A DNA stretch of 64,000 nt. Origin: a virus. Location of the stretch: positions 1 to 64,000 of the IMG/VR virus record IMGVR_UViG_3300017767_005578; one strand, given 5' to 3'. This document shows positions 1 to 64,000 of this stretch, in pieces. Within the stretch, counting starts at the first letter, position 1. The number at the start of each line of letters is the position of its first letter. The notes under the pieces are model-generated. The model worked only from the letters and a program-made list of their open reading frames with translations. It was not told the origin of the DNA and made no database searches. Made by a program: the position numbers and the translations under genes.

Positions 1-153
1 TTAATTATTTTGTGAAAGTTCTTCAATAAAGTCTAAAAGAAGTATGTCTAGCATTACGTTTATTGGCATCAGTTGACTCCATGTAAGCTCTCCTTCTTCG
101 TACCCCTCTTCGACAGCTAAAGATCTTCCAATCTTATATGTGTATTTTTCCAT
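1..153 (-). CDS. small hypothetical protein (50 aa)
   Basis: A complete 50-codon frame starts with ATG at 153 and ends with TAA exactly at base 1. It begins MEKYTYKIGRSL and ends EELSQNN, is acidic, and has a hydrophobic middle (MPINVMLDILLL) that may be an amphipathic helix rather than a membrane span. Its start overlaps the 3' end of the next upstream gene (134-481) by 20 bases, the tight packing usual for co-transcribed phage genes. I recognise no family. It is the last visible gene of the leftward arm, which continues beyond the window. Confidence 0.6.
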   Translation of the reverse strand: MEKYTYKIGRSLAVEEGYEEGELTWSQLMPINVMLDILLLDFIEELSQNN

Positions 154-481
154 TACTAGCAGTTTTACCTCTCAATTTAATAAATTCAGATTTAATCTGT
201 TTTATCTTTTGGTAAAGCTTTTCATCCTTTTTTACAAGGTACTGCTCGCTTAGGTTTTTGTGTTCTTTTTCTAATTGTGCAATCTTCTCTCCTTTGGTTA
301 TTACACTGTTGAGATAGTCCCTGACTGCTTTAATGGAGTCTATTGTTTCGATAGAGAACTGCTTAGAAGGAATGTGTAATCCTTTGATGTAATATTCACC
401 TACCATAATAGTTATTTTGTCAAACTTATCATTGGTTGTGATAACCGCATTTCCTTCTTTATCTAAAATTAATGTTCTCAT
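134..481 (-). CDS. hypothetical coiled-coil protein (115 aa)
   Basis: I do not recognise this family. The N-terminal half is mixed beta (MRTLILDKEGNAVITTND), the C-terminal half (about residues 60-105) is a charged helix rich in Lys and Glu that should form a coiled coil. The ATG at 481 lies 14 bases after the structured element at 496-560, so that element would form its 5' leader. It overlaps the 50-residue gene downstream. Context suggests a small accessory protein of the leftward transcript; function is unknown. Confidence 0.65.
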   Translation of the reverse strand: MRTLILDKEGNAVITTNDKFDKITIMVGEYYIKGLHIPSKQFSIETIDSIKAVRDYLNSVITKGEKIAQLEKEHKNLSEQYLVKKDEKLYQKIKQIKSEFIKLRGKTASNGKIHI

Positions 482-495
482 ATTTTTTATAAAAA

Positions 496-560
496 TTAAC
501 AGGTTGTAAACGCAACCTCGTTCCTCGGTAGTCGCTCAAGCTCGTTTACAAGGGCGTTAG
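496..560 (-). other. structured intergenic element, copy A
   Basis: This 65-bp element sits between the stop of the gene at 569 and the ATG at 481. The segment TTGTAAACG (504-512) is perfectly complementary to CGTTTACAA (543-551) across a 30-nt loop. The ends are TTAACA and CGTTAG, which pair weakly. Copy B (6532-6596) has the same total length, loop length and ends, about 25 of 30 identical loop bases, and two compensatory changes in the stem. That pattern means the fold, not just the sequence, is kept. It may act as RNA (5' leader) or as a folded DNA recombination site. No U-run follows, so it is not a standard terminator. Confidence 0.7.
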
Positions 561-568
561 TGGTAATA

Positions 569-754
569 CTACTTACTACCAAAATATTTTTTAGGTATCA
601 TACATTTTTCTATAAGTCTTTTATGAACTTCTTCTTGTGAAGGAATCAATTCAAGAAAGCTTTTTAAAGAATCAGACATACCTAAATCAATAGGTTTTAT
701 TTCCGTACTACCACTAACATTATTTAAATTCAATTTATCTTTCGCTTTGCTCAT
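569..754 (-). CDS. small hypothetical protein (61 aa)
   Basis: A 61-residue charged protein starting MSKAKDKLNLNNVSG. It contains LIPSQEEVHKRLIEKCMIPKKYF, which looks helical. No family is recognised. It is flanked on its 3' side (8 bases) by structured element A and on its 5' side by a 70-base spacer carrying a small hairpin, so it looks like one unit of a series of tiny genes separated by folded spacers. The start at 754 is an ATG preceded by an A/T-rich leader. Confidence 0.55.
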   Translation of the reverse strand: MSKAKDKLNLNNVSGSTEIKPIDLGMSDSLKSFLELIPSQEEVHKRLIEKCMIPKKYFGSK

Positions 755-824
755 TCTAAACAGTATTTACATTTATCATTGTAATCACATTAAAACGTGT
801 TACAAAAACGTGTATAGGTAATTA

Positions 825-953
825 TTACCCTTGCTTTTCTGCGTTATCAAAGGCATTATCTATCCATTCTTGTATGGTTTGCCCTTGTGGTATAAATAAT
901 TGGTTGTTTTTATAAAGTGCATACATAAGTATTTCAAATTGTTCTTTCTTCAT
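825..953 (-). CDS. small hypothetical protein (42 aa)
   Basis: A 42-codon frame, ATG at 953, TAA at 825. The product begins MKKEQFEILMYALYKNN and contains LFIPQGQTIQEWIDNAFDNA. This recalls short phage proteins of similar pattern but I cannot name a family. The A-rich leader (TTAAAAATATAATT) before the ATG fits the other genes of this arm. Its spacing, between hairpin-bearing spacers of 60-70 bases, matches its neighbours and supports its being real despite the small size. Confidence 0.5.
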   Translation of the reverse strand: MKKEQFEILMYALYKNNQLFIPQGQTIQEWIDNAFDNAEKQG

Positions 954-1015
954 AATTATATTTTTAAGTTATTAAATCGGGCAAAAACTACCCATACACA
1001 ATGCGTTGTACGCAA

Positions 1016-1207
1016 TTATTCGGGAAACCATTCAGTTATTGTTGTATCAACAAACTCTTGTCCACCAACTGCATTTATCATATCATTAGTATAAGCAACC
1101 GCTTCGTTGTACCTAATAAATACTTGGTCATCAGAAGTTGCATAAAAACTCAGAAGTTGTTGTCCAAGTTCTGTTTCAAAAATCTCATTAGCTTTTTCTT
1201 GTGTCAT
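1016..1207 (-). CDS. small acidic hypothetical protein (63 aa)
   Basis: The frame reads MTQEKANEIFETELGQQLLSF and ends TTITEWFPE. It is acidic and soluble, with no family recognised. An in-frame ATG at 1234 would add nine residues (MLYAVKFTT). I prefer the start at 1207 because an A/T-rich leader like that of the neighbouring genes precedes it, but the choice is not certain. It is flanked by hairpin-containing spacers, including the element at 1244-1318. Confidence 0.5.
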   Translation of the reverse strand: MTQEKANEIFETELGQQLLSFYATSDDQVFIRYNEAVAYTNDMINAVGGQEFVDTTITEWFPE

Positions 1208-1243
1208 TGTCGTAAATTTAACTGCGTACAACATTGCATAAAG

Positions 1244-1318
1244 TTAATACGCTATGATGGTCAGTACTTTAATTTAAAAGTTTAGGTAAAGCGTACTAAC
1301 CTTATACTTTACCGTTAG
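1244..1318 (-). other. structured intergenic element, family member D
   Basis: The spacer holds a perfect 7-bp inverted repeat, GGTAAAG (1285-1291) and CTTTACC (1307-1313), ending with CGTTAG like copies A and B. Its left end, TTAATACGC, is shared with the short element at 6794-6826. It lies between the methyltransferase-like gene (stop at 1331) and the next small gene. I group it with copies A and B on shared ends and position, not on stem sequence, which differs. Confidence 0.45.
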
Positions 1319-1330
1319 TTAGCAATAACA

Positions 1331-1969
1331 CTAAGTCCATTGCTCTGCCATAGCTTTTGCAATTCCTGGATATGTCTTACTTCTTAATTTAGCCCTATCT
1401 TTTGTTGGGGGTAGTTTATTTTGTCCTGTGTCTGTTTGATTATCCCAATATTTTTTTCTTCCAAATATTCTAGGTTCAATATATTTTGTTCCATTAAGAT
1501 TTGGAAGCCCTTTAAGCCACAAACACGTTCTTTTACTTGCGTTATCTCCAAATTCATAAGGCTGTATTGTTTGATTTGGTTTTTTAAACATTGTGCTTAA
1601 TTTACCTACTGGATTTTCTATTGCTATTTTTGGTATTCCTGAGTTCCATAGTTTTTTAACAAAATCAACAGCTTCTATCCTAGCTTTTTTTCTTTTTGTT
1701 CCAACAAGTGTTCCTTTTTTTACTTTTTGGTGATAAGGAGGTTCTTTGTAAGCCCATTCTGCACTACAAGTTAAATAAGTGCAATCAGGAAAAAATATTC
1801 CCATATCCCATTTTTTTAAATTTATTGCTTCAAAAACATCCATTTGTAAATGCCATTCAGGATGACCTCCGCTACAAGGAATTATGTCACAAGAAAAAGC
1901 CTCATGTCCTCGCTTTCTCAACTCTATTGTTACCGCTTGGCTCTCTTCGCAGCCTACTAATATTTTCAT
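1331..1969 (-). CDS. cytosine-DNA-methyltransferase-like protein
   Basis: A 212-residue protein of a phage family related to C5 cytosine methyltransferases. The N-terminus (MKILVGCEESQAV) matches the SAM-binding motif region of that family. The segment DCTYLTCS (about residues 61-68) corresponds to the catalytic PC motif, and IENP (about 116-119) to the ENV motif. The C-terminal RSKTYPGIAKAMAEQW is typical of the family end. It lacks the long target-recognition region of a full Dcm enzyme such as the one at 7692-8579, so specificity or activity may differ. Likely role: modification of phage or host DNA, perhaps to escape restriction. The family match comes from recall of motifs; activity is inferred. 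Confidence 0.7.
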   Translation of the reverse strand: MKILVGCEESQAVTIELRKRGHEAFSCDIIPCSGGHPEWHLQMDVFEAINLKKWDMGIFFPDCTYLTCSAEWAYKEPPYHQKVKKGTLVGTKRKKARIEAVDFVKKLWNSGIPKIAIENPVGKLSTMFKKPNQTIQPYEFGDNASKRTCLWLKGLPNLNGTKYIEPRIFGRKKYWDNQTDTGQNKLPPTKDRAKLRSKTYPGIAKAMAEQWT

Positions 1970-1984
1970 AATTTAATTTACTAA

Positions 1985-2632
1985 TTAACAAGTCTGAACT
2001 CCAAAAATATCATCTTCATGGATAACCACATAATCTTCACCTTCTATCTTAAGATCAACAGCACCCAGAGGTTTAACAACAATCACATCACCTTTACTAA
2101 CTTCATCAGCAATAAACCTTGAAGGAGCAACCACCTCTAATAAATCTTCTGTTTTTTTATTCTTAAGGTAGTCTGGAATTATTAAGGTTGTGGATTGGAA
2201 TATGTTTTTATACTTCTTACAAATGGACCACTTGTGTATTGGGATTATCTCTCCGTCTACGATTTTACAATATGAGCTAGTAGCATACTTAGCAATCATA
2301 TCTCTAAAGAACCGAAAGAAAAACTTACCGTCTTCTGTTCTTCTCTCAAAATTAACCACATGATGATGAAAGTAAACAACATCACCTTCATCTATTTCAT
2401 CCAGAGTTATTTGGTCTTTCTTAACTATACTACTAAGCCCTCTTGGTTTTCCTACTACCGTTCCTTTGTGAGGTATCAAAGAAGGATCTAAAGGAGCTGT
2501 GCCGTCTTCTTCCATTCTGGAGAATATTGTATCCATGTAAAGCTCTACTTCTTTTTCTCCTAATTTTATGGTTTTTTTCAAATGCTGTTTTAGGTCAATA
2601 TCAACAAGCATAAAATCTTTTACGTATATCAT
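1985..2632 (-). CDS. GroES-like co-chaperonin (long form)
   Basis: The last 45 residues read like the C-terminal half of GroES/Cpn10: SKGDVIVVKPLGAVDLKI followed by EGEDYVVIHEDDIFGV, matching the usual pattern G-D-x-V ... V-K-I-x-G-E-E-Y ... R-E-x-D-I-L-x-V. An upstream part also looks GroES-like (IPHKGTVVGKPRG, then IDEGDVVYFHHHVV). At 215 residues it is about twice a normal GroES (about 97), so it may hold two GroES-type modules or a large insertion. Phage GroES homologues such as T4 gp31 work with host GroEL to fold the major capsid protein; a similar job is inferred here. It overlaps the next upstream gene by 4 bases (ATGA). Confidence 0.6.
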   Translation of the reverse strand: MIYVKDFMLVDIDLKQHLKKTIKLGEKEVELYMDTIFSRMEEDGTAPLDPSLIPHKGTVVGKPRGLSSIVKKDQITLDEIDEGDVVYFHHHVVNFERRTEDGKFFFRFFRDMIAKYATSSYCKIVDGEIIPIHKWSICKKYKNIFQSTTLIIPDYLKNKKTEDLLEVVAPSRFIADEVSKGDVIVVKPLGAVDLKIEGEDYVVIHEDDIFGVQTC

Positions 2633-2832
2633 AGCTTCTCAAAAAAATAATCAAAAACTTCTTTAGTGTAAATCTCAAACTTACCGTCTGTATGTTTTAC
2701 GACAAAATCTGTCTTAAAAGGAAACATAAAGGTGTCTTTCTTTGTTCCAACGAAGTCTAGAATTTCTTTAGCATTTTTTCCGTTGTATTGCAATGCCTGA
2801 ATTACTTCAGGTTTTTTTCTATAAAAATCCAT
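2629..2832 (-). CDS. small phage protein, YRKKP-type
   Basis: A 67-residue protein starting MDFYRKKPEVIQALQYNG and ending TKEVFDYFFEKL. The layout (Y-R-K-K-P-x-V-I-x-A ... GKFEIY ... VFDYFFE) matches a widespread family of small phage proteins usually starting with KYRKKPVVIEA and ending PDIFEKTYE. No function is established for the family that I know of. It ends overlapping the start of the GroES-like gene by 4 bases, so the two are probably translationally coupled. Confidence 0.7.
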   Translation of the reverse strand: MDFYRKKPEVIQALQYNGKNAKEILDFVGTKKDTFMFPFKTDFVVKHTDGKFEIYTKEVFDYFFEKL

Positions 2833-2852
2833 GTTTTGTATAAAATTATTGT

Positions 2853-3110
2853 TTAATGTTCTTTATCGTACATGTCCTGCGCCCTTTCGTTTAGCTGCTC
2901 TAAAATATCATCGTTATCTGTTAGTGACTCAAACATCTCAGTAACATCAACTGGTGGGCTTAAAGGTCTTAAACAGGTTAAAACTTTATTGTACCCTATC
3001 ACACCACCTTCGTATGGAGGGGTGTAATAATCCCCAGGGCAGCCTTCTTCTATTTCCACATCTGTAAATGTGTACTCTATTCCTTTGAATGATAAATCTA
3101 TATCCGTCAT
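2853..3110 (-). CDS. hypothetical protein (85 aa)
   Basis: An acidic 85-residue protein starting MTDIDLSFKGIEYTFTDVEIE and ending ERAQDMYDKEH. It contains a short Pro-rich stretch (TPPYEGGVIG) and no membrane or metal-binding motif. I do not recognise the family. It sits in the leftward transcript between a small Cys-containing protein and the YRKKP-type protein; the ATG at 3110 is preceded by an A/T-rich leader. Confidence 0.6.
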   Translation of the reverse strand: MTDIDLSFKGIEYTFTDVEIEEGCPGDYYTPPYEGGVIGYNKVLTCLRPLSPPVDVTEMFESLTDNDDILEQLNERAQDMYDKEH

Positions 3111-3116
3111 TTTAAT

Positions 3117-3260
3117 TTAATTTTCGTTATTGCTTTTTATTTTTTTATCTCTTTCGTTTAGCTTTTTTTGACACTCCACAGAGCAAACCGTAAAAATAGT
3201 GGTTATTTTACGGTTACATATTACGCAGTTACCAGGGAACAAACTTACTTGTAATTTCAT
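3117..3260 (-). CDS. small zinc-finger-like protein (47 aa)
   Basis: A 47-codon frame whose ATG (3260) overlaps the stop of the serine recombinase gene by 4 bases (ATGA). The product has two Cys pairs, NCVIC near residue 13 and CSVEC near residue 31, a pattern expected for a small zinc-binding fold, followed by a Lys-rich tail. The coupling to the recombinase gene makes translation likely. Function is unknown; a DNA-binding helper of the recombinase is only a guess. Confidence 0.6.
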   Translation of the reverse strand: MKLQVSLFPGNCVICNRKITTIFTVCSVECQKKLNERDKKIKSNNEN

Positions 3261-3922
3261 ATATGGTCTTTATAAAAATCCTTATCTCTAATGATTCTAC
3301 TTACAATGTTGTAGCCTAATACTAGGTCGATTGATAACTTCCTCTTAGAGCGTGTCTGGTGCAACATAATAACCTTCCTAACCTTATCCAAATCCTTTTC
3401 AACAGGGATAAGCTTTTTACCTCTTTTTTTAAATCCAAAAGGTGCTTTTCTGCTGTAGACTTCTAAGTTCTTTTTTTTGTTTTGAAGAATTGTAGACGTT
3501 CTCTCAGAGATAATACCTCTCTCCATTTCGTTAAGAGATAGCATTAATGATATGAAGAACTTTCCTGTTGCTGTATTGGTATCTATTGATTCACCATTTA
3601 AGTCTAGGATTGACATTCCTATTCCTTCTTTATTAAGTGTGTCAATAAAAGTAAGACCGTCTATTACTTTTCTGGATATACGATCAAGCTTCCATGATAC
3701 AACGTGGTTTATCTCTTTGTTGTCGATTCTTTCCTTAAGGATAGAACCTCCTGGTCTTTTGAATATTTTAGAACCTCCTGAGATGTCTTCGTCAATAATT
3801 ATATCAACTACCTCATAATCTTTTTCTTTGCAGAACAGGACACATTTATCCTTCTGCATCTCTAATGAGTTATCTTGTTTGTTTGTAGATACTCTAATGT
3901 AAATAATTGCTTGGGTTTTCAT
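3257..3922 (-). CDS. serine recombinase (resolvase/invertase family)
   Basis: The N-terminus has the resolvase fold: IIYIRVSTNKQ carries the nucleophilic serine (about residue 11), then DEDISGG, and WKLDRISRK matches the conserved D-R-x-x-R region. A piece of the recombinase domain follows (RKAPFGFKKRGKK, later IVSRIIRDKDFYK). At 221 residues it is longer than a DNA invertase (about 190) and much shorter than a phage serine integrase (450 or more), so it may be a compact resolvase-like enzyme or a shortened integrase. I start it at ATG 3922 (MKTQAIIYIRVS); an ATG at 3952 would add ten residues of non-conserved sequence. It could drive excision, inversion or genome-dimer resolution. Confidence 0.8.
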   Translation of the reverse strand: MKTQAIIYIRVSTNKQDNSLEMQKDKCVLFCKEKDYEVVDIIIDEDISGGSKIFKRPGGSILKERIDNKEINHVVSWKLDRISRKVIDGLTFIDTLNKEGIGMSILDLNGESIDTNTATGKFFISLMLSLNEMERGIISERTSTILQNKKKNLEVYSRKAPFGFKKRGKKLIPVEKDLDKVRKVIMLHQTRSKRKLSIDLVLGYNIVSRIIRDKDFYKDHI

Positions 3923-4061
3923 AATGACTAATTTAATTATTTGTAATGACAAAACATATTTAAAGTATGTTTTTTTTGAACAGGGTATAGAAGTAGTAGT
4001 TAGATTAATTCATCTATTATTCGATTGGACAAAAATGGTACAAGTCTAGAACGAAGTGATA

Positions 4062-4853
4062 CTACGAACACTTAATCCCCAAACTAAACTTAGATAGATA
4101 AGAAGTATACATCATATCTAATTTAAAGAGAAACCTCGAATCGTAGTCATCACCTCCTTGGTAGAACTTTGAATCTGGAACGTATTGATGTTTTTCTACA
4201 TCAACCTTTAAAAAAGTAATTAGATTATTTAACTTCTTATATATCTTCCCTTTTTTGTGAAAGATAGTGGGATCATCGTATGCTCTTCTCAAAGCAGCAG
4301 CCGTCCTCTCGTCGCCTTTATCAATCATTCCTGCCCTTTTCCTGTCAGAGATAACTTTTCTCCCAGCCAGAGCGTTTAATGACCTTGAAGCGTCAATAAG
4401 GGAGCAACCCCAAATTTCTGCACATTTCTCTCTTGAGGCAGTTACCTCTAAGCTTCTAAAAAACTGCGAATGCTCTTGTAATTCTTCTGGAGAATTGAGT
4501 AACCAAGCTTTGAGACCTTTTATCCCAAAGCTTTTAAGGTACTTCGTTGACTTCTTGCTTGCTTTTCTTAATGCTTTTGTTTCTTGAGCAGAAATGTGTT
4601 CTCTTAGAGACTCAGCTCTAAGTAATTCTTTTATCGTATATATTTTACTTGATTGGTGTCTTTTTTTATTTGGTTTATTATCGTTATATCTGCAGTCTAC
4701 TGACTTGCATATTTTTTTCAGTGATCTAAGGTAGATGTTTGGACCTTTTATGTCTATCCATCCTAAACTTTGAAGAGCTTGTAGTCTTCTGTTGATAGTT
4801 TTAACAGAGAGTTGGGTATCCATTTCAAGGACAACCATTTCATAATCTTTCAC
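4062..4853 (-). CDS. putative winged-helix / DNA-binding protein
   Basis: From the GTG at 4853 the protein has 263 residues. Near the N-terminus, SVKTINRRLQALQSLGWIDI has the look of a winged-helix recognition helix followed by a beta wing, as in replication initiators or regulators. The rest is Lys/Arg-rich and helical, and a second helical segment (EKCAEIWGCSLIDASRSLNAL) could also bind DNA. The frame stays open for 51 more codons upstream to 5006 with coding-like sequence but no ATG, GTG or TTG, so the true start is uncertain. A promoter at 5015-5043 lies just before this open stretch. I cannot assign a family. Confidence 0.6.
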   Translation of the reverse strand: MKDYEMVVLEMDTQLSVKTINRRLQALQSLGWIDIKGPNIYLRSLKKICKSVDCRYNDNKPNKKRHQSSKIYTIKELLRAESLREHISAQETKALRKASKKSTKYLKSFGIKGLKAWLLNSPEELQEHSQFFRSLEVTASREKCAEIWGCSLIDASRSLNALAGRKVISDRKRAGMIDKGDERTAAALRRAYDDPTIFHKKGKIYKKLNNLITFLKVDVEKHQYVPDSKFYQGGDDYDSRFLFKLDMMYTSYLSKFSLGIKCS

Positions 4854-5014
4854 ACAGCCGCTGTATTCTAGTGTTTTTAAATAGCAGTAGAACTCGAAAT
4901 CTTTAACTTTTTTCTTGTTAAGAATAGCTTTTGCTAACCCAGGAACTAGGGTTATTTGCGTGAGTGATATATATTTATTACTTTTGATGAAGTTCTTTTT
5001 ATTTATTCACAAAG

Positions 5015-5043
5015 CAAATATAAGGATTGGAATCCAGATTCAA
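5015..5043 (-). promoter_or_regulatory. Bacteroidetes-type promoter
   Basis: On the minus strand, TTG (5043-5041), an 18-bp spacer and TATATTTG (5022-5015) match the Bacteroidetes housekeeping promoter, TTTG about 19 bp from TAnnTTTG. Transcription would start near 5008, just upstream of the frame that leads into 4062-4853. It follows directly after the stop of the gene at 5054, so it probably restarts transcription inside the leftward arm. Confidence 0.5.
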
Positions 5044-5053
5044 GATATGATTT

Positions 5054-5923
5054 TCATTGATTGGTCTGGATTTTCTTTTTTCTGTTGCTTTCATTTTGTA
5101 ATATAATGTCAAATATTATTCTTTCGTGTTTGTAGGCTACTTTTCTTAGTAGTTTAGAGTAGGGATATATGTCGAAATGGTCATTAATTTCTTCAAAAGT
5201 ACACCCTTTTTCTATTTTTTTCTTAAAACTTTTTTTGTAGGTTTCTATTATTTTAGAAAGTCTAGTACGGTAGCCATTTCTTATAAATTTAGTATATTTT
5301 TTCTCTTCTAGCACAAAAAACTTTTTAACACTTCTATGGTCATTAAGTTGGAAGTATTTTTTATTAAGTTCGTTGTATGACATTATATTGTTGTTTATGT
5401 CGTATATGATGTCTTTTTTATTTTGTTCAAATCTTTTTCGGGCTAAAGAATCTTTTTTTGCTTTTTCTTTAATGATTAGAAGATCATTTGAAACATCCTC
5501 GTTAAGGATTTTACCTTTTAGTATCAGGAAGTGATTTGCTATATAATTTTTTTTACAGATTCTTCTATCAACTAGGTGTTGATTATCCTCAAACATTTTG
5601 GTGTAGTGATAGAATGTGCATCTGGATTTGTCTGTTATTATTGAGAATGTTTCGTGAACATTTTTTGCTTTGTAGTCACCAAGAAGTTCGTGTATTAGGT
5701 ATGTAAACACAGCCATTGGTCCAATATCTTCTGAGCTTCTGGATGGTGATACCAGGGTTTCTATTTCAAAGTATTCTTTAACTTTTTCAGCCAGTTCTAT
5801 TATTTTATTTCCTTGGTCTGTAAGTTTGTACTTTAGTTTTATAATGTTTTTGGCTTCTTCTAGGCTTTCACCACATTGGATTAGTAGAACTATTTCGTTT
5901 AGTTCTTTATCGGTATATGTCAT
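5054..5923 (-). CDS. hypothetical protein (289 aa)
   Basis: A Lys-rich protein starting MTYTDKELNEIVLLIQCGE. The middle segment (SEDIGPMAVFTYLIHELL then DKSRCTFYHYTKMFED) looks like a helical bundle with a possible helix-turn-helix, and the C-terminal third is strongly basic (KKSFKKKIEKG, NRKKKIQTNQ). That suggests nucleic-acid binding, but I recognise no family. It lies between the basic-protein cluster and the promoter at 5015-5043 in the same direction. Confidence 0.6.
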   Translation of the reverse strand: MTYTDKELNEIVLLIQCGESLEEAKNIIKLKYKLTDQGNKIIELAEKVKEYFEIETLVSPSRSSEDIGPMAVFTYLIHELLGDYKAKNVHETFSIITDKSRCTFYHYTKMFEDNQHLVDRRICKKNYIANHFLILKGKILNEDVSNDLLIIKEKAKKDSLARKRFEQNKKDIIYDINNNIMSYNELNKKYFQLNDHRSVKKFFVLEEKKYTKFIRNGYRTRLSKIIETYKKSFKKKIEKGCTFEEINDHFDIYPYSKLLRKVAYKHERIIFDIILQNESNRKKKIQTNQ

Positions 5924-5950
5924 ATTAATTTTAGTATAGGGTTTTTAGGG

Positions 5951-6193
5951 CTATCTTTTTTTTCCTTTGTGCAAACCATGTTTAGCGTGTTGCTTGCCTT
6001 GTTTTGTTGCTGCTCTTTTTTTTCTGTTTGCCGCTGCTAGTTTTTTTCTACCTGCGGCAGTAGATTTAAGCTTTGTGATTGTTTTTTTAGGAGCGTAAAC
6101 TTCTCCTGTTTCAGAAGATTTTTTCCCTGAAGCTGTTGTCCATTTTTGTTTGGTCCACTTGTCTAGACTTTTCTGAGATTTAGCTTTAGCCAT
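5951..6193 (-). CDS. Lys-rich basic protein (DUF5872-like)
   Basis: An 80-residue, strongly basic protein. The N-terminal SLDKWTKQKWTTASGKKS then SSETGEVYAPKK matches, from memory, the small virus and phage family I know as DUF5872 (pattern KSLxKWTxxKWRTxSGKxS ... GERYxP). The rest is a run of Lys, Arg and Ala with KKLAAANRKKRAATKQGKQH, like histone H1 tails. It follows a second basic gene by 4 bases. A role in DNA binding or condensation is inferred from composition and not shown. The DUF assignment was not checked. Confidence 0.65.
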   Translation of the reverse strand: MAKAKSQKSLDKWTKQKWTTASGKKSSETGEVYAPKKTITKLKSTAAGRKKLAAANRKKRAATKQGKQHAKHGLHKGKKR

Positions 6194-6197
6194 TTAA

Positions 6198-6386
6198 TTA
6201 CTTTTTAGATTTATAACCTCCTCCTGCTGCTTTATATTTCTTAGCAAGCATTTGGGCTTTTCTTGCAGACCACTGACCAGCGTTACCTCCTTTAGATCCT
6301 GCTTTTATTTGATTAAAAAGCTTTTTCCTCATTGTTGGTTTTGTGTAGTTACCAGCTTTGTTGACTGTACTTTTCTTGGCTTTCAT
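6198..6386 (-). CDS. basic ARKAQ-type small phage protein
   Basis: A 62-residue basic protein with the segment MRKKLFNQIKAGSKGG then GQWSARKAQMLAKKYK and a Gly/Tyr/Lys end. The core SARKAQxLxxxYKxAGGGY occurs in small proteins of many phages (cyanophages among them) whose function is unknown to me. It sits between two other basic genes: its ATG immediately follows the TAG stop of the 35-residue gene, and 4 bases separate it from the downstream gene. The three likely form one translational unit, perhaps a nucleoid-like set. Confidence 0.65.
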   Translation of the reverse strand: MKAKKSTVNKAGNYTKPTMRKKLFNQIKAGSKGGNAGQWSARKAQMLAKKYKAAGGGYKSKK

Positions 6387-6494
6387 CTAATAGTATTTAT
6401 TTGTTTTTTTTGGAGCAGGTTTTTTCTTACCTGTTGCTTTCTTTTTTGTTGTAATTTTCTTTACTAATTTTTTATTACCGCTTCCGTATTTCAT
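6387..6494 (-). CDS. very basic small protein (35 aa)
   Basis: A 35-codon frame: ATG at 6494, TAG at 6387 directly abutting the next ATG. The product starts MKYGSGNKKLVKKITTKKK and continues ATGKKKPAPKKTNKYY. More than a third of it is Lys and it has a Pro/Ala/Lys tail like those of histone-like proteins. The stop-start junction with the next gene supports translation. It is the first gene after structured element copy B. DNA or RNA binding is inferred only from charge. Confidence 0.6.
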   Translation of the reverse strand: MKYGSGNKKLVKKITTKKKATGKKKPAPKKTNKYY

Positions 6495-6531
6495 TTTAAT
6501 AATTTTTTTTCAATATACGAAAAAATAGTTA

Positions 6532-6596
6532 TTAACAAGTTGTAATTGCAAGCTCGTACCTCGCCAGTCGCACAAGCTCAATTACAAGTATGTTAG
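6532..6596 (-). other. structured intergenic element, copy B
   Basis: Second 65-bp copy of the element at 496-560. The stem is TTGTAATTG (6540-6548) with CAATTACAA (6579-6587) across a 30-nt loop, bounded by TTAACA and TGTTAG. Here the outer TAACA/TGTTA pair as well. Compared with copy A, two base pairs of the stem are changed on both sides so that pairing is kept. It sits 6 bases after the stop of the gene at 6603 and 37 bases before the ATG at 6494, leading into the basic-protein genes. Confidence 0.7.
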
Positions 6597-6602
6597 CAAA
6601 CA

Positions 6603-6782
6603 TTACTTACTTGCTTCATATCTTTCATTCCAACAAGGGAAACACAACCCATCATTTAAGTCTTGTACTTTATTTCCACACTTACACGTAAGCAACGATT
6701 TGCTAACATTAGCTATACGTAATTGCTCTTCGTAAGCATCTATAATTCTTTGTGCTTCTAAATATTGTTCTTCTGTTATCAT
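6603..6782 (-). CDS. small zinc-ribbon-like protein (59 aa)
   Basis: The product starts MITEEQYLEAQRIIDAYEEQ, a helix, and ends with a Cys4 motif, TCKCGNKVQ then GLCFPCWNERY, expected to bind zinc. I start it at ATG 6782, after an A-rich leader (AAAAACTAAACTT). A longer frame from upstream would translate the repeat element at 6794-6826 and is unlikely. No family is named. It is framed by the short element upstream and copy B downstream. Confidence 0.6.
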   Translation of the reverse strand: MITEEQYLEAQRIIDAYEEQLRIANVSKSLLTCKCGNKVQDLNDGLCFPCWNERYEASK

Positions 6783-6793
6783 AAGTTTAGTTT

Positions 6794-6826
6794 TTAATAC
6801 GCAACTACGCATAGCCACGTCCGTTA
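6794..6826 (-). other. short repeat element, family member E
   Basis: A 33-bp intergenic segment beginning TTAATACGC and ending CGTTA, the same ends as the element at 1244-1318. Its internal part (GCAACTACGCATAGCC) resembles a repeat that I recall being frequent between genes in flavobacterial genomes. It lies 11 bases upstream of the ATG at 6782. The relation to copies A and B rests on the ends and the location only. Confidence 0.35.
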
Positions 6827-6888
6827 TCTAGATCTTAATGCTAAACAAGCGATTAAGAATTTTAATATTAAGAATCCTATAAAGTAAA

Positions 6889-7377
6889 TCATGATTCTTT
6901 GATTTGAATAATTCCTAAGTCACTTTCGTAATTAAATCTTTCGCATTCTGTTGGTATGTTGATTGGAGGTATATATCCTGCGTGTATTGTTATTACTTCT
7001 CCGTTGAATACGTATGCTATACCCTTACCTTTTTTGTAACAGTCAGGAGTGTTTTCTGGCATCACAGCGTATCCTTCATTAATAAAACCGATAGGGTTTT
7101 GTTTGAAGAAGTGAACCATTTCTTCTCTAAAGTTTGTTTGTTGTTTTCTTTGATGGCTTAAATTTCCTAGCCATGTTTTAATTATTTTCTTGATAGTCAT
7201 TTTTGCTGTTGTATAAGTTTTAGATCTTCTGACTAAAGGATTAATTTGTATTCCTTTGTCGTTTATTAACACACCTACGTTCATCATTTTGTCGATGTCT
7301 TTTTGTTGGTCCAGGTGTTCTTGTGAATTTTTTTTAATTGTGAGTCCTTGTTTGAACTCTTGAAATAAGTTTTCCAT
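6889..7377 (-). CDS. hypothetical protein (162 aa)
   Basis: A soluble protein starting MENLFQEFKQGLTIKKNSQE. The middle is basic (TYTTAKMTIKKIIKTW), the C-terminal half is a beta-rich domain with NTPDCYKKGKGIAYVFNGEV. I recognise no family. The stop at 6889 is followed by about 60 bases before the short element at 6794-6826. The gene is the third of a run with a small membrane protein (7383-7526) and a 52-residue protein (7519-7677). Confidence 0.6.
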   Translation of the reverse strand: MENLFQEFKQGLTIKKNSQEHLDQQKDIDKMMNVGVLINDKGIQINPLVRRSKTYTTAKMTIKKIIKTWLGNLSHQRKQQTNFREEMVHFFKQNPIGFINEGYAVMPENTPDCYKKGKGIAYVFNGEVITIHAGYIPPINIPTECERFNYESDLGIIQIKES

Positions 7378-7382
7378 GATAT

Positions 7383-7526
7383 TTATTTTAGGTATAATCG
7401 TTTGTATAATTTGTAGCTTGATATGTAACTAATTGTGCAAGCTCCGAGGAACATCCATATATTAAATAAGAATGGAGCAGAGATTGTTGATATTAGCCAT
7501 ATTGCTATTAGTATGTTGTTAACCAT
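7383..7526 (-). CDS. small membrane protein (47 aa)
   Basis: A 47-codon frame starting at ATG 7526. The product has two hydrophobic stretches (ILIAIWLISTISAPFLF and WMFLGACTISYI) and a short basic C-terminus (YKLYKRLYLK), so it should be an inner-membrane protein with two spans. Its ATG overlaps the end of the upstream gene by 8 bases. The function is unknown; small phage membrane proteins of this sort often affect superinfection or the host envelope, which here is only a guess. Confidence 0.55.
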   Translation of the reverse strand: MVNNILIAIWLISTISAPFLFNIWMFLGACTISYISSYKLYKRLYLK

Positions 7527-7677
7527 AAGCTTTCCAGTTTAGTACTCTTTTGACATCGTATCCTTCTATTTGAAGGAGGGTTTTAATGTCGTAATAAGAT
7601 TGTTGTTTTTTTGTTTTAATCACTTCCCATTTCATCTGGAAGGAACTGTCTATAAATTTAATAACAAAGGTTTTCAT
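7519..7677 (-). CDS. small hypothetical protein (52 aa)
   Basis: A 52-codon frame, ATG 7677 and TAA 7519. The product starts MKTFVIKFIDSSFQMKWEV, contains a basic stretch (IKTKKQQSYYDIK) and ends VLNWKAYG. This fits a small beta-alpha-beta fold. The start MKT-(F/Y/I) followed by a beta strand resembles neighbours such as 9725-10267 and 10264-10731. No family is recognised. Confidence 0.5.
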   Translation of the reverse strand: MKTFVIKFIDSSFQMKWEVIKTKKQQSYYDIKTLLQIEGYDVKRVLNWKAYG

Positions 7678-7691
7678 ATTGATTTTAAGCA

Positions 7692-8579
7692 TTATGTTAG
7701 TGGTATATTTTTAAAGATGTGTGCTATTACGTCAACTGTCCAACCGTTGCCTATCATTTTTTTTCTTTGATTGTCAGAAACACCTTTGGTATATCCTTCT
7801 GGTATTGTTTGTAACTTTTCTATTTCTGTTATGTTTAGCTTGTATATTTTAAAGTCTTTTACAAATCCGTAGTTACAAGCGGTATTTAAAGTGTTTATTT
7901 TTCCTTTAGAAACTCTACCTCTTCTAGTTTTAGATTTAGGAAAATCTAAGTTTACACCGTCTCCGTTTTCTGCTATTAAATATCCTTTTTTTGTAGCGTT
8001 TCTAACGTAAACACCTTTATCGTCTGTTTTTAATATTAAGTCTTTATCAACGTATTCTTTTCTATCAGAGTCAATTAAAACATCACTAAGTGTGATACCT
8101 TTGTCTAAGGGTTGTTCTATATTAGGTATGTTGGTCCAGTATAGCCTTTCTCTTTTTTGAGCAGACACTAGACTACTATTTATTAAAATACAGTCTACTC
8201 CTAATTCTTTTGTTATTATATGCTCCCATTCTTTTTTCATAAGCACATTTTCTAGAAGAAAGTATTTAGGTTTTGTTTCTTTTAATAATCTTAAAAATTC
8301 CCAAAACAATTTACTTTTACCATCGAATCCGCTTCCGTCACCTGATCTACTAAAACTTTGGCAAGGGCTACCACCAAAAAGTAAATCAATCTTTGGCAAA
8401 TCTTCTGCTTTTACATCAACTACATTACCAATTTGTTTAGTGTTAGGGTAGTTCTTCTGTGTTATTTGTATAGCGTATTTGTCAATCTCGCTTGCAAAGT
8501 AATTATCATAATTAATCCCTAGCTTGTTGAGTGCTATCTGTCCACAGCTCATTCCGTCAAATAAACTTAATACATTCAT
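7692..8579 (-). CDS. DNA (cytosine-5)-methyltransferase
   Basis: All main C5-methyltransferase motifs are present in order: FDGMSCG (residues 7-13, SAM binding), GGSPCQSFS (69-77, catalytic Cys73), ENV (110-112), QKRERLYW (motif VIII), a short target-recognition region, RRGRVSKGKINTL (motif IX region) and KMIGNGWTVDVI (motif X). The 295 residues are close to the usual size for small phage Dcm-like enzymes. It methylates cytosine in DNA; no matching restriction gene is nearby, so it is an orphan, most likely protecting phage DNA against host restriction. The start is an ATG at 8579. Confidence 0.93.
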   Translation of the reverse strand: MNVLSLFDGMSCGQIALNKLGINYDNYFASEIDKYAIQITQKNYPNTKQIGNVVDVKAEDLPKIDLLFGGSPCQSFSRSGDGSGFDGKSKLFWEFLRLLKETKPKYFLLENVLMKKEWEHIITKELGVDCILINSSLVSAQKRERLYWTNIPNIEQPLDKGITLSDVLIDSDRKEYVDKDLILKTDDKGVYVRNATKKGYLIAENGDGVNLDFPKSKTRRGRVSKGKINTLNTACNYGFVKDFKIYKLNITEIEKLQTIPEGYTKGVSDNQRKKMIGNGWTVDVIAHIFKNIPLT

Positions 8580-8638
8580 TTTTTAAAAATTTAATTATAC
8601 GTTTTTATTGTTTTCTATACCAGGAGTGTTGGTTGTAA

Positions 8639-9415
8639 TTAATCCCATTGTTCTGTTATCTTTATCTGTTCGATTTTAAAATACACTCTTGATATGTGTC
8701 TGTAGTCATTTAAAAAAACAGGAACTAATTTTTTCTTATTCCTTTCACCTATTTTTATAATTTCATCAACTATCTTTTTGCTTCTAAAATCTTCCAGTTT
8801 TTTAATTCCGTAATGTCTCCTGACAAAATCTAATCTTTTCCATCGTTTGTGTCCCATTTCTCCTAAAGTTATTATTAACCCTTTTTTAGCCATTTTTATA
8901 CATAAATCAAAGCAATCAAAAGCAGAGCCAAATGGATCTATATCTATTAAATCAAACTTTGCGTTTTCGTAGTATAATTTGCACACTAGCTTTTCAGCTT
9001 TTTCAGAATAGTATGTATTAAATCTTTCGTCTATATCGTTTGTGTAAAGTTCATCTACTTTACCTTCGTAATAAGATTTAGCACCAGAAAATAGGTCTAA
9101 AACTATTTTGGGTTTTATTTGTTCTAAAAACAAATCATTGTGTAAGTACTTATCTTCTCTATGAGGATCATTATAAGTAACACCATTTTTTTTAGATAGC
9201 CTTTTCATTTTAATAGAAACGCTTACCAGTTCTCTGTATAAAAACTTAGCAATGTCTTTGTTTTTAAAGCCTTTATCCTTAAGATTTAACGCCCATTCAA
9301 TTTCTTTTTCTGTCCATTTTCTTGGGTTGTTTTTAGTTAAGCCACTGTTTTTTGTTTCTTTACCCATATACTTTTTAGGTAAATAAAATTGCTCGTCTAG
9401 TTCAAATAGTTTCAT
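8639..9415 (-). CDS. SAM-dependent methyltransferase with DPFGS motif
   Basis: The N-terminal 80 residues hold a SANT/Myb-like or HTH segment (RKWTEKEIEWALNLKDKG ... NKDIAKFL). The catalytic part has VLDLFSGAKSYYEG (SAM motif I), then LYTNDIDERF (acidic motif II), and DLIDIDPFGSAFD (motif IV) near residue 160. DPFGS replaces the DPPY or NPPF of DNA amino-methyltransferases and resembles the DPFGSP of Trm1 tRNA guanine-N2 methyltransferases. It could therefore act on RNA or on DNA. The leader TTTAAAAACAAACAGTC before the ATG is shared with many genes in this arm. Confidence 0.7.
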   Translation of the reverse strand: MKLFELDEQFYLPKKYMGKETKNSGLTKNNPRKWTEKEIEWALNLKDKGFKNKDIAKFLYRELVSVSIKMKRLSKKNGVTYNDPHREDKYLHNDLFLEQIKPKIVLDLFSGAKSYYEGKVDELYTNDIDERFNTYYSEKAEKLVCKLYYENAKFDLIDIDPFGSAFDCFDLCIKMAKKGLIITLGEMGHKRWKRLDFVRRHYGIKKLEDFRSKKIVDEIIKIGERNKKKLVPVFLNDYRHISRVYFKIEQIKITEQWD

Positions 9416-9427
9416 GACTGTTTGTTT

Positions 9428-9694
9428 TTAAAGTTCTAATAATTCTGATTCCACTTCCTCCAGATTCCACTTTTCAATTAGCTTGTTTAATCGCTTTTCA
9501 AAAGAATTAAATGTTTTAGAAGTATGAACCATTTCACCATTAAATTCAATGCTAAATCCATTTGCCCATGAATGATTTTGCCTTTGAATTAATGTTGCCA
9601 TTCTAATATCATCATCCCCTGTAATTGCTTGAAAATTTTCATTAGATAATGTTATTACAAATCCCTTTTTTAATCTTGTTTTTAAATTTTCCAT
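9428..9694 (-). CDS. hypothetical protein (88 aa)
   Basis: Starts MENLKTRLKKGFVITLSNEN, followed by a beta-rich core (GDDDIRMATLIQRQNHSW ... FSIEFNGEMVHT) and an acidic helical end. I chose ATG 9694, preceded by the leader ATTAAAAAACAAACAATC; an upstream ATG at 9721 belongs to the recurring ATGTGTGACNTT motif and would add nine unlikely residues. No family is recognised. Confidence 0.55.
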   Translation of the reverse strand: MENLKTRLKKGFVITLSNENFQAITGDDDIRMATLIQRQNHSWANGFSIEFNGEMVHTSKTFNSFEKRLNKLIEKWNLEEVESELLEL

Positions 9695-9724
9695 GATTGT
9701 TTGTTTTTTAATGTCACACATTTA

Positions 9725-10267
9725 TTATATGGCTCTATAATATATAAAAGCTCTTATCCTATCACATATAGACTGTTCTAGTTCAGAAGCCAGGTCATAA
9801 AACTCATGACCTAAGTTACCTAAACAACCGTCTGAGAATAAGCTAAAATGATATTGAGGAGTTATGGTTTCGTATAGTCCTTCGTTAATCTTATTTGAAA
9901 TAATACACACATCTAACCTTTGTCTTATCTCCAATTGTTTTACGCTTTCAGTATCTATTGTTTTATACATTTCAAAACTAACTTTAACGTGGTTTTTTCC
10001 TTGTGTAAATTCAGCAAATGGAATCCTGTGTTTATTGTCATCTATCCAATCAAAGTCACACCCTTCAATCTCAGCTTCTGTTATTTTAGAATATATTTTA
10101 CTGATTGTTTCTCTTAGTATGTCTTCAAACTGGTTAAGAATAGTTTTATTGATCTTGTTAGCGTTTGCTTTTTCTTGTTCAATTTCTGAATGAGTTTTAG
10201 AAATTGTTGTGAAGATGTTGTCACTTGCAACATCCTGTTCTTTAAATTTTAAAATTATTGTTTTCAT
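9725..10267 (-). CDS. hypothetical protein (180 aa)
   Basis: Begins MKTIILKFKEQDVASDNIF, then a charged helical region rich in Asn, Lys and Ile (KINKTILNQFEDILRETISK), followed by a beta-rich domain (GCDFDWIDDNKHRIPF, RQRLDVCIISNKI). Its N-terminal layout resembles that of the upstream neighbour 10264-10731 (MKT, beta strand, helix of similar spacing), so the two may be diverged duplicates. The stop overlaps the repeated motif TAAATGTGTGAC. Function unknown. Confidence 0.6.
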   Translation of the reverse strand: MKTIILKFKEQDVASDNIFTTISKTHSEIEQEKANANKINKTILNQFEDILRETISKIYSKITEAEIEGCDFDWIDDNKHRIPFAEFTQGKNHVKVSFEMYKTIDTESVKQLEIRQRLDVCIISNKINEGLYETITPQYHFSLFSDGCLGNLGHEFYDLASELEQSICDRIRAFIYYRAI

Positions 10268-10731
10268 GATTGTTGTTTTTTAATTGTTTGAATTATATCT
10301 CGTTCCATTATTTTTAAAACATCATCTACTGTTTTAACTCTAGAGCCATGTAGTTCAAGATAATAGTCTCCAGTGTATGTTGTGTATTTACTGTCTTTAA
10401 AATCTCTGTTATTTTCAGGTATTATTTTAAGATTATAAACATTACCATTAATAACAGCTTCAGCTTTGCTACCCATACACTCGTTTGAGTATTTAATAAA
10501 CAGGCAAGGCTCTTTAAATCCGAATATATGTGCAACATTTAATTCTCTGTTTATGCTTTCCACAAAGTCACAAAGAATTTTATTGTAGATTTTTGTTGAC
10601 TTTTTGTTGATAGCTTCGGTTATATTAATTTGATTCTGTTCATCATTAGCTGTGTTGATAAAGCTATTTATTAATGAATTTTCTTCTGCGTGGACACTTT
10701 CCACTTCTACTGTAAAGTTGTAAGTTTTCAT
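10264..10731 (-). CDS. hypothetical protein (155 aa)
   Basis: Begins MKTYNFTVEVESVHAEENS, with a helical middle (IYNKILCDFVESINREL) and a beta-rich C-terminal half ending MERDIIQTIKKQQS. Layout parallels the downstream gene 9725-10267, which starts 4 bases before this gene ends, so the pair is probably co-translated and perhaps paralogous. No family is recognised. The leader contains three repeats of AATC before the ATG. Confidence 0.6.
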   Translation of the reverse strand: MKTYNFTVEVESVHAEENSLINSFINTANDEQNQINITEAINKKSTKIYNKILCDFVESINRELNVAHIFGFKEPCLFIKYSNECMGSKAEAVINGNVYNLKIIPENNRDFKDSKYTTYTGDYYLELHGSRVKTVDDVLKIMERDIIQTIKKQQS

Positions 10732-10750
10732 GATTGATTGATTTTAATTG

Positions 10751-11047
10751 TTATCTACTTTTTATGTTGTCAATTTTTGATGTACCAGAGTTGATCATAT
10801 CAAAAACTTTATTCCAGTTACTGTCATCAGCTTCCCATTCGATGTCATCTATATCAAATTCTATTTGAAAGTTTCTATAGGAATCTCTATGAGAGTTAAG
10901 TTTAAAATCACCGTCATCATTTTTCTTGAGGGTAATTTTATGTCTGTTATCACACATACAAGATATAAGGTTAATAACTACTTCTCTTGCATTTTCTTTT
11001 ACCTCCAGCTTCGGAGGGTTGTTTAGTAATTCTGTGTATTTGTCCAT
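10751..11047 (-). CDS. hypothetical protein (98 aa)
   Basis: An acidic protein starting MDKYTELLNNPPKLEVKENA and containing a likely beta-hairpin core (HKITLKKNDDGDFKLNSH) and an acidic stretch (DIDDIEWEADDSNW). It has no membrane or metal motif and I recognise no family. It is preceded by the leader CTTAAAAACAAACAATC and by the recurring TAAATGTGTGACC motif, which ends the next gene. Confidence 0.55.
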   Translation of the reverse strand: MDKYTELLNNPPKLEVKENAREVVINLISCMCDNRHKITLKKNDDGDFKLNSHRDSYRNFQIEFDIDDIEWEADDSNWNKVFDMINSGTSKIDNIKSR

Positions 11048-11073
11048 GATTGTTTGTTTTTAAGGTCACACAT

Positions 11074-11682
11074 TTAGTAATATTGTTCTCCATCTTCTGT
11101 AAATTCATACTCATTAGCTATAATACTCTCCTCTATAGCTTCTCTAGAAGTATAGTACTCGTATCCTTGTTCTAGTGAATCGTATATCTTGTTACATATA
11201 TCTTCGTAGTGTTCTCTTATTTCATATAAGATGTCTTCGCAGATGTCTTCTATATTGGAATAGTTTTTATATTGCCAATCGTTAGTAAATTCAGTTTCTA
11301 AGTTATCTGAATAACTTTTTGAATGGTAGTAATGTCCACTTTGTTTGAAGCTACCGTATATGTTTATATCACCGTTTTTAATTAGCTTGATAACTCTGGA
11401 CCAATTTTTTTGATATTGCTGGTTGTTATATCCTGGAGTTATGAAGTTTAGTATATCTTCGTTTGGTGATCCTTCAAACATAGCACCGTCACCTTGTGAC
11501 CAGAATCCTCTGAAATATATTTTATCAATATCGAATCCTGTTTCATCTTCCTTGTACATTTCGTATACGTGTTCCCACCAATCATAATGTGTATTAATGT
11601 CGTGAAATTTTTCAATTACTTTTTCTTGTGCTTCTTCACTAAGTTCCTTGAACTTGTAAATTTCAATTGTTTCTTTTCTCAT
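11074..11682 (-). CDS. conserved phage protein (SQGDGA type)
   Basis: A 202-residue acidic, Tyr-rich protein. It starts with EIYKFKELSEEAQEKVIEKF, then WWEHVYEMYKEDETGFDID and FRGFWSQGDGAMFEGS. This combination (ELSEEAQEK, WW, FxGFxSQGDGA) is common in an uncharacterised family seen in many phages and some bacteria. No biochemical role is known to me. A hairpin leader (11715-11751) sits just upstream of the ATG, almost identical to that before 11760-12731. Confidence 0.7.
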   Translation of the reverse strand: MRKETIEIYKFKELSEEAQEKVIEKFHDINTHYDWWEHVYEMYKEDETGFDIDKIYFRGFWSQGDGAMFEGSPNEDILNFITPGYNNQQYQKNWSRVIKLIKNGDINIYGSFKQSGHYYHSKSYSDNLETEFTNDWQYKNYSNIEDICEDILYEIREHYEDICNKIYDSLEQGYEYYTSREAIEESIIANEYEFTEDGEQYY

Positions 11683-11714
11683 GATATTTATATTTTATCC
11701 TCATTAGATTAAGT

Positions 11715-11751
11715 GTGTAACCTTGAGCGAGGATATTACTCAAGGTCACAC
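11715..11751 (-). promoter_or_regulatory. hairpin leader, copy 1
   Basis: GTGTAACCTTGAG (11715-11727) and CTCAAGGTCACAC (11739-11751) form a stem of 12 of 13 pairs with an 11-nt loop. It lies between the stop of 11760-12731 and the ATG at 11682. A second copy with changed stem bases is at 12764-12800, in the same position relative to its gene. It may be an attenuator, an RNA processing site or an operator. Confidence 0.55.
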
Positions 11752-11759
11752 ATTTATTA

Positions 11760-12731
11760 TTAAGCCCAACCCAACTTAGTAGCTAGATTAAGCATTTCAC
11801 TGTATTCTATCTTATGGCATCCTACTACCATATCTCCTGAACTATGTATAAGGTCAACACTATATACACCTATCTCAAAAGTTACACCGTTACGCTTCCA
11901 TTGTTGTCCCGTTTCAACAACGTGTTGAACTAGCTTCCAAAGTTTCTTAGCGTTATCCATAGGTACTTCTGCTCTCCTACTGGTTTCAATGGTTTCACTG
12001 TCTTTTACTCTTAACAAGTACCCTGCTACGTATGGACAGTAGCTTGTTTCGTGGTTTCTCCACTTCTCAATACCTTCTTTTGCTTCAGCTAATTCCCTAG
12101 CTTTTTTACGCTTTTCAGCTTCTATAGCTTTACGCTTATTTTCTTTTATCTTTTTTATAGCATCTTCAGATAAAAGTATTTCTAAGGGATTGTCAGAATA
12201 TATTAATTCTTTTTCTGACTTTTTGAGTTTAGATTTTAGCTTGAATATATTGGTTAAGTTAACAGCGTGTTCTATATGAGAATTTATTTCTCTAGTATAG
12301 TCATATTTTCTAGCTCTTAACTGTTTTTTAGCTAGTTCTTCAACGCTTTTAATGTGTTCACGTACATTGTTAACAAATGTTTCTTTTTCTTTAGAATAAT
12401 CATTGTCTCTATGCGTGTAGCCGTAGGGCATTTTATTAACATTTATACGTGTATAGTGACTAGGAATAGCATAACTAACGGCATTCTGTTGTTTTGCTGT
12501 TGTGTTACTATAAGAGTGATCATACCAAAGGACCAAAGTTCCGTAATCTTTGTTTTTGTGTTCTTCTGGTGTTACTATTCTAGCAATTTCAAAGTGACTA
12601 CCGTATGAGTAGATACTTTTATTGTTAAAATAGAAGCTGTTTCCGCTGTTTCTAGCGTGTTCTTGTGATTGATGCGCCCAAAGGTGAGCGATTTCATCTT
12701 TGCTTGAAAATACTTGTTTTATTCGTGCCAT
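11760..12731 (-). CDS. conserved phage protein (WAHQ type)
   Basis: A 323-residue protein with IAHLWAHQSQEHARNSG at the N-terminus followed by SIYSYGSHFEIARI, a pattern I associate with an uncharacterised phage family (WAHQ ... SYGxHFxIA). A long charged coiled-coil region follows (about residues 150-215, ENKRKAIEAEKRKKAREL), then a C-terminal domain with HETSYCPYVAGYLLRV and VPMDNAKKLWKLV. Function unknown. The hairpin leader at 12764-12800 precedes its ATG. Confidence 0.65.
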   Translation of the reverse strand: MARIKQVFSSKDEIAHLWAHQSQEHARNSGNSFYFNNKSIYSYGSHFEIARIVTPEEHKNKDYGTLVLWYDHSYSNTTAKQQNAVSYAIPSHYTRINVNKMPYGYTHRDNDYSKEKETFVNNVREHIKSVEELAKKQLRARKYDYTREINSHIEHAVNLTNIFKLKSKLKKSEKELIYSDNPLEILLSEDAIKKIKENKRKAIEAEKRKKARELAEAKEGIEKWRNHETSYCPYVAGYLLRVKDSETIETSRRAEVPMDNAKKLWKLVQHVVETGQQWKRNGVTFEIGVYSVDLIHSSGDMVVGCHKIEYSEMLNLATKLGWA

Positions 12732-12763
12732 AACTTTTATATTTTATCCTCTTAATTTTTTGT

Positions 12764-12800
12764 GTGTAACCTTAAGTGAGGATGTTACTCAAGGTTGCAC
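12764..12800 (-). promoter_or_regulatory. hairpin leader, copy 2
   Basis: GTGTAACCTTAAG (12764-12776) and CTCAAGGTTGCAC (12788-12800) can pair at 11 of 13 positions, with an 11-nt loop as in the copy at 11715-11751. It lies between the stop of 12809-13174 and the ATG at 12731. Downstream, both copies share AGGATAAAATATAAA before the start codon. Confidence 0.5.
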
Positions 12801-12808
12801 ATTTATTA

Positions 12809-13174
12809 TTAGTAAATTGTTTTAAGATAGTTTCTTAGTTCTCTCATTTCCCATGTAGCATCTTGACCAGCACAATAAGATATTCTAGCATTGCTTTTAT
12901 TATACTTAGATAAGAAGAATCTACCCAAAGCCCAATGCTGAGGAGATCTAAACAGTAAACACCGTTCTATTATTTCTTTTGTTCTATGTATACCACCTAT
13001 TTGCTGTGTTAACATATCACAAAGCTGTCTTTTAAATTCGTCTGTTAATTGAACTTTGGACCATCCTGTTGTCTTTAGATACATCCTACCGTTTAATAAT
13101 TCTTGTGCAGATGTTTGTGAACCTGCTACTTTCCATGCTTTTTCTAAACTGTCAATTTTTGTAATTCGTCCCAT
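12809..13174 (-). CDS. hypothetical protein (121 aa)
   Basis: A basic protein starting MGRITKIDSLEKAWKVAGSQ. It contains SAQELLNGRMYLKTTG and SPQHWALGRFFLSKYNKS, mostly helical with a conserved-looking Trp/Arg pattern that recalls small phage proteins of unknown function. I cannot name a family. The ATG at 13174 follows a 60-base A/T-rich spacer. Confidence 0.55.
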   Translation of the reverse strand: MGRITKIDSLEKAWKVAGSQTSAQELLNGRMYLKTTGWSKVQLTDEFKRQLCDMLTQQIGGIHRTKEIIERCLLFRSPQHWALGRFFLSKYNKSNARISYCAGQDATWEMRELRNYLKTIY

Positions 13175-13236
13175 TGTAATAGAGTTTTATATTATTGGCT
13201 CACTTTATAGGCTGAGCTAATTACCTTTTTACTAAG

Positions 13237-13449
13237 TTAGTGATTTTCTTTTGTACTGACAATCTTAAATTCACTAAAGTTTGTTTTTATTATTAAATCT
13301 GTTCTTTTTTCTTCTATCCATTTTTGAAACCATGATTGTAGAAATTTAGGTGCAGGTTGCATGTCGCTACCTTGTTCAATATAGAATGTATCGTTTACTT
13401 TGTAAATCGGATTGTTTCTAAGATCTTTGTATACTTCAAAATTTTTCAT
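13237..13449 (-). CDS. hypothetical protein (70 aa)
   Basis: A 70-residue protein starting MKNFEVYKDLRNNPIYKVND and containing FLQSWFQKWIEEKRTDLI. A short beta-rich N-terminus is followed by an amphipathic Trp-rich helix. No family is recognised. It is separated by only 7 bases from the upstream gene at 13457, so the two are probably co-translated. Confidence 0.5.
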   Translation of the reverse strand: MKNFEVYKDLRNNPIYKVNDTFYIEQGSDMQPAPKFLQSWFQKWIEEKRTDLIIKTNFSEFKIVSTKENH

Positions 13450-13456
13450 AATTGAT

Positions 13457-13690
13457 TTAGTTTATTTCTATTATTTCTAATATGTTGTGATCTGTTTCGT
13501 GGTCATATTCCATTGGGTGAATCTCACTTTCAAAAAATTCATCTTCGTTTGGTGTTCCTAGTTCGCCCATTGTAATTTCGTCACCTGTTTTTACTTTTTT
13601 TGCTTCTGGGTATTTTTTTTCGTCAACATCTACAGAAAAGAATGTTTTGTAGTTTGTTGCGTCCCTGTATCTAAATTCTATTGTTTTCAT
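13457..13690 (-). CDS. acidic hypothetical protein (77 aa)
   Basis: Starts MKTIEFRYRDATNYKTFFSV, then a Lys/Glu-rich turn and an acidic C-terminus (HETDHNILEIIEIN). I chose ATG 13690, which follows the A-rich leader CTTAAATTTGAAAAC; the upstream ATG at 13714 is part of the recurring ATGTGTAACCTT motif. No family recognised; the fold looks all-beta. Confidence 0.5.
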   Translation of the reverse strand: MKTIEFRYRDATNYKTFFSVDVDEKKYPEAKKVKTGDEITMGELGTPNEDEFFESEIHPMEYDHETDHNILEIIEIN

Positions 13691-13706
13691 GTTTTCAAAT
13701 TTAAGG

Positions 13707-13970
13707 TTACACATTTACTCTAATTACCATATTAAGAGGTATGTCATATCCATCAGGATCAATAACGGGCTCAGATTCCTTGTATCCTTCTTCATCAGGC
13801 TCTGAGTCTTCGTCTATTACATATTCAATTTCTAGCCATTCACTAATTATTGGGTTATCGCTTCCGTAGCTATCTTTTACTCTTGCCATTGTTCCGCAAT
13901 CGCTTAATTGAATTTCGTATCCTCCCCAATTCGACACTGTGTAGTGTCCATGTGTTATAAAGTCTTCCAT
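13707..13970 (-). CDS. acidic hypothetical protein (87 aa)
   Basis: Starts MEDFITHGHYTVSNWGGYEI and is strongly acidic (DEDSEPDEEGYKESEP). A beta-rich fold is likely. No family is recognised. The leader CTAAAAACAAACAAA before the ATG is the standard leader of this arm. Its stop is inside the repeated GTGTAACCTT motif that precedes the downstream gene. Confidence 0.5.
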   Translation of the reverse strand: MEDFITHGHYTVSNWGGYEIQLSDCGTMARVKDSYGSDNPIISEWLEIEYVIDEDSEPDEEGYKESEPVIDPDGYDIPLNMVIRVNV

Positions 13971-13981
13971 TTTGTTTGTTT

Positions 13982-14233
13982 TTAGTTAGTAAATATTTTT
14001 AATAGTTTTTTGTAGTGTTTTTTAGCGTCTGTCAGGTTTTCGTATGTTTCCCATATCTTACAGTCGTTTCTAGTTATTAGAATTTTTTTGTCGTTTCTAA
14101 ATGCCTGGACATGATAAACGCCATGTTCACGATACATAGTTATTTTAGTTGTTTTTGTTTGGATGTTTTCTATGTATCCGCACATAAAACCGTATTCGCT
14201 AGTAAATCCGTCTTTGTTTTTGATCTTTTTCAT
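13982..14233 (-). CDS. hypothetical protein (83 aa)
   Basis: A basic protein starting MKKIKNKDGFTSEYGFMCGY, beta-rich, with MYREHGVYHVQAFRNDKKI in the middle and a basic helix at the end (DAKKHYKKLLKIFTN). It may be a small nucleic-acid-binding or inhibitor protein, but nothing specific is recognised. It lies 11 bases after the stop of 14245-14469, in the same transcript. Confidence 0.5.
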   Translation of the reverse strand: MKKIKNKDGFTSEYGFMCGYIENIQTKTTKITMYREHGVYHVQAFRNDKKILITRNDCKIWETYENLTDAKKHYKKLLKIFTN

Positions 14234-14244
14234 GGTTCTTTTTT

Positions 14245-14469
14245 TTAGTTGTTATACATATAAGGTTTTCCTATTAAATCACCGTTTTTGTCTATTTCTA
14301 TAATTCCTTTGTCTGTTGATACTTCAAACGTGCTACTAATAGGGTTTAAAGATACCCAAGGATTTAAAGAAATTTCTATTTCTGTGACTGCTTCAGCTAA
14401 TGGTGTTTTTAGCCCTGATATAGACAAATTTATTAATTGGTCTAATATTTTTTGTTCTATTTCGTTCAT
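14245..14469 (-). CDS. hypothetical protein (74 aa)
   Basis: Starts MNEIEQKILDQLINLSISGL with a helix then a beta-rich region (ITEIEISLNPW-like strands) and ends IDKNGDLIGKPYMYNN. I chose ATG 14469, preceded by TTTAAAAACAAGAACC; a longer frame running upstream would overlap the lipoprotein gene in another frame. No family recognised. Confidence 0.5.
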   Translation of the reverse strand: MNEIEQKILDQLINLSISGLKTPLAEAVTEIEISLNPWVSLNPISSTFEVSTDKGIIEIDKNGDLIGKPYMYNN

Positions 14470-14491
14470 GGTTCTTGTTTTTAAATTGTGT

Positions 14492-14620
14492 TTATTCATA
14501 AGCGGAACAGTGCTTGTAATTATCCCAAATTTTAAAATGAGTTTTTTCTGAACTTGCACAGCTTGTTAAAATTAAAATTAGTGTTATAATGGCTATTGGT
14601 TTAAAAATTGTTTGTTTCAT
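14492..14620 (-). CDS. small lipoprotein (42 aa)
   Basis: A 42-codon frame from ATG 14620 with the leader TTTAAAAACAAACAAAA. The N-terminus is a clear lipoprotein signal: MKQTIFKPIAIITLILILTS ends in a lipobox, LTSC, at about residue 21. The mature peptide would be only about 22 residues (CASSEKTHFKIWDNYKHCSA and a short end) with a second Cys. Small phage lipoproteins can block superinfection by masking a receptor; that role is inferred here. Lipobox and leader make me fairly sure it is translated. Confidence 0.6.
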   Translation of the reverse strand: MKQTIFKPIAIITLILILTSCASSEKTHFKIWDNYKHCSAYE

Positions 14621-14632
14621 TTTTGTTTGTTT

Positions 14633-14788
14633 TTAAAGTTCAAATGTTTTGTAAATTCCTGTATTGAAAGGAAGCCAGATATAAAAAGTTTTATCTTTTT
14701 TGTTGTTAAAAATAGTTACCGCAAAAACTGTTTTTTGCTTCATTTTTTTTGTTATGCCCGTATGCATGAAGATTCTGATCTTTTTCAT
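14633..14788 (-). CDS. small basic hypothetical protein (51 aa)
   Basis: From ATG 14788 (leader AAAACAAACAAA) the product is MKKIRIFMHTGITKKMKQKT then a beta-rich end (AVTIFNNKKDKTFYIWLPF). Very basic at the N-terminus. A longer frame from 14821 would translate the repeated ATGTG motif and is less likely. No family is recognised. It is the gene nearest to the structured noncoding stretch 14789-15496. Confidence 0.45.
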   Translation of the reverse strand: MKKIRIFMHTGITKKMKQKTVFAVTIFNNKKDKTFYIWLPFNTGIYKTFEL

Positions 14789-14968
14789 TTTGTTTGTTTT
14801 ATTTTGTGCGACATTGCACATTTATAATAGAAACCCTCTAAAGATTTGAACTTTACTAAAGACACAATATAAAATTTGTCTAAGGGTTTTAGCTTTTTTA
14901 TTTATCACCGCTTGCAAGCTGTTAAACAATACGATTGCAATTTTTAGTTGATTGCTAACTATATAAAG

Positions 14969-15001
14969 GCAAGGTGACACATTTAATATATGCCACCTTG
15001 C
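14969..15001. repeat. inverted repeat with AAGGTGACACATTTA motif
   Basis: GCAAGGTG and CACCTTGC pair perfectly across a 17-nt loop. The loop side contains the motif GACACATTTA found at the ends of several genes of this arm (9711, 11062, 11741, 12791, 13703). It lies inside the noncoding stretch, about 180 bases beyond the nearest gene. Confidence 0.5.
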
Positions 15002-15244
15002 AAGTATACCATATAAGAATACAGTATATAACATGTAGATCTTTTTTATCTTACATTTATTGATTCATTTGTTTACACTTTCGGTTTGTTCCGAACTGTT
15101 TTTTTAAACTGTAGTAACTGAAGACTACGTGTAAAAATTCAATTTAGCTTTTTACTTGCTAGTTGTAAATAGGCTTTTTTATCGCATAGCAACTAAACTA
15201 TGAGTTTACAACATAGGTTATATTTCAAACCGCCTTAATACTAG

Positions 15245-15281
15245 GTTTTTTAATTGCGCTACTAATTAAAAAACTTTTTTT
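15245..15281 (+). terminator. possible plus-strand terminator hairpin
   Basis: An 11-bp perfect stem (GTTTTTTAATT with AATTAAAAAAC, 8-nt loop) is followed by a run of T on the plus strand. It would stop rightward transcription, although no plus-strand gene is seen to its left. It may block read-through from the control region or be a structural part of the noncoding stretch. Confidence 0.35.
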
Positions 15282-15496
15282 AATATCAATACTTCAAAGA
15301 AAATTCAAATCCGTTTAAAAGTGTTAACACGTCAATTCAACACTACCCAATTAAGGGCTAATTATCCCGCTATAATTTAAACGCTTTAAAATGAACGAAT
15401 AATATAGTTTTAGTTTAAAAGCCCCTTTGCTACGTCAAAGCACTATATTTTAAAAGGGGTACACGTTTTTAAAAGGAACGTGCAAACCGTTATTAA

Positions 15497-15895
15497 TTAG
15501 CCTAGTTTCTCGTTTAACGTCTCAAAATCTTGAGTAGTAAATTGTTTTATTTGGTATCTCGATGCCTCAATACAGATTGAAACGTTATTTTTGAAACGTG
15601 TTCTACCTTTTTTGTTCCATTGCAATTTGCATTTTTGTTGTAATTGCGTGAAGGCTAGGCCAGTATTTAATATTGTTTCGTGTTCGTTTTCGTCGTTAAC
15701 GTTTTCAACACGTACTAAAACAGGTAAAGAGAAATTAAACAATTTTGCATTTGAGTTTTTAAAAAAACTTAACATTTCATAGAAATTGCCTACTAAAGTG
15801 TTAACGTTTGTTTCGTCCGTTAATTCATAGGTTAAATTATTCGTTAAATCAACCGTTTGATTTTTGTCTAATTGGTAAAAAGTTACTTTTTTCAT
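15497..15895 (-). CDS. hypothetical protein (132 aa), first leftward gene
   Basis: Starts MKKVTFYQLDKNQTVDLTNN and ends TTQDFETLNEKLG. It is a beta-rich and Asn-rich soluble protein with a basic stretch (QWNKKGRTRFKNNV). It is the first gene of the leftward arm after the divergent control region, so it should be among the earliest expressed. Repeats of GTTAACCTTAA precede its start. I recognise no family; early position suggests a host-takeover or regulatory role, which is inference only. Confidence 0.6.
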   Translation of the reverse strand: MKKVTFYQLDKNQTVDLTNNLTYELTDETNVNTLVGNFYEMLSFFKNSNAKLFNFSLPVLVRVENVNDENEHETILNTGLAFTQLQQKCKLQWNKKGRTRFKNNVSICIEASRYQIKQFTTQDFETLNEKLG

Positions 15896-15916
15896 TTTAA
15901 TAAAGTTTAAATTGTG

Positions 15917-15944
15917 GTTAACCTTAAAACGGTGTTAACCTTAA
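15917..15944 (-). promoter_or_regulatory. GTTAACCTTAA direct repeats (operator candidate)
   Basis: The 11-mer GTTAACCTTAA occurs at 15917-15927 and 15934-15944, 17 bases apart, each holding the palindrome GTTAAC. The pair lies 22 bases upstream of the first leftward gene. Repeats at such spacing are typical of an operator for a dimeric repressor; the HTH gene at 16771 is a candidate binder. Confidence 0.45.
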
Positions 15945-16437
15945 CCGTCTGAGACAAAGTACGTTTAAATTATTCGTTAAATCAAATTTTAAGACTAAAA
16001 AAATTAAACTTTTTTTTCAATTATCTTGTAACTCATTGATTATCAACTAAATAAATTTTATTAATAGTATTGTACAACACCAGGAAAATTAAAAAAAAAG
16101 GGCCTCAAGGTGACACAATTACAAAAAAGAAACAATAAGAATAATACTACTATAATAGAGAAGACATACAGGAACTATGAAAAAAAATTGTGTGTATTTA
16201 GTTTTGATCTCTCAAGGTGGGGAAATAAAAAAAAGTATCTGATGTATTAAACAAACGATTTAAACAGATACAAAATTTTTTAAAACTATATACGCTTTGA
16301 ATTTTTCCCCAAACAGAAACAAAAACAAAGTTTTCTCAACCGTTCGATAGGGTAAACACAAGGTATTGAACGGCAAATAGTTAAGGCCATAAGACTAAAA
16401 ACAAAAACAGTTAATTGTGACGGGAGGAAACGAAAAA

Positions 16438-16510
16438 CGCGCCCACCCCCCAAAAGTTTTGCGCCTCCCCCAGGAACGATCACCCCCGACGCACACCCCT
16501 ATAACCCCAC
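16438..16510. other. C-rich tract in AT-rich control region
   Basis: Within otherwise AT-rich sequence the plus strand has repeated CACCCC and CCCCC blocks (for example CGCCCACCCCCCAAAAG, CGCCTCCCCCAGG, GATCACCCCCGACG, CACACCCCTATAACCCC). The complementary strand is G-run rich and could form G-quadruplexes. Candidates: packaging start site, replication origin or regulator binding site. Confidence 0.5.
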
Positions 16511-16770
16511 TCCTTTAACCCTGTAGATTTCAGGCGGTTACGTGGTCTATACTGGAGCATTCTAAACATATCTGTAACTTTTTATTGTTGTAGGTGTATG
16601 TTTTGTTACCTAACCGTAATGATTTACGGTTTGTATAAGAGTGGTTAATTATTCATGTGTAGGAATTGGTATTTTGTGGGATAAAGTTGTTATATTAGTA
16701 ATTCAATTACCTCATGGCTGTGCAAATATTATCGTGTTTTCTCGGGTCAAGAGGTTCAAAGTAGTGTAAA

Positions 16771-17064
16771 ATGGCATATAAGGGATATAAGAAAGAACCA
16801 GAGCGAAGGAAGAAGTATGATCCTTTGTATTTGGATTGGTTGGACAGGTATCGTCAGTTGCGTTGTTTACGGAATGTAAGCAGGAAGTATATGGCGAGGG
16901 AGTTGGGTTTAACGGACAGGACTTATTATAAGAAGGAGGTTTGTATATCCAGTTTTACTTTTTATGAGTTGGTAAAGGCTTTTCGTATTTTGGGTTATGA
17001 TTTGCGAGTTGTGGTTGATGATGTTTTCAGTCATGACAAGAGGGGAAGGCGAATAGATTATTAG
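16771..17064 (+). CDS. HTH DNA-binding protein
   Basis: A basic 97-residue protein. The segment SRKYMARELGLTDRTYYKKE (about residues 35-54) has the shape of a helix-turn-helix: helix, GLT turn, recognition helix. It is followed by SFTFYELVKAFRILGYDLRV, the two helices usual in XRE-like proteins. N- and C-terminal ends are rich in Lys and Arg. As the first gene of the rightward module, next to a long divergent control region, it is a candidate regulator of the early/late switch or repressor. Target and role are inferred. Confidence 0.6.
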   Translation: MAYKGYKKEPERRKKYDPLYLDWLDRYRQLRCLRNVSRKYMARELGLTDRTYYKKEVCISSFTFYELVKAFRILGYDLRVVVDDVFSHDKRGRRIDY

Positions 17065-17081
17065 GATTAAGTTATTGTGTT

Positions 17082-17291
17082 ATGTCGGGAGTTAGGCATT
17101 TGGATGTTAATGGAGATAGGATAGTTTGGCGTAGTCGTCATCATTTGGATCTTCATTTGGAGGATTTGCATGACAATCATTTGTTGGCTATATATCGGAA
17201 TCAGATAAGGAGTAAGCCTGACAATCCTGTTTTGGATTATGTATGGTCTGAGATAGAGTTTAGGGGTTTGGAGGATTCGGTAGAGTTGTAA
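17082..17291 (+). CDS. hypothetical protein (69 aa)
   Basis: Starts MSGVRHLDVNGDRIVWRSRH and is rich in His, Asp and Leu (HHLDLHLEDLHDNHLL). It could chelate metal, but no defined motif is present. Its codons strongly favour G- or T-ending forms (TTG, GTT, GAT), as do its neighbours to about 22 kb. No family recognised. It starts 17 bases after the HTH gene. Confidence 0.5.
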   Translation: MSGVRHLDVNGDRIVWRSRHHLDLHLEDLHDNHLLAIYRNQIRSKPDNPVLDYVWSEIEFRGLEDSVEL

Positions 17292-17332
17292 CAAAGGGGT
17301 TAAAAAAGGAGTTAATAGGGGGTTAGTATATT

Positions 17333-17533
17333 TTGGTAGGAAAGATTTTAGATAGGGATAAGTTTTTGGAGTCTCATAGGCAGGCGATTTTGTTTAGTGT
17401 TGGGAGGGTTCGTGATGCTTATTTGGATAGGTTGAAGGGGTATGCTTTTGATAATGGGTTAAAGATATGTCGAAACTGTTATAGGGTTTATGAGAAAGAT
17501 TGTGCCGAGTGTGGCAAAGGAGTTGAATATTAA
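17333..17533 (+). CDS. small zinc-ribbon protein (66 aa)
   Basis: Starts at a TTG codon (TTGGTAGGAAAGAT); no ATG lies upstream in frame close by, and a GGGGG block precedes it by about 15 bases. The N-terminus is helical (SHRQAILFSVGRVRDAYLDR) and the C-terminus has a Cys4 zinc ribbon, ICRNCYRV then KDCAECGKG. The 3' end overlaps the next gene by 44 bases in another frame. Function unknown. Confidence 0.5.
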   Translation: MVGKILDRDKFLESHRQAILFSVGRVRDAYLDRLKGYAFDNGLKICRNCYRVYEKDCAECGKGVEY

Positions 17534-18092
17534 TTTCCCAGAGATAGAGTTGGGTGATTTACGTTCTGATGAGGAGTTTTTTTATTTGTGTTGGTTGAGT
17601 GAGTTGTGTAATGCTGGTTATGTTGATAATGTTTGGTATGAGTATACTACGTTTGAGTTGTATGGTGGTTATGAGAAGTTGTATGAGGAGCGTTTAAAGA
17701 CTAAGGTTAATCATAAGTGTGAGAGGTTGATAAAGCCTACTGTTTATACTCCTGATTTCAAGGTTGAGTGGACGCAGAAGGCTGAGGGTGTTTTTTATTA
17801 TGATTATGTGGATAAGGCGAGGTTGACGAGTAATAATAAGCCTTTGTATCATTTGGGTAGTAGGTTGGTGAGTCATGTAGAGATAAAGCCTGTTCATAAT
17901 CAGAATAATATGACGAGTTATGCACAGTTGAAGATTAATTGGTTGTTTGCCACTCAGGGTGTTTATATTAATATGTTTAAGATACCGACTATGTTTGGGT
18001 TAAATTTTTATCCAGGAGAGTATTTGGTTACGGATGTAAAGCGTTCACCTCGGAATGTTGGTTTTCCTGTTATTGGTGATTATTTAAAATAA
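17490..18092 (+). CDS. PD-(D/E)XK-like endonuclease
   Basis: A 200-residue protein with YTPDFKVEW (about residues 88-96) and, after a loop, SHVEIKPVHNQ (about 128-138). The order PD ... (V)EIK is the signature of PD-(D/E)XK nucleases such as phage Holliday-junction and DUF1064-type enzymes. The N-terminal ELYGGYEKLYEERL gives the conserved Glu-bearing helix. It sits upstream of the terminase genes, so it may trim DNA during packaging or recombination. Start: ATG at 17490 chosen; GTG at 17511 is possible. A strong terminator follows. Confidence 0.6.
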   Translation: MRKIVPSVAKELNINFPEIELGDLRSDEEFFYLCWLSELCNAGYVDNVWYEYTTFELYGGYEKLYEERLKTKVNHKCERLIKPTVYTPDFKVEWTQKAEGVFYYDYVDKARLTSNNKPLYHLGSRLVSHVEIKPVHNQNNMTSYAQLKINWLFATQGVYINMFKIPTMFGLNFYPGEYLVTDVKRSPRNVGFPVIGDYLK

Positions 18093-18128
18093 AAATGTTT
18101 ATATTGGTCTAGGGTTTATTGATTGATT

Positions 18129-18167
18129 GGGGGGGGTGTTTCTTGTTTGTCGCTCCCCTTTTTTTTT
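18129..18167 (+). terminator. intrinsic terminator
   Basis: A G run (18129-18136) pairs with CTCCCC (18153-18158) across a T-rich loop and is followed by nine T. It ends the transcript of the small genes and the nuclease, 37 bases after the stop at 18092. Confidence 0.65.
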
Positions 18168-18217
18168 GTTGTAGGTATCACATTTAGGGTAAAAAATAAT
18201 TGTTATATATTTACAAT

Positions 18218-18502
18218 ATGGACAGGGATGTTATTGACAATGTTTATCAGTTGATAGTTTTGAATAAGACGTTGGGTGATACTCCTGGATTTGTTTGGCA
18301 GATTGGTAAGAGTTATCGGGTAGCTGGACAGAGGTTTGAGTGTTCTAGGATATTGCATGATGACACAGCGTATCATTTTAATGGTCAGAGTCGTTGGGTA
18401 GTTTTTTTGAAGGCTTCTAATGGAGAGGAGTTCAAGCATGCTTATTATGAGAATGCTAGTTTAGAGGTTAAGAGGGGAGTTCCAGAGCATTTATTGGTTT
18501 AG
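18218..18502 (+). CDS. hypothetical protein (94 aa)
   Basis: Starts MDRDVIDNVYQLIVLNKTLG from ATG 18218; a TTG eighteen bases upstream is less likely. The C-terminal two thirds look beta-rich (GQSRWVVFLKASNGEEF, SYRVAGQRFECSRIL), perhaps an SH3-like fold. No family recognised. It stands alone between a terminator and the repeat-domain gene 18532-19554. A TATATTTAC sequence at 18206-18214 lies very close to the start. Confidence 0.5.
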   Translation: MDRDVIDNVYQLIVLNKTLGDTPGFVWQIGKSYRVAGQRFECSRILHDDTAYHFNGQSRWVVFLKASNGEEFKHAYYENASLEVKRGVPEHLLV

Positions 18503-18531
18503 TATAAGTATAAATTTAAAAATAAGAAATA

Positions 18532-19554
18532 ATGGCAATTACATTAAGTACGTTAAATATTGTTGGTAAGGATGGTAATACTACTACTGTTTTATCGGAC
18601 AAGGTAAAGGCGGTAAACTCTTTTCAGGGTGACGTTGATGTGGAGATTGATGTTTATGGTCAAGATCCTCAGATTATTAAGACAGAAAATACGGCATCTA
18701 CGGGTAGTGTTACTTTGAACTCAGGTTCGGGAACTATCACAGATTTGACTGTAAACTCTGTAAGTATTTTTGATACTACTACAGCGGTATCGGGTTCTTC
18801 GTTGGCAGAGCTTGCTGCTAATTTGGTTATAGCGGTAAATTCGTTTACGAGTGTTCCTAATTATACGGCTAGTGCGGCAGGTGCGGTTGTGACTATCTCT
18901 GCTGATAAGGCTGCTGCTGATGGTCCTAATACTTATGCGGTTGCTTCTACGGTTACTGGTACATTGGCTAAGACGGATGTGAATTTGTCTGGAGGTACTA
19001 ATCAGAAGAGTATTATAGATGCTTTGTTGTCATCTTATAATATAACAGTTAATGTTCCAGGTTATAATACTTCGGCAACTTCTTCTGTTAAGTTTACTAA
19101 CGCAGGTGGTAATCTTACAAATTTAGTTTACAATTCTGTTTCTGTTTTTGATACAGGTACTCCTGTTACTGGAGCTACGGTTCAGGCTAAGGCTACAGCT
19201 TTGGCTGCTGCTGTTAATTCACACACTAGCACACCTAATTACTCTGCTAAGGTTGATCCTGATAATGATGATACTGTTATTATTTCGTTAGCTTCGTCTT
19301 CTGGTTCAACTTTAAATGGTCAAGCAGGAACTCCTACTTTCACTTCTACAGGGGCTGCTACTGTTACAAATTTAGCAGGTGGTGCATTTCCAACAAGGTC
19401 TTTAAATGTTTTAAGAATTAGATCTGTAAACGAGCAGCCTGATGGTCAGAGTGTTATTTACTACAATGAAGCTGGTAATACTTTTCAAAAAGTTGAGGAG
19501 GTTCTTTGTACTCAGTCATTCTCTGCTGTTAAGACTTTGATAGACGCATTATAA
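18532..19554 (+). CDS. virion protein with repeated domain (340 aa)
   Basis: Two copies of an 80-residue beta-rich domain occupy most of the protein. Each has the core (T/N)LxxNSVS(V/I)FDT, then (P/A)V(S/T)G, an Ala-rich helix, and TxxPNY(T/S)A. The same domain occurs once in 30492-32357 (LSYNGVSVFNTASPITGG). The rest is Ser/Thr/Gly-rich, as in virion surface proteins. A structural or decoration role is inferred; it sits just upstream of the terminase gene rather than in the tail cluster. An intrinsic terminator follows. Confidence 0.55.
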   Translation: MAITLSTLNIVGKDGNTTTVLSDKVKAVNSFQGDVDVEIDVYGQDPQIIKTENTASTGSVTLNSGSGTITDLTVNSVSIFDTTTAVSGSSLAELAANLVIAVNSFTSVPNYTASAAGAVVTISADKAAADGPNTYAVASTVTGTLAKTDVNLSGGTNQKSIIDALLSSYNITVNVPGYNTSATSSVKFTNAGGNLTNLVYNSVSVFDTGTPVTGATVQAKATALAAAVNSHTSTPNYSAKVDPDNDDTVIISLASSSGSTLNGQAGTPTFTSTGAATVTNLAGGAFPTRSLNVLRIRSVNEQPDGQSVIYYNEAGNTFQKVEEVLCTQSFSAVKTLIDAL

Positions 19555-19595
19555 GATTTTCCATTTTGTATTGATATATATTTTTAATTGTTATG

Positions 19596-19624
19596 ACCCT
19601 AACTTTCATAGTTAGGGTTTTTTA
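19596..19624 (+). terminator. intrinsic terminator
   Basis: ACCCTAAC (19596-19603) and GTTAGGGT (19611-19618) form a perfect 8-bp stem with a 7-nt loop, followed by a T run. It separates the repeat-domain gene from the packaging genes. Confidence 0.8.
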
Positions 19625-19656
19625 TTATATTGTGTTTAAATAAAATTAAAATTAAA

Positions 19657-20016
19657 ATGAAACTAGAGGATATTAAGGACGTAAAGGTTCGCAGGTATGT
19701 GCGTGGTCTTCAGCTAAAGCTTGAGGAGTTTGAGGCAAATACCACTAAGGTTAAATCTTTTTTAGCTTTAAAAAACTTTATTACGCAGAACAATAAGCTG
19801 CTGACTAATTATCGTGTATCGGATTCAGCGGATGAGCTTTCAGACAAGGAGGATAAAGCGTTGGAAAGGGGTTTAAAATTTTCGGAGAAGCTTGATTATC
19901 TACAGACGTTGTTGGATAAGATGTATGGAGAGATAGGAGAGATTCCTGAAGAGCAAGGGAAACAAAAAGCTGCTTCAGCGTATGAGCAGGTAATGAGGGA
20001 TTTGAAAAATGGGTAA
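19657..20016 (+). CDS. putative small terminase / packaging protein
   Basis: A 119-residue, highly charged helical protein (MKLEDIKDVKVRRYVRGLQL ... EKLDYLQTLLDKMYGEIGE). Its gene overlaps the start of the large terminase gene by 8 bases, the usual place of the small terminase subunit. No HTH is obvious, so the assignment rests on position and coiled-coil character. I start it at ATG 19657, preceded by AAATTAAAATTAAA, the leader shared by several late genes. Confidence 0.45.
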   Translation: MKLEDIKDVKVRRYVRGLQLKLEEFEANTTKVKSFLALKNFITQNNKLLTNYRVSDSADELSDKEDKALERGLKFSEKLDYLQTLLDKMYGEIGEIPEEQGKQKAASAYEQVMRDLKNG

Positions 20017-22096
20017 GTTGTCTACAAGGGCGATGAGGTCCGTTAATTTTAAAAGAGTTAGAGAGATAACGTTAAATGGGAATATTGAGTTTACTGTTGA
20101 TCTTCCTAATCCTCCTGCATATTATAAGATTGCTAATTGGGATAAAAAAATAAAAGACCAGAGGTGGATGATTCCTGATTGGATTTTATCTCAACGGGAT
20201 TTTGACATGCTTGACATGGATAATCAGATTGATTATTTAAAGCAGGTCACTCACCACAGGATAAATGGGTATTGGTTTTACAACAAGGGTACGATAGAGT
20301 ATTTAACTGGCGACCATTTTTTTTATTTAGCATTTTGGAGGATTGATGGGATTGTTCCTTATTGGAAGGATAGCGATGCTACGTTTTTTTATATCGAGCG
20401 TCATTGTCAGATGTTGGATTCTTGTTTGGGTTGGATGCAGGTTACTAATCGTAGGGATGGTAAGACTGGTAAGGCTACTTCTATTATTTACAATCGGATT
20501 ACGTTAAGTTATGATGCCAATGGAGGTATTCAGAGTAAGACGAATAAGGATGCCAGTATGATCTTCAAGAAGATGGTCAAGAGTTGGCAGAAGTTGCCTG
20601 ATTATTTAAAGCCTGAAGATTCGGGTGACACTAATCCAAGTTCAGCGTTAAAGTTTGAAGAACCAGCCAAGAGGAGTACTAAGGGTGGTAAGAAGATTTA
20701 CAAGGAGGTTTTGAACTCAATGATTGATTACAAGCCTTCTGTTGAGAATGCTTATGATGGTAATAAGTTGAAGTATTACTATGATGATGAGTATGGAAAA
20801 ACTACTGAGGTGGATGTTAATGACCGTTGGCAGGTTGTCAAGGAGTGTTTGGTCCAGGGTAAGAATATTGTAGGAAAGAGTTTGCATACTACTACTGCCG
20901 AGGAGATGGAGGAAAAGGGTGGAGCTGCTGCTAAGGATATGTGGGATGACTCTAACATTTTGGAGTCTGAGGTTCAGGGCAGGGAGTTTACTGTTTCGGG
21001 ATTGTTAAGGTGGTTTAAGCCTGCCACTCATGGTTTGGAGGGGTTTATAGATAAGTATGGATATAGTGTTGTTGAAGACCCTGCGAAGCCTGTTGTTGGC
21101 ATTGACGGAAAGAAGATAGAGATAGGTAGTCTTACTTACATTAATCGTAGGAGAAAGGGGTTAACGGGAAATAAGTTAGCAGGAGAGAAGAGGAAGTATC
21201 CTTTGACTGTTGATGAAGCTTTTATTGAGGAGGGGAAGTTGAGTCCTTTTGATATTATTAAGTTGAATGATCAAATATCTTATAATGGCACACTTAATAA
21301 TAAGGTCATACAAGGAAACTTCGTATGGATAGACAGACATAATTTAGAGGTCGGTTGGCAGCCTTCGGTACATGGAAGGTGGAAGGTGTTATGGATGCCA
21401 GTTGTTGATGACAGGAATAAGACGATACAAACTTCCAGGGGTTTAAAGCCTCGTAACTTTGATAAGTTTGTAGCAGGGTGTGACCCTTTTGACCATAAGG
21501 TAACTACGGATAATAAGAAGTCCAATGGAGCTAGTTATGTGTATAGGAAGTTAGACCCTTTTGACCAGGAGCAGAGTGATACTTTTGTTTGTGAGTATGT
21601 TAATCGTCCTGCCACTCCTGATATGTTTTATGAGGACATGATAAAGCAGTGTATTTTTTATGGTTGTGAGTTGTTGTGTGAGAACAATAAGATTGGTTTA
21701 ATAAATTGGTTTGAGAACAATGGTTATGGTGGTTACTTAATGGACAGACCAGATTTCACTCATACTGATTATAGTAGGAAGCGTCAGAAGGAGAAGGGGA
21801 TACCTATGAACTCGGAGGCTGTTCGTCAGAGGGCTATAGAAGTTACTGAAAGTTTTGTGTATGCTAATACTGGTTATGACTTCGAGAACAACATTTATGG
21901 GAAGGTTTTTTTTAATGATTTATTAAAGTGTTGGATAAAATTCAATCCTCAGAAGTGGACAGATTACGATGAGTTTGTTGCGGCTGCTTTGTGTCTTTTT
22001 GGTAAGGAAAGGTATGTAAGAAAAAAGACTCGAAAAAGCACTCGTTCTGTGGGTAGATTCATCAAAACATATAAGAGGCATGGGGGTTTCAAGTGA
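20009..22096 (+). CDS. terL: terminase large subunit
   Basis: A 695-residue packaging motor. Residues about 147-156 (NRRDGKTGKA) are a degenerate Walker A; YYYDDEYGK (about 256-264) is Walker B with its catalytic acid, and HTTTAEEM (about 293) fits the coupling motif. The nuclease domain has AGCDPFD (about 489-495), a Cys-Glu-Asn stretch (LLCENNK, about 557) and the last acidic motif in YDEFVAAALCLFG (about 653). It binds the portal and pumps DNA into the prohead using ATP. Size and motif spelling are like crAss-like and Cellulophaga podovirus terminases. Codons are G/T-ending in most of its length. Confidence 0.9.
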   Translation: MGKLSTRAMRSVNFKRVREITLNGNIEFTVDLPNPPAYYKIANWDKKIKDQRWMIPDWILSQRDFDMLDMDNQIDYLKQVTHHRINGYWFYNKGTIEYLTGDHFFYLAFWRIDGIVPYWKDSDATFFYIERHCQMLDSCLGWMQVTNRRDGKTGKATSIIYNRITLSYDANGGIQSKTNKDASMIFKKMVKSWQKLPDYLKPEDSGDTNPSSALKFEEPAKRSTKGGKKIYKEVLNSMIDYKPSVENAYDGNKLKYYYDDEYGKTTEVDVNDRWQVVKECLVQGKNIVGKSLHTTTAEEMEEKGGAAAKDMWDDSNILESEVQGREFTVSGLLRWFKPATHGLEGFIDKYGYSVVEDPAKPVVGIDGKKIEIGSLTYINRRRKGLTGNKLAGEKRKYPLTVDEAFIEEGKLSPFDIIKLNDQISYNGTLNNKVIQGNFVWIDRHNLEVGWQPSVHGRWKVLWMPVVDDRNKTIQTSRGLKPRNFDKFVAGCDPFDHKVTTDNKKSNGASYVYRKLDPFDQEQSDTFVCEYVNRPATPDMFYEDMIKQCIFYGCELLCENNKIGLINWFENNGYGGYLMDRPDFTHTDYSRKRQKEKGIPMNSEAVRQRAIEVTESFVYANTGYDFENNIYGKVFFNDLLKCWIKFNPQKWTDYDEFVAAALCLFGKERYVRKKTRKSTRSVGRFIKTYKRHGGFK

Positions 22097-22146
22097 GTTA
22101 AAATAATTGCTTACATTTGTTAGTATAACTATTTTTTAGTAAGAGA

Positions 22147-24531
22147 ATGACAAAATCAAATACTAAGCTTCCTAATTTTCCGAATCCCACCTTATCTAAA
22201 GAGGAGAAATCAACTAAAAAATACGGATTAGGTTGTGCGAAAGCGATATACGGAAAACACAGGGGTACTGATTGGTCGGTTTACAATAAAATCGCAAAGT
22301 TCGTAGAAAACAGAAAAGCAGCAGAGGGTTTAGCTAGTATTGACAAGTTCAAGGACTTGTTGGATTTGAATGGAGATTCTTCTTACTTAAATTTAGATTG
22401 GCAGTCGGTTTCTGTAGTTCCTAAGTTTGTTCAGTTGGTAGTTGGTGAAATGATTAACCAAGAGTTTAAGGTTAATGCGGTTGCTATGGATGAATCCTCA
22501 ATGGAAAAATTTGAGGAGGAGAAGAACAAGATATATGCCAATATGTTGATGGCTGAATTTTCTCAGAAGATGGAGGCTGAGACTGGTTTTTCTATGGTTG
22601 ATAAATCTATTCCAGTTCCGAAAGATTTGGAGGAGGCAGATGTTTTAATAGAGACAACTTTAAAGCAGGCTGTAGAAATAGCTATGGAGGTTTGTGTGTC
22701 TTTTGTTTTGCGTTCTAACAATTTTGACAAGGAGGTAAAGGAAAGGTTAATTAGAGATTTGGTGGTTATAAAGATATGTGCTACTAGAACTTATTTTGAT
22801 GACAACAACGACATTAAGTTAAGGTATGTAGATCCTGCTAATTTAGTTTTACCATATTCAAAAGACCCTTACTTTAGGGATACTCCTTATACGGGTGAGG
22901 TGTTAAAGATGAGCTTTCATGATTTTGTTGCTTTGGTTGGTGATGAGATGACTGAGGAGCAGTATTATGATATTGCTAAAAGAGTTGGAAAGCAAAACAT
23001 TAGTGTAGATGGATTAACGCAAGAGAATGGTAGGTACTATCAGTCACCTTATTACGGTAGGGGTCAGGTTGATGATTTTTACATTGAGGTTTTAGATTTT
23101 GAGATTAGGTCCACTAATTACGAGTTGACTTATGAGCAAAAATACATTAGCAAAGGAAATTTTTTCTTAAACAAAAAGAAAACAGGTTACGAGCCTAAGA
23201 AGTATAGTAAGAAAAAAAGGGATGTAACCAGAAAGAAGGTAGAGGTTTTTTATGAGGGGTTATATGTTATAGGTTCTGATTATATCTATAAGTATGGTCT
23301 TCAGGAAAACATGAATAGACCTAAGAAGAGTGGTGCTTACTGCTCTGAGGTTAAGAGTAGATATAGCATTATTGCTCCAGGCATGTATGACATGGAGAAT
23401 AAGTCTATGGTTGAGCAGATGTTACCTTTTGATAATCAGATGACTTTAGCTTATTTAAAGCTTCAGCAACAGATGATTAAGGCTAGACCAGCAGGTTTGG
23501 CTGTTGATTCTTCTTCTTTGGAGGATGTGTTAAAAGGTAGAGGTGAGGATTTCCTAGACCCAACTGATATTGTAGAGATCTTTGATCAGACGGGTAACTT
23601 ATATTACAGAAGTGAGGATTCGGAGTTTGGTGGGATGATTAATCAGAAGCCTATTCAGGAACTTGCTAATGGTCTTAGTCCAAGTGCTTTGTATTTCGTT
23701 GAGGTTTGGAATCACAACTTGAATATGATTAGGACAATTACGGGGTTGAATGAAGCTAGGGATGGTTCTACTCCTTCTTCTAAAGCTTTGGTTGGCGTTC
23801 AGAAAATGGCTGTAAATATGAGCCGTAATGCCACCAGGTCTTTAAACGATGCTTATATCCACAGTTTTAAATCATTGGCTGACAATATAGCTATGATGGT
23901 CCAGAATAAGGCTATTGCAGATGGGTTGAGAGGTTATGAATTGTCTTTAGGTAAAGAGGTTGTTGATGTTGTTAAAATAATAAAAGAGCTAAGTCTAGCG
24001 GAACTAGGCATAGAGATTGAAATACTTCCTAGTGCCGAAGAGATGCAAGAGTTAAATATTTTAATTGAGAAAGCTATAACGGCTCAATCTATAGAGCTGG
24101 AAGACGCTATGGAGGTTAAGGATGTTGCTAAGGTTAATATCAAGAAGGCGACACACTTATTAAAGAAAAGAAGAAAAGAAAAGCAGGAGTCAGATATGGC
24201 TATAGCTAATAACGCTTCACAACAGAACGCTCAAGCACAGATGCAGTCACAACAATCTGCTGCTCAGTCTCAGATGCAACTAAAACAAATGGAGCATCAA
24301 ATGGACATGGAGAAACTTCAAATGGAGTATCAGTTAAAGATGCAGTTAGAGCAGATGAAAGCCAGAACAAAAGGTATGGCAGACGCAGAGGTTGCTATGA
24401 TTAATAATGATGAAAAGTTAAAGCAGATAGATGCTGCTAAAAAGAATAATATTGATGATACTTCCATAGGTAATTCGGTGAGAGAGCCTCAAGTATTTAA
24501 GGGAGTGGGAGATAGCAGAAAATTAGATTAA
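22147..24531 (+). CDS. portal protein
   Basis: A 794-residue protein directly downstream of TerL, the normal portal position. The N-terminus (NFPNPTLSKEEKSTKKYG ... WSVYNKIAKFVENRKAAEGL) and the core (LNLDWQSVSVVPKFVQLVVG) match portal proteins of crAss-like phages as I recall them. The C-terminal 120 residues are a Gln/Met-rich coiled coil (QAQMQSQQSAAQSQMQLK), which would form the crown. It makes the ring at one capsid vertex through which DNA enters. TACATTTG at 22112 could be a promoter element upstream. Confidence 0.85.
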   Translation: MTKSNTKLPNFPNPTLSKEEKSTKKYGLGCAKAIYGKHRGTDWSVYNKIAKFVENRKAAEGLASIDKFKDLLDLNGDSSYLNLDWQSVSVVPKFVQLVVGEMINQEFKVNAVAMDESSMEKFEEEKNKIYANMLMAEFSQKMEAETGFSMVDKSIPVPKDLEEADVLIETTLKQAVEIAMEVCVSFVLRSNNFDKEVKERLIRDLVVIKICATRTYFDDNNDIKLRYVDPANLVLPYSKDPYFRDTPYTGEVLKMSFHDFVALVGDEMTEEQYYDIAKRVGKQNISVDGLTQENGRYYQSPYYGRGQVDDFYIEVLDFEIRSTNYELTYEQKYISKGNFFLNKKKTGYEPKKYSKKKRDVTRKKVEVFYEGLYVIGSDYIYKYGLQENMNRPKKSGAYCSEVKSRYSIIAPGMYDMENKSMVEQMLPFDNQMTLAYLKLQQQMIKARPAGLAVDSSSLEDVLKGRGEDFLDPTDIVEIFDQTGNLYYRSEDSEFGGMINQKPIQELANGLSPSALYFVEVWNHNLNMIRTITGLNEARDGSTPSSKALVGVQKMAVNMSRNATRSLNDAYIHSFKSLADNIAMMVQNKAIADGLRGYELSLGKEVVDVVKIIKELSLAELGIEIEILPSAEEMQELNILIEKAITAQSIELEDAMEVKDVAKVNIKKATHLLKKRRKEKQESDMAIANNASQQNAQAQMQSQQSAAQSQMQLKQMEHQMDMEKLQMEYQLKMQLEQMKARTKGMADAEVAMINNDEKLKQIDAAKKNNIDDTSIGNSVREPQVFKGVGDSRKLD

Positions 24532-24574
24532 AAATTTTTATTATATATTAGTTAAACCGTAAATTAAAATTAAA

Positions 24575-25657
24575 ATGAGTTTTGAAGATTTATTAAAAGC
24601 CCAAGGGCTTAAAGTTGTTGGTTCTGGAGATGCGTCAAGAGAAGAGCAACCAAAACAAGAAGCTGAACCTCAACAGGAGGTTAAAGATACAGAGGAAACC
24701 CCTCAACCAGAAGCTAAGGAGGAATCTGAGGCTGAGGTTAAAGAGATTAGTTTTGAGGATTCTTTTAAAGAGAAATACGGTTCTTTAGAAGACCTAGAAG
24801 CTAAATTAAGTTCTTTGGAAGAAAAGGCAAGTGCTTCAAAATTTGAAGACAAGTACGAGTCTGATAGTATAGATAGACTAGAAAAGGTGTTAGGTTCTGG
24901 GTTCTCTTGGGATAAGATAAAAGAGATTGCAGACGTTAAGACGCTAAATGTTGATTCATTAGATGGTCGTCAAGCATTATCTAAAATGTTAGAAATGAAA
25001 GACGGCTTATCCACAGCAGAGATAAACGCTAAGTTAAGGGAGTATGACAAACTTAATGATGCAGATTTAGATTTGATGGATGACGATGAGAAAATCGAAC
25101 ATAAAGCAGCTTTAGCACGTTATGATAGGCTACAAAAGGAAAGTAAAGATTTCTTAAATTCTGTAAAGAATGATGAGAAGTATTCTTTGCCAGACTTGAA
25201 AAAACCTACAGATGACAAAGAACTAATAGAGAAGCAACAAAAAGAATTTGAAGAATTGAAGAATCGTTATGAGTCTTCTGTTTCAGAATCATTAAAAGAA
25301 TTTAACTCAGTAAGTCTTAAACTCGGAGAGGATAATGAATTTACGTTTGAGTTGAATGATGAGATGAAGCAAAAGGTTCAGGAAAGGATGAATGGTATCA
25401 ATGAGTATTATAGCAACTTCGTTAGTGCTAACGGTGTAGATTATAATAATATGAAGGAGACTATCGCCAAAGAACTTTTTTTCGATCAAATATTGAAGTC
25501 GGCAGTTGAGGCTAACATTAACAAAGGCGAGATAAATGCTGTGAAGGAGATTAACAACGTAGTTGATAAATCTAAGAAATCACAAGCACCATCTTCTAAT
25601 GCTAGTGTTCAGGATCAGATAATTGACGGTTTCTTAAAAGGTCAAGGAATTAGATAA
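24575..25657 (+). CDS. scaffolding-like protein
   Basis: A 360-residue acidic protein between portal and major capsid genes. The N-terminal 80 residues are Glu/Gln/Pro-rich and likely disordered (REEQPKQEAEPQQEV, TPQPEAKEESEAE). Long charged helices follow (LEDLEAKLSSLEEKAS; VKNDEKYSLPDLKK). Position and composition fit the scaffold that shapes the prohead and leaves before DNA packaging. The leader is AAATTAAAATTAAA. Sequence alone does not prove scaffolding activity. Confidence 0.7.
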   Translation: MSFEDLLKAQGLKVVGSGDASREEQPKQEAEPQQEVKDTEETPQPEAKEESEAEVKEISFEDSFKEKYGSLEDLEAKLSSLEEKASASKFEDKYESDSIDRLEKVLGSGFSWDKIKEIADVKTLNVDSLDGRQALSKMLEMKDGLSTAEINAKLREYDKLNDADLDLMDDDEKIEHKAALARYDRLQKESKDFLNSVKNDEKYSLPDLKKPTDDKELIEKQQKEFEELKNRYESSVSESLKEFNSVSLKLGEDNEFTFELNDEMKQKVQERMNGINEYYSNFVSANGVDYNNMKETIAKELFFDQILKSAVEANINKGEINAVKEINNVVDKSKKSQAPSSNASVQDQIIDGFLKGQGIR

Positions 25658-25675
25658 TTTTAAAAACTAAAAAAA

Positions 25676-27103
25676 ATGGCATTACCATATCAAGGAGGTA
25701 GTTTTAACAGAGTTGGAGATTATAACTTTGTAACTACAATGGATTTACACAAGCCAGAGATTGAGTCAGAATTAACTCAAACTTTTGGTAATCAAATGTT
25801 AACAGGAATGTTATCAATGATTGGAGCAGAAAAAGGTGTTTCTGCTTTGGAATATACTCACTACGAGGAAGAAAGAATTTACCCTAAGCTTTACGCTACT
25901 TCAGCAGGAGCAGCAGCAGGAGCGCAAGCAACTTTCACTATGGCTGCATCATCTAAATATGATGTTCCAGAATTTGCTTCTCCTTATGATGGAAGTACTA
26001 CTTCTTCTATCACTATTCCAAGAAGAGGTGAATTAATCTTAATTAAGCCTGCATCAGGAATTGTTTCTGCTGACAGATACATTAAGGCTATTATAGACGA
26101 GGTTACTGCAACAACTTTCAAGGCTTCGCCTTTGGATTCTGGTGACAGTGTTCCAGCTATAGGTTCAGCTCAAGAAATCGTTATCTACGGTAACGCTTAC
26201 GGAGAAGGTTCTATGCAGCCAGGAGCTAGACAGACTAAAGTTAAAAAAGAGATTAACCAAATTCAGACTGTAAAAGGAACTTATGAAGTTACTTCAACAG
26301 AAAGAGATATGTTATCTTGGGTTGACTTTGTAGGTAAAGACGGTAAGGCAGGTAAGATGTACTACCTAAAAGGAGAGGCTGATGAGTATAAAAACTTCAT
26401 GTCTCAAAAGGAATTGACTTTACTTTTGGGTGAGAAGCTTAACAACGATACTGTAGCTAATGCTTGGGTTGCTAACGCTAATAACGATAACAACTTTGGT
26501 CCACTTTCTCTAACAGAGGGTCTTATACCAGGTATCCTATCAAAAGGAAACACTTCTGCTTACGCTCAAAACACAGGTTGGGATAAGCAAGATGCTGAGT
26601 CTTTAGTTAAGGTTTTGGATAAGCAAAAAGGTTCTAAGAGCAATCTATTAGCTCCAGGAATTGACTTGTCTATTGCGATTGACAACACTCTAGCTTCTTA
26701 CAAGACTGCAGGTGCTATTACTTATGGTAACTACACTTTCTCTGAAGAGGCGAGCGTAAACTTCCAGTTTGACAAGTTCAAGATTGATGACTACATCTTC
26801 TCTAAGAAGAAGTTTGATTCTTTCAATGACCTTCAGACTTTAGGTGCTGATGGTTTTGGTTTCACAAACGAAGGTCTTGTTATCCCAATGGATCAGACTA
26901 GAGATGCTGGAACAGGAGAGAAGACTAATCACTTAAGACTTCGTTACTTGGTTAATCCTGCTACAGGAGAAAGAAACCAAAGATCGGAGATTATTGATAA
27001 CTACAAAATCACTGGTAAGGATACTTATAGCGTATTCTACAAGGACAACGTAGGTCTAGAGTCTTTCTGTTTGAACAAGTTCGCTTACATCAAGCAAGGA
27101 TAA
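25676..27103 (+). CDS. major capsid protein
   Basis: A 475-residue protein 19 bases after the scaffold gene. It starts MALPYQGGSFNRVGDYNFVT and has a beta/alpha mix consistent with an HK97-type fold. Codon choice shifts to AAC, TAC, GGT and GCT, a sign of very high expression, and differs from the G/T-ending codons of the packaging genes. A strong terminator follows. I recognise the general crAss-like capsid layout from order (TerL, portal, scaffold, capsid). It self-assembles into the shell, probably with help from the GroES-like protein. Confidence 0.85.
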   Translation: MALPYQGGSFNRVGDYNFVTTMDLHKPEIESELTQTFGNQMLTGMLSMIGAEKGVSALEYTHYEEERIYPKLYATSAGAAAGAQATFTMAASSKYDVPEFASPYDGSTTSSITIPRRGELILIKPASGIVSADRYIKAIIDEVTATTFKASPLDSGDSVPAIGSAQEIVIYGNAYGEGSMQPGARQTKVKKEINQIQTVKGTYEVTSTERDMLSWVDFVGKDGKAGKMYYLKGEADEYKNFMSQKELTLLLGEKLNNDTVANAWVANANNDNNFGPLSLTEGLIPGILSKGNTSAYAQNTGWDKQDAESLVKVLDKQKGSKSNLLAPGIDLSIAIDNTLASYKTAGAITYGNYTFSEEASVNFQFDKFKIDDYIFSKKKFDSFNDLQTLGADGFGFTNEGLVIPMDQTRDAGTGEKTNHLRLRYLVNPATGERNQRSEIIDNYKITGKDTYSVFYKDNVGLESFCLNKFAYIKQG

Positions 27104-27120
27104 TTCTACAAGGATTAAAA

Positions 27121-27150
27121 AAAGAGGGGTGTTAGTTCATCCCTCTTTTA
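27121..27150 (+). terminator. intrinsic terminator after capsid gene
   Basis: AAAGAGGG and CCCTCTTT pair across GTGTTAGTTCAT, whose outer bases TG/CA also pair, and a T-run follows. It limits read-through from the highly expressed capsid gene. Confidence 0.75.
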
Positions 27151-27174
27151 ATATTAACACTAAGCTTAATTAAT

Positions 27175-27444
27175 ATGGCAGCTAAAACTCCAGCAAAAGG
27201 TAAAAGATTTGTAAAAGTTGTAAAAAACAGTAAAACTGGAAGAACTAAAAAAGTTTCTTATGGTCAAGCAGGAAAAGCTAAAGGAGGAGGAGACAGAATA
27301 CGTCCTGGTACTAAAAAAGGTGATGCGTACTGCGCTAGAAGTGCAGGTATTGCTAAGAAACACCCTTCAGCACGTAAGGCTAACTCTCCTAACGCTTTAT
27401 CAAGAAAAAAGTGGAAGTGTAAAGGTAAAAAATCAATGAAGTAA
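27175..27444 (+). CDS. small basic Cys-containing virion protein
   Basis: An 89-residue protein rich in Lys and Gly (KGKRFVKVVKNSKTGRTKK) with GDAYCARSAGIAKKHPSARK and ALSRKKWKCKGKK at the C-terminus. The CARSAG ... LSRKKWKC pattern recalls a family of small phage proteins (possibly DUF6321, not checked). Its position right after the major capsid gene suggests a head protein that binds DNA. Role inferred from charge and place. Confidence 0.6.
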   Translation: MAAKTPAKGKRFVKVVKNSKTGRTKKVSYGQAGKAKGGGDRIRPGTKKGDAYCARSAGIAKKHPSARKANSPNALSRKKWKCKGKKSMK

Positions 27445-27481
27445 GTCTTAGGACTTTAAATTAATTAAAACTAAAATTAAA

Positions 27482-28600
27482 ATGGCACAATTAGCAAAGC
27501 AGCCAAAACAGGCTGTAAATTCAGGAATGCGTAATGTCGTATATACGCTAGTTAAATCAAAAAACGGAAAGTACCCTCCTTTCTATCAGATTCCTGCAGA
27601 GGACGAAGTTTATATGGAGTGGGAAGATGATTTCGGGAATCAACAATCAGGGTTAAGAAGAATTAGGTATTCAATTGGTGAGACATCTATATTTGTAGAT
27701 GAGCAATCAGAAACTGCCGAAAAAAGAAGAGGTGTTTTACTCTTTAATGACGGTAATTTAATTTCTCATCCAATGGAGGTTACAAAGCAAAAGTACTTAG
27801 AGTATACTAATCACAATATTGCTAATCACGAAGAGGGAACTGCTGCACCTAATAAGTCAGCTATCTTTAGGTCTAACTCTAGTCAGTATAAGACAAATGT
27901 AAAATTACAAAGACAGGAGAAGATTTTATCTTTATCTCAGATTGTAAACGACTTGTCTGCTGAAGAGATTGAAGGACTGGCAATTACTTTAAATGTAGCT
28001 TTTGACAATACTAATAATGACACAATTATTGCTAGTATAAAAAGTGCAAGAAGCATATTCTTTGACATGATAAACTATGACCCTTACAGATTTGAGAAGG
28101 AGTTAGAATCAGAAACAAGAAGATTTAAAGAGGTGTTGTCTTTAGCATTAAGAGATAATGTTATTTCTTACGACAAAGCAGGTAGGTCTTTCTATAATAA
28201 TATAGGTGGTAAAACAAGAATACTTGATGTCCCTTCTTATGCAGATCCTTTAGATTTCTTTGTAGACTTAGCTACAACAAGAACAGAAATAAAAGAGGCT
28301 TATAAGTCAATTAAGGACGCTGTAGAAAACAACAAGAAGCCAGCTAAAGAGAAGTTTGAAGGAACTAAGGAGTATAAGATGCTTAAGAAAGCTTTAAGAT
28401 TCAAAGTTTGTAAGAATGCTTTTGGTAGTATTTCAGCCAACAATATTGGTATGTTGGGAGAAAGAGGCACAGGAATAAAAGGAGCTACTCAGCACTTAGA
28501 GTTTAATCCTGATGTTTATAAACAGATAGAGGAAATGGTAGTTGAGTGTGAGAACGAAAAACTGCTAGAAGAAGAGAAAAAGGAAGCTGCTAAAAAGTAA
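27482..28600 (+). CDS. structural protein, function unknown (372 aa)
   Basis: Starts MAQLAKQPKQAVNSGMRNVV. An N-terminal beta-rich part (YQIPAEDEVYMEWEDDFG) is followed by a long helical part (SLSQIVNDLSAEEIEGLAI, ETRRFKEVLSLALRDN) and an acidic tail (NEKLLEEEKKEAAKK). Its leader (AAACTAAAATTAAA) and place between the capsid and tail-joining genes suggest a head-associated structural protein. No specific family function is known to me. A terminator follows directly. Confidence 0.6.
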   Translation: MAQLAKQPKQAVNSGMRNVVYTLVKSKNGKYPPFYQIPAEDEVYMEWEDDFGNQQSGLRRIRYSIGETSIFVDEQSETAEKRRGVLLFNDGNLISHPMEVTKQKYLEYTNHNIANHEEGTAAPNKSAIFRSNSSQYKTNVKLQRQEKILSLSQIVNDLSAEEIEGLAITLNVAFDNTNNDTIIASIKSARSIFFDMINYDPYRFEKELESETRRFKEVLSLALRDNVISYDKAGRSFYNNIGGKTRILDVPSYADPLDFFVDLATTRTEIKEAYKSIKDAVENNKKPAKEKFEGTKEYKMLKKALRFKVCKNAFGSISANNIGMLGERGTGIKGATQHLEFNPDVYKQIEEMVVECENEKLLEEEKKEAAKK

Positions 28601-28621
28601 GTTTTTTATGTATTAAAAGCT

Positions 28622-28655
28622 AAAGAGAGGTCAAAAAAGCCTCTCTTTTTTTTTT
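28622..28655 (+). terminator. intrinsic terminator
   Basis: AAAGAGAGG (28622-28630) pairs with CCTCTCTTT (28640-28648) and ten T follow. The end of the T run is directly followed by TATATTTAC (28659-28667), which may be the promoter element for the next gene. Confidence 0.8.
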
Positions 28656-28692
28656 ATGTATATTTACTAATCAATAATGTTATTATAAAAAG

Positions 28693-30492
28693 ATGGCTTT
28701 AACAACAACAGATTTTAACGTATCGTTTTTATTGGGTGGAAGCGATAAAGTCTTTAAGTTTACCGATATAACAGACTATCCTTCTCAAAGTGTAGCTTTA
28801 GCTGATGTAACAGGTAGGATTAAAATTACAGCTCCAAGTGGAGTTGTTTACAATAATTTAGCAGGTTCGGCAGATATAACAGGCTCAACTTCAACAGTTA
28901 ATACAACTTCAATAAATGTACCTCTGTTATCAGGAGGAACGCCAGAGGTCGGTCTTTATACTTTTGAGTACAGGGCTACAGTAGGTAGTGACACCGTTTC
29001 TAAAATTAAGACTTTTACTTACTCATACGCAAAACCGAAAGCAACTAATCAGCTAACAGCGGATTGTTTATCACCTGAGCTAAAGGGTGCTGACACTACT
29101 AATTATTTGGTTAATGCTGTCACACCTAATGATAGGTTTAATATTTCAGCGGCAAGTTCTTCAGCAAATACTTTTAGTGTTTCGGGAGAAAAGGTTGGTT
29201 TTTTTACTGTTGGCAATAAGTTTGATGTAATAAGCTCAACTGGAAATAATGGTCAATACACTATAACAGGTGTTAATTATGTCCAAAGTTCGGATACTAC
29301 GGTTGTAAGTGTTGCTAGTGTTACCGATAATACGGCAGACGGAACAATAGTTCAAAGAAGAACTACATTATACTTTACTTCAGTTCCAGGTATAGCTCCT
29401 TTAGTGGGTTATAGCACTATTTTATCAACTAATTCTTTTTACAGTCAACTACAATCTTTCTCTTTTGAGGCTCATGTTTTATACGATTTTGGAGGTGGGA
29501 TAACTTTGTCAGATTCTTTCTCTTCTTCGGATTCAATAAATGTAGATTGTGACAACAACCTTTGTGATGTATTCTGTTGTATTAATACTGTTTTTGGGGA
29601 ATACATGAAGTATAAGTGTACTAATAAAACTTTAGCAGACTTAGCTTTAGAAAGATACACTATAATAACTTCTCATTTAGCTTCTTTAAGAACTGCTTAT
29701 GAATGTGGAGACTCAGCCGCTATCACGAGCTTAACTGCTCAAATAAAAGAAGTTTCTCAATGTGATGACGATTGCGGTTGTACATCAGGAGATCCTATTC
29801 CAATTACAGGAACAGGCTCTTCAGCAGGGTCTACTTCTGTTGTTGCTGACGGAGGAACTGGTGTTAATGTTACAACAAGTGTTAATGGAAATGAGACTAC
29901 CTATACCCTTAACCTTAGTCCTTCTGTTCTTCAAGATATACAAAACGGTGCAGCTACATCAAGCGTCACTGGTGGAACAGGTATAACAGTAACTCCTTCA
30001 TCTACTGGTGTTAATAACACTCAATACGCTGTCTCTTTAACAACCCCTTCGGTTGCTCCAAAGGAGACTTTAGTAATGAAGTTAGAGTGTGCTAAAACCC
30101 TTCCTACGGCTAGAATTTTCACTCCTAAAGATGTTACAATACAAAACCCAACAAACCTACAGCAACCAGCTACTATTACAGAGGTTGCCGTTTCTAGTGA
30201 TTGGGATTTGTATACGGTTAGAGTTACAGGTTTTCAATCTACTCCAAACTCTACATACAAAGTAGATGTTAGCAGCTATTTTCAAGAATATGCACAAAAC
30301 TCTGTTACAACAGTAGATTCATCAGCAATAGGCTATCAAGCATATTATTTAGAGGCAAAAGTTGTTAAACTTGAATCCAATTCTTTTGATTTAGTTTTTA
30401 TAAATAAATTTTTAAATATTTATATGACATCAGGGGGAAGTGGTCTTTATAAATATTTAAAAATTTATTTAAACATTAAAATATACGAATAA
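28693..30492 (+). CDS. virion protein with Cys-rich segment (599 aa)
   Basis: The N-terminus is Ig-like (TDFNVSFLLGGSDKVFKFTD ... GLYTFEYRATVGSDT). In the middle, CDNNLCDVFCCINTVFGEYM and later YECGDSA, CDDDCGC give about nine Cys in 80 residues, including clustered pairs that could bind metal or form disulfides. The C-terminal part is Ser/Thr-rich. The last 30 residues (IYMTSGGSGLYKYLKIYLN ... IYE) are encoded by a 24-bp perfect inverted repeat and look unlike the rest. Probably a surface head or fibre-base protein; the exact role is unknown. Confidence 0.55.
   Translation: MALTTTDFNVSFLLGGSDKVFKFTDITDYPSQSVALADVTGRIKITAPSGVVYNNLAGSADITGSTSTVNTTSINVPLLSGGTPEVGLYTFEYRATVGSDTVSKIKTFTYSYAKPKATNQLTADCLSPELKGADTTNYLVNAVTPNDRFNISAASSSANTFSVSGEKVGFFTVGNKFDVISSTGNNGQYTITGVNYVQSSDTTVVSVASVTDNTADGTIVQRRTTLYFTSVPGIAPLVGYSTILSTNSFYSQLQSFSFEAHVLYDFGGGITLSDSFSSSDSINVDCDNNLCDVFCCINTVFGEYMKYKCTNKTLADLALERYTIITSHLASLRTAYECGDSAAITSLTAQIKEVSQCDDDCGCTSGDPIPITGTGSSAGSTSVVADGGTGVNVTTSVNGNETTYTLNLSPSVLQDIQNGAATSSVTGGTGITVTPSSTGVNNTQYAVSLTTPSVAPKETLVMKLECAKTLPTARIFTPKDVTIQNPTNLQQPATITEVAVSSDWDLYTVRVTGFQSTPNSTYKVDVSSYFQEYAQNSVTTVDSSAIGYQAYYLEAKVVKLESNSFDLVFINKFLNIYMTSGGSGLYKYLKIYLNIKIYE
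30401..30471. repeat. 24-bp perfect inverted repeat
   Basis: Bases 30401-30424 and 30448-30471 are exact reverse complements (24 of 24), separated by a 23-base GC-richer spacer (TGACATCAGGGGGAAGTGG and CTT). The arms are pure A/T. It lies at the end of the gene 28693-30492 just before the next ATG. As RNA it would form a long hairpin; as DNA it could be cruciform or an inversion site. An assembly artefact cannot be excluded. Confidence 0.8.
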
Positions 30493-32357
30493 TGTCAGTT
30501 AGTTCAGAATTATCAAAATTAGGTTCAGGAGTAGGTAGGATTTATCTTACAGACTCCAGTGGAACATTAACAGGCTTAGAGTTCTTTAATGACAAGATAG
30601 GAAGAGAGGCTGCCGAGAAAGCTATGGTTGTTTCAGCTACTTTAAGCTCTAATATCTCAGCAACTTCAAGTGTAACTATAACTTCAGCAGGTGGTACTAT
30701 TACAAATTTATCATACAATGGAGTTTCTGTTTTTAATACAGCTTCTCCTATAACAGGAGGGACAACAACAGAGTTGGCAACTGCTCTGGCTTTGGCTATA
30801 AACGCAAATGTAAGCACCCCTTCTTACACCGCTATTTCAGCAGGAAGTGATGTAATTATTTATTTAGACCCAGACAACGGAAGTTCATTAAATGGTACGG
30901 TAGCTGCTTTTGCTACAACAGGAACAGCAGCAATGACTGCTACAAATTTAGATGGAGGTGCTTATCCTACAGAACTTGTTGATGCTCAGATAGGTTATAG
31001 AGTTTACATAAATAACTCCCTTACAGCTCCATCAGCTAGTTTAGTTGGAGCAACAGATATAACTACAGGTGTTTTAAGAAAGGCTGCTAGTTCTCCTTAT
31101 TCTGTAAAAGATGTTCAAATATCTTCTGGAGCTTTATCTATAGATAGAGACGGAGCTTTTACTATTGTAAGTGTGCAGACTGAAGGTGCAACAGCATCGG
31201 ATGATTTAACATCCATAAATGCAGGTATATTTAATGACGGAGACGTAGTTGTATTAAGGGGTAAAGAATCAGGAAAGGTTACAACGGTAAAAGAAGGTGG
31301 TAATATAGAGTTAGCCAATAATGCTGATTTTCTTACAGCTACCAAAGATTACGCAATAATACTTCAGTATAGCACTTCAGATAACAAGTGGTATGAAATA
31401 TCTAGAAGCCCAGGAAACAACTTATCGGTTGCCTCATTGAGGTCTGCTAGTATTGCAGCTCCTGTACAGGGTGTTCAAGCAACAACGCTAACCACAGGAG
31501 GAGGTTCTGTTACTGTTCAGCCAGGTGTTGATAAAGGACACATAGTCCTTACAGGAACAGGAACATTAACGGGTTCTTGGAGTTATAATTTAGGTGGAAC
31601 TCCTATAGATGGTGACACATTTATTGTTGACTACAAAGGAACATTTACACCAAGCGGAAACAATGTAACTATATTTGGGGTTTCCTTAACGGATTCTCAA
31701 ATAGCAGGAGAAAAGGTTACCGTAAAAGCCACGTATATTTTATCTTCTACATCATGGTCTGTTGTTACTGTTAGGGACACAGCAGGAGTAGATTTAGTAG
31801 ATACAACAGATTTAGCAACAAAAGAAACAGGGTTAGGTAATCCTGCTGCGAATGGATATATTCTTTCTTCCACTACTGGTGGAGTTAGATCTTGGGTTCC
31901 AAGTGCGACAGACATAGCGTATGACTCAGATTATACCACTACTGGAAACTCAGCAGGGGTTGTAACAACTTTAAGAAGTGTGTCTTTACCAGGAAACACC
32001 CTGTCTTCTGATGGGAGTTGTATAGTTTTTAAGTTTACAGGGCAGTTTGGTTCAAACGCTGGAGCTAAAACTTTTAAAGTTGTTTTTGCAGGGACAGATG
32101 TTTTGCAAAACTTGAACAGCACATCACCTAATGGTTCTGATTTTACAGGAGAGGTTGTAGTTGTAAGGTCTGGGTCTACTGTTGCAAAAGTAAGCGGTAG
32201 TCTTCAGATAAATGGACTTCCTAATGAGGTTAATTTTTCTCAAGTAACTTCACTAAACTTTACAACAACTTCTTATAATTTAGATATAACAGGAACAGGT
32301 GCAGTTAGTAGTGACGTAAATATTTACACCACTATTGCTACTAAAATTATATTTTAA
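30492..32357 (+). CDS. virion protein sharing repeat domain (621 aa)
   Basis: A beta-rich protein whose start overlaps the previous stop (TAATG). Residues about 55-150 contain the domain found twice in 18532-19554: LSYNGVSVFNTASPITGG, an Ala-rich helix and STPSYTAISAG. A middle part (NNADFLTATKDYAIILQYST) is like phage fibre or head-fibre repeats. Composition is Ser/Thr/Ala/Gly-rich with few charges. It is followed by another TAATG overlap. A fibre-like or decoration role is inferred. Confidence 0.55.
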   Translation: MSVSSELSKLGSGVGRIYLTDSSGTLTGLEFFNDKIGREAAEKAMVVSATLSSNISATSSVTITSAGGTITNLSYNGVSVFNTASPITGGTTTELATALALAINANVSTPSYTAISAGSDVIIYLDPDNGSSLNGTVAAFATTGTAAMTATNLDGGAYPTELVDAQIGYRVYINNSLTAPSASLVGATDITTGVLRKAASSPYSVKDVQISSGALSIDRDGAFTIVSVQTEGATASDDLTSINAGIFNDGDVVVLRGKESGKVTTVKEGGNIELANNADFLTATKDYAIILQYSTSDNKWYEISRSPGNNLSVASLRSASIAAPVQGVQATTLTTGGGSVTVQPGVDKGHIVLTGTGTLTGSWSYNLGGTPIDGDTFIVDYKGTFTPSGNNVTIFGVSLTDSQIAGEKVTVKATYILSSTSWSVVTVRDTAGVDLVDTTDLATKETGLGNPAANGYILSSTTGGVRSWVPSATDIAYDSDYTTTGNSAGVVTTLRSVSLPGNTLSSDGSCIVFKFTGQFGSNAGAKTFKVVFAGTDVLQNLNSTSPNGSDFTGEVVVVRSGSTVAKVSGSLQINGLPNEVNFSQVTSLNFTTTSYNLDITGTGAVSSDVNIYTTIATKIIF

Positions 32358-33055
32358 TGGATATAAATAAGGTATACGATTTTTTAAAATATTTAGCTGA
32401 TAAGGACCAATCTGGTAACATCACCCCTAAAGAATTTAATTTGTCTATAGACCGAGCTTTTTCTGAGTGGACTATGAAGCGTTATAATAATCTAAAAGAT
32501 AACACTCAAAATAAAACTGGTTGGCAAAAGAATCAAAAAGTAACGGACGATTTAAAATTTCTATTAGTCAGGAATGATGTTTCTACTATTGGTAGTGATG
32601 GTAAGCTTGCTTTGCCGACAGACTATTTGCATTTATCAAGTTTGGTATATAATTATAAGTTTGAAGAAAATGGAGAAACAGTTGTTGTGCCTAGTCAGGT
32701 TGATATTGTCAACGATAACGAGATTTCTTCCTTTTTAGGTTCTAGTATTTACGCAAAGCGTATTAAGGCTAAAAAATATGTCATAGCAGCTTTTTATAAA
32801 GACCATATACAGATATATCCAAAAAACATAGGTGTAGTAGACTTTACTTACTTAAGGCAGCCTGTAAGTCCTTATTGGGCTTTTACAGTAGTAAACGGTA
32901 GACCTGTTTACGATGCTGCAAACTCTGTTGATTTAGAAGCTCCTGACGAGGTTGTAAATGAAATAATAATGATGTGTGCTTCATACTTAGGAATTAACTT
33001 GAGAGAGCCTCAGTTGATTCAGTATGCCGAACAAATGAAACAACAGGGAGTATAA
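32357..33055 (+). CDS. putative head-tail joining protein (232 aa)
   Basis: Starts MDINKVYDFLKYLADKDQSG and continues with NITPKEFNLSIDRAFSEW, a helical N-terminus. Then a beta-rich domain (VVPSQVDIVNDNEISSFL) and a C-terminal helix (LIQYAEQMKQQG). The start overlaps the previous stop (TAATG). It resembles proteins found in crAss-like phages between capsid and tail tube genes. Two similar-sized genes follow, and the three likely build the connector or collar. Confidence 0.5.
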   Translation: MDINKVYDFLKYLADKDQSGNITPKEFNLSIDRAFSEWTMKRYNNLKDNTQNKTGWQKNQKVTDDLKFLLVRNDVSTIGSDGKLALPTDYLHLSSLVYNYKFEENGETVVVPSQVDIVNDNEISSFLGSSIYAKRIKAKKYVIAAFYKDHIQIYPKNIGVVDFTYLRQPVSPYWAFTVVNGRPVYDAANSVDLEAPDEVVNEIIMMCASYLGINLREPQLIQYAEQMKQQGV

Positions 33056-33067
33056 CACATTTAAGAA

Positions 33068-33697
33068 ATGACAAGGGATACTAGAGAAATAATAGCGGAA
33101 CAGGCACAAAGGATTATAGAGGGTGGTACTCCTACTCCAGACTCTGAGGTTAGAAAAGATGAGTTAATGATCTATGTGGACCAAGCTTTTGGTCAAATGA
33201 TAAAACAAAGTTTTTATCAGAACAAGGCGGAGGGTGTTAGTTGGCTAGATGGTGGTTTTGTTTACACATTTATAGAAGAAGTAAAAGAAGATAAGATAAG
33301 GGGAATGAAGTATGTTAAAATACCTTCTACTTATGTTGGTCTCCCATTAGGAATGGGTATAGTCCATGTTTCAAACGTTACTTCAGAGATGGATACTTTC
33401 GTTCCTTCAAACCCAAACTTTTTAGGATTGTCTAGAGGTTTGTTGGTTGCTAACTTAGGAGGTAGAAGAGGTTATTTTGTTGAGAACACAAAGATGTATT
33501 TTATTAATTTAAAACCTTCTGATTGTGTTGATAATGTTTTAATAAAATTAGCAGGTGGTATCCAATCAGAGGAGATAGATCCTGAAGTTGATATTCCTTT
33601 AGATATGCAGCAAGCTTTAGTAGGGTTTACAGTAGAACTTTACAGACAGCAAAGACAGATGCCTAAAGACGATATAAACGATAACAGCAAAGACTAA
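33068..33697 (+). CDS. putative connector/collar protein (209 aa)
   Basis: Starts MTRDTREIIAEQAQRIIEGG and continues PTPDSEVRKDELMIYVDQAF, close in layout to the 232-residue gene before it and with a similar beta core (IRGMKYVKIPSTYVGLP). Ends with a basic helical tail (FTVELYRQQRQMPKDD). The stop and the next start overlap by one base (TAATG). A joining or tail-tube role is inferred from position. Confidence 0.5.
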   Translation: MTRDTREIIAEQAQRIIEGGTPTPDSEVRKDELMIYVDQAFGQMIKQSFYQNKAEGVSWLDGGFVYTFIEEVKEDKIRGMKYVKIPSTYVGLPLGMGIVHVSNVTSEMDTFVPSNPNFLGLSRGLLVANLGGRRGYFVENTKMYFINLKPSDCVDNVLIKLAGGIQSEEIDPEVDIPLDMQQALVGFTVELYRQQRQMPKDDINDNSKD

Positions 33698-34455
33698 TGG
33701 AATTAGAAAAAGTAGTTAGAGAGTTTTTAATAGAAACAGGAAGAACAGAACATAGGTTTGTTCAGGCACTTCAATTGGGTATAGCGTGCTTAAGAGAGCT
33801 TCATTATGACATCATGGGAGTTCCTGTAATAAAAGAGCTTACTGTTTCTGAAATAGACACTGTTGACTTACCTAATGACTACTTAAATTATATACGTATA
33901 GGTTTTACAGATTCACATGGTTTCTTTAGAGAAATTGGTGTAAATGACGGTATAGCCTTAAACAGGACTTTAAACGACTGCGGAAAAAGAATTTCAAGAA
34001 AAAAAAGCACAGATGACTCTTCTTCTAGTGACTATAACATTGGTAACGTTGAGTACTCTTCAGTTCATTATACAAACGGTGAAAACGTTGGTAGGTATTT
34101 TGGTCTAGGAGGGGGAAACAATATTAACGGTGGATTTAAAATAGATAAGAATTATCAGCAAATTCAATTAGACAGGTATCAAGGAGGTGCTACTATCACC
34201 TTAGAGTATCTGGCAGACCCTAATAAAACAGATGGTGAATTTACGGTTCATCCATTTGCCATAGAAACTATTAAAGCTTGGATAGACTGGAAGTTGACAG
34301 AGAACAATGCTAACATTGGAGCTGGTGTTTCGGAAAGAAAAAGACAGCTTTATGGTGGTAACAAAAAACTTTTAAGGTCTAGGATGTCATCTAAAAGTGT
34401 TCAAGACCTTTTACAAGCGTTTAGAAAAGGTAATAAAGCATCACCTAAATTTTAA
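33697..34455 (+). CDS. putative tail-tubular / head-completion protein
   Basis: A 252-residue protein with helical N-terminus (MELEKVVREFLIETGRTEHR), a beta motif (TVDLPNDYLNYIRIGFTD) and a C-terminal helix rich in Lys and Ser. The LPxDY pattern plus an early helical region is common in P22 gp4-like and crAss-like tail-tubular proteins, which extend the portal. The overlap with the preceding gene (TAATG) suggests stoichiometric production. Fold assignment is tentative. Confidence 0.5.
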   Translation: MELEKVVREFLIETGRTEHRFVQALQLGIACLRELHYDIMGVPVIKELTVSEIDTVDLPNDYLNYIRIGFTDSHGFFREIGVNDGIALNRTLNDCGKRISRKKSTDDSSSSDYNIGNVEYSSVHYTNGENVGRYFGLGGGNNINGGFKIDKNYQQIQLDRYQGGATITLEYLADPNKTDGEFTVHPFAIETIKAWIDWKLTENNANIGAGVSERKRQLYGGNKKLLRSRMSSKSVQDLLQAFRKGNKASPKF

Positions 34456-34458
34456 AAA

Positions 34459-37400
34459 ATGGGTTACGAGAAAAGACAGTTTTTATACGGTATGGATTTA
34501 GATACCGAAGAGAGGTTAATAGAGCCTGGTTTTTCACGAAAGAATGTTAATGTACGAATAGGTTCTTCTACTGATAACGGTGTTTATTCTGCTGAAAATA
34601 TTCAAGGTAACACATTTATACCAAATACAGAACTACCTTCAGGAACTAATAAGGTTATAGGCTCATGCTGGGATAAGCTAAGAGACTTAAGTTATTACTT
34701 TGTATATAACTCAGAGGGTAATCATGGTATATTCGAGTACAACCATGTAGAGAGTAAGATAGACAAGGTTATGATTGCAAGTGTTTTAAACTTTCAATCT
34801 GAAGAATTAATAACAGGTCATAATGTTGTAGAGTTTGATGAAAGCAACCACTTGCTTTACTTTACTGATGGATTTAACCCTCCTCGTAAAATAAACATAC
34901 AAAAGGCAAAGGCAGGCTCTTACATAGAGCCAATAAAAGAAGAGGTGATAGATGCTATTAAGTATCCTCCTTTAAAGCCGCCAACTTTTAAGTTTGAATT
35001 AGACGAAAATCAGCTTGTTAATCATTTAACAGATAAAATAGTTCAATTCAAAGCGGCTTATGTTTATGATGATCAAGAAGAAAGTGCTTATTCACCTATA
35101 TCTATTCAGGCTATTCCTGGTGATAATAATGTTATCGAGGTTACTATACCTAAAGGAGGAGAGCTTGTAAAAAGAGTTATAGTCGCTTTTAGGGTTGGCA
35201 ATATAGGAGATTTTTTGGAGGCAGAGGATAAAGATGCTTCTGATTATGATACAGACGCAGACGGGAATTATTTGTATAAATTCAAAAATGAAAAAAACTA
35301 CAATAATATTTCTTTACCTAGGTCCAATAAACTTTTTGATTCTCTTCCTCAGTTAGCACAAGCACAAGAGTACATAGAGGGAAATAGACTAGCTTATGGA
35401 AACATAACAGAAGGTTATGATAATGTAGATGTGAATTTAGATTTAGAAGTAGATTATGAACCTGAGTTTTCAACTAGCGAAAATACAATAAAGGGTTTTT
35501 TAAGGATTTCAAATGCGAGACAACCTTCGAATAAAGCTTACAGCAGGTATCAACCTATAACTAGGACTGGAGACTCCTCTACTTATGCTTTTGGAGGTTT
35601 CGGAAAAAACACCACAGTACCTAATACAGGTTTAAGGTCAAGCTATCAGCAGCAAATTCCTTTAGGTGGTTTTGTTATATATCTAGCAGGAACAGACTAT
35701 TATTGTGTTTCTACTCAGATTCCAGAGGGAGGCTCAGGTTCAAGTTCGGCTGCTCCTCTTCAAGACGGAAGAGGTGTATATCTTGCTACAAGTACAAACC
35801 AAAATAATAGAATTAGAAATGCTATAGAAGGACCAAGTGGGGGTAATACACCTTACCCAGAATCAAGGGTTTTTTCAACGTGGGAGATGAATAACGTTCC
35901 AGATGGAACATATATAATGAGGGTAGCTTCTCATTGGACTACGGAGGCAGATTTGCAAGACCCAGAAAGGAGTTATCAAAAAACATCTACTTTTTTAAAT
36001 AGAATAGGTTTTGGTGTCATTGATATTCCAACAGGCGAAGTTCAACAACCTGTTAAAGAGTTACAAGTAACTGTTTCTAACGGTCAAATATTAGATAATA
36101 TAGAGGTTATTATAGCAGATTTGTCCGACACTGTTATTTTTGCAGGTAATCTACCTTTTAATAACGCAGGTTATGTTTGTGATTTCGTGCAAGATGATTA
36201 CACTCAGTTTGTCAACCCTGCTTCTGTGGCAGAAGCTTTGGGTCAAAAAAGAATAGAGTTGTGCTTAGTGAATTATACTGGTCCTGACGGTTCATTTTCT
36301 AATTTTACTGACCACAATGGGTTCTTTTTTAGTTCGCCAAAAGACTCTACTTCTATTCAAAAAATAACTTCAGGCGTAGAACAATATTCTTTCAACACTG
36401 ATGCGTATAATTTGTTAGACACTTCTACAAATCCAACAGCTTCGTTTCCTAGTAATCAAACACCTGGATCTACTAAGTTTTGGGTGTTGCCAAATAAAAA
36501 TACAGGCTTAACTAAAAAATCAAGAACGAAGTTTACGGTTATAGTTAAGGATGCTTTAGGTATTCCCCAAAGTGATGTTAGTATCGTCAGTAGTCAGGGA
36601 GATGTTCAGGAAACAAATACAAATGGAGAAGCGCCATTTATCGCTTACTCTCCTGGAAACTCAGTCGGTTTCCTTTTTGAAAGAACTCTTAATTTTATTC
36701 CTACTTTAAATTATGGTGTTATTGGGAATTACAACCCTGTTCTTTTAACGGATACAGTAACTATAGGGAGTGTTGGTAATCAAAATGATGACACTAAAGA
36801 CCTTGAGGATATAATCTTAACTATTCAAACAACCTCAGACGCTTCTAAGTTGAAAAATGGCGGTGTTTATAGTTTTGGTATAGTTTATTACGACAGGGCA
36901 AATAGAAGTGGAACTACAAATTTTGGTTACAACTTAGATTTACCTTTTTACGATACTCAGATAACAACAGCTCCTGTAGTTGGCTGGGAAATCACAAACG
37001 CAGCTCCTAGTTGGGCTACTCATTATCAGATTGTTAGGACGTTAAATACAGAACTAAGTAAATACATTCAATGGTTTACCTCAGATGTTTCTTATTCTGT
37101 TGGTGGAACTAACTTTAATGACGCTTCAATTATAGATTTTGATATTACTAATTTAACTGATGAGTATAAGACAACTAATCCAGATTCTGTTTTAGTTTAT
37201 GATTTTACCACAGGAGATAGAATGCGTCTTATTAAAGACGCTAATAATAATTACTACGAAGATTATATAGATTTAAAGGTTGTTTCTTTTGAGGCTGGTA
37301 TATTAAAGGTTAAAAACGACATTCAAGATAAAGATTTGACTGGCGGTGCTTTTTTTGAGATATACACTCCAAAGCTTGATGTGGACCAAGAAATATATTA

Positions 37401-38982
37401 TGAAATAGGAGAGTGTTACGATGTCTTAAAAGCTGTTGACCCTGTAAGTGGTGACACAATTAGTTACCACCAAGGTCGTACTCAAGACCAAGACCCATTT
37501 AACTTGTTGGATGGAGCTAAGGGTATATTTACAGGAGGTGATACTTATTATAGAACAAGAAACATAACAACTGCTCCTAGTGGTTTTTATAAAACAAATA
37601 TAGATAGTCAGTTAGTTTCTGATTTTTTCCAATCTAAAGTATCAGATATAGGAAGACCTAACATTGTTGATAAAGATGCTCAAAGAGTAAACAGGATAAC
37701 ATCTATTTATTATTCTGATAGATTCATACCAGAAACAAATATAAACGGCTTAAACAGCTTCTTTGATACGGCATTTGAAACTTATGACAGAAAGTATGGC
37801 TCTATCCAAAAGTTATTTTCTCAGGATAAGCGTTTAGACTGTTACCAAGAAACAAAAACAGGAAAGATATTAGTAGAGGAGAATGTTATTTTTGACCAAT
37901 TTGACCAAGGTACTGTCGCTTCTTCAGCAAAAGTTTTATCAAAAATAATATATTACAGCGGTGACTATGGTACTTTAAATCCAGAAAGCTTTGTAGAAAA
38001 CGAGGGTAGAAGATATTGGTTTGATGTTAGAAACGGTAAGGTATTAAGGTTGTCTAATGATGGTATTACTCCTTTATCTGACAAAAAAATGCACGCTTAT
38101 TTTGAGAGCAAGAGTAATTTCTACTCAGCTTTTAATTTAATGCCTGAAGTTTGGGGTGTTTTTGATGAGAACTTTGATGAGTATATAATCGCTTTTGGAA
38201 GTGTAAGTAGAGAAGAAGGGTTTACTCCTGATGAACTAGCTTTAGTTTCCTCACAAGCAGATCAGATTACAGAAACTAGGGATGGTCTCACATTTACCTT
38301 TGACATCTTATATACAGCTAACGAACAGGGAGTACCCACAGAGTTTGAGGTTGTAAGAGATTTATCTAACGGAACTTTTATTATAAACAGTGTTGCAGGA
38401 GATATATCTCTGGACAGACAAAGGCTTTTAACAATACCTGCTGAAACATTGGCTTTTTCTGAAAAGACAGGTCATTGGACATCTTTCTATTCTTACGCTC
38501 CTGAGTGTATGGTTAGAATAGGTATTGATTTCTTAAGCTTTAGAAATGGTCAAGCATATTTGCACAACACCTCTGGAGCGAAAAGAAATAGCTTTTACGG
38601 AGAAGAAAGAGGTAGTGAGGTTTGGGCGGTATTTAATCAAAACCCAAGTAATGTAAAAGTATTCCAAGCGTTAAGCGAGGAGTCTGATTCTGTGTGGCAG
38701 GTTAGGGATATATTTACTCAAGGAGGTCAGAGAAGTAATTTAACTAAAGACGATTTCTCTGTAGCTTATGGTCAAGGTCACACACTTTATAGTAAAGAAA
38801 ACATCCATTACGCACCTATATGGAAAGACGAGAACACACCTAATGTAGAAAACCCATTAATAGAAGGAGACTCTATGAGAGATGTGAGCATATTGTTTAA
38901 GTTAATTAACGATTCAACTAATGAAGAGAGGTTGTTTGCGGTTAGCATGAACTACTCACTTTCGGAGCGAAGTAATAGATAA
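34459..38982 (+). CDS. large tail / stabilization protein (1507 aa)
   Basis: Starts MGYEKRQFLYGMDLDTEERL then IEPGFSRKNVNVRIGSSTD, a typical beginning for the large tail hub or stabilization protein of crAss-like podoviruses (function analogous to P22 gp10). The first 250 residues look like a beta-propeller (YYFVYNSEGNHGIFEYN; HLLYFTDGFNPPRKINIQKA). The C-terminal part has many beta strands with a YWFDVRNGKVLRLSNDG-type blade. It should form the base of the short tail. It follows the tubular protein by 3 bases. Confidence 0.65.
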   Translation: MGYEKRQFLYGMDLDTEERLIEPGFSRKNVNVRIGSSTDNGVYSAENIQGNTFIPNTELPSGTNKVIGSCWDKLRDLSYYFVYNSEGNHGIFEYNHVESKIDKVMIASVLNFQSEELITGHNVVEFDESNHLLYFTDGFNPPRKINIQKAKAGSYIEPIKEEVIDAIKYPPLKPPTFKFELDENQLVNHLTDKIVQFKAAYVYDDQEESAYSPISIQAIPGDNNVIEVTIPKGGELVKRVIVAFRVGNIGDFLEAEDKDASDYDTDADGNYLYKFKNEKNYNNISLPRSNKLFDSLPQLAQAQEYIEGNRLAYGNITEGYDNVDVNLDLEVDYEPEFSTSENTIKGFLRISNARQPSNKAYSRYQPITRTGDSSTYAFGGFGKNTTVPNTGLRSSYQQQIPLGGFVIYLAGTDYYCVSTQIPEGGSGSSSAAPLQDGRGVYLATSTNQNNRIRNAIEGPSGGNTPYPESRVFSTWEMNNVPDGTYIMRVASHWTTEADLQDPERSYQKTSTFLNRIGFGVIDIPTGEVQQPVKELQVTVSNGQILDNIEVIIADLSDTVIFAGNLPFNNAGYVCDFVQDDYTQFVNPASVAEALGQKRIELCLVNYTGPDGSFSNFTDHNGFFFSSPKDSTSIQKITSGVEQYSFNTDAYNLLDTSTNPTASFPSNQTPGSTKFWVLPNKNTGLTKKSRTKFTVIVKDALGIPQSDVSIVSSQGDVQETNTNGEAPFIAYSPGNSVGFLFERTLNFIPTLNYGVIGNYNPVLLTDTVTIGSVGNQNDDTKDLEDIILTIQTTSDASKLKNGGVYSFGIVYYDRANRSGTTNFGYNLDLPFYDTQITTAPVVGWEITNAAPSWATHYQIVRTLNTELSKYIQWFTSDVSYSVGGTNFNDASIIDFDITNLTDEYKTTNPDSVLVYDFTTGDRMRLIKDANNNYYEDYIDLKVVSFEAGILKVKNDIQDKDLTGGAFFEIYTPKLDVDQEIYYEIGECYDVLKAVDPVSGDTISYHQGRTQDQDPFNLLDGAKGIFTGGDTYYRTRNITTAPSGFYKTNIDSQLVSDFFQSKVSDIGRPNIVDKDAQRVNRITSIYYSDRFIPETNINGLNSFFDTAFETYDRKYGSIQKLFSQDKRLDCYQETKTGKILVEENVIFDQFDQGTVASSAKVLSKIIYYSGDYGTLNPESFVENEGRRYWFDVRNGKVLRLSNDGITPLSDKKMHAYFESKSNFYSAFNLMPEVWGVFDENFDEYIIAFGSVSREEGFTPDELALVSSQADQITETRDGLTFTFDILYTANEQGVPTEFEVVRDLSNGTFIINSVAGDISLDRQRLLTIPAETLAFSEKTGHWTSFYSYAPECMVRIGIDFLSFRNGQAYLHNTSGAKRNSFYGEERGSEVWAVFNQNPSNVKVFQALSEESDSVWQVRDIFTQGGQRSNLTKDDFSVAYGQGHTLYSKENIHYAPIWKDENTPNVENPLIEGDSMRDVSILFKLINDSTNEERLFAVSMNYSLSERSNR

Positions 38983-39016
38983 TATATATTTCATAAATTA
39001 GTAAAAAGAAAAAGAT

Positions 39017-39784
39017 ATGCCAATACCATTAGCACTAGCACTAGCACCAGCAGTAATCCAAGCAGGAACAGGTATCTACCAGGCTGTAAGAGGTAATCAG
39101 TTGAGAAGCTCTATGGATAGACCAACTTATGAAATCCCTCAAGAGATTTTAGATAGCTTAACAGATGCTCAAATCCAAGCTCTAAGAGGTATGCCTGCTG
39201 AACAGAAAGAACAATATTTAAGCAATATAATGAGAGCGCAACAGGCTTCTTTTGATGCTATGGGTGATAGAAAAGCAGGATTGGCAGGATTGCCTGGGGT
39301 TCAGCAAACAGCTTTGGATGCTTATAGAAATATGTTGTCAATGGATGCTCAACAAAGGCAAGCGAATGAGCAGGCTTTACAGAACACTAGAGGCGTTGTT
39401 GCAGGTTTTAAGGATAAAGAATTTGAGTACAATCAAGCTTTGCCTTATCAACAAACTATGGCAGCGGCAGAAGGAATGACAGGAGCAGGAATGCAAAACA
39501 TTATGGGTGGTGTTCAGGCAGGTTCTCAAATGGGATTAGACGCTATGCAGTTTAATCAGTATATGAATGCTTTAGGTGGTTCAGGATCTACTGTTCCAAC
39601 TACAGTTGCTTCAACAACAGCTACTGTTCCAACTAATCCAACTTTTCCTCCACCTAACAACATGGGTATATATAACCAAGGTCAAGCATCTCCTTTTAAT
39701 AATGATTACTCGTTTGGGAATATTTATAACAACAGTAGTCTTCGTTATAATCCTGATAACAAATTTAAAATACCAGGGCAATGA
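39017..39784 (+). CDS. ejection protein, T7 gp14-like by position
   Basis: 255 residues. It starts MPIPLALALAPAVIQAGTGI, a hydrophobic helix that could insert in a membrane, then becomes Gln/Ala/Met-rich helices (QQRQANEQALQNTRGVV; AGMQNIMGGVQAGSQ), with a Thr/Pro-rich C-terminus. Small, Gln/Ala-rich proteins with a membrane helix, encoded just before two larger internal proteins, match the T7 gp14-gp15-gp16 set by layout. Such proteins form a channel through the host envelope for DNA entry. Role inferred. Confidence 0.55.
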   Translation: MPIPLALALAPAVIQAGTGIYQAVRGNQLRSSMDRPTYEIPQEILDSLTDAQIQALRGMPAEQKEQYLSNIMRAQQASFDAMGDRKAGLAGLPGVQQTALDAYRNMLSMDAQQRQANEQALQNTRGVVAGFKDKEFEYNQALPYQQTMAAAEGMTGAGMQNIMGGVQAGSQMGLDAMQFNQYMNALGGSGSTVPTTVASTTATVPTNPTFPPPNNMGIYNQGQASPFNNDYSFGNIYNNSSLRYNPDNKFKIPGQ

Positions 39785-39981
39785 TTTCAGATAACTTAGG
39801 AATATATAATTCGTATAAAAGGGCAAAAGCTATGGATGAGGTAAGGTCTACACCTTTTTCTCCTCCGCAGGCTGAAAGTTCACCAGAGATGGGAGGTGAT
39901 GATAAAACTAAAAAATTTACTCCAGAGGATCATAAAAGATACAATGAGTTAAGAAGGCGTATGTCTATAAAAAGAAGGTAA
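39781..39981 (+). CDS. small charged protein (66 aa)
   Basis: Starts MISDNLGIYNSYKRAKAMDE, overlapping the previous gene by 4 bases (ATGA), and ends with an Arg/Lys-rich helix (HKRYNELRRRMSIKRR). It contains a short Pro/Ser-rich linker (TPFSPPQAESSPE). The coupling suggests it is part of the ejection-protein set; its function is unknown. Confidence 0.55.
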   Translation: MISDNLGIYNSYKRAKAMDEVRSTPFSPPQAESSPEMGGDDKTKKFTPEDHKRYNELRRRMSIKRR

Positions 39982-39986
39982 CTATA

Positions 39987-41588
39987 ATGGCAAAGAAAAA
40001 CAACCCTACAGGTTTATCTACAGGACAAGGAAAAGGTGCGGCTCAAGTTTTTGGGAACACTTATAATCCTTATTTTAAGGAAAGGCTAACAGAGGCAAAA
40101 AAGAAAGACGAAGAGGTTACTGATGCTATAGCTAAGGCTTCTGATATGAGTCAGTTATGGTCTAGGGATGTTGGTACTTTTAAGCCAATGGTTAATGATT
40201 TGCAGCAGTTTTATAGAGACAATGCTAGAGCAATAATTAAAGGTGATTTTGATGCCACACTTAAGCTTAGGCAGAAGCAGAATGAAATGGCTCAACATGT
40301 TGCCTCATCAAAAGATACTCAAAAGTATGCTAACGAGTTGTTAAAGTTGATAAACAAGCCAGGTTCTAATTATACAGAAGAGTCTAGACAGAAGGTTTTT
40401 GACTTTGTTAGTGAAGCCCAAGCTGGAAATTTTGATACTTCAGGATTGATATTAAGTGAAAAATATGATGCGGCAGATACCTTGAAGGCTATGACCGATG
40501 AGATTAGTAAAATAAAATATGATTATGACACGCCTGTAGTAAAAACAATAGGAGGTAAGAAAGTTATGATAAACAAAGGTGTTCAGTCTACTGAAGGGAT
40601 TGAATTTATTGTGGATTCATACATAGATAAAGATATTAAATTTTACGGTGAAGAAGCTAGGAAATATTACACTCCAGAAAGAAGGCAAGAGCTTATAGAC
40701 AAAGGGGTAGCAGCAGCAGGATCAACTCAGCAAGCTTATGGATTTACGGATTATACTCAACCTAGACCAACACAAAGAGGTCAAGAAAAAATAGAGGCTG
40801 CTAATAGAAGAAATATTTTATTAGGAACAGTTCATTATGATAAAGACACTGATAAGGCTAACGTAGAGCTTTCTAACTTAGTGAATCAAATAAACAAGTC
40901 TTATGGTAAACAGCAAATTATTAAAGCTGTAAGAGAAACTCCTAAAGAAAACCCAAGATTAGCAACAACTTCTGTGGTTATAACTATGTCTAATGGGGAT
41001 AAAAAGGTAATACCTTTAGGTGTAGGTTTTGAGGAGCAGTTAAACTCGTTTATAAACAACACAGGGGTAGAAAATGTTATTACTAATGAAGAAAGGGTTA
41101 GTGGTAGTCCATACACCAAGCCTAAAGATTATTTAGAGGTTCAAGAAGGCGATCAAGGTGTTCATGATTGGAAATTTGCATTCAAGAAAATGGCAGCTTT
41201 TTCTAAGGGTATTAAAAATATATTTACAGACTTAGACGGCTCTGCAACGAGTCAGTGGATAGGAGGTTTTGCCTCAAGCGAAAACCAAGCGAAAATGAAA
41301 GAAGTAAAAGGTTCTCTTTCGAGTTCAAATGAAAAAACAAGAGAGGGAGCTTGGTCTGATTTATTGACTGAATCTTGGTCGGGAGCAAATCATGACGGCA
41401 AGTCTATATCTTCGGTAAAAGCAGAAAGTGCTTCTGGTTCTTCAGATTATATTACAATAACTTATAGCGATGGCACTACATCAGCAGAGATAAAAACAAA
41501 CTCTGATGGCTTCACTAACCTTTTAAAAGGTTTAGGAAGTAAAACCTCAAAGCTATTACCTCCATTAAAATTCCCACCAAAACCATAA
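39987..41588 (+). CDS. putative internal virion protein (533 aa)
   Basis: Starts MAKKNNPTGLSTGQGKGAAQ, then long charged helices (KERLTEAKKKDEEVTDAIAK; LKLRQKQNEMAQHVASSK). The C-terminal third is Ser/Lys-rich with less structure and ends PPLKFPPKP. It lies between the small hydrophobic-N-terminus protein and the giant protein, the place of T7 gp15 in that layout. Probably ejected with DNA; no enzymatic motif is visible. Confidence 0.5.
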   Translation: MAKKNNPTGLSTGQGKGAAQVFGNTYNPYFKERLTEAKKKDEEVTDAIAKASDMSQLWSRDVGTFKPMVNDLQQFYRDNARAIIKGDFDATLKLRQKQNEMAQHVASSKDTQKYANELLKLINKPGSNYTEESRQKVFDFVSEAQAGNFDTSGLILSEKYDAADTLKAMTDEISKIKYDYDTPVVKTIGGKKVMINKGVQSTEGIEFIVDSYIDKDIKFYGEEARKYYTPERRQELIDKGVAAAGSTQQAYGFTDYTQPRPTQRGQEKIEAANRRNILLGTVHYDKDTDKANVELSNLVNQINKSYGKQQIIKAVRETPKENPRLATTSVVITMSNGDKKVIPLGVGFEEQLNSFINNTGVENVITNEERVSGSPYTKPKDYLEVQEGDQGVHDWKFAFKKMAAFSKGIKNIFTDLDGSATSQWIGGFASSENQAKMKEVKGSLSSSNEKTREGAWSDLLTESWSGANHDGKSISSVKAESASGSSDYITITYSDGTTSAEIKTNSDGFTNLLKGLGSKTSKLLPPLKFPPKP

Positions 41589-41591
41589 AAA

Positions 41592-44500
41592 ATGCCAGAC
41601 AGTATAAGTATAAATATCCCAGAATACGGTAGTTTCACTAAAGAGCAACTTCAAGAAGAGTATGGTGAAAATTGGTTACAAGCGATAGATCAGCTCAATG
41701 GAACTGTTGATGTTCCTGATTATGGTAGTTATAGCTACTCAGAATTAAAAGAATCTTATGGCGAGAACATTGAGGATGCTTTAGACCAACTTTCGGGTAA
41801 AAAAAAAGACCAAGAAGAGCCTCAAGAAGAAGTTCAAGAAGTGGTTCAGGAAGAACCTCAAGAGGTGGTTCAAGAAGATACGGAATCTGTATCGGAAGAT
41901 GGTTCTTTGGAATCTCAAGATTGGAGGGGTGAGCAAAAGAAGTCAGTAACTCCTGTTGTAACTTCTGACGAAGAGACTTTTAAATCTTTACAACAACAAG
42001 GAAGATTAGAAGAAGAGAAAAAGGAAGAGTTTTTAGAGGCTTCAGAACAAAAAGCAGAGTCTGATTTTAGACCTAAAGAAGAAAAAGGAGGTCAAGAGGC
42101 TGTTTCTAAATTTTTAACAGAAAACAATTTTAGCTCTTTAGACGCACTGCCTACTGAGTTTTTAGAAACAATAAAAGAGCAAAATCCTACTGTGTTTAAC
42201 ACAGATATAGAAAGAAATTTATACTCTGCTAGAAACGAAGAATTAACAAGCATTTCAAAATCTTATTTAGAAAACAGAAAAAATGCTATTCAATCAGAAG
42301 AAGTTTCGGCTGGAAAGACAGAAGAAGAGGCTAAGAAAATAGCAGATTTAGAGATACAAGATGAAACTGGTAGAATTGGTATTTCTAGTCTAGGGTATGA
42401 TGAAGATGAAATAAACCAATACAAAGGTGCGATAAAAAATAGGTCAAATGCTTTATTAAAAATAAGCAAGATAAAAAGAGACCCTAGTAAAAAAGCAGAG
42501 TTAGAAAAGCTACAGGAAATAGTTAAAGTTTCTGATAAAAAAATATCAGAATTAAGAGAAAACTCAGACAAGGCTTTTATAGATGAAAACGGTGATGTAA
42601 ACAAAGACCTTAAGGAGGATGTAAAGCAAAGAGAAATAGGTTTTGAAAAAGAGTATAAATCAGATTACGTTAAGCTCCATGATAGACTAAAGTTAGAGAT
42701 AGCCAAGAGAGATGCTCTTAGAGAAAACTTTGTTAAAACATTAACTCCTGAGCAGTATCAAAATTTTGGTGGAGATAAGTTTATAATAAACAAAGGAACA
42801 GATAACGAGCAAGAAAAAGGTGCTTATGCTACTGTTGATAATATACTAGGAGGTAAGGATGCTGATTATTCTGAATATTTCATGGGAGATATTTATGATG
42901 CTAAATTAAAAGCAAAATCAGAATCTTATGTAGAGGCTTACGACGATGCTGATAGAAACATCACAGCACTATCAAGGTTATTATTACTCAACGAAGACCC
43001 TGCTGCTGTAGAAAGAGGTTGGGGTACTGTTTTTAGTGCAGAGGATAGTGAGTTTTATTTACCAGGTTTAGACAAGTTTGGTGAGGTTGTTACGTCTTTT
43101 GGTGAATCTATTTATGAGGAAATAACAGGAGTGGACTACAGCTCTAATCTTGATTTTAGGCAAAATGCAGTTAATATCCTTCAAGACGAAGGAATGAAAC
43201 TGACCGAAGAGCAAATAGAAGCAGGGGAAAAGAATTTTTCAGAAAAACTAGGAGAAACTTTAGGGGTTTCAGGGGCGATAGGTTTAGAGATTCTAGCAAC
43301 TAGAAATGTTATAGGTGGCGGTTACAAGCTTTTAAACATACCTAAATATTTGTCTAAAATTTCTTACTTAAGAAAAAGCCCTAAGCTTGTTAAGTTTTTA
43401 GACAACACAGCAGAAATAGTAACAGAAGGTTTAGCTTTTGAACTTGCTGATGATAGAACAGATTTCTTCATGGGTGCGGCAGAGTCTACTTCAGCAAAAG
43501 GTTTTGATGCTTTAATAAGTAAGCTTTCCAAGTCTAAGTATGGTAAGTTCCTAAAGTACTTAGATAATTACGCAGGTAGATTTGCAAAAGAGGTTACATC
43601 AAGAACGGTTGGTGGTGTTACAGAGGAGTATGTTGGTGATTTTGTTTCTGAAGGTGTTAAGAATGGATTCTTCACAGAGGAGCAATATAAAAATGTTTTT
43701 GGAGAGGGCGAAGAAGGTGTAGAGAAGTTTTTACTTACTCTAGGGTCTGTTGGGTTTATGACCTTCCCTACAGGATTTGTAGAAGCTGCTAAGAAGAGAG
43801 CTGAAGGAGACCCTACGGGTTCTTTAGCACAAGCTATAGAGGCTTATGAGTCAGCTCAGAACCCAGAGGTTACTACTGAAAAAGTTAAAAAATCAATAGA
43901 AAATCTTACTAACACACTAAAAGGAGAAGATGTTGATTTAGAAGGTTTAACAGATGAGAAAAAATTAGAGATTATTGGTTTAGATGTTTTTGATAAGAAC
44001 CAAAGAGCAGTAGACGCTAAAGAGAAAGATGCTGAGATTGAGAAAATAGTAGGAGAAGAAGTGGAGTCAGAACCTCAAAGACTAGATGATATGTCTGAAG
44101 AGGAACTAGAGGCATACGCTAAGGAGAATGATATAGATGTATCAGAGTTAAAGAAAAAAGCGAAGGCTAAAGAACCTCAAAGACTAGATGATATGTCTGA
44201 AGAGGAGTTAGAGGTATACGCTAAAGAGAATGATATAGATGTATCAGAGCTAAAGAAAAAAGCGAAGGCTACAGAAGCTAAAACAGAAGAAGTTACAACT
44301 GAAGAAACTACTGAAGATGCTTTAACTTCTGAAACTGTAACAGATAAAAAGGGAAGAACACTTACTTATTTTGAAAATACAGAAACTAAAGACGGTATAA
44401 CAAAAACCACTTATACATTTAACAGAAGTGACAAAGATTCTTCTCAAAGAAATACAACTGGGGTTAAACCAGAAGTAGCTTTAGATAATAAAGGATATGA

Positions 44501-47500
44501 GGTAACAGAAGACTCTGCTCCAGTTGGTGCAAAAATAAATAAAGTTTTTGAAGTTAGAGTTGATAAAAACAATCCCAATAAAGCAGCTGCTACTGTAGAA
44601 TTTATATCAGAAGATGGAAAAATTTTTAGAGGTGAAGTAAAGTTAAAGCAAACACAACAAGCTACAACTGATACAACTACTGAAGAGGTTGTTGAGGAAG
44701 GTGACACATTTACTCAAGAAGAATTAGACCAAGAGATAACCAAAGATAACTTACAATCAACAATAGATAAAATAGACTCTTTACAGAAAAAGATAAGAAG
44801 TACTACAAAATCTGATCTAGGTTTTTCTGCTGCTTTGGATGCTGTTCTTACTCTTACAAAAGCAGCTTTAAAAACAACTAAAACTTTTAGAGATGCTTAC
44901 AATATTGCTGTCTCTAAATTTAGAGACCAAGACGGTTATAAAAAACTAACTGATGAGCAAAAAAACAAATTAGATTCTTTTTCTGAAAAAGAATTTAAAG
45001 ACGCTTTAAAAGAAGAGTCAGAGAAAGCAGTTGAGCGAGGTGGCACATTTAATAAAGCAAAAGAAGCGTATAAGAAGGCTGGGGAATCAGGTTTAGATAC
45101 AAAAGAATCAATTTCAGAATCTTTTAAAACAGTAGAAAGAGCAGACTGGTATAAGTCTTTAAGCAAAGAAGACCAACAAGAAATAAAGGCAGACTATGTA
45201 AATAGGCTTGTTCCGAACTTTGAATCAGAGGGTAAGCCTCCTAAAAAGAACAGAAAAGGAATACCTAAGCTTGATGAGTCTAAAAAGATTATAACCACCG
45301 AAAAGCAACAGTTAAAAAAGAGATTAATAGAGCAGAGAAAAGGTGCTAACAACTTAAGAAAATCACAACAAAAAATGATTGATGATTTGTTTGAGTCTAT
45401 AGAAACCAATTCAAAAAGCTTAACGAAAGCACAGCTAAAAGCAGCCTTAAAAAGAGCAGCAAAAGCAGACCCTGCTAAGATTAATGATTTCTTAGAATTA
45501 AGAGATAGCATAAACAAACAACTAAAAAAAGGAGAGCTAAAAGAAAAGAAAGCTGAGGCAAAAAGAATACAGTCAAGATTAAAAAGAAAAGCTAAAAAAA
45601 CTACAGGTTTTAGAAAGTCTTTAGCGTTGGATTTATCCAGGTTAAACATAAACAGAGTAGATGACATAGACGCTTTCCTAGATGCTGCTAATGGACTTAT
45701 TAAGTCTTTAGATGGTAAGGCTAGTATGAAAGATGTTAAAGATCAAACACAAGACATAATAGCTAAAGCATTAGATGCAGAAACTAAGTTTAGAGAAAAA
45801 AAACAAGAACTTATTGAAGAAGCTTTAAAAGAAGAGTATGATGCAGCAAACCTTAGCATGTCTTTTGAAGAGTATAGAAAATTAAAAGAAGAGCAATCTA
45901 AACAGGATGCCAAAGATAAAAAGTTAGAAGCAGCAGCCGAAGCTAGAGAGGATATGGTTAATTGGCTTAACTCTAGAATTGATAAGTTAAGAACTGATTT
46001 TAATGACCTAACAGACGGAATGACTGAGAGGCAAAAGGCAATCGTAAAAGATTTAATTAATGCTAAAAATCTTCTTAATAAAAAAGACGGTAAGGGAGAA
46101 TACTTGTTATTGGATAGTGAGTCTTTAATGGATTTGCATTCTGCAATAGATGAGGTTTTCACTTTTAATTCAACAGCAGGTGTTAATAAAATTGCAACAG
46201 CTTTAAAGTCAATTAAAAAAGCAGAAACATTTAGGATTAAGCTAAACAATATGATTGATGCTGGATTATTTACTAAAGGAATATTTGGTAAAAACACAGG
46301 TAACTTATCAGCTTATGCTAAAGCAGCTACAATATCAGAAAGGGCTGCTAAAGATTTTGCATCTATTCTTTTTGGAGAATATAACAAAAGCTGGAATAAA
46401 ACTCAAGAAGAAACAGAAGCATTCCTAAAAAGAAGAGCAAAAAAAAGAGATGAGCTAAAGATAAAAGAAAGACAGTCTAATAAAATTGGCGTTATATCTT
46501 GGTTAACACAAGAAGATGAAGGATTGACTGTCGAGGAGTCTAACAAAAACTTAAAAGAGAAAATTGAATCTTTAAAGAATCAGATAAAAAAATTAAAAGA
46601 AGTTGGTAGAACAAAAGGTAAGAGTTATAGGATAACTAAAAGAGCAGAAACAAGAAAGGCTGAATTATTAGAAAAAATAGTAAAAGACTTAAATTTAGAT
46701 AGTATAGAAACTAAGGTAGACCCTGTAACAGGAGAAAGTAATTTAGAAAATCTTTTAACACCTAACGAAAAGGAGTTTTTAAACTTTTTAAAAGACGAAT
46801 TTGAGCAGTTGAAAGAGCCTTTAGCAGAATCTTATCTAAACGCTAAGGGGGAAGAAATTACTTTTGTAAAAAACTACCTACCTACTTTTGCTAAAAAATT
46901 AGGTGCAAAATCTGATGTAGAACTTGATAGTGATTTTTCATCTACAGGTATGTCGGCAGATCCTTCTGGTAGAACTATTCAAAGAACAGAAGTAGATACA
47001 ACAGGAAACACTTCTTATAATTTTGATGTGTTAGGAACTACAGAAGCTGGTTATGGTCAAATATCAAATGACATTAATTCGCTTTTTGAAAAACAAGTTT
47101 TAATTAATGTTGTTAAATCTAAGCCTGTAAAAAAACTATATATACAAGAAGGTCAAGATCTAGCTGACCAGTATAATGTTTTACAAGAAAGGGTTAAAAC
47201 ATTAATTAATAAGAGAAACCCCAACTTCGCAAGAGATATTGGTCTTGCTAACGAGTATTATAGATTTGCTGAAAATGCTGTTAGAAACACTATTGCTCTA
47301 CCTCTAAGGAATACTTTTCAGTTAGCTAAACAGTTAGCTCCTATTGTTTTAAATACCGCAATAAAGAACCCTGTATTTTTTGCTCAAGGGTTTACTTTAA
47401 CAACTCTTTCAATGGGGAAAAACAGACAGTTTGTTGATGCTTTGTTAAAAAAAGCGTCAAATACATCTTTAAGGGTTTTGGAAGGAGACGAGAGTTTAGC

Positions 47501-48647
47501 AAAAACAAAATCATTAGCTGAATACATTCAAGGTAAGGTAATGAGGGGTGAAACTCTAAGTAAAATAGAAAAAAAGTTTTTATCTAAAATAGGGGGAGGT
47601 GCTTTAACTTTTGCGGATAGGTTAGCCAGTCAAGGCTCTTGGCTTTCTTTCTACATGGCAGAGAGAGCAAAACAAGAAAAAGGAAATAAAGACTGGTCTT
47701 TTGACATAGAGGAGGAGTCTAAAAACCCAAACACAGCAGCGGCAGAGAAGGCTAATGTAGAATCGGATTGGGTCAACAACAAATCAGATGTTACTACAGC
47801 TCCTGAAGAATGGTCGAAGCCAGGTGTTCATTCAAATATAAAACGAATATTTTTCTTATTTAAAAGTTTTGCTATTAACCAAACTTATAATGCAGTTTTA
47901 GATATTAGAAACATAGCTTACGGTGTAGGTGGTAAAGGTGAAATGACTACTAAACAAAGACAGCAAGCAGTCAAAGCATCAACATCAGGTCTTGTGGGTG
48001 CTTTAGCTTCTATGTGGATGTTTGAGATGATTAAGTCTAGCTTGGTGAATCCTATGTTGGATGAAATAGTAGAGTCTTTGTTCGATATAGATGATCCAGA
48101 TGAAGATAAAGAAGTTTTTGACGAAGACGCTTTAGCAGAAAACAGTAAGGATGCTTTATTAAAAGCCTCTTTAGATTTAGCTATTGGTGGCTGGCCCGAT
48201 ATTGCAGGTCCAACATATCTAAAACAACAGCTTAATAAACACTTTTTTATTAATCCTGCTAAAGAGAAATATGAAAAAATGAAGGCTGATAACGAAGCGT
48301 TAAATTTAGATGAAAAATTAGAGCCGTTTAAAGAGTGGGACAATAAGGTTTTTTATGATAAATATGAAGTTCCTGGTTCTATTGGTTTGTTTAAATCGTA
48401 TACAGAGCAAACGCTTAAAAATGCACAAATAATTTCAGGCGAAAAGTATATACCTTCTTATGATGATGTTTATGACGAAGAAACCCTTGTTGATTTAGGA
48501 AGCGAAGGCGAAACATTGGCTATGTTAAATTTCCTTGCGTTAGTAATGCAACATGGAGATTTAAAACTTCTTACAGACAGGGCTATTAAAAACAAAGAAA
48601 AACAAATAAAAAGAGAGTCAGAGCTGAGAAAGAAAGAAAATAAATAG
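41592..48647 (+). CDS. giant virion (ejection) protein, 2351 aa
   Basis: The largest gene of the window. The N-terminus has two short beta-hairpin-like repeats (IPEYGSFTKEQLQEEYGENW; VPDYGSYSYSELKESYGENI). Long charged coiled-coil regions alternate with Ala/Gly-rich hydrophobic stretches (LGVSGAIGLEILATRNVIGG; LTLGSVGFMTFPTGFVEAA). A 34-residue repeat, LDDMSEEELEAYAKENDIDV, occurs twice in tandem (about residues 827-894). The C-terminal 450 residues (TFADRLASQGSWLSFYMAE, then FFLFKSFAINQTYNAVLD) resemble large polyvalent phage proteins injected with DNA. No RNA-polymerase or lysozyme motif is seen. Probably forms the inner core or the ejection channel, like T7 gp16 by place and size. Confidence 0.6.
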   Translation: MPDSISINIPEYGSFTKEQLQEEYGENWLQAIDQLNGTVDVPDYGSYSYSELKESYGENIEDALDQLSGKKKDQEEPQEEVQEVVQEEPQEVVQEDTESVSEDGSLESQDWRGEQKKSVTPVVTSDEETFKSLQQQGRLEEEKKEEFLEASEQKAESDFRPKEEKGGQEAVSKFLTENNFSSLDALPTEFLETIKEQNPTVFNTDIERNLYSARNEELTSISKSYLENRKNAIQSEEVSAGKTEEEAKKIADLEIQDETGRIGISSLGYDEDEINQYKGAIKNRSNALLKISKIKRDPSKKAELEKLQEIVKVSDKKISELRENSDKAFIDENGDVNKDLKEDVKQREIGFEKEYKSDYVKLHDRLKLEIAKRDALRENFVKTLTPEQYQNFGGDKFIINKGTDNEQEKGAYATVDNILGGKDADYSEYFMGDIYDAKLKAKSESYVEAYDDADRNITALSRLLLLNEDPAAVERGWGTVFSAEDSEFYLPGLDKFGEVVTSFGESIYEEITGVDYSSNLDFRQNAVNILQDEGMKLTEEQIEAGEKNFSEKLGETLGVSGAIGLEILATRNVIGGGYKLLNIPKYLSKISYLRKSPKLVKFLDNTAEIVTEGLAFELADDRTDFFMGAAESTSAKGFDALISKLSKSKYGKFLKYLDNYAGRFAKEVTSRTVGGVTEEYVGDFVSEGVKNGFFTEEQYKNVFGEGEEGVEKFLLTLGSVGFMTFPTGFVEAAKKRAEGDPTGSLAQAIEAYESAQNPEVTTEKVKKSIENLTNTLKGEDVDLEGLTDEKKLEIIGLDVFDKNQRAVDAKEKDAEIEKIVGEEVESEPQRLDDMSEEELEAYAKENDIDVSELKKKAKAKEPQRLDDMSEEELEVYAKENDIDVSELKKKAKATEAKTEEVTTEETTEDALTSETVTDKKGRTLTYFENTETKDGITKTTYTFNRSDKDSSQRNTTGVKPEVALDNKGYEVTEDSAPVGAKINKVFEVRVDKNNPNKAAATVEFISEDGKIFRGEVKLKQTQQATTDTTTEEVVEEGDTFTQEELDQEITKDNLQSTIDKIDSLQKKIRSTTKSDLGFSAALDAVLTLTKAALKTTKTFRDAYNIAVSKFRDQDGYKKLTDEQKNKLDSFSEKEFKDALKEESEKAVERGGTFNKAKEAYKKAGESGLDTKESISESFKTVERADWYKSLSKEDQQEIKADYVNRLVPNFESEGKPPKKNRKGIPKLDESKKIITTEKQQLKKRLIEQRKGANNLRKSQQKMIDDLFESIETNSKSLTKAQLKAALKRAAKADPAKINDFLELRDSINKQLKKGELKEKKAEAKRIQSRLKRKAKKTTGFRKSLALDLSRLNINRVDDIDAFLDAANGLIKSLDGKASMKDVKDQTQDIIAKALDAETKFREKKQELIEEALKEEYDAANLSMSFEEYRKLKEEQSKQDAKDKKLEAAAEAREDMVNWLNSRIDKLRTDFNDLTDGMTERQKAIVKDLINAKNLLNKKDGKGEYLLLDSESLMDLHSAIDEVFTFNSTAGVNKIATALKSIKKAETFRIKLNNMIDAGLFTKGIFGKNTGNLSAYAKAATISERAAKDFASILFGEYNKSWNKTQEETEAFLKRRAKKRDELKIKERQSNKIGVISWLTQEDEGLTVEESNKNLKEKIESLKNQIKKLKEVGRTKGKSYRITKRAETRKAELLEKIVKDLNLDSIETKVDPVTGESNLENLLTPNEKEFLNFLKDEFEQLKEPLAESYLNAKGEEITFVKNYLPTFAKKLGAKSDVELDSDFSSTGMSADPSGRTIQRTEVDTTGNTSYNFDVLGTTEAGYGQISNDINSLFEKQVLINVVKSKPVKKLYIQEGQDLADQYNVLQERVKTLINKRNPNFARDIGLANEYYRFAENAVRNTIALPLRNTFQLAKQLAPIVLNTAIKNPVFFAQGFTLTTLSMGKNRQFVDALLKKASNTSLRVLEGDESLAKTKSLAEYIQGKVMRGETLSKIEKKFLSKIGGGALTFADRLASQGSWLSFYMAERAKQEKGNKDWSFDIEEESKNPNTAAAEKANVESDWVNNKSDVTTAPEEWSKPGVHSNIKRIFFLFKSFAINQTYNAVLDIRNIAYGVGGKGEMTTKQRQQAVKASTSGLVGALASMWMFEMIKSSLVNPMLDEIVESLFDIDDPDEDKEVFDEDALAENSKDALLKASLDLAIGGWPDIAGPTYLKQQLNKHFFINPAKEKYEKMKADNEALNLDEKLEPFKEWDNKVFYDKYEVPGSIGLFKSYTEQTLKNAQIISGEKYIPSYDDVYDEETLVDLGSEGETLAMLNFLALVMQHGDLKLLTDRAIKNKEKQIKRESELRKKENK
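44070..44273 (+). repeat. tandem 102-bp coding repeat (2 copies)
   Basis: Bases 44070-44171 and 44172-44273 are near-identical, period 102 (34 codons), encoding EPQRLDDMSEEELE(A/V)YAK and the following SAP- or Rho-N-like helix pair. High DNA identity suggests recent duplication and possible copy-number variation. Confidence 0.8.
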
Positions 48648-48696
48648 CCAAAAACTCAAAAATAAAAATTAACTATATTTATAAAAAATAATTAAG

Positions 48697-49353
48697 ATGA
48701 TTCAAAGTAAACAATATCAAGCTCCTAAATCAGATGATGCGAGTGGAATGAGAGATATTAATAACGTAATTGTAGATTCGGGTTATAGATTCGGTCAGCA
48801 AGTGTATCAATTAATTCTAAGACAAGAGGGAAATGCTACTCCTGATAATATAGACTTAGACACTTACTCCAATGGTTTAACGGTCAAGGTAGGGTCTAGT
48901 ACTATATCAACTTCGTTCTCAACTGATACGGCAACTACTATTGCTGCTTTTGCTACAGCTATTGCTTCTAACGCTAATATAGAGTCAGCAGTTGTTGTAG
49001 GTCACACGATTAATATAAAGGTCGTAGAAAACACAGAAGTAGCATTAACAGACTCAGGAGTAACAGGAGGTACTATAAGAACATCTTTAACAGTAAATCT
49101 AGTAGCTGACTTAAGAATAGTTCCTGCTATTGTTACAATAAACCAAGAGCCTGAACCATTAAGAATAGATACTAACAACCCTTCAGGAACTAATTACGTA
49201 GGCTTTGCAGAAATAGGTACTGCTAATGCTGATGCTAAATGGAGAATTAAAAAGACTGTAACGGCTGGAACTGTAACTACAGTTACTTATGCAGACGGTA
49301 ACAAGCTTTTTGACAATGTTTGGGACAACAGAACATCTTTAAGTTACTCTTAA
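48697..49353 (+). CDS. putative fibre-base virion protein (218 aa)
   Basis: Starts MIQSKQYQAPKSDDASGMRD and contains LTVKVGSSTISTSFSTDTA then TTIAAFATAIASNANIESAV, a beta/Ala-rich layout like that of the repeated domain in 18532 and 30492 but more diverged. The end is beta-rich (TTVTYADGNKLFDNVWDN). It begins the fibre/tip cluster. A TATATTTA element (48674) lies 16 bases upstream of the ATG. Confidence 0.5.
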   Translation: MIQSKQYQAPKSDDASGMRDINNVIVDSGYRFGQQVYQLILRQEGNATPDNIDLDTYSNGLTVKVGSSTISTSFSTDTATTIAAFATAIASNANIESAVVVGHTINIKVVENTEVALTDSGVTGGTIRTSLTVNLVADLRIVPAIVTINQEPEPLRIDTNNPSGTNYVGFAEIGTANADAKWRIKKTVTAGTVTTVTYADGNKLFDNVWDNRTSLSYS

Positions 49354-49364
49354 AAAAATAGATT

Positions 49365-50054
49365 ATGGGAATTAAGTATGATTACGTATTAGGAAAATTA
49401 AGAGAATCTGACGCTGGTGGCGGAGGTGGTGGAAGCACTGACTCAGATGCGGTACACGTTAACGCAGCAGGGGAGATAAATGGTGTATCTGCAAAAGCTA
49501 CTCCAACAACCAGTGATATTCTATTAATAGAGGATGCTGCTGATAGTAACAATAAGAAGAAAATTACTATTGGAAATTTACCAGCTACGAGTGATGCTAA
49601 TGCTGTTCATGTAAATGCTGCTAATGAGATTACGGCAATAACTGAAAAAACAACAGTAGATAATCAAGATGAGTTTATTATTGAGGATAGTGCAGATTCT
49701 GGTAATAAAAAGAGCATTAAGAGAAAAAATATTGTAAGACCTATTGTAAACAGTACAACAACAGCAACTACACTAACTCCTAATATTGATGAGTATGAGC
49801 AAGAGGATGTAACAGATTTAGCCAGTGCTATGACCATAGCAGCTCCAACGGGTACACCATCAACGGGTATGAAGTTAGTTATTAGAATAACAGATGATGG
49901 TACAGCAAGAGCGTTAACATGGAATGTTATTTATAGGGCTATTGGGGTTACAACACCTAGTACAACAACGGCAAATAAAATTTTGTATGTTGGATGTATT
50001 TATAATGAAGCTGGTAGTAAATGGGATGTAGTAGCAGTTAAAGAAGAAGCTTAA
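49365..50054 (+). CDS. putative tail-fibre protein with repeats (229 aa)
   Basis: After a helical start (MGIKYDYVLGKLRESDAGGG) and a Gly5 linker, two copies of a segment with AVHVN(A)AGEI-type and ILLIEDAADSNNKKKITIGN follow: the second copy reads AVHVNAANEITAITEKTTVD and EFIIEDSADSGNKKSIKRKN. The C-terminus (TPSTGMKLVIRITDDGTARA) is a beta domain often seen at fibre ends. A fibre or tip role is inferred. Confidence 0.55.
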   Translation: MGIKYDYVLGKLRESDAGGGGGGSTDSDAVHVNAAGEINGVSAKATPTTSDILLIEDAADSNNKKKITIGNLPATSDANAVHVNAANEITAITEKTTVDNQDEFIIEDSADSGNKKSIKRKNIVRPIVNSTTTATTLTPNIDEYEQEDVTDLASAMTIAAPTGTPSTGMKLVIRITDDGTARALTWNVIYRAIGVTTPSTTTANKILYVGCIYNEAGSKWDVVAVKEEA

Positions 50055-50056
50055 TT

Positions 50057-50338
50057 ATGATAACAATTATTTCAAAAATAGAATTAGAAGGTACAGACAG
50101 TTTAAAGTATACTGATATTGGTCATACTGAAGATGACGCTATTGTTAATCAGATAAACGAGAATTATGATTATACACTAGGGAAGTTCTTAGGAGAGAAC
50201 AGGACTAAATTAGAAATAGGAGAGGTGTCAATAAGTGCTTTTTTCAATGGTATTGATTCTGTTAATGAAGCTAGAACTCAAGTAGAAATTGTTGAAGATT
50301 CAAGTTTAATTAAAATTACTGATATAAGTCAATTATAA
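50057..50338 (+). CDS. hypothetical virion protein (93 aa)
   Basis: Starts MITIISKIELEGTDSLKYTD and contains INENYDYTLGKFLGENRTKL, which is similar in spirit to the start of 49365-50054 (YDYVLGKLRES). It begins 2 bases after that gene and its TAA overlaps the next ATG. A small adaptor of the fibre cluster is plausible. No family recognised. Confidence 0.5.
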   Translation: MITIISKIELEGTDSLKYTDIGHTEDDAIVNQINENYDYTLGKFLGENRTKLEIGEVSISAFFNGIDSVNEARTQVEIVEDSSLIKITDISQL

Positions 50339-51003
50339 TGGCAGTACCTACTAAAGGAAATACTACAAGTGCAAATCCTACTCCAGGAGCTAATTTTAAA
50401 ACTCAAAACCATACCCAAAATACAGGTAGTGATGGTTTAATTATTGCTCAGTTTACTATGAGTAACACTAGAACTTATTCAAGTTGTACTTATGGAGGTG
50501 TAGCAATGACACAACTATATCAAATTAATAGGAGTGGCCTTTCTCAAAGAATGGCTTTTTTTTATTTAGAAAACCCACCAACAGGAAATAACACATTAAG
50601 AGTTAATTTTAGTGGTTCACAATGGAATCCCATTAGTATGCATATTAGAAGCTTTACTAATTCAGGAGGCATAGGAGCTAGTTTAAGAACTGGTGGGCAA
50701 TCAACACCAAATACTCAGAGTTTAACAGTTGAAGATGATTCGTTAATAATGATTACTTCGTGTAGTATTAACGCTATTACAAGCCAACAAATACCACAGG
50801 GTACTAATAGAACTTATATTCAACATAACACTAATAGACAGGTAGCAACAGGTGCCATTAGTGCTGATGGTGGACATAGTGCTGGTAGTATTTCTTTAAG
50901 GTCTACATCTACCTTTGGAAGTATAACATTAGATAGGACAGAGATAAAAGGGTTGTCAAGTTCAGTAGATACTAGCGGTGGTGACTTCTTTAGTTTATTT
51001 TAA
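50338..51003 (+). CDS. putative tail-tip beta protein (221 aa)
   Basis: Starts MAVPTKGNTTSANPTPGANF and includes YSSCTYGGVAMTQLYQINRS, LENPPTGNNTLRVNFSGSQW and SITLDRTEIKGLSSSVD. The pattern TYGGVAMTxL ... LENPPTG ... V is one I know from beta-sandwich tip or receptor-binding proteins in diverse phages. All-beta, Ser/Asn/Thr-rich. It lies between the small adaptor and the long fibre gene, so a receptor-binding role is likely but unproven. Confidence 0.55.
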   Translation: MAVPTKGNTTSANPTPGANFKTQNHTQNTGSDGLIIAQFTMSNTRTYSSCTYGGVAMTQLYQINRSGLSQRMAFFYLENPPTGNNTLRVNFSGSQWNPISMHIRSFTNSGGIGASLRTGGQSTPNTQSLTVEDDSLIMITSCSINAITSQQIPQGTNRTYIQHNTNRQVATGAISADGGHSAGSISLRSTSTFGSITLDRTEIKGLSSSVDTSGGDFFSLF

Positions 51004-51017
51004 ATTAAATTTATAAA

Positions 51018-53918
51018 ATGCCAAATCAAAAAATTGAACTAATAGATGCTATAGCAATAGCAAGAGGAACGGAAGAACCAACTAATAGAGATGTTTTTTG
51101 GTTGGATAAAAGTTTAACGGGAGGTTTTTATGATAGGCTTAAATCTTACAACTACGACACTGAAAAGTGGGAATTGGTATCTAGATCCAATCAAGAAATT
51201 TTATCAGACTTAAGGACTGTTGACGGTGCAGGCTCAGGGTTAGATTCTGACACCTTACAAGGTTATACTCCTGACCAGTTAATATCGCAAGGAGCTTCGG
51301 GATTACCTGCTATGTCTACTGGAAAGATAATAGTTGGACAAGGTGACACAATTGGACAAGCAAAAACATTAGGGGGGATAGCAACAATAGACGCTAATGG
51401 CTCTATGGCTTATGTAACTAATAGTATTAGCCACACAGGTCTAACTGATGTAGGAACAAACACCCATGTTCAAATAGATTCCCATATAGCAGATAGTGCA
51501 ATACATTTAAGTGCTGCTCAATCTACTAAGCTAGGTCACATAAGTGTTACTCAAGCTGTAGACCTGGACCAAATGGAAACGGATATTACAGCTAATAATG
51601 CTAAACCTACTAACAATCTAGCAACAGGGAATTTAACTCAAGCTGCTGCTGCTAGAACGTACAATATGAATAGCCAAGACCTTTTGTTTACAGATGGCTT
51701 TTTAAAAGTAACTGAAGCAGGAACTGGTGACATGTTTTATTTAGAACAAGGAGGAGGGGATATAACATTTGGTGGTGCAAGCGGTGTGGGTACAGGAGGA
51801 TCTAACTGGATACATCAAACAAATTTTAACACCGCATCTTCTACAGTGTGGGAGCATAGAGATTTTGGAAACAACACAGGATTAAAGTTTGTAAACTGGA
51901 CTACAACAGGCGGATTAAATCATTATGCTACATTAGAATACGGAGGCTCTGGAATTATGTATATCCTTCAAAACGGAGGAGGAGCAATACAGATGGGTTC
52001 TTCAACTACTATAAATGTTGGTTATGGAACAGGAGCGCAACGCCCTGAGACTGTAAGGTTAATAGCAGGCGCAGGACAATTTGAAGTGTCTGGAACAAGT
52101 GGAGGGACGGGTGCTACGACCTTTACGGATAACTCTAGCACAACAGCAGGGATTGAATATGCTGCTGATTATAGTTCAGACTTTACAGCAAGGAGTTTAG
52201 TGGACAAAGCTTATGTTGATGCTAATGCTGGGGGGAGTAATTTCGCCAATGCAGATTTGCAATTGACAGGGGATAGAAACCATGAGCTAAACAGTAATAA
52301 ATTAATTTTTAGATGCAAATTAACCGCAAATGCAGATAGGATAGAGAGTTTTTACGACAATAATCCAGTAGGGGGTATGGTCGTTGATCACTACGATAAA
52401 TTTGGAACAAAAATGCACTCTATAAACAGGGATAGTTTTGAAAATTTAGCCTATGCGGTTGGTTATTTTCGTGCTGGTATGGATGTTGGTCCTAAGAGTG
52501 CAATTAAGATGAGAGGCTTTTCTGGGACTGGTTCATATATTAAGTTCTCTAACCAGTTTGGTGACCCTTATTCTCAGATAGGTGCTAATATGCCTCATTA
52601 CTTTTTAGCTGCTTCTGGAGCTTTGGCGACTAATAAATTTATTGTAGGTGAAAATTCTGCTGTAGGTAGTGAAAGTATTAGTTTACAAGGTTCGACATTA
52701 ATAAAGGGAGAAGGAACTTCCACAGGTTCAACCTTAGCTTTATACGATAATGACACAACACCTTACAAAAGGTTTGAAATTTTAGACAATGGACAGTTTA
52801 GATTAGATTCAAGTAATGCGGTTGTAGCAACACCTTTTAAAATTGAAATGCGACCATTAGGAGGAACGGGGACACCTCCTTACTTTATGATAAAAAACTA
52901 TGGTGAAGTTGAGATTTATGGAGGGCTTTCAAATTTATTTAATGTCCAAAACACTTTAGGAGCAAAGCAATTTGAGGTGTTAAATGGCACAACAAAAATA
53001 AATGGTGCAAGTCAAATAAATTCAACATGGTTTCAAGTTTTAACAGACACTCAAAAAATGTCTTTTAATGCTGGAAGTGGAGGTGCGTTACACCACGAAA
53101 TTAGAACAAATGGTGGTGGAGGTCCAATAACCACAAAATTTAATATACCAGGAGGTGGGTATCAATTTATCGTTGGTGCTTCTGCTATAATTGGTACTGA
53201 AAAAATAAGTTTACAAGGTTCGACATTAATAAAAGGAACTGATACGCTTTCAACATCATCAGCTTTACAGGTTTATGATGGGGATAGTACACCAAATTTA
53301 TTAGTAGATTTTAAAAATAGCGGAAATGTAGATATTAACGCAAATTGGAGAGCGAATGAAGGTACTTTAAAAATAAACAGTAATAATCAATCTTTTGTTG
53401 GAATGGGATTGACTGATACAACAAATGGGTATTATGGTGGTTTCTTTTGGAGACCAACAACACAATATTTAACCATTGGTAGTAATACATCAGGTTTTGC
53501 TATTGAGCCAACAGCAAACAATCAAGACTTTGTTTTTACATCTTCGAGTTTTACAAGTGAAAATGAATTAATAGTAAATGATGATTTTACGTTAAACGGT
53601 AATCAAGAAGTAAATGCTAATTGGGTTGCAAGTAAAGGAACTATCAATATTAATTCAAGTAATCAATCTTTTAATGGTTTTGGGTTAACAGATACGGCTA
53701 CTGGTTATATGGGGTTTTTTGGCTATCGACCTACTAATGATTATTTTGTAATAGAATCAACAAGTGCAATTAGTGGAATATCATTTAATACCAATGGAAA
53801 TAATAGAAGAATGACCATTACTGATAACGGTTTAAATATTTCAAACTTACCTACTAGCTCTGCTGGTTTATCTAGTGGTGATGTTTACAACGATTCAGGA
53901 ACTTTAAAAATAGTTTAA
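51018..53918 (+). CDS. tail fibre / receptor-binding protein (966 aa)
   Basis: The N-terminus (MPNQKIELIDAIAIARGTEE) anchors to the tail. LTDVGTNTHVQIDSHIADSA then IHLSAAQSTKLGHISVTQAV is classical fibre sequence. Three repeats follow in the last half, for example SISLQGSTLIKGEGTST and KISLQGSTLIKGTDTLS, and NNQSFVGMGLTDTTNGY with NQSFNGFGLTDTATGY. The end NLPTSSAGLSSGDVYN then GTLKIV occurs at the tip of many fibres. It should bind the host surface. DNA of the repeats is similar enough to recombine. Confidence 0.75.
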   Translation: MPNQKIELIDAIAIARGTEEPTNRDVFWLDKSLTGGFYDRLKSYNYDTEKWELVSRSNQEILSDLRTVDGAGSGLDSDTLQGYTPDQLISQGASGLPAMSTGKIIVGQGDTIGQAKTLGGIATIDANGSMAYVTNSISHTGLTDVGTNTHVQIDSHIADSAIHLSAAQSTKLGHISVTQAVDLDQMETDITANNAKPTNNLATGNLTQAAAARTYNMNSQDLLFTDGFLKVTEAGTGDMFYLEQGGGDITFGGASGVGTGGSNWIHQTNFNTASSTVWEHRDFGNNTGLKFVNWTTTGGLNHYATLEYGGSGIMYILQNGGGAIQMGSSTTINVGYGTGAQRPETVRLIAGAGQFEVSGTSGGTGATTFTDNSSTTAGIEYAADYSSDFTARSLVDKAYVDANAGGSNFANADLQLTGDRNHELNSNKLIFRCKLTANADRIESFYDNNPVGGMVVDHYDKFGTKMHSINRDSFENLAYAVGYFRAGMDVGPKSAIKMRGFSGTGSYIKFSNQFGDPYSQIGANMPHYFLAASGALATNKFIVGENSAVGSESISLQGSTLIKGEGTSTGSTLALYDNDTTPYKRFEILDNGQFRLDSSNAVVATPFKIEMRPLGGTGTPPYFMIKNYGEVEIYGGLSNLFNVQNTLGAKQFEVLNGTTKINGASQINSTWFQVLTDTQKMSFNAGSGGALHHEIRTNGGGGPITTKFNIPGGGYQFIVGASAIIGTEKISLQGSTLIKGTDTLSTSSALQVYDGDSTPNLLVDFKNSGNVDINANWRANEGTLKINSNNQSFVGMGLTDTTNGYYGGFFWRPTTQYLTIGSNTSGFAIEPTANNQDFVFTSSSFTSENELIVNDDFTLNGNQEVNANWVASKGTININSSNQSFNGFGLTDTATGYMGFFGYRPTNDYFVIESTSAISGISFNTNGNNRRMTITDNGLNISNLPTSSAGLSSGDVYNDSGTLKIV

Positions 53919-53927
53919 TAAATAAAT

Positions 53928-54275
53928 ATGATGATTAATAACAAAGAATATTACAAAATTACAGGAGAGGTTAATGCTGATTTCGGAATAACGGTAACAG
54001 ACCCAATTATTAAAGTATTTGTTACTGCTAAAGGCGTTGAAGATACAGGTCTTTTGCAATGTGAGTATAATGTATATTATTCTGAAGATAACTACTTAAA
54101 TGGTGCTTATTTTTTTAAAGCTTCCAAAGATGGTGAGAGAATGATTAATTTTACTTATCCAATTGCTGATGTTCCTAATTGGGGTTGGCAAACTTATAAG
54201 GATGACCAAAAGAAAATTATTGCAGATACTTTTGGAATTGATGTAGTAAATATAGAACTTGTACAAGAAGATTAA
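53928..54275 (+). CDS. hypothetical fibre-associated protein (115 aa)
   Basis: Starts MMINNKEYYKITGEVNADFG, beta-rich throughout (ECEYNVYYSEDNYLNGAYFF-like strands) with an aromatic-rich middle (NWGWQTYKDDQKKI). It follows the long fibre gene by 10 bases and abuts the next gene. It may be a fibre chaperone or tip protein; no family is recognised. Confidence 0.5.
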   Translation: MMINNKEYYKITGEVNADFGITVTDPIIKVFVTAKGVEDTGLLQCEYNVYYSEDNYLNGAYFFKASKDGERMINFTYPIADVPNWGWQTYKDDQKKIIADTFGIDVVNIELVQED

Positions 54276-54698
54276 ATGTATTTCGGAAACATATACCCAT
54301 ACTTCACAGAGGAAGAGATAAGAACTGCTTTAATAAGGCAAATTAAGCAATACAATCTTAATTATGTTATGCCTGCTTTTGAGGAGGCTTGGCAGAGTAA
54401 ATTCTGGAGGGAAAAAGGCTATGATGGTGCTACGTTTATCCAAGATAAGACGCACCCTAGCGTAGATGCTTTTTTGCACGATTGGGGTTATAGGATATAC
54501 GGTGGAAACAAGTACGATGACTATGTGTTTTACAAGCTTCAGAAAATACTAAAAGATAAAGCTAAACGTAACTATATAGGTGTTAGGTTAGGTGGATTCT
54601 TTTTAAGAATGAAAAACAAATATATACAGAAGAAGCCAGGAACTTCTACGGAAAACCTTATAAGGCTTTATGAAATACTAAAAAAAATTAAAATATAA
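54276..54698 (+). CDS. putative DUF1353-like phage protein (140 aa)
   Basis: Starts MYFGNIYPYFTEEEIRTALI; the core HPSVDAFLHDWGYRIYGGNK then YDDYVFYKLQKILKDKAKR recalls a phage family around DUF1353 with a H-D-x-x-Y motif followed by acidic residues. The C-terminal half is basic. It directly follows 53928-54275 with no gap. The family link is by motif memory and is uncertain. Function unknown. Confidence 0.45.
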   Translation: MYFGNIYPYFTEEEIRTALIRQIKQYNLNYVMPAFEEAWQSKFWREKGYDGATFIQDKTHPSVDAFLHDWGYRIYGGNKYDDYVFYKLQKILKDKAKRNYIGVRLGGFFLRMKNKYIQKKPGTSTENLIRLYEILKKIKI

Positions 54699-54702
54699 TA
54701 AA

Positions 54703-54870
54703 ATGGAACAATTAACAGAAGAACAGAAGGCTTACATTCAATTAATACAACTTTTAGATGCCGCTACTCAAAGAGGAGCTTTTTCTAGACACGAAGTATT
54801 ATCTTATAATAAATCATTAGGAATATTAGACAAACTTTTCGTAGAGAAAAATAAACAGCCTGAAGATTAA
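54703..54870 (+). CDS. small hypothetical protein (55 aa)
   Basis: A 55-codon frame from ATG 54703, four bases after the preceding stop, with the leader AATATAATAAA. The product starts MEQLTEEQKAYIQLIQLLDA, contains GAFSRHEVLSYNKSLGILDK and is mostly helical. It recalls small phage proteins made before lysis genes, without a known role. Spacing in the tight late operon supports it. Confidence 0.6.
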   Translation: MEQLTEEQKAYIQLIQLLDAATQRGAFSRHEVLSYNKSLGILDKLFVEKNKQPED

Positions 54871-54930
54871 ATCAAACTTTAGGGTGTGTCTTTCGTTGTA
54901 AAAAGCAAAAGATTTTATTTTTCTATCTTT

Positions 54931-55209
54931 ATGAGAAATGAGGGTGTAATGGATAATACTAATTTGGGTATTTTTATAAATACTGTTTTTTCTTTTTTCG
55001 GTTGGGGATGTTTGAATCAGAATGTAGAAACGATAAAAGATAGTATTCCTTCATTAGATTATCTAAAAATCATAGTCACTCCAGCAGCCGAATCAGGCAT
55101 AGATGTGACAAGTAAAATATCTGTATTAGTACTAACTTTCCTTTCTATAATCACTTCTTCAATCACAATAGGTCAATTTATTTATAAGTTTTATAAGAAA
55201 AAAAAATAA
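54931..55209 (+). CDS. membrane protein, holin candidate
   Basis: About 92 residues from ATG 54931, or 86 from ATG 54949 (MDNTNLGIFINTVFSFFGWG); a GTG at 54886 is possible. Two hydrophobic segments are seen: IFINTVFSFFGWGCL near the N-terminus and VLVLTFLSIITSSITIGQFI near the C-terminus, followed by a basic tail (YKFYKKKK). It lies 9 bases before the endolysin gene, the place of a holin. Holin function is inferred from topology and place. Confidence 0.55.
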   Translation: MRNEGVMDNTNLGIFINTVFSFFGWGCLNQNVETIKDSIPSLDYLKIIVTPAAESGIDVTSKISVLVLTFLSIITSSITIGQFIYKFYKKKK

Positions 55210-55218
55210 CCTAGTCAG

Positions 55219-55716
55219 ATGAAATATGAATGGAGTAAAAGAAGTAGGGGTGTTTTAGAAACACTTCATCCAGATTTACAATTAATAATAAACTTAGCAA
55301 TACAGAGGACATCTGTGGATATTGTGTTAGTGGAAGGGTCTAGGGATGTGTCTACTCAAAGAAGGTATTTCAAAGATGGTTTGAGCAAGATAGACCCAGA
55401 TAAGTACAGGTCAGACGAGGACTTGTGTAAGGCTGCTAAACATATAACCATTGAAGATCATTCTTTGTATCATTATTCAAGAGCTGTAGATTTCTGTGCG
55501 TATGCTTTTCATAATGGCAAAAACTTAACCTACGACATGACACACTTAGTATACATATCCACTGTAATAGAGCAGAGTGGAAAAGACCTGTATTCAAGAG
55601 GTGTTACATCTCATATAATAAGGACAGGAGTGAATTGGGATATGGATGGTATATTAAAGTTTGACCAATCGTTTTTAGATGCTCCTCATGTTGAAATAAT
55701 AAAACCAAAGTTATGA
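55219..55716 (+). CDS. M15-type endolysin (VanY/D-Ala-D-Ala-like)
   Basis: A 165-residue protein of the peptidase M15 type. It has SRGVLETLHPDLQLIINLAI, then VLVEGSRDVSTQRRYF, the zinc-site region YHYSRAVDFCAY (His85, Asp91) and the C-terminal DAPHVEII with the last His ligand. In typical family members the first His is seven residues before the Asp; here the nearest His is six before, a small deviation. It cleaves the peptide stems of peptidoglycan at lysis. The TM protein genes on both sides complete a lysis cassette. Confidence 0.8.
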   Translation: MKYEWSKRSRGVLETLHPDLQLIINLAIQRTSVDIVLVEGSRDVSTQRRYFKDGLSKIDPDKYRSDEDLCKAAKHITIEDHSLYHYSRAVDFCAYAFHNGKNLTYDMTHLVYISTVIEQSGKDLYSRGVTSHIIRTGVNWDMDGILKFDQSFLDAPHVEIIKPKL

Positions 55717-56189
55717 AGAAGTTTACTGGATTTTTAAAGAAAGCTAAGGGGTTTTTAGCCACTAAAGGTAAAGATGTAGGTCAGTTAGCTATTAATGCTG
55801 CTACAGGTAACTTTAAGGGTGTTATAAAAGAGATTGGAGATGTATTAGGAACTGACTTATCAGAAGAAGGTAAAGCTTTATCAGAAGAGTTCCAGTTAAA
55901 GATAAAAGAGTTTGAGGTAGAGCATGATAGATTAATGATGGAAGATAGGAAGTCTGCTAGAGATATGCAGAAAGAATCTTTAAAACAAGGTGGAAAGCTT
56001 TCTAAAAATTTTATTTATTATTTAGCTGCTTTTTGGAGTGTTGTTGGAGCTACCTTCATGATATTTTCTTTCTTCATAGTTGTTCCAGAGGGTAACACAC
56101 ACTTAGTAGATACTTTAGAAGGGTTTATACTTGGTAATATAGTGGCTTCTATTATAGCGTTCTTTTACGGAGGGATGAACAAGAATTAA
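55713..56189 (+). CDS. holin-like protein with C-terminal membrane spans
   Basis: A 158-residue protein overlapping the endolysin stop by 4 bases (ATGA). The first 95 residues are soluble and charged (DRLMMEDRKSARDMQKES), the pattern of the gene-transfer-agent 3TM holin family. Then two membrane spans: FIYYLAAFWSVVGATFMIFS and GFILGNIVASIIAFFYGG. It likely releases the endolysin or acts as a spanin-like helper. Its stop (TAA) overlaps the stop of the convergent HNH gene. Confidence 0.7.
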   Translation: MKKFTGFLKKAKGFLATKGKDVGQLAINAATGNFKGVIKEIGDVLGTDLSEEGKALSEEFQLKIKEFEVEHDRLMMEDRKSARDMQKESLKQGGKLSKNFIYYLAAFWSVVGATFMIFSFFIVVPEGNTHLVDTLEGFILGNIVASIIAFFYGGMNKN

Positions 56190-56503
56190 TCGTCACCAAA
56201 TAATTTACAGTAAAGCAAGTAGTTATGTTCTCTGACTATTTGCTTTTTTGTTTTGGACCAAGTAAAGTTTCTTTTAGTTTCTAGATCTCCTGTTTCCCAT
56301 TCCATGTGGTGTTCTGCACATAGAAGTTCTATGTTGTCTTTGTTTAACCTAAGCTCAGGTGTTCTTCCTTTGGTTAGTATATGAGAAAAGAATATTGGTT
56401 GAGGTTTGTTTCCTAGCTTTTTACCACAGTTAGCACATACATGTTTTCGTTCTTTCCATATCTCCATAAACATTTCCCATTCTCCTGTTTTTTTTCTACT
56501 CAT
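56186..56503 (-). CDS. HNH endonuclease
   Basis: 105 residues with the full motif: CANCGKKL (zinc pair, about residues 23-30), FSHILTKG (HNH His), RLNKDNIELLCAEHHMEW (Asn, then C-x-x-H-H). It is a NinG/DUF968-like or packaging-type HNH enzyme. It nicks or cuts DNA, perhaps in recombination or packaging. It is the last gene of the right-arm leftward transcript and converges with the lysis genes with a 4-base overlap and no terminator between. The start abuts the next gene at 56503. Confidence 0.8.
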   Translation of the reverse strand: MSRKKTGEWEMFMEIWKERKHVCANCGKKLGNKPQPIFFSHILTKGRTPELRLNKDNIELLCAEHHMEWETGDLETKRNFTWSKTKKQIVREHNYLLYCKLFGDD

Positions 56504-56703
56504 TAAAACATGTTCTTTTTATGGTCAGGATTGGATTTAAAATACTCGTCTTTTATCTCTACTGATTTATGTATATAAAATGTGTAACCATCAGGAGAGG
56601 TGTTTTTACAAGTAACAAATGTTTCATCAATCTTACACACTTCGTATTCTTCTCCTTTGTAGGTAAAGACATCTCCTTTTTTTAAATGTAAAATTTTACT
56701 CAT
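56503..56703 (-). CDS. small hypothetical protein (66 aa)
   Basis: Starts MSKILHLKKGDVFTYKGEEY and reads like a small beta-barrel (KGDVFTYKGEEYEVCKIDET ... TCKNTSPDGYTFYIH). It shares one base with the start of the HNH gene. The beta pattern recalls short KOW/SH3-like phage proteins. Function is unknown. A terminator lies between this gene and the exonuclease gene upstream. Confidence 0.55.
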   Translation of the reverse strand: MSKILHLKKGDVFTYKGEEYEVCKIDETFVTCKNTSPDGYTFYIHKSVEIKDEYFKSNPDHKKNMF

Positions 56704-56717
56704 GCTAAAATGTTTAT

Positions 56718-56742
56718 AAAAAAAAGAGGGTTTTACCCCTCC
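56718..56742 (-). terminator. intrinsic terminator overlapping CDS end
   Basis: On the minus strand GAGGG, a TAAAA-containing loop, CCCTC and a run of eight T. The loop includes the TAA stop of the exonuclease gene, so termination structure and coding end overlap. It would cut transcription before the two last genes of the arm. Confidence 0.7.
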
Positions 56743-57878
56743 TTATAATTTTTAATGTTCACTCTAAAAGTAGCTCTTTTTCCTTCAGGGCGTTTATTAA
56801 GTATTCTACCATTGTCTCCAAAAGAGATAACCTCATCATACTTAGAGAAAGCCATAATCTTTTGCTTTAGCTTGTCCTTGGTTTTTTCAAGCAAAGCTAT
56901 ATCATCTGTACAAGTTTTATACTGTACAGCTATATCCCATTCTTCCTCTTCTCCTTTTCTAGATGTGTCTTCGTAAGATACTTTATACTTGTCTTTATAA
57001 AACTCTAAATAAGCTTCGTTTCCTGACGGCTCTGGTTCTATGTCTGTTATTTGCCTATCTATCTCCAGCTCATCACCTTCAGAGTTGTATATGTCTCTAG
57101 CCATAGTCACACGATTCCAGAACTCATAAGACTTTACGATAATCTCTTGACATAATTCTAGGTCCATGTCTAAAGGCAATACATTAAAGTCCACACCTGC
57201 TACTAGGTATGCAAGTTCAGAGTATGTAATACCTAACACTATCATTTGAAGGTTTGTTTGAACTACGTACCTGTGTGGTATTCCTAGTTCATACTTCTCT
57301 GCTGCGAACTGAGAAACCATCTTTATTTCTAGAGAAGCGTCTGACTCGATTACCTCACCTGTAAAGGGTGAAACCTGTCCTCCTGGGATAAAGAAGTCTA
57401 AGGAAGCTGATAAATGCGGATAGTTGATGTTTACAGCGTAACAAGGGATAGGAACTTTAGTTCTAATCTTTTTAGCTTGCGTCCAGTTATCTACCCAACC
57501 TGTTTCAGTTCCATCGTAGAACTCCCATAGGTCTGATATTTTCTCCTCAAAGTGCAAACCGTTTACAGTAAACTTTGTTGCAAAGGGAGGTATGTCGTAA
57601 TCTATCTTACTTCTGAAAAGTTTTACAGAATCACCATACTCATCCATTTCTATAATTGTAGCTATCTCTGATGATCCTATTGTATTTTTTCTAAACGAAT
57701 ACCAATCTTCATTTCTTTTACCTTCAATAAACTGAGGGATAAAAAAACCGTATACATCTTCTTTTATTTGTTTAGCGTACTTAGCGTATTCTCCTAAGTG
57801 TGCGATTTCCTCTGGTAGGTTACACCCAAGATTATCTAATGATAAATCTATTTTATTCATTTCCAATGTTGTTGACAT
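56733..57878 (-). CDS. YqaJ-type viral exonuclease
   Basis: A 381-residue PD-(D/E)XK nuclease of the YqaJ / lambda exonuclease type. Motifs: WYSFRKNTIGSSEIATI (about 59-75), GLHFEE (107-112), SASLDF with the catalytic Asp161, LEIK (183-186) and QTNLQMIVLGI (about 208-218). The C-terminal 120 residues are an added helical tail (EEEWDIAVQYKTCTDDIAL). It digests one DNA strand from ends to give 3' tails for the annealing protein encoded upstream at 61639-62271. The neighbours SSB and primase-helicase support a recombination and replication role. Confidence 0.85.
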   Translation of the reverse strand: MSTTLEMNKIDLSLDNLGCNLPEEIAHLGEYAKYAKQIKEDVYGFFIPQFIEGKRNEDWYSFRKNTIGSSEIATIIEMDEYGDSVKLFRSKIDYDIPPFATKFTVNGLHFEEKISDLWEFYDGTETGWVDNWTQAKKIRTKVPIPCYAVNINYPHLSASLDFFIPGGQVSPFTGEVIESDASLEIKMVSQFAAEKYELGIPHRYVVQTNLQMIVLGITYSELAYLVAGVDFNVLPLDMDLELCQEIIVKSYEFWNRVTMARDIYNSEGDELEIDRQITDIEPEPSGNEAYLEFYKDKYKVSYEDTSRKGEEEEWDIAVQYKTCTDDIALLEKTKDKLKQKIMAFSKYDEVISFGDNGRILNKRPEGKRATFRVNIKNYKEG

Positions 57879-57890
57879 ATTAATTGTAGA

Positions 57891-57921
57891 TTAAAGAAAC
57901 GGGCTTCACCTACTCCCGTTT
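57891..57921 (-). terminator. terminator-like hairpin
   Basis: AAACGGG (57897-57903) and CCCGTTT (57915-57921) form a perfect 7-bp stem with an 11-nt loop. On the minus strand it is followed by CTTTAATC, a weak T run, so it may only slow transcription. It lies in the spacer between SSB and exonuclease genes. Confidence 0.45.
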
Positions 57922-57958
57922 TGAATTAAGGCTTCTTTATAACTGCTACGTGTAATAT

Positions 57959-58618
57959 TTAAAAAGGTAAATCGTCATCCTCCTCATACGAAGGCTCTTC
58001 TTTTTTTGTTTCTAATGGCTTTGATTTTAAAAAGTTATCTACTTCTTCCGCTGCTTGTTTTAGTTCAGGAGAAACGGTGTTTAGTATGTTGTCCTCAGCA
58101 GGTTTTAATTGAGAACACATTTCTTTAAGCTTTTCATGAAGCTCGAAACGGTCATAGTCTGTTCTATCTCTAAGCTTTGTTACCTTAGTCAATTCCATTT
58201 GCTCTTCGATACTAAGTTTCCACTTAGGTCTGTCATCTCCGTTTATCGTTAGATAAGCTGTTGGAAATGATTTACCGTCTTTAGATCTTGTTGCTAATGA
58301 AATCTTAATCAATCCTAACTCTGGGTAAGAGGAAAGTGTATTAAGAATACCTCTACCCACCATGCTTAGTGATGATTCAATAACATAGTCCATACCGTCA
58401 TCGGTAATGGTAAGATTAAAAACTTCTGTTTTGTCGCCTTTATATTCATTAACCTGAAAGTTAATAGATTTAAAATAGCCACTAACAAATGTTTCGCTTT
58501 GTGTGTGCTGATACTTTCCTGTTTCAGCGTTCTTCTGATAAACCTTAAACACTGGTTTTTCTTCTTTAGTGTTTAGTTTTAAATAAGTCTTCGGAGCATT
58601 ATCTCTTCCTAGTCCCAT
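57959..58618 (-). CDS. ssb: single-stranded DNA-binding protein
   Basis: A 219-residue protein whose last residues, YEEDDDLPF, copy the acidic SSB tip (DDDIPF in E. coli) that binds partner proteins. Two thirds of the protein are beta-rich (FVSGYFKSINFQVNEYKGDK, FNLTITDDGMDYVIE), fitting a single OB fold. It protects single strands made by the helicase and the exonuclease. The tail plus place between primase-helicase and exonuclease genes make the call fairly strong, although the core is unlike bacterial SSB. Confidence 0.75.
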   Translation of the reverse strand: MGLGRDNAPKTYLKLNTKEEKPVFKVYQKNAETGKYQHTQSETFVSGYFKSINFQVNEYKGDKTEVFNLTITDDGMDYVIESSLSMVGRGILNTLSSYPELGLIKISLATRSKDGKSFPTAYLTINGDDRPKWKLSIEEQMELTKVTKLRDRTDYDRFELHEKLKEMCSQLKPAEDNILNTVSPELKQAAEEVDNFLKSKPLETKKEEPSYEEDDDLPF

Positions 58619-58646
58619 AATATATAAAATTTAATTGTTTACTAAT

Positions 58647-60692
58647 TTAATAAGGAGGTTCTTCTGGTCTACTGTCCTTGAAAACCGTTCCCTTGTTGTA
58701 ATTGTTAATACCTTCTGCTTCAGAGGGTTGTTGCTGTTCAAATACGTAATCATCAAAGTTTGGTCTTTCATCTTTCGTACTGACAAATTCTTCCCCTAAG
58801 ATAGTCTTTTTAAACCATCCTCGCAAAGGACTTTCGTTGTCAGAATCATAAAAACTGAAAAAATCTCTATGCTTACCTCTACCCATATTCAGGAGTACAG
58901 GGCTATCCATTGGAGTTTCTAAACCGCCAGTATGTTTTGACTTTACTTTTTTAACAGCTATCTGTGTTTGGTTTCTTAATTCCTCAACAAACTTGTATCT
59001 ATGAACTAATAACATGTGGGTGCATTTGTTTTCCCATACTACACCATCAGCAAGGTCAGCAGCATTCAACGGAGCAGGATTACCTTTTAAATCTCCTGAT
59101 TGATGAACTCTTCGTGCTGACTCTGTATTGGAGTGCATACCTATGTATAAAGACATATTCTTATGCTTACACCACTTCTGTAGCTTGGTGGCCACTTGAA
59201 GTGTGTATTGATAAGTATTAAGCTTTCTGTCAACCTCTGTATAATCCACAGTTAAAGCGTTCCAAGGGTCTATAAACAGATAATCAAACTTACCCTTTTT
59301 AGCCTCTATCTTTTCAACCATACTAAGAATATCCAAGTAGCTTAACATATCTTCTGTTTCTATAAAAGCAAAGTTTTTGTCAAGGTATTTCAATCCTTTG
59401 TCTATATGTTGTTTGGGTATGTCTTTAACTTTTTCACCATACAAAAACTCAAGCACAAATACCTTAAGTTCCCATGCAGGATTCTCGGTGCTGTATATGA
59501 TGACACGCTTACCATGAAGGGCATTAGCTAGAGCAAAAAGAAAACAAGCGATAGTGGTTTTACCTAAACCTGCCGTACCTCCTATAATATCAAAAGCTTG
59601 GTCCTTAAACCTATAATGCCTATCTAAGTCTTTATACCCTGTTGATAGTCCCATTGGTATCTTACCACTAGCAAAGTCATGTATATAAGAGTTAGCCTCA
59701 TCACCTACAATAAACTCATGGGTGTTATCAACCTCAACAGGCTCATCTTTGGTTTTATACTTAGACTCTGGATTAGTTCCATAGCCCATATCTCTAAGCT
59801 CCCTAGCAGCTTGTTTAGGGTCTCCTCCGCATTGTAGTACTGTGTATATTCCAAAAGGACTATATGATCTAGTGCTATCAAATATTGAAGATGTGCTAAA
59901 CACTCTAAGCAAGTTGTGTGCTATTGAAAAGTTACCCGATGTAGGGCTGTTGCTTCCTGGTCTTACAACTGGTATTTTCTCATTCTTCACTTCTTTTAAT
60001 TCCCAACCATGACTTTCCATAACCATTTTCCAATGGTGGTTGTCATCGTTATAAGCATCCCAAGGCGGTATCCCTACGCTGTTATATACAACTTGTGGCT
60101 TCTCTTGAAATACGGGAGGTAGAATCTCATCAAAAGTTCTACAACAAGCAAAAAGAGTATCTCTTTCTTTTTGGGTAATTAACTTTAAATTAAGAAGTTT
60201 ACCTTGCTCTATCTCGTAACCTTCAGAAGGGTGGCAAACAACATAAGCGTTGGCTGACCTAGTTTCTAAAAGCACTAACCTTTTTTGTCCTTCTTTAGCT
60301 TCCTTTTCTGTAGGTTCTCTTTGAGCAAGTTTAACACTTCCCTCTTGTTTTCCTTCCACTTTGTATAAAAGGTGAAAGCCTTTGTTTTTTGTTGTCGATA
60401 TAGTTAGCTTTTTCCAAAGTCCAGGACAGAAGAGTTCTACTCTGTCTTCTAAAAGCTCCATAAAGTCACCCTCTCCTATCCAGTATTTAGCGTCTACATC
60501 TACAACTTGAACACCTGCTATCTCACCTGTTACAAGTCCTACAGATTGAAACTCAGATATGTCGTCACCTAGTTTGTAAAGTTCTTTGGTGTATTTCTGC
60601 CAAGAACTTATGTTGGGTATTTTATTTTTTTTAAGCGGTATTATGCTATACCCTCTACCTAAGAGGGATTCAAGTTTGTCTCTAGTAATCAT
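58647..60692 (-). CDS. primase-helicase (Prim-Pol + DnaB-like)
   Basis: A 681-residue fusion. The first 170 residues are an archaeo-eukaryotic Prim-Pol domain: GYSIIPLKKNKIPNISSW and the metal site VVDVD (about 63-67). A linker resembles PriCT. The helicase part carries Walker A GGTAGLGKTT (371-380), Walker B YLFIDPWNAL (about 471-480) and a sensor-like HSNTESARR. It should prime and unwind DNA; the polymerase must be supplied elsewhere, as none is seen here. The start shares one base with the previous stop (TAATG). C-terminal tail: GTVFKDSRPEEPPY. Confidence 0.85.
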   Translation of the reverse strand: MITRDKLESLLGRGYSIIPLKKNKIPNISSWQKYTKELYKLGDDISEFQSVGLVTGEIAGVQVVDVDAKYWIGEGDFMELLEDRVELFCPGLWKKLTISTTKNKGFHLLYKVEGKQEGSVKLAQREPTEKEAKEGQKRLVLLETRSANAYVVCHPSEGYEIEQGKLLNLKLITQKERDTLFACCRTFDEILPPVFQEKPQVVYNSVGIPPWDAYNDDNHHWKMVMESHGWELKEVKNEKIPVVRPGSNSPTSGNFSIAHNLLRVFSTSSIFDSTRSYSPFGIYTVLQCGGDPKQAARELRDMGYGTNPESKYKTKDEPVEVDNTHEFIVGDEANSYIHDFASGKIPMGLSTGYKDLDRHYRFKDQAFDIIGGTAGLGKTTIACFLFALANALHGKRVIIYSTENPAWELKVFVLEFLYGEKVKDIPKQHIDKGLKYLDKNFAFIETEDMLSYLDILSMVEKIEAKKGKFDYLFIDPWNALTVDYTEVDRKLNTYQYTLQVATKLQKWCKHKNMSLYIGMHSNTESARRVHQSGDLKGNPAPLNAADLADGVVWENKCTHMLLVHRYKFVEELRNQTQIAVKKVKSKHTGGLETPMDSPVLLNMGRGKHRDFFSFYDSDNESPLRGWFKKTILGEEFVSTKDERPNFDDYVFEQQQPSEAEGINNYNKGTVFKDSRPEEPPY

Positions 60693-60997
60693 TATTTATA
60701 TTTTTCAGCAAACTTTCTTAAACCATTAATCTCCTCTTCTTCTATATTACCCTCGTTATCTATTTTATTAATAAACTCTAGCAGCCCTTCTGATAGTAGT
60801 ACATGTTGTTTAAGCAGTTCTGATACGGCTTCTACGTACCTTAATCTAAACTCTGCTTCTTTTTTATATCTATTGTAGGCTTTAGGGTCTTTCGGGGTAA
60901 AATTTCCTTTCTCTAACGCTCCTAATGAGTTAAGCTTTGCTTCACATTGGTCAATTAAGTAATCGTTACCTTTTTGGATTTTATCTATTAAGTTCAC
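60692..60997 (-). CDS. hypothetical helical protein (101 aa)
   Basis: A 101-residue helical, charged protein starting MNLIDKIQKGNDYLIDQCEA, with EFRLRYVEAVSELLKQHVLL in the middle. It is translationally coupled to the primase-helicase (TAATG) and 3 bases downstream of the next gene. A helicase loader or replication helper is possible by location only. Confidence 0.55.
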   Translation of the reverse strand: MNLIDKIQKGNDYLIDQCEAKLNSLGALEKGNFTPKDPKAYNRYKKEAEFRLRYVEAVSELLKQHVLLSEGLLEFINKIDNEGNIEEEEINGLRKFAEKYK

Positions 60998-61000
60998 TGT

Positions 61001-61642
61001 CTATTCTTTTTTATCAAACTCATAAAAATAACCATCTTCTACAGCCCATTTGTGAGCATTCTCACAGAAGAACTCATGGGTGCTTACCTTGAAGTCTGGC
61101 GGAGTTAGTTTATTTGATGTCAAAGACTGATCATAGAATAAAACCCTGTTGTTTGGTTGAGCAGCAAACTGACCGTTATCCATCTTTATAATATTAAAAG
61201 ACTTGTGTTCGTTAGGTGTTTGCGAAAGGCTCACATTTAATTCATTAGGCTCTGAATGACAGCTATCAATAGTAAATAGATAATAACCCTTGTGGAACTT
61301 TTTATCTTTCATATACACTTGACAGTCTATATTCTTTAATATTGTTTTTTCAATGACAGTTATATTATACGAAAAACAATCCCATATTTGCAAGTAATCT
61401 AATGGAACAAATGTATCAACATCAACGTCTTTTTTCCAGACAAAAGCTGATATAGGTAGTTTATCATATAAAGCTCCGTATTCAGTTAGGTAGGCTTCAA
61501 TGTAAAGTGCTTTTCCTAATATGGACTTTACACTTACCCAATAACATGGTTCATAATCTCCATGTCCTTCGTCAAAATCATACAGGTATTCTCTTCTGAC
61601 ATAACACTGTATCTGTGGTAGGTTGGCTACTAGATAACTCAT
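61001..61642 (-). CDS. hypothetical protein (213 aa)
   Basis: Starts MSYLVANLPQIQCYVRREYL; beta-rich with many Tyr and Cys (GHGDYEPCYWVSVKSILGKA). Further on PISAFVWKKDVDVDTFVPLD and a C-terminal segment FFCENAHKWAVEDGYFYEF. This resembles uncharacterised proteins of phage replication modules in which a DYEPCYW segment is common, in my memory. It overlaps the annealing gene start by 4 bases. No activity known. Confidence 0.6.
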   Translation of the reverse strand: MSYLVANLPQIQCYVRREYLYDFDEGHGDYEPCYWVSVKSILGKALYIEAYLTEYGALYDKLPISAFVWKKDVDVDTFVPLDYLQIWDCFSYNITVIEKTILKNIDCQVYMKDKKFHKGYYLFTIDSCHSEPNELNVSLSQTPNEHKSFNIIKMDNGQFAAQPNNRVLFYDQSLTSNKLTPPDFKVSTHEFFCENAHKWAVEDGYFYEFDKKE

Positions 61643-62271
61643 TTTTTATTATTGACAACATATTCAGTAATAAAAGTCTTAAGTTCTTCGGTAGGCATGG
61701 TAACCATAAACTCTGCTAGGTCTTTGTATTTACCCTCATGGTCGTATCTTTTAAAAGCAGGAGTTAATTGTAGTCTGGTAATACCGAACATCTTTAATCC
61801 GTCAGCTATTTTTTTCAAGTCAGATACTTTTCTATCGTCTGTAATAAAACTAAGGTCTAACTTCTTGGTGTTTTTCTTAGCTTTCTCCGTAAGGAATTTT
61901 CCTTTGGAAACTTTTTCTTTCTTCTCAACAGTGCCTAACTTTTCTTTAGCGTTACTAACTTCTTCTTTAGAGGCGTAGTTCTCGTTATCACCAATACCTA
62001 ATGCTCTGAATGCCCTTCCTATTGCAGAGGTCTCGGCATTCTCTACCCAGCTTGTTTTGTTGATGTTGTTAGTACCTTCTCTTTCAGAAGCTATTCCTGT
62101 TGCTACAACCTTACCTGAGCCGTTGAGTATCTCACACTTAATAATAACCTGATGCTTACCGTCAATAACACAGGTGTCTAGTAAGTGTGTGGTGATTTTA
62201 TGGGTTGAAAATTCTTTTTTAAATATAGCTTGTCGTTCAGCTACTTTCTGATAGTCTTCGTTATAAGTCAT
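61639..62271 (-). CDS. Erf/Rad52-like single-strand annealing protein
   Basis: 210 residues. The core VVATGIASEREGTNNINKTS then WVENAETSAIGRAFRALGIG is the signature of a broad phage family related to Erf/Rad52-type annealing proteins: an aromatic or ASERE-type strand, NKTSxVENAETSAIGRAL, then A-SKEEV. The C-terminal half is Lys-rich. It anneals complementary strands produced by the YqaJ exonuclease. Placement in the same transcript as exonuclease and SSB supports this. It starts inside the end of the RHH gene (11-base overlap). Confidence 0.7.
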   Translation of the reverse strand: MTYNEDYQKVAERQAIFKKEFSTHKITTHLLDTCVIDGKHQVIIKCEILNGSGKVVATGIASEREGTNNINKTSWVENAETSAIGRAFRALGIGDNENYASKEEVSNAKEKLGTVEKKEKVSKGKFLTEKAKKNTKKLDLSFITDDRKVSDLKKIADGLKMFGITRLQLTPAFKRYDHEGKYKDLAEFMVTMPTEELKTFITEYVVNNKK

Positions 62272-62395
62272 AAGTCTTCTTGATTGATTTTCGTATTAAT
62301 TTAGCAACAGATACCTTCTTTTGTTTTGCTAGTTCTTTTAGCTTAACAATTACGTCACCCTCTACCCTTATCTGGAACTTTCTATCTTTATTCAT
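62261..62395 (-). CDS. ribbon-helix-helix protein (44 aa)
   Basis: A 44-codon frame with ATG 62395. The product starts MNKDRKFQIRVEGDVIVKLK and goes on ELAKQKKVSVAKLIRKSIKK: a strand (FQIRV) followed by two helices with SVAKLIRK, the Arc/CopG fold. It is translationally coupled to its upstream gene (ATGA) and overlaps the annealing gene. It should bind DNA as a dimer and may autoregulate the recombination operon. Confidence 0.65.
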   Translation of the reverse strand: MNKDRKFQIRVEGDVIVKLKELAKQKKVSVAKLIRKSIKKTYDL

Positions 62396-62778
62396 TTTGT
62401 TTTTGGATTAGCTTTACTTTTTAATTTCTTAGCTTGTTCTTTTGTTACTTTCAAAACCTCACCAGATATTAAGTCTTTAATAAAGTACTTAAGATCTATA
62501 AGTTGTTCAATATTAATATCAGCCATATCCTTAAATATCTCTTCGTATATTTTCTGAATATCCTGAACAAGCTTAACTTCTTTTTCGTTTTTGTGCATAG
62601 CACGTTCTACGGGGAGTGTTTTCTTTTCAAGTTCTGAAAGAAATTTATTCCCATAATATTTTAATTCTTTAGACCATATTGGGGTTTCTTTAAGGTCTTC
62701 AATGTTTTCCAACATTATAATAGCGTTGGACATAAAAGAGGTGCATAGCCTCTTGTGTTTATTAATAGCTGCTTCCAT
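62392..62778 (-). CDS. hypothetical protein (128 aa)
   Basis: A mostly helical, Lys/Glu-rich protein starting MEAAINKHKRLCTSFMSNAI and ending EQAKKLKSKANPKTK. It has coiled-coil character (LSELEKKTLPVERAMHKNE; VQDIQKIYEEIFKDMAD). It overlaps both neighbours by a few bases and is therefore probably translated in concert with them. No family recognised. Confidence 0.55.
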   Translation of the reverse strand: MEAAINKHKRLCTSFMSNAIIMLENIEDLKETPIWSKELKYYGNKFLSELEKKTLPVERAMHKNEKEVKLVQDIQKIYEEIFKDMADINIEQLIDLKYFIKDLISGEVLKVTKEQAKKLKSKANPKTK

Positions 62779-62929
62779 ATTTGTTCATGTTTCCAAGATT
62801 GGGTTTACTTATTTTTTTTATCATAAATGTGTCACATTTAGGACACTTAACTTTTGTTTTATAAGACTGTACTAGCTTGTCTTTAACTTCGGTTTTGCAA
62901 TTTTCGCAAATGTAATCGAATATAGGCAT
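62762..62929 (-). CDS. FmdB-like zinc-ribbon protein (55 aa)
   Basis: A 55-codon frame, ATG 62929. The start MPIFDYICENCKTEVKDKLV matches the FmdB zinc-ribbon family (MPxYxYxCxxCGxxFE). The second pair KVKCPKCDTFMIKKIS completes the Cys4 site. It overlaps the next gene by 17 bases. A regulator or adaptor function is common for the family but not shown here. Confidence 0.7.
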   Translation of the reverse strand: MPIFDYICENCKTEVKDKLVQSYKTKVKCPKCDTFMIKKISKPNLGNMNKYGSSY

Positions 62930-62931
62930 AC

Positions 62932-63078
62932 TTAATTGTTTGTTGCTTGATACGTATATATTATTTCAATAGTGACATCTTTATTGCACTTTTCGCATAT
63001 AAATTTTGAATCCTCTACGTACCAGTCTGAGTCACAGCATTCTGTTTTAATTTGTTTTAAAGCTTTTTCTGCGTCCAC
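62932..63078 (-). CDS. small Cys-containing protein (48 aa)
   Basis: A 48-codon frame starting at a GTG (63078), no nearby ATG in frame. The product contains IKTECCDSDWYVEDSKFICE then KCNKDVTIEIIYTYQ, with an ECC ... CEKC arrangement that would bind zinc. The stop is 2 bases before the FmdB-like gene. The start codon choice is uncertain; the run of Cys pairs and tight spacing support the gene. Confidence 0.45.
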   Translation of the reverse strand: MDAEKALKQIKTECCDSDWYVEDSKFICEKCNKDVTIEIIYTYQATNN

Positions 63079-63108
63079 TATACTAAATATTAAATTCTGT
63101 TAGTTTTT

Positions 63109-63396
63109 TCATAATCCTGTTTCTTCTATTATTACTATTAATTCCTCTAGTAGTTGCTTTTGAGCCTCTTCGTATCCTTTGCAGTATGGATACCTTGTGC
63201 CTATTGTGTTTTTTGGTCTGTGGTAAGTACCCCTTGCATATATTTTGTAGCAATATTCACTGCCTGTTTTTTCTATCCAAGAAACATACCCCCATCTTCT
63301 TCTGAACCAATCAAAGACCTTGCAGTATGTTACATTATCATCGTATCCTAACTGTCTAACAGCAGATAATTCTTTAGTAGTTATTACATCACTCAT
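63109..63396 (-). CDS. hypothetical phage protein (95 aa)
   Basis: Starts MSDVITTKELSAVRQLGYDD from ATG 63396; a TTG 33 bases upstream would add residues encoded by the 13-bp inverted repeat and is unlikely. Aromatic and basic (VFDWFRRRWGYVSWIEKTG; YKIYARGTYHRPKN) with an acidic C-terminus (LLEELIVIIEETGL). A family is not recognised. It is the first clear gene of the right arm and probably the last phage gene before the host sequence. Confidence 0.55.
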   Translation of the reverse strand: MSDVITTKELSAVRQLGYDDNVTYCKVFDWFRRRWGYVSWIEKTGSEYCYKIYARGTYHRPKNTIGTRYPYCKGYEEAQKQLLEELIVIIEETGL

Positions 63397-63617
63397 ATAA
63401 AACAGTTTAAAACTCTTCAGGTTTTCCAAGGAAAATACTCATAATTCACTTATACTTAAAGCTCCGTAAACGTATAGCACCCAATCTCCAAACTAACACT
63501 CTTGGTCGTGCATTCGCTTCTTAATTAGCCTGAAGAGTTTTGTTAAATTAATCTAATTCACTATCAATGATTGATTCTGTTGCTAAATCATTAACATACT
63601 CCTCTAAAAAGCACATG
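63397..63617. other. intergenic junction, phage to host
   Basis: About 220 bases between the last phage-type gene and the porin 3' end. It includes a 13-bp perfect inverted repeat AAAACTCTTCAGG (63409-63421) and CCTGAAGAGTTTT (63529-63541). Possible 11- and 22-codon frames (MSIFLGKPEEF at about 63442-63407, MCFLEEYVNDLATESI at about 63616-63548) exist but cannot be supported. If this is a prophage, the right attachment site should lie here or in the very end of the porin gene. Confidence 0.45.
63409..63541. repeat. 13-bp inverted repeat pair
   Basis: AAAACTCTTCAGG at 63409-63421 and its exact reverse complement at 63529-63541, 107 bases apart. Complementarity does not continue on either side. 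Such a pair might bound an invertible promoter segment or bind a recombinase or regulator. Confidence 0.5.
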
Positions 63618-64000
63618 TTAAAAGGAATATACCGCTGCCAGAACTATGCTAGACAGGTTGTCCTTTTGCTCAAATACTTGCTCACTTGCTTTGTCTAATC
63701 TATACTCTAACTTTAGATTCATATTCTCTATTGCATAATCCAAAGTAGTAGTAAAGTTTATAACATTAGCGTCTGCTCCAATTGCTCCAACTCCACTTCC
63801 AACTTCAGCGAAGTACTCACCTCTCAACCCTGCGGTTAATTTACCAAAAGAATATTGAGGATACAAAGCTGCTCCATAAAAACCGTTGCCATCAGTGTCA
63901 TTATATGTAGAATTTATTCCTAAATAAAATTTCTCTGACAAGTCATAACCACCTGTTAAGTCAATCTGGAACGTAGCTTCAGAGCTAGGATCTTGCTTTC
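63618..64000 (-). CDS. outer-membrane beta-barrel porin, C-terminal part
   Basis: An open frame enters at the right edge and runs 127 codons to the TAA at 63618. Alternating polar/aromatic strands are clear: TFQIDLTGGYDLSEKFYLGI, NGFYGAALYPQYSFGKLTAG, FTTTLDYAIENMNLKLEYRL, ending VLAAVYSF with the C-terminal Phe typical of BAM-assembled outer-membrane proteins. It resembles the OmpL-like (bbp2) porins of Bacteroidetes. This is a bacterial, not a phage, type of protein. The gene is cut by the window, so its start and size are unknown. Confidence 0.75.
   Translation of the reverse strand, partial: KQDPSSEATFQIDLTGGYDLSEKFYLGINSTYNDTDGNGFYGAALYPQYSFGKLTAGLRGEYFAEVGSGVGAIGADANVINFTTTLDYAIENMNLKLEYRLDKASEQVFEQKDNLSSIVLAAVYSF

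Follow-up and report, generated by a model that had tools for sequence, protein, structure and literature searches.

Paired hairpins in a probable flavobacterial podovirus as likely fixed docking sites for mobile gene cassettes

The window analysed here, a 64,000-nucleotide stretch of a virus record of 64,031 bases (IMGVR_UViG_3300017767_005578), contains two 65-nt hairpins that very probably serve as fixed attC-like docking platforms for mobile gene cassettes, with the recombinase presumably acting in trans. Comparison with related contigs revealed a covarying structure, boundaries at G|TTA, exchange of the adjoining DNA among relatives, a match between the start of each cassette and its own distal end, and an antisense orientation of the cassette genes. 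A podovirus infecting flavobacteria is the probable source: the terminase shares 31% identity with the one in Flavobacterium phage elemo, and minus-strand genes make up the left arm.

Anatomy and conservation of the hairpins

Both fixed sites, referred to here as anchors, lie on the plus strand. Anchor A (496-560) comprises an R'' box (TTAAC, 496-500), the L'' arm TTGTAAACG (504-512), a 30-nt loop (513-542), the L' arm CGTTTACAA (543-551) and a right box, G556|TTAG, with the predicted cut between G556 and T557. In anchor B (6532-6596) the L'' arm TTGTAATTG (6540-6548) and the L' arm CAATTACAA (6579-6587) enclose a loop of the same length (6549-6578), and the right box is G6592|TTAG, with the predicted cut between G6592 and T6593. 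An earlier note, made from the letters of the sequence, had described two such copies between genes, and its description matched exactly: the stems differed at two positions, both with a compensating partner, and the loops at 5 of 30. Both copies are intergenic relative to the open reading frames (ORFs), each immediately 3' of the stop codon of one minus-strand ORF and immediately 5' of the next. Against shuffled sequences, copy A did not stand out in folding energy (z -0.8) and copy B did so modestly (z -2.9), so the evidence for a hairpin is comparative rather than thermodynamic.

A pattern derived from the loop matched 45 IMG/VR stretches, of which about half were true homologues, and the same site was found at about two dozen IMG/VR loci. 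Across 17 distinct sites, 96.8% of cells paired, against 87.1% when shuffled. Twenty-three cells had changed on both sides, compared with 7.4 in shuffles and 0-2 in slid controls, and compensatory changes occurred at four of the nine stem pairs. The earlier proposal that folding matters thus held up in further homologues; neither homologues lacking compensation nor a restriction of copies to coding frames, the two outcomes named as arguing against it, was seen. A covariance model run on the window returned just copies A and B (E 5e-21 and 5e-20), both of which were in its training set.

The segment AGTCGC in the loop was unchanged in 17 of 17 sites. The C-G pair of the AAC/GTT boxes was kept in 14, and the GTT was missing in 3 of the 17. 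The anchors have the parts of an attC site, namely outer AAC and GTT boxes, an inner stem and a terminal loop. Their R boxes fit the consensus RYYYAAC/GTTRRRY loosely, and several attC sites of cassettes fit it exactly (GCCTAAC/GTTAGGC). A loop motif, TCGTNCCTC, considered as common to anchors and cassette attC sites was dropped, as it was present in just two non-anchor attCs.

Searches for the site in other collections gave no relatives. A site-specific 21-base pattern had no match in 84,980 bacterial genomes, the covariance model had none in 295 Bacteroidia genomes (a set without a positive control genome), and blastn against isolated phages and plasmids returned chance matches only. No Rfam covariance model matched the hairpin at E<=1. 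The earlier statement that no named family with this sequence was known is borne out in part, by this result and by the lineage-specific loop; it does not extend to the architecture, since TAACA...GTTA is that of an integron attC.

Other repeats were noted in the same window. An 83-nt direct repeat (11680-11762 and 12729-12811, 83% identical) adjoins two minus-strand ORFs and holds an inverted repeat, ACCTTGAG...CTCAAGGT in one copy and ACCTTAAG...CTCAAGGT in the other; a shared leader or regulatory hairpin is possible. A T-rich repeat around TTTCATGATTGTTTGTTTTT (9410-9459, 9689-9738, 10241-10287, 10705-10775, 11021-11067 and 14615-14664) sits where several minus-strand genes begin and may be a translation-start or promoter sequence that they have in common. 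Tandem repeats at 44069-44272 (2 x 102 nt) and 41799-41877 (12-nt unit) lie within a 2351-aa ORF (41592-48647).

Exchangeable inserts and their cassettes

When the window was aligned with its relatives, homology reached the last bases of the site, broke at G|TTA and resumed at a fixed place to the right, and between these points the relatives held different DNA. In nearly all inserts both ends fell on the same base, G|TTA, with unrelated sequence beyond, so that the insertion boundary is that of an attC site. The earlier suggestion of a folded single-stranded recombination site agrees with this result, as the site is a precise G|TTA boundary for exchangeable cassettes. In every relative, the anchors themselves kept to the phage flank on their left and were not carried as the terminal site of a moving cassette.

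The insert at locus A (557-1984, plus strand) is a cassette array of 1428 bp. It is absent from L007 (0 bp) and exchanged for others in L026 (274 bp), L042 (496 bp), L170 (524 bp), L036 (698 bp), and L019 and L039 (2456 bp). The unchanging flank of anchor A bears a conserved minus-strand ORF (134-481; 115 aa, hypothetical). Phage sequence restarts at 1985 (TTAACAAGTC) with a second conserved minus-strand ORF (1985-2632; 215 aa), which has a GroES-like match at its C-terminus, and the anchor was also recovered from 9 of 9 IMG/VR contigs encoding this flank gene. At locus B, the insert is a single cassette of 231 bp (6593-6823, plus strand) with an antisense ORF for a hypothetical protein (6603-6818), after which phage sequence restarts at G|TTATCTAG; the insert measures 368 bp in L039/L043 and 1079 bp in L016/L033. 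Both loci occurred together on five contigs, the window counted. Scans with the proteins flanking the two loci found no relatives beyond those found before.

Inserts consist of one or more small gene units, most of them closed by an attC-like hairpin and then G|TT. Unlike the anchors, these attC sites do travel, at the end of their cassette. Four cassettes, all on the plus strand, make up the array at locus A. Cassette A1 (557-812) holds an antisense ORF for a hypothetical protein (569-754), and its right boundary is uncertain, reading G|TA and not G|TT. Cassette A2 (813-1005) likewise holds an antisense hypothetical ORF (825-953); the 40 bp at its distal end (968-1007) are identical in L038, where they close another cassette. 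Cassette A3 (1006-1314) carries an antisense hypothetical ORF (1016-1234), whose true start is perhaps nearer 1207, and probably a long attC at about 1224-1316. Cassette A4 (1315-1984) encodes, again antisense, a DNA methyltransferase (1331-1969; phrog_757), and its own attC seems to have been lost, as in L019/L039. The single cassette at locus B probably has a long attC at about 6693-6823 that extends over the 5' half of the cassette's ORF, and the same bases may thus serve both coding and recombination.

With one internal boundary at G|TA and a methyltransferase cassette without an attC, the array in the window is partly decayed. It still has at least two attC sites with cassettes and no intI, the composition of a CALIN (a cluster of attC sites lacking an integrase), and it is a weaker example than L016, L037 and L042 because some of its attCs have decayed.

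Individual cassettes recurred in different contigs. L086 and L092, whose contexts are unrelated, share a cassette of 99.5% identity over 395 bp that is bounded by G|TT on either side; the identity begins at CG|TTAGGC, and the next cassettes diverge past ACCG|TTA. A second cassette is common to L030 and L050 (99.1% over 347 bp), where it stands behind different anchors. The first bases of cassettes matched their own distal R'' box at 5.17 of 7 positions, compared with 3.10 of 7 for the boxes of other cassettes (0 of 20,000 permutations, p=5e-5), as predicted by a circular cassette closed at G|TT.

We propose that the 65-nt element would play the part of attI, as a landing point for cassettes in this phage lineage. 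In the cell the site would fold as a single-stranded DNA hairpin, a recombinase would swap strands at G|TTA in the right-hand box (window plus strand), and a circular cassette ending in its own attC would be joined in there. Because each cassette ends in its own attC, cassettes would stack rightward of the anchor. Points that weigh against this reading are the scarcity of canonical IntI (1 of 295 Bacteroidia genomes), the loose fit of the anchor R boxes and the three sites without GTT, the unexceptional folding energy of copy A, the invariance of a loop segment, a rare trait for an attC, and, within the window, the G|TA boundary and the final cassette without an attC.

The recombinase and alternative explanations

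The present record and 18 others that carry the site, many of them fragments, gave no match to a tyrosine recombinase (PF00589), and the arrays thus have no intI beside them as a complete integron does. Another 17 records carrying cassettes or attC included two with such an enzyme; the complete genomes of phages P12002L and JQ, which belong to these 17, had no match. As the phage encodes no tyrosine recombinase, the enzyme is presumably supplied by the host and acts in trans. Among 295 Bacteroidia genomes, one encoded a canonical IntI above the cut-off, and the first 20 kb of the contig in question showed no array that clearly matched. Bacteroidota proteins of ~390 aa resembling TIGR02249 were considered as integron integrases and rejected: they scored below the cut-off, model positions ~180-239 were unaligned, and no convincing attC was seen around them. 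We also noted tyrosine recombinases of roughly 270-400 aa that were closer to the IntI model than XerC/D (about 100-135 bits; L133-L140 and L143-L155). Almost every Bacteroidota genome with cassette junctions encoded such a protein. The middle of the IntI model is unaligned in these proteins, and no array was found beside them. They are candidates for the missing enzyme.

A rival candidate is encoded by the phage. A gene for a small serine recombinase (Resolvase, PF00239; 3257-3952, minus strand) was present in 10 of 10 contigs of the A/B lineage, always between the two loci, and its product could exchange cassettes at double-stranded sites, the hairpin then being just the inverted repeat of such a site. 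We consider this improbable, since the complete isolates P12002L and JQ have antisense cassettes of this kind without the gene, and stem covariation and the own-end match across the circle junction are attC traits. In addition, PMC9892861 reports that IntI1 recombines attC sites of Polaribacter phage P12002L, with the bottom strand preferred. It is from these assays, together with the lack of the serine recombinase in P12002L and JQ, that we infer an integron-type tyrosine recombinase.

Still less probable is ordinary homologous recombination between similar intergenic sequences, with the hairpins as regulatory or terminator elements at gene borders. Recombination among phages is frequent, certain cassette attCs are alike enough to permit it, and attC sites have been proposed as weak terminators (PMC9892861), yet this process predicts neither boundaries on the same G|TTA base nor cassette starts that fit their own distal box. 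It may add to the exchange. A role for the hairpin as leader, riboregulator or small RNA in the phage operon is highly improbable despite its covarying stem, invariant loop segment and intergenic place in a co-directional operon, because Rfam gave no match, copy A folds no better than shuffles and homology ends at one set base within the element, past which the DNA differs, although a secondary effect on RNA may exist. Two of the suggestions in the earlier note are likewise not supported: the constant feature is a boundary in the DNA, irrespective of the gene that follows, which does not suit a noncoding RNA leader, and the same type of site occurs at several unrelated loci with different inserts after each, which does not suit a packaging hairpin.

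Gene orientation, cargo and comparison with known systems

Downstream of the junction CGTTAGGCACAATTAAAA, viral contigs had an antisense gene in 61 cases, a sense gene in none and no gene in 8; the stop codon of the antisense gene usually lay 10 nt inside the cassette. Viral loci with the identical 18-mer gave 30 antisense and 0 sense. By contrast, the same junction in bacterial genomes (Flavobacteriaceae and relatives) was followed by 14 sense genes, 1 antisense gene and 2 cases of none, a small sample of 15 loci with a clear gene, in which 2 of the 17 matches (L122 and L127) were in Gammaproteobacteria and may be chance. The sample was small because exact R-box patterns are nearly empty in bacterial genomes. 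At the bacterial junctions, a start codon was usually located within about 45 nt downstream. The sole bacterial exception by junction motif was an antisense cassette on a Saprospiraceae MAG contig (L115) that may be of phage origin and have been binned with the MAG.

As the junction motif had been derived from phages, the count was repeated with a finder based on attC anatomy. It gave 71 antisense to 1 sense in viral loci, and 54 to 1 in the subset of 35 loci unselected by the junction motif. Phages TJE1 and H101 gave no information as an orientation control, since a simple finder did not clearly recover the attCs published for them. The antisense layout was also present in the isolated phages JQ and P12002L. 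The arrays thus differ in gene orientation (61:0 and 54:1 antisense) from a complete integron, in which sense genes are read from Pc. Genes antisense to the attC run in the same direction as the phage operon, so they are probably read by phage transcription, by read-through and with no integron promoter.

Cargo was assessed from 98 distinct ORFs adjoining a junction, a few of which are not cassette genes (e.g., the flank gene at 1985-2632). The long ORFs were mostly DNA-modification enzymes, including C5 and N6/N4 methyltransferases and a Mom family protein, with some weak PAPS-reductase-like matches, and most of the short ones were hypothetical. What is established about phage methyltransferases and Mom makes a counter-restriction or counter-defence role probable for this cargo.

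The arrangement provides for modular swapping of anti-restriction and other accessory genes at fixed phage sites. Natural empty and occupied states are visible within one lineage, and integron-type cassettes are seen moving between phages. The reversal of orientation (61:0 antisense to sense in viral loci, 1:14 in bacterial loci) sets the phage cassette pool apart from the bacterial one. Which enzyme moves Bacteroidota cassettes, and whether phages carry cassettes between hosts, are now open to test.

The anchors resemble the integron attC (59-be) in their AAC...GTT boxes, inner stem and loop, compensated stem and G|TT boundary; they differ in staying with the phage flank, without travelling on a cassette, and in the invariant AGTCGC. 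With attI they share a fixed position at the end of an array and the addition of neighbouring cassettes at G|TT. An attI site is not a hairpin and adjoins intI and the promoter Pc, whereas the anchors are attC-like, lack intI and have genes running toward the site. Chromosomal cassettes of Flavobacteriaceae and relatives (L114-L130) have the junction CGTTAGGCACAATTAAAA and a similar right arm, but their genes are sense where those of the phages are antisense.

Tenacibaculum phage JQ (MT002873) also carries antisense cassettes with attC, methyltransferases included, but no copy of the anchor and no PF00239 recombinase. P12002L is alike in having two loci that open with one shared sequence and hold antisense cassettes, and unlike in that this sequence is unrelated to the anchor of the window. 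A ~60-nt sequence occurs twice in that phage (L142; 29165-29248 and 37199-37305), each time directly before an antisense array, and resembles an anchor of another, unrelated kind, which suggests that the two-platform layout arose more than once. The attC directions of P12002L are given as divergent in PMC9892861.

Phage-borne CALINs are already known from Qi et al. 2023 (PMC9892861), the available text of which reports attC-type sites and DNA methyltransferase cassettes in virulent phages without an integrase, and describes no fixed hairpin platform, empty or occupied states or antisense rule. A description of these three features was not found in the open-access literature searched, and priority is unproven. 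What we regard as new is the fixed hairpin platform, two per genome, with reversed genes, and not phage attC clusters themselves. With about even confidence, we further suggest that Bacteroidota phages share a cassette system of their own, with fixed hairpin platforms and a circulating pool of reversed genes rich in DNA modification, which phage transcription would express and an enzyme acting in trans would move.
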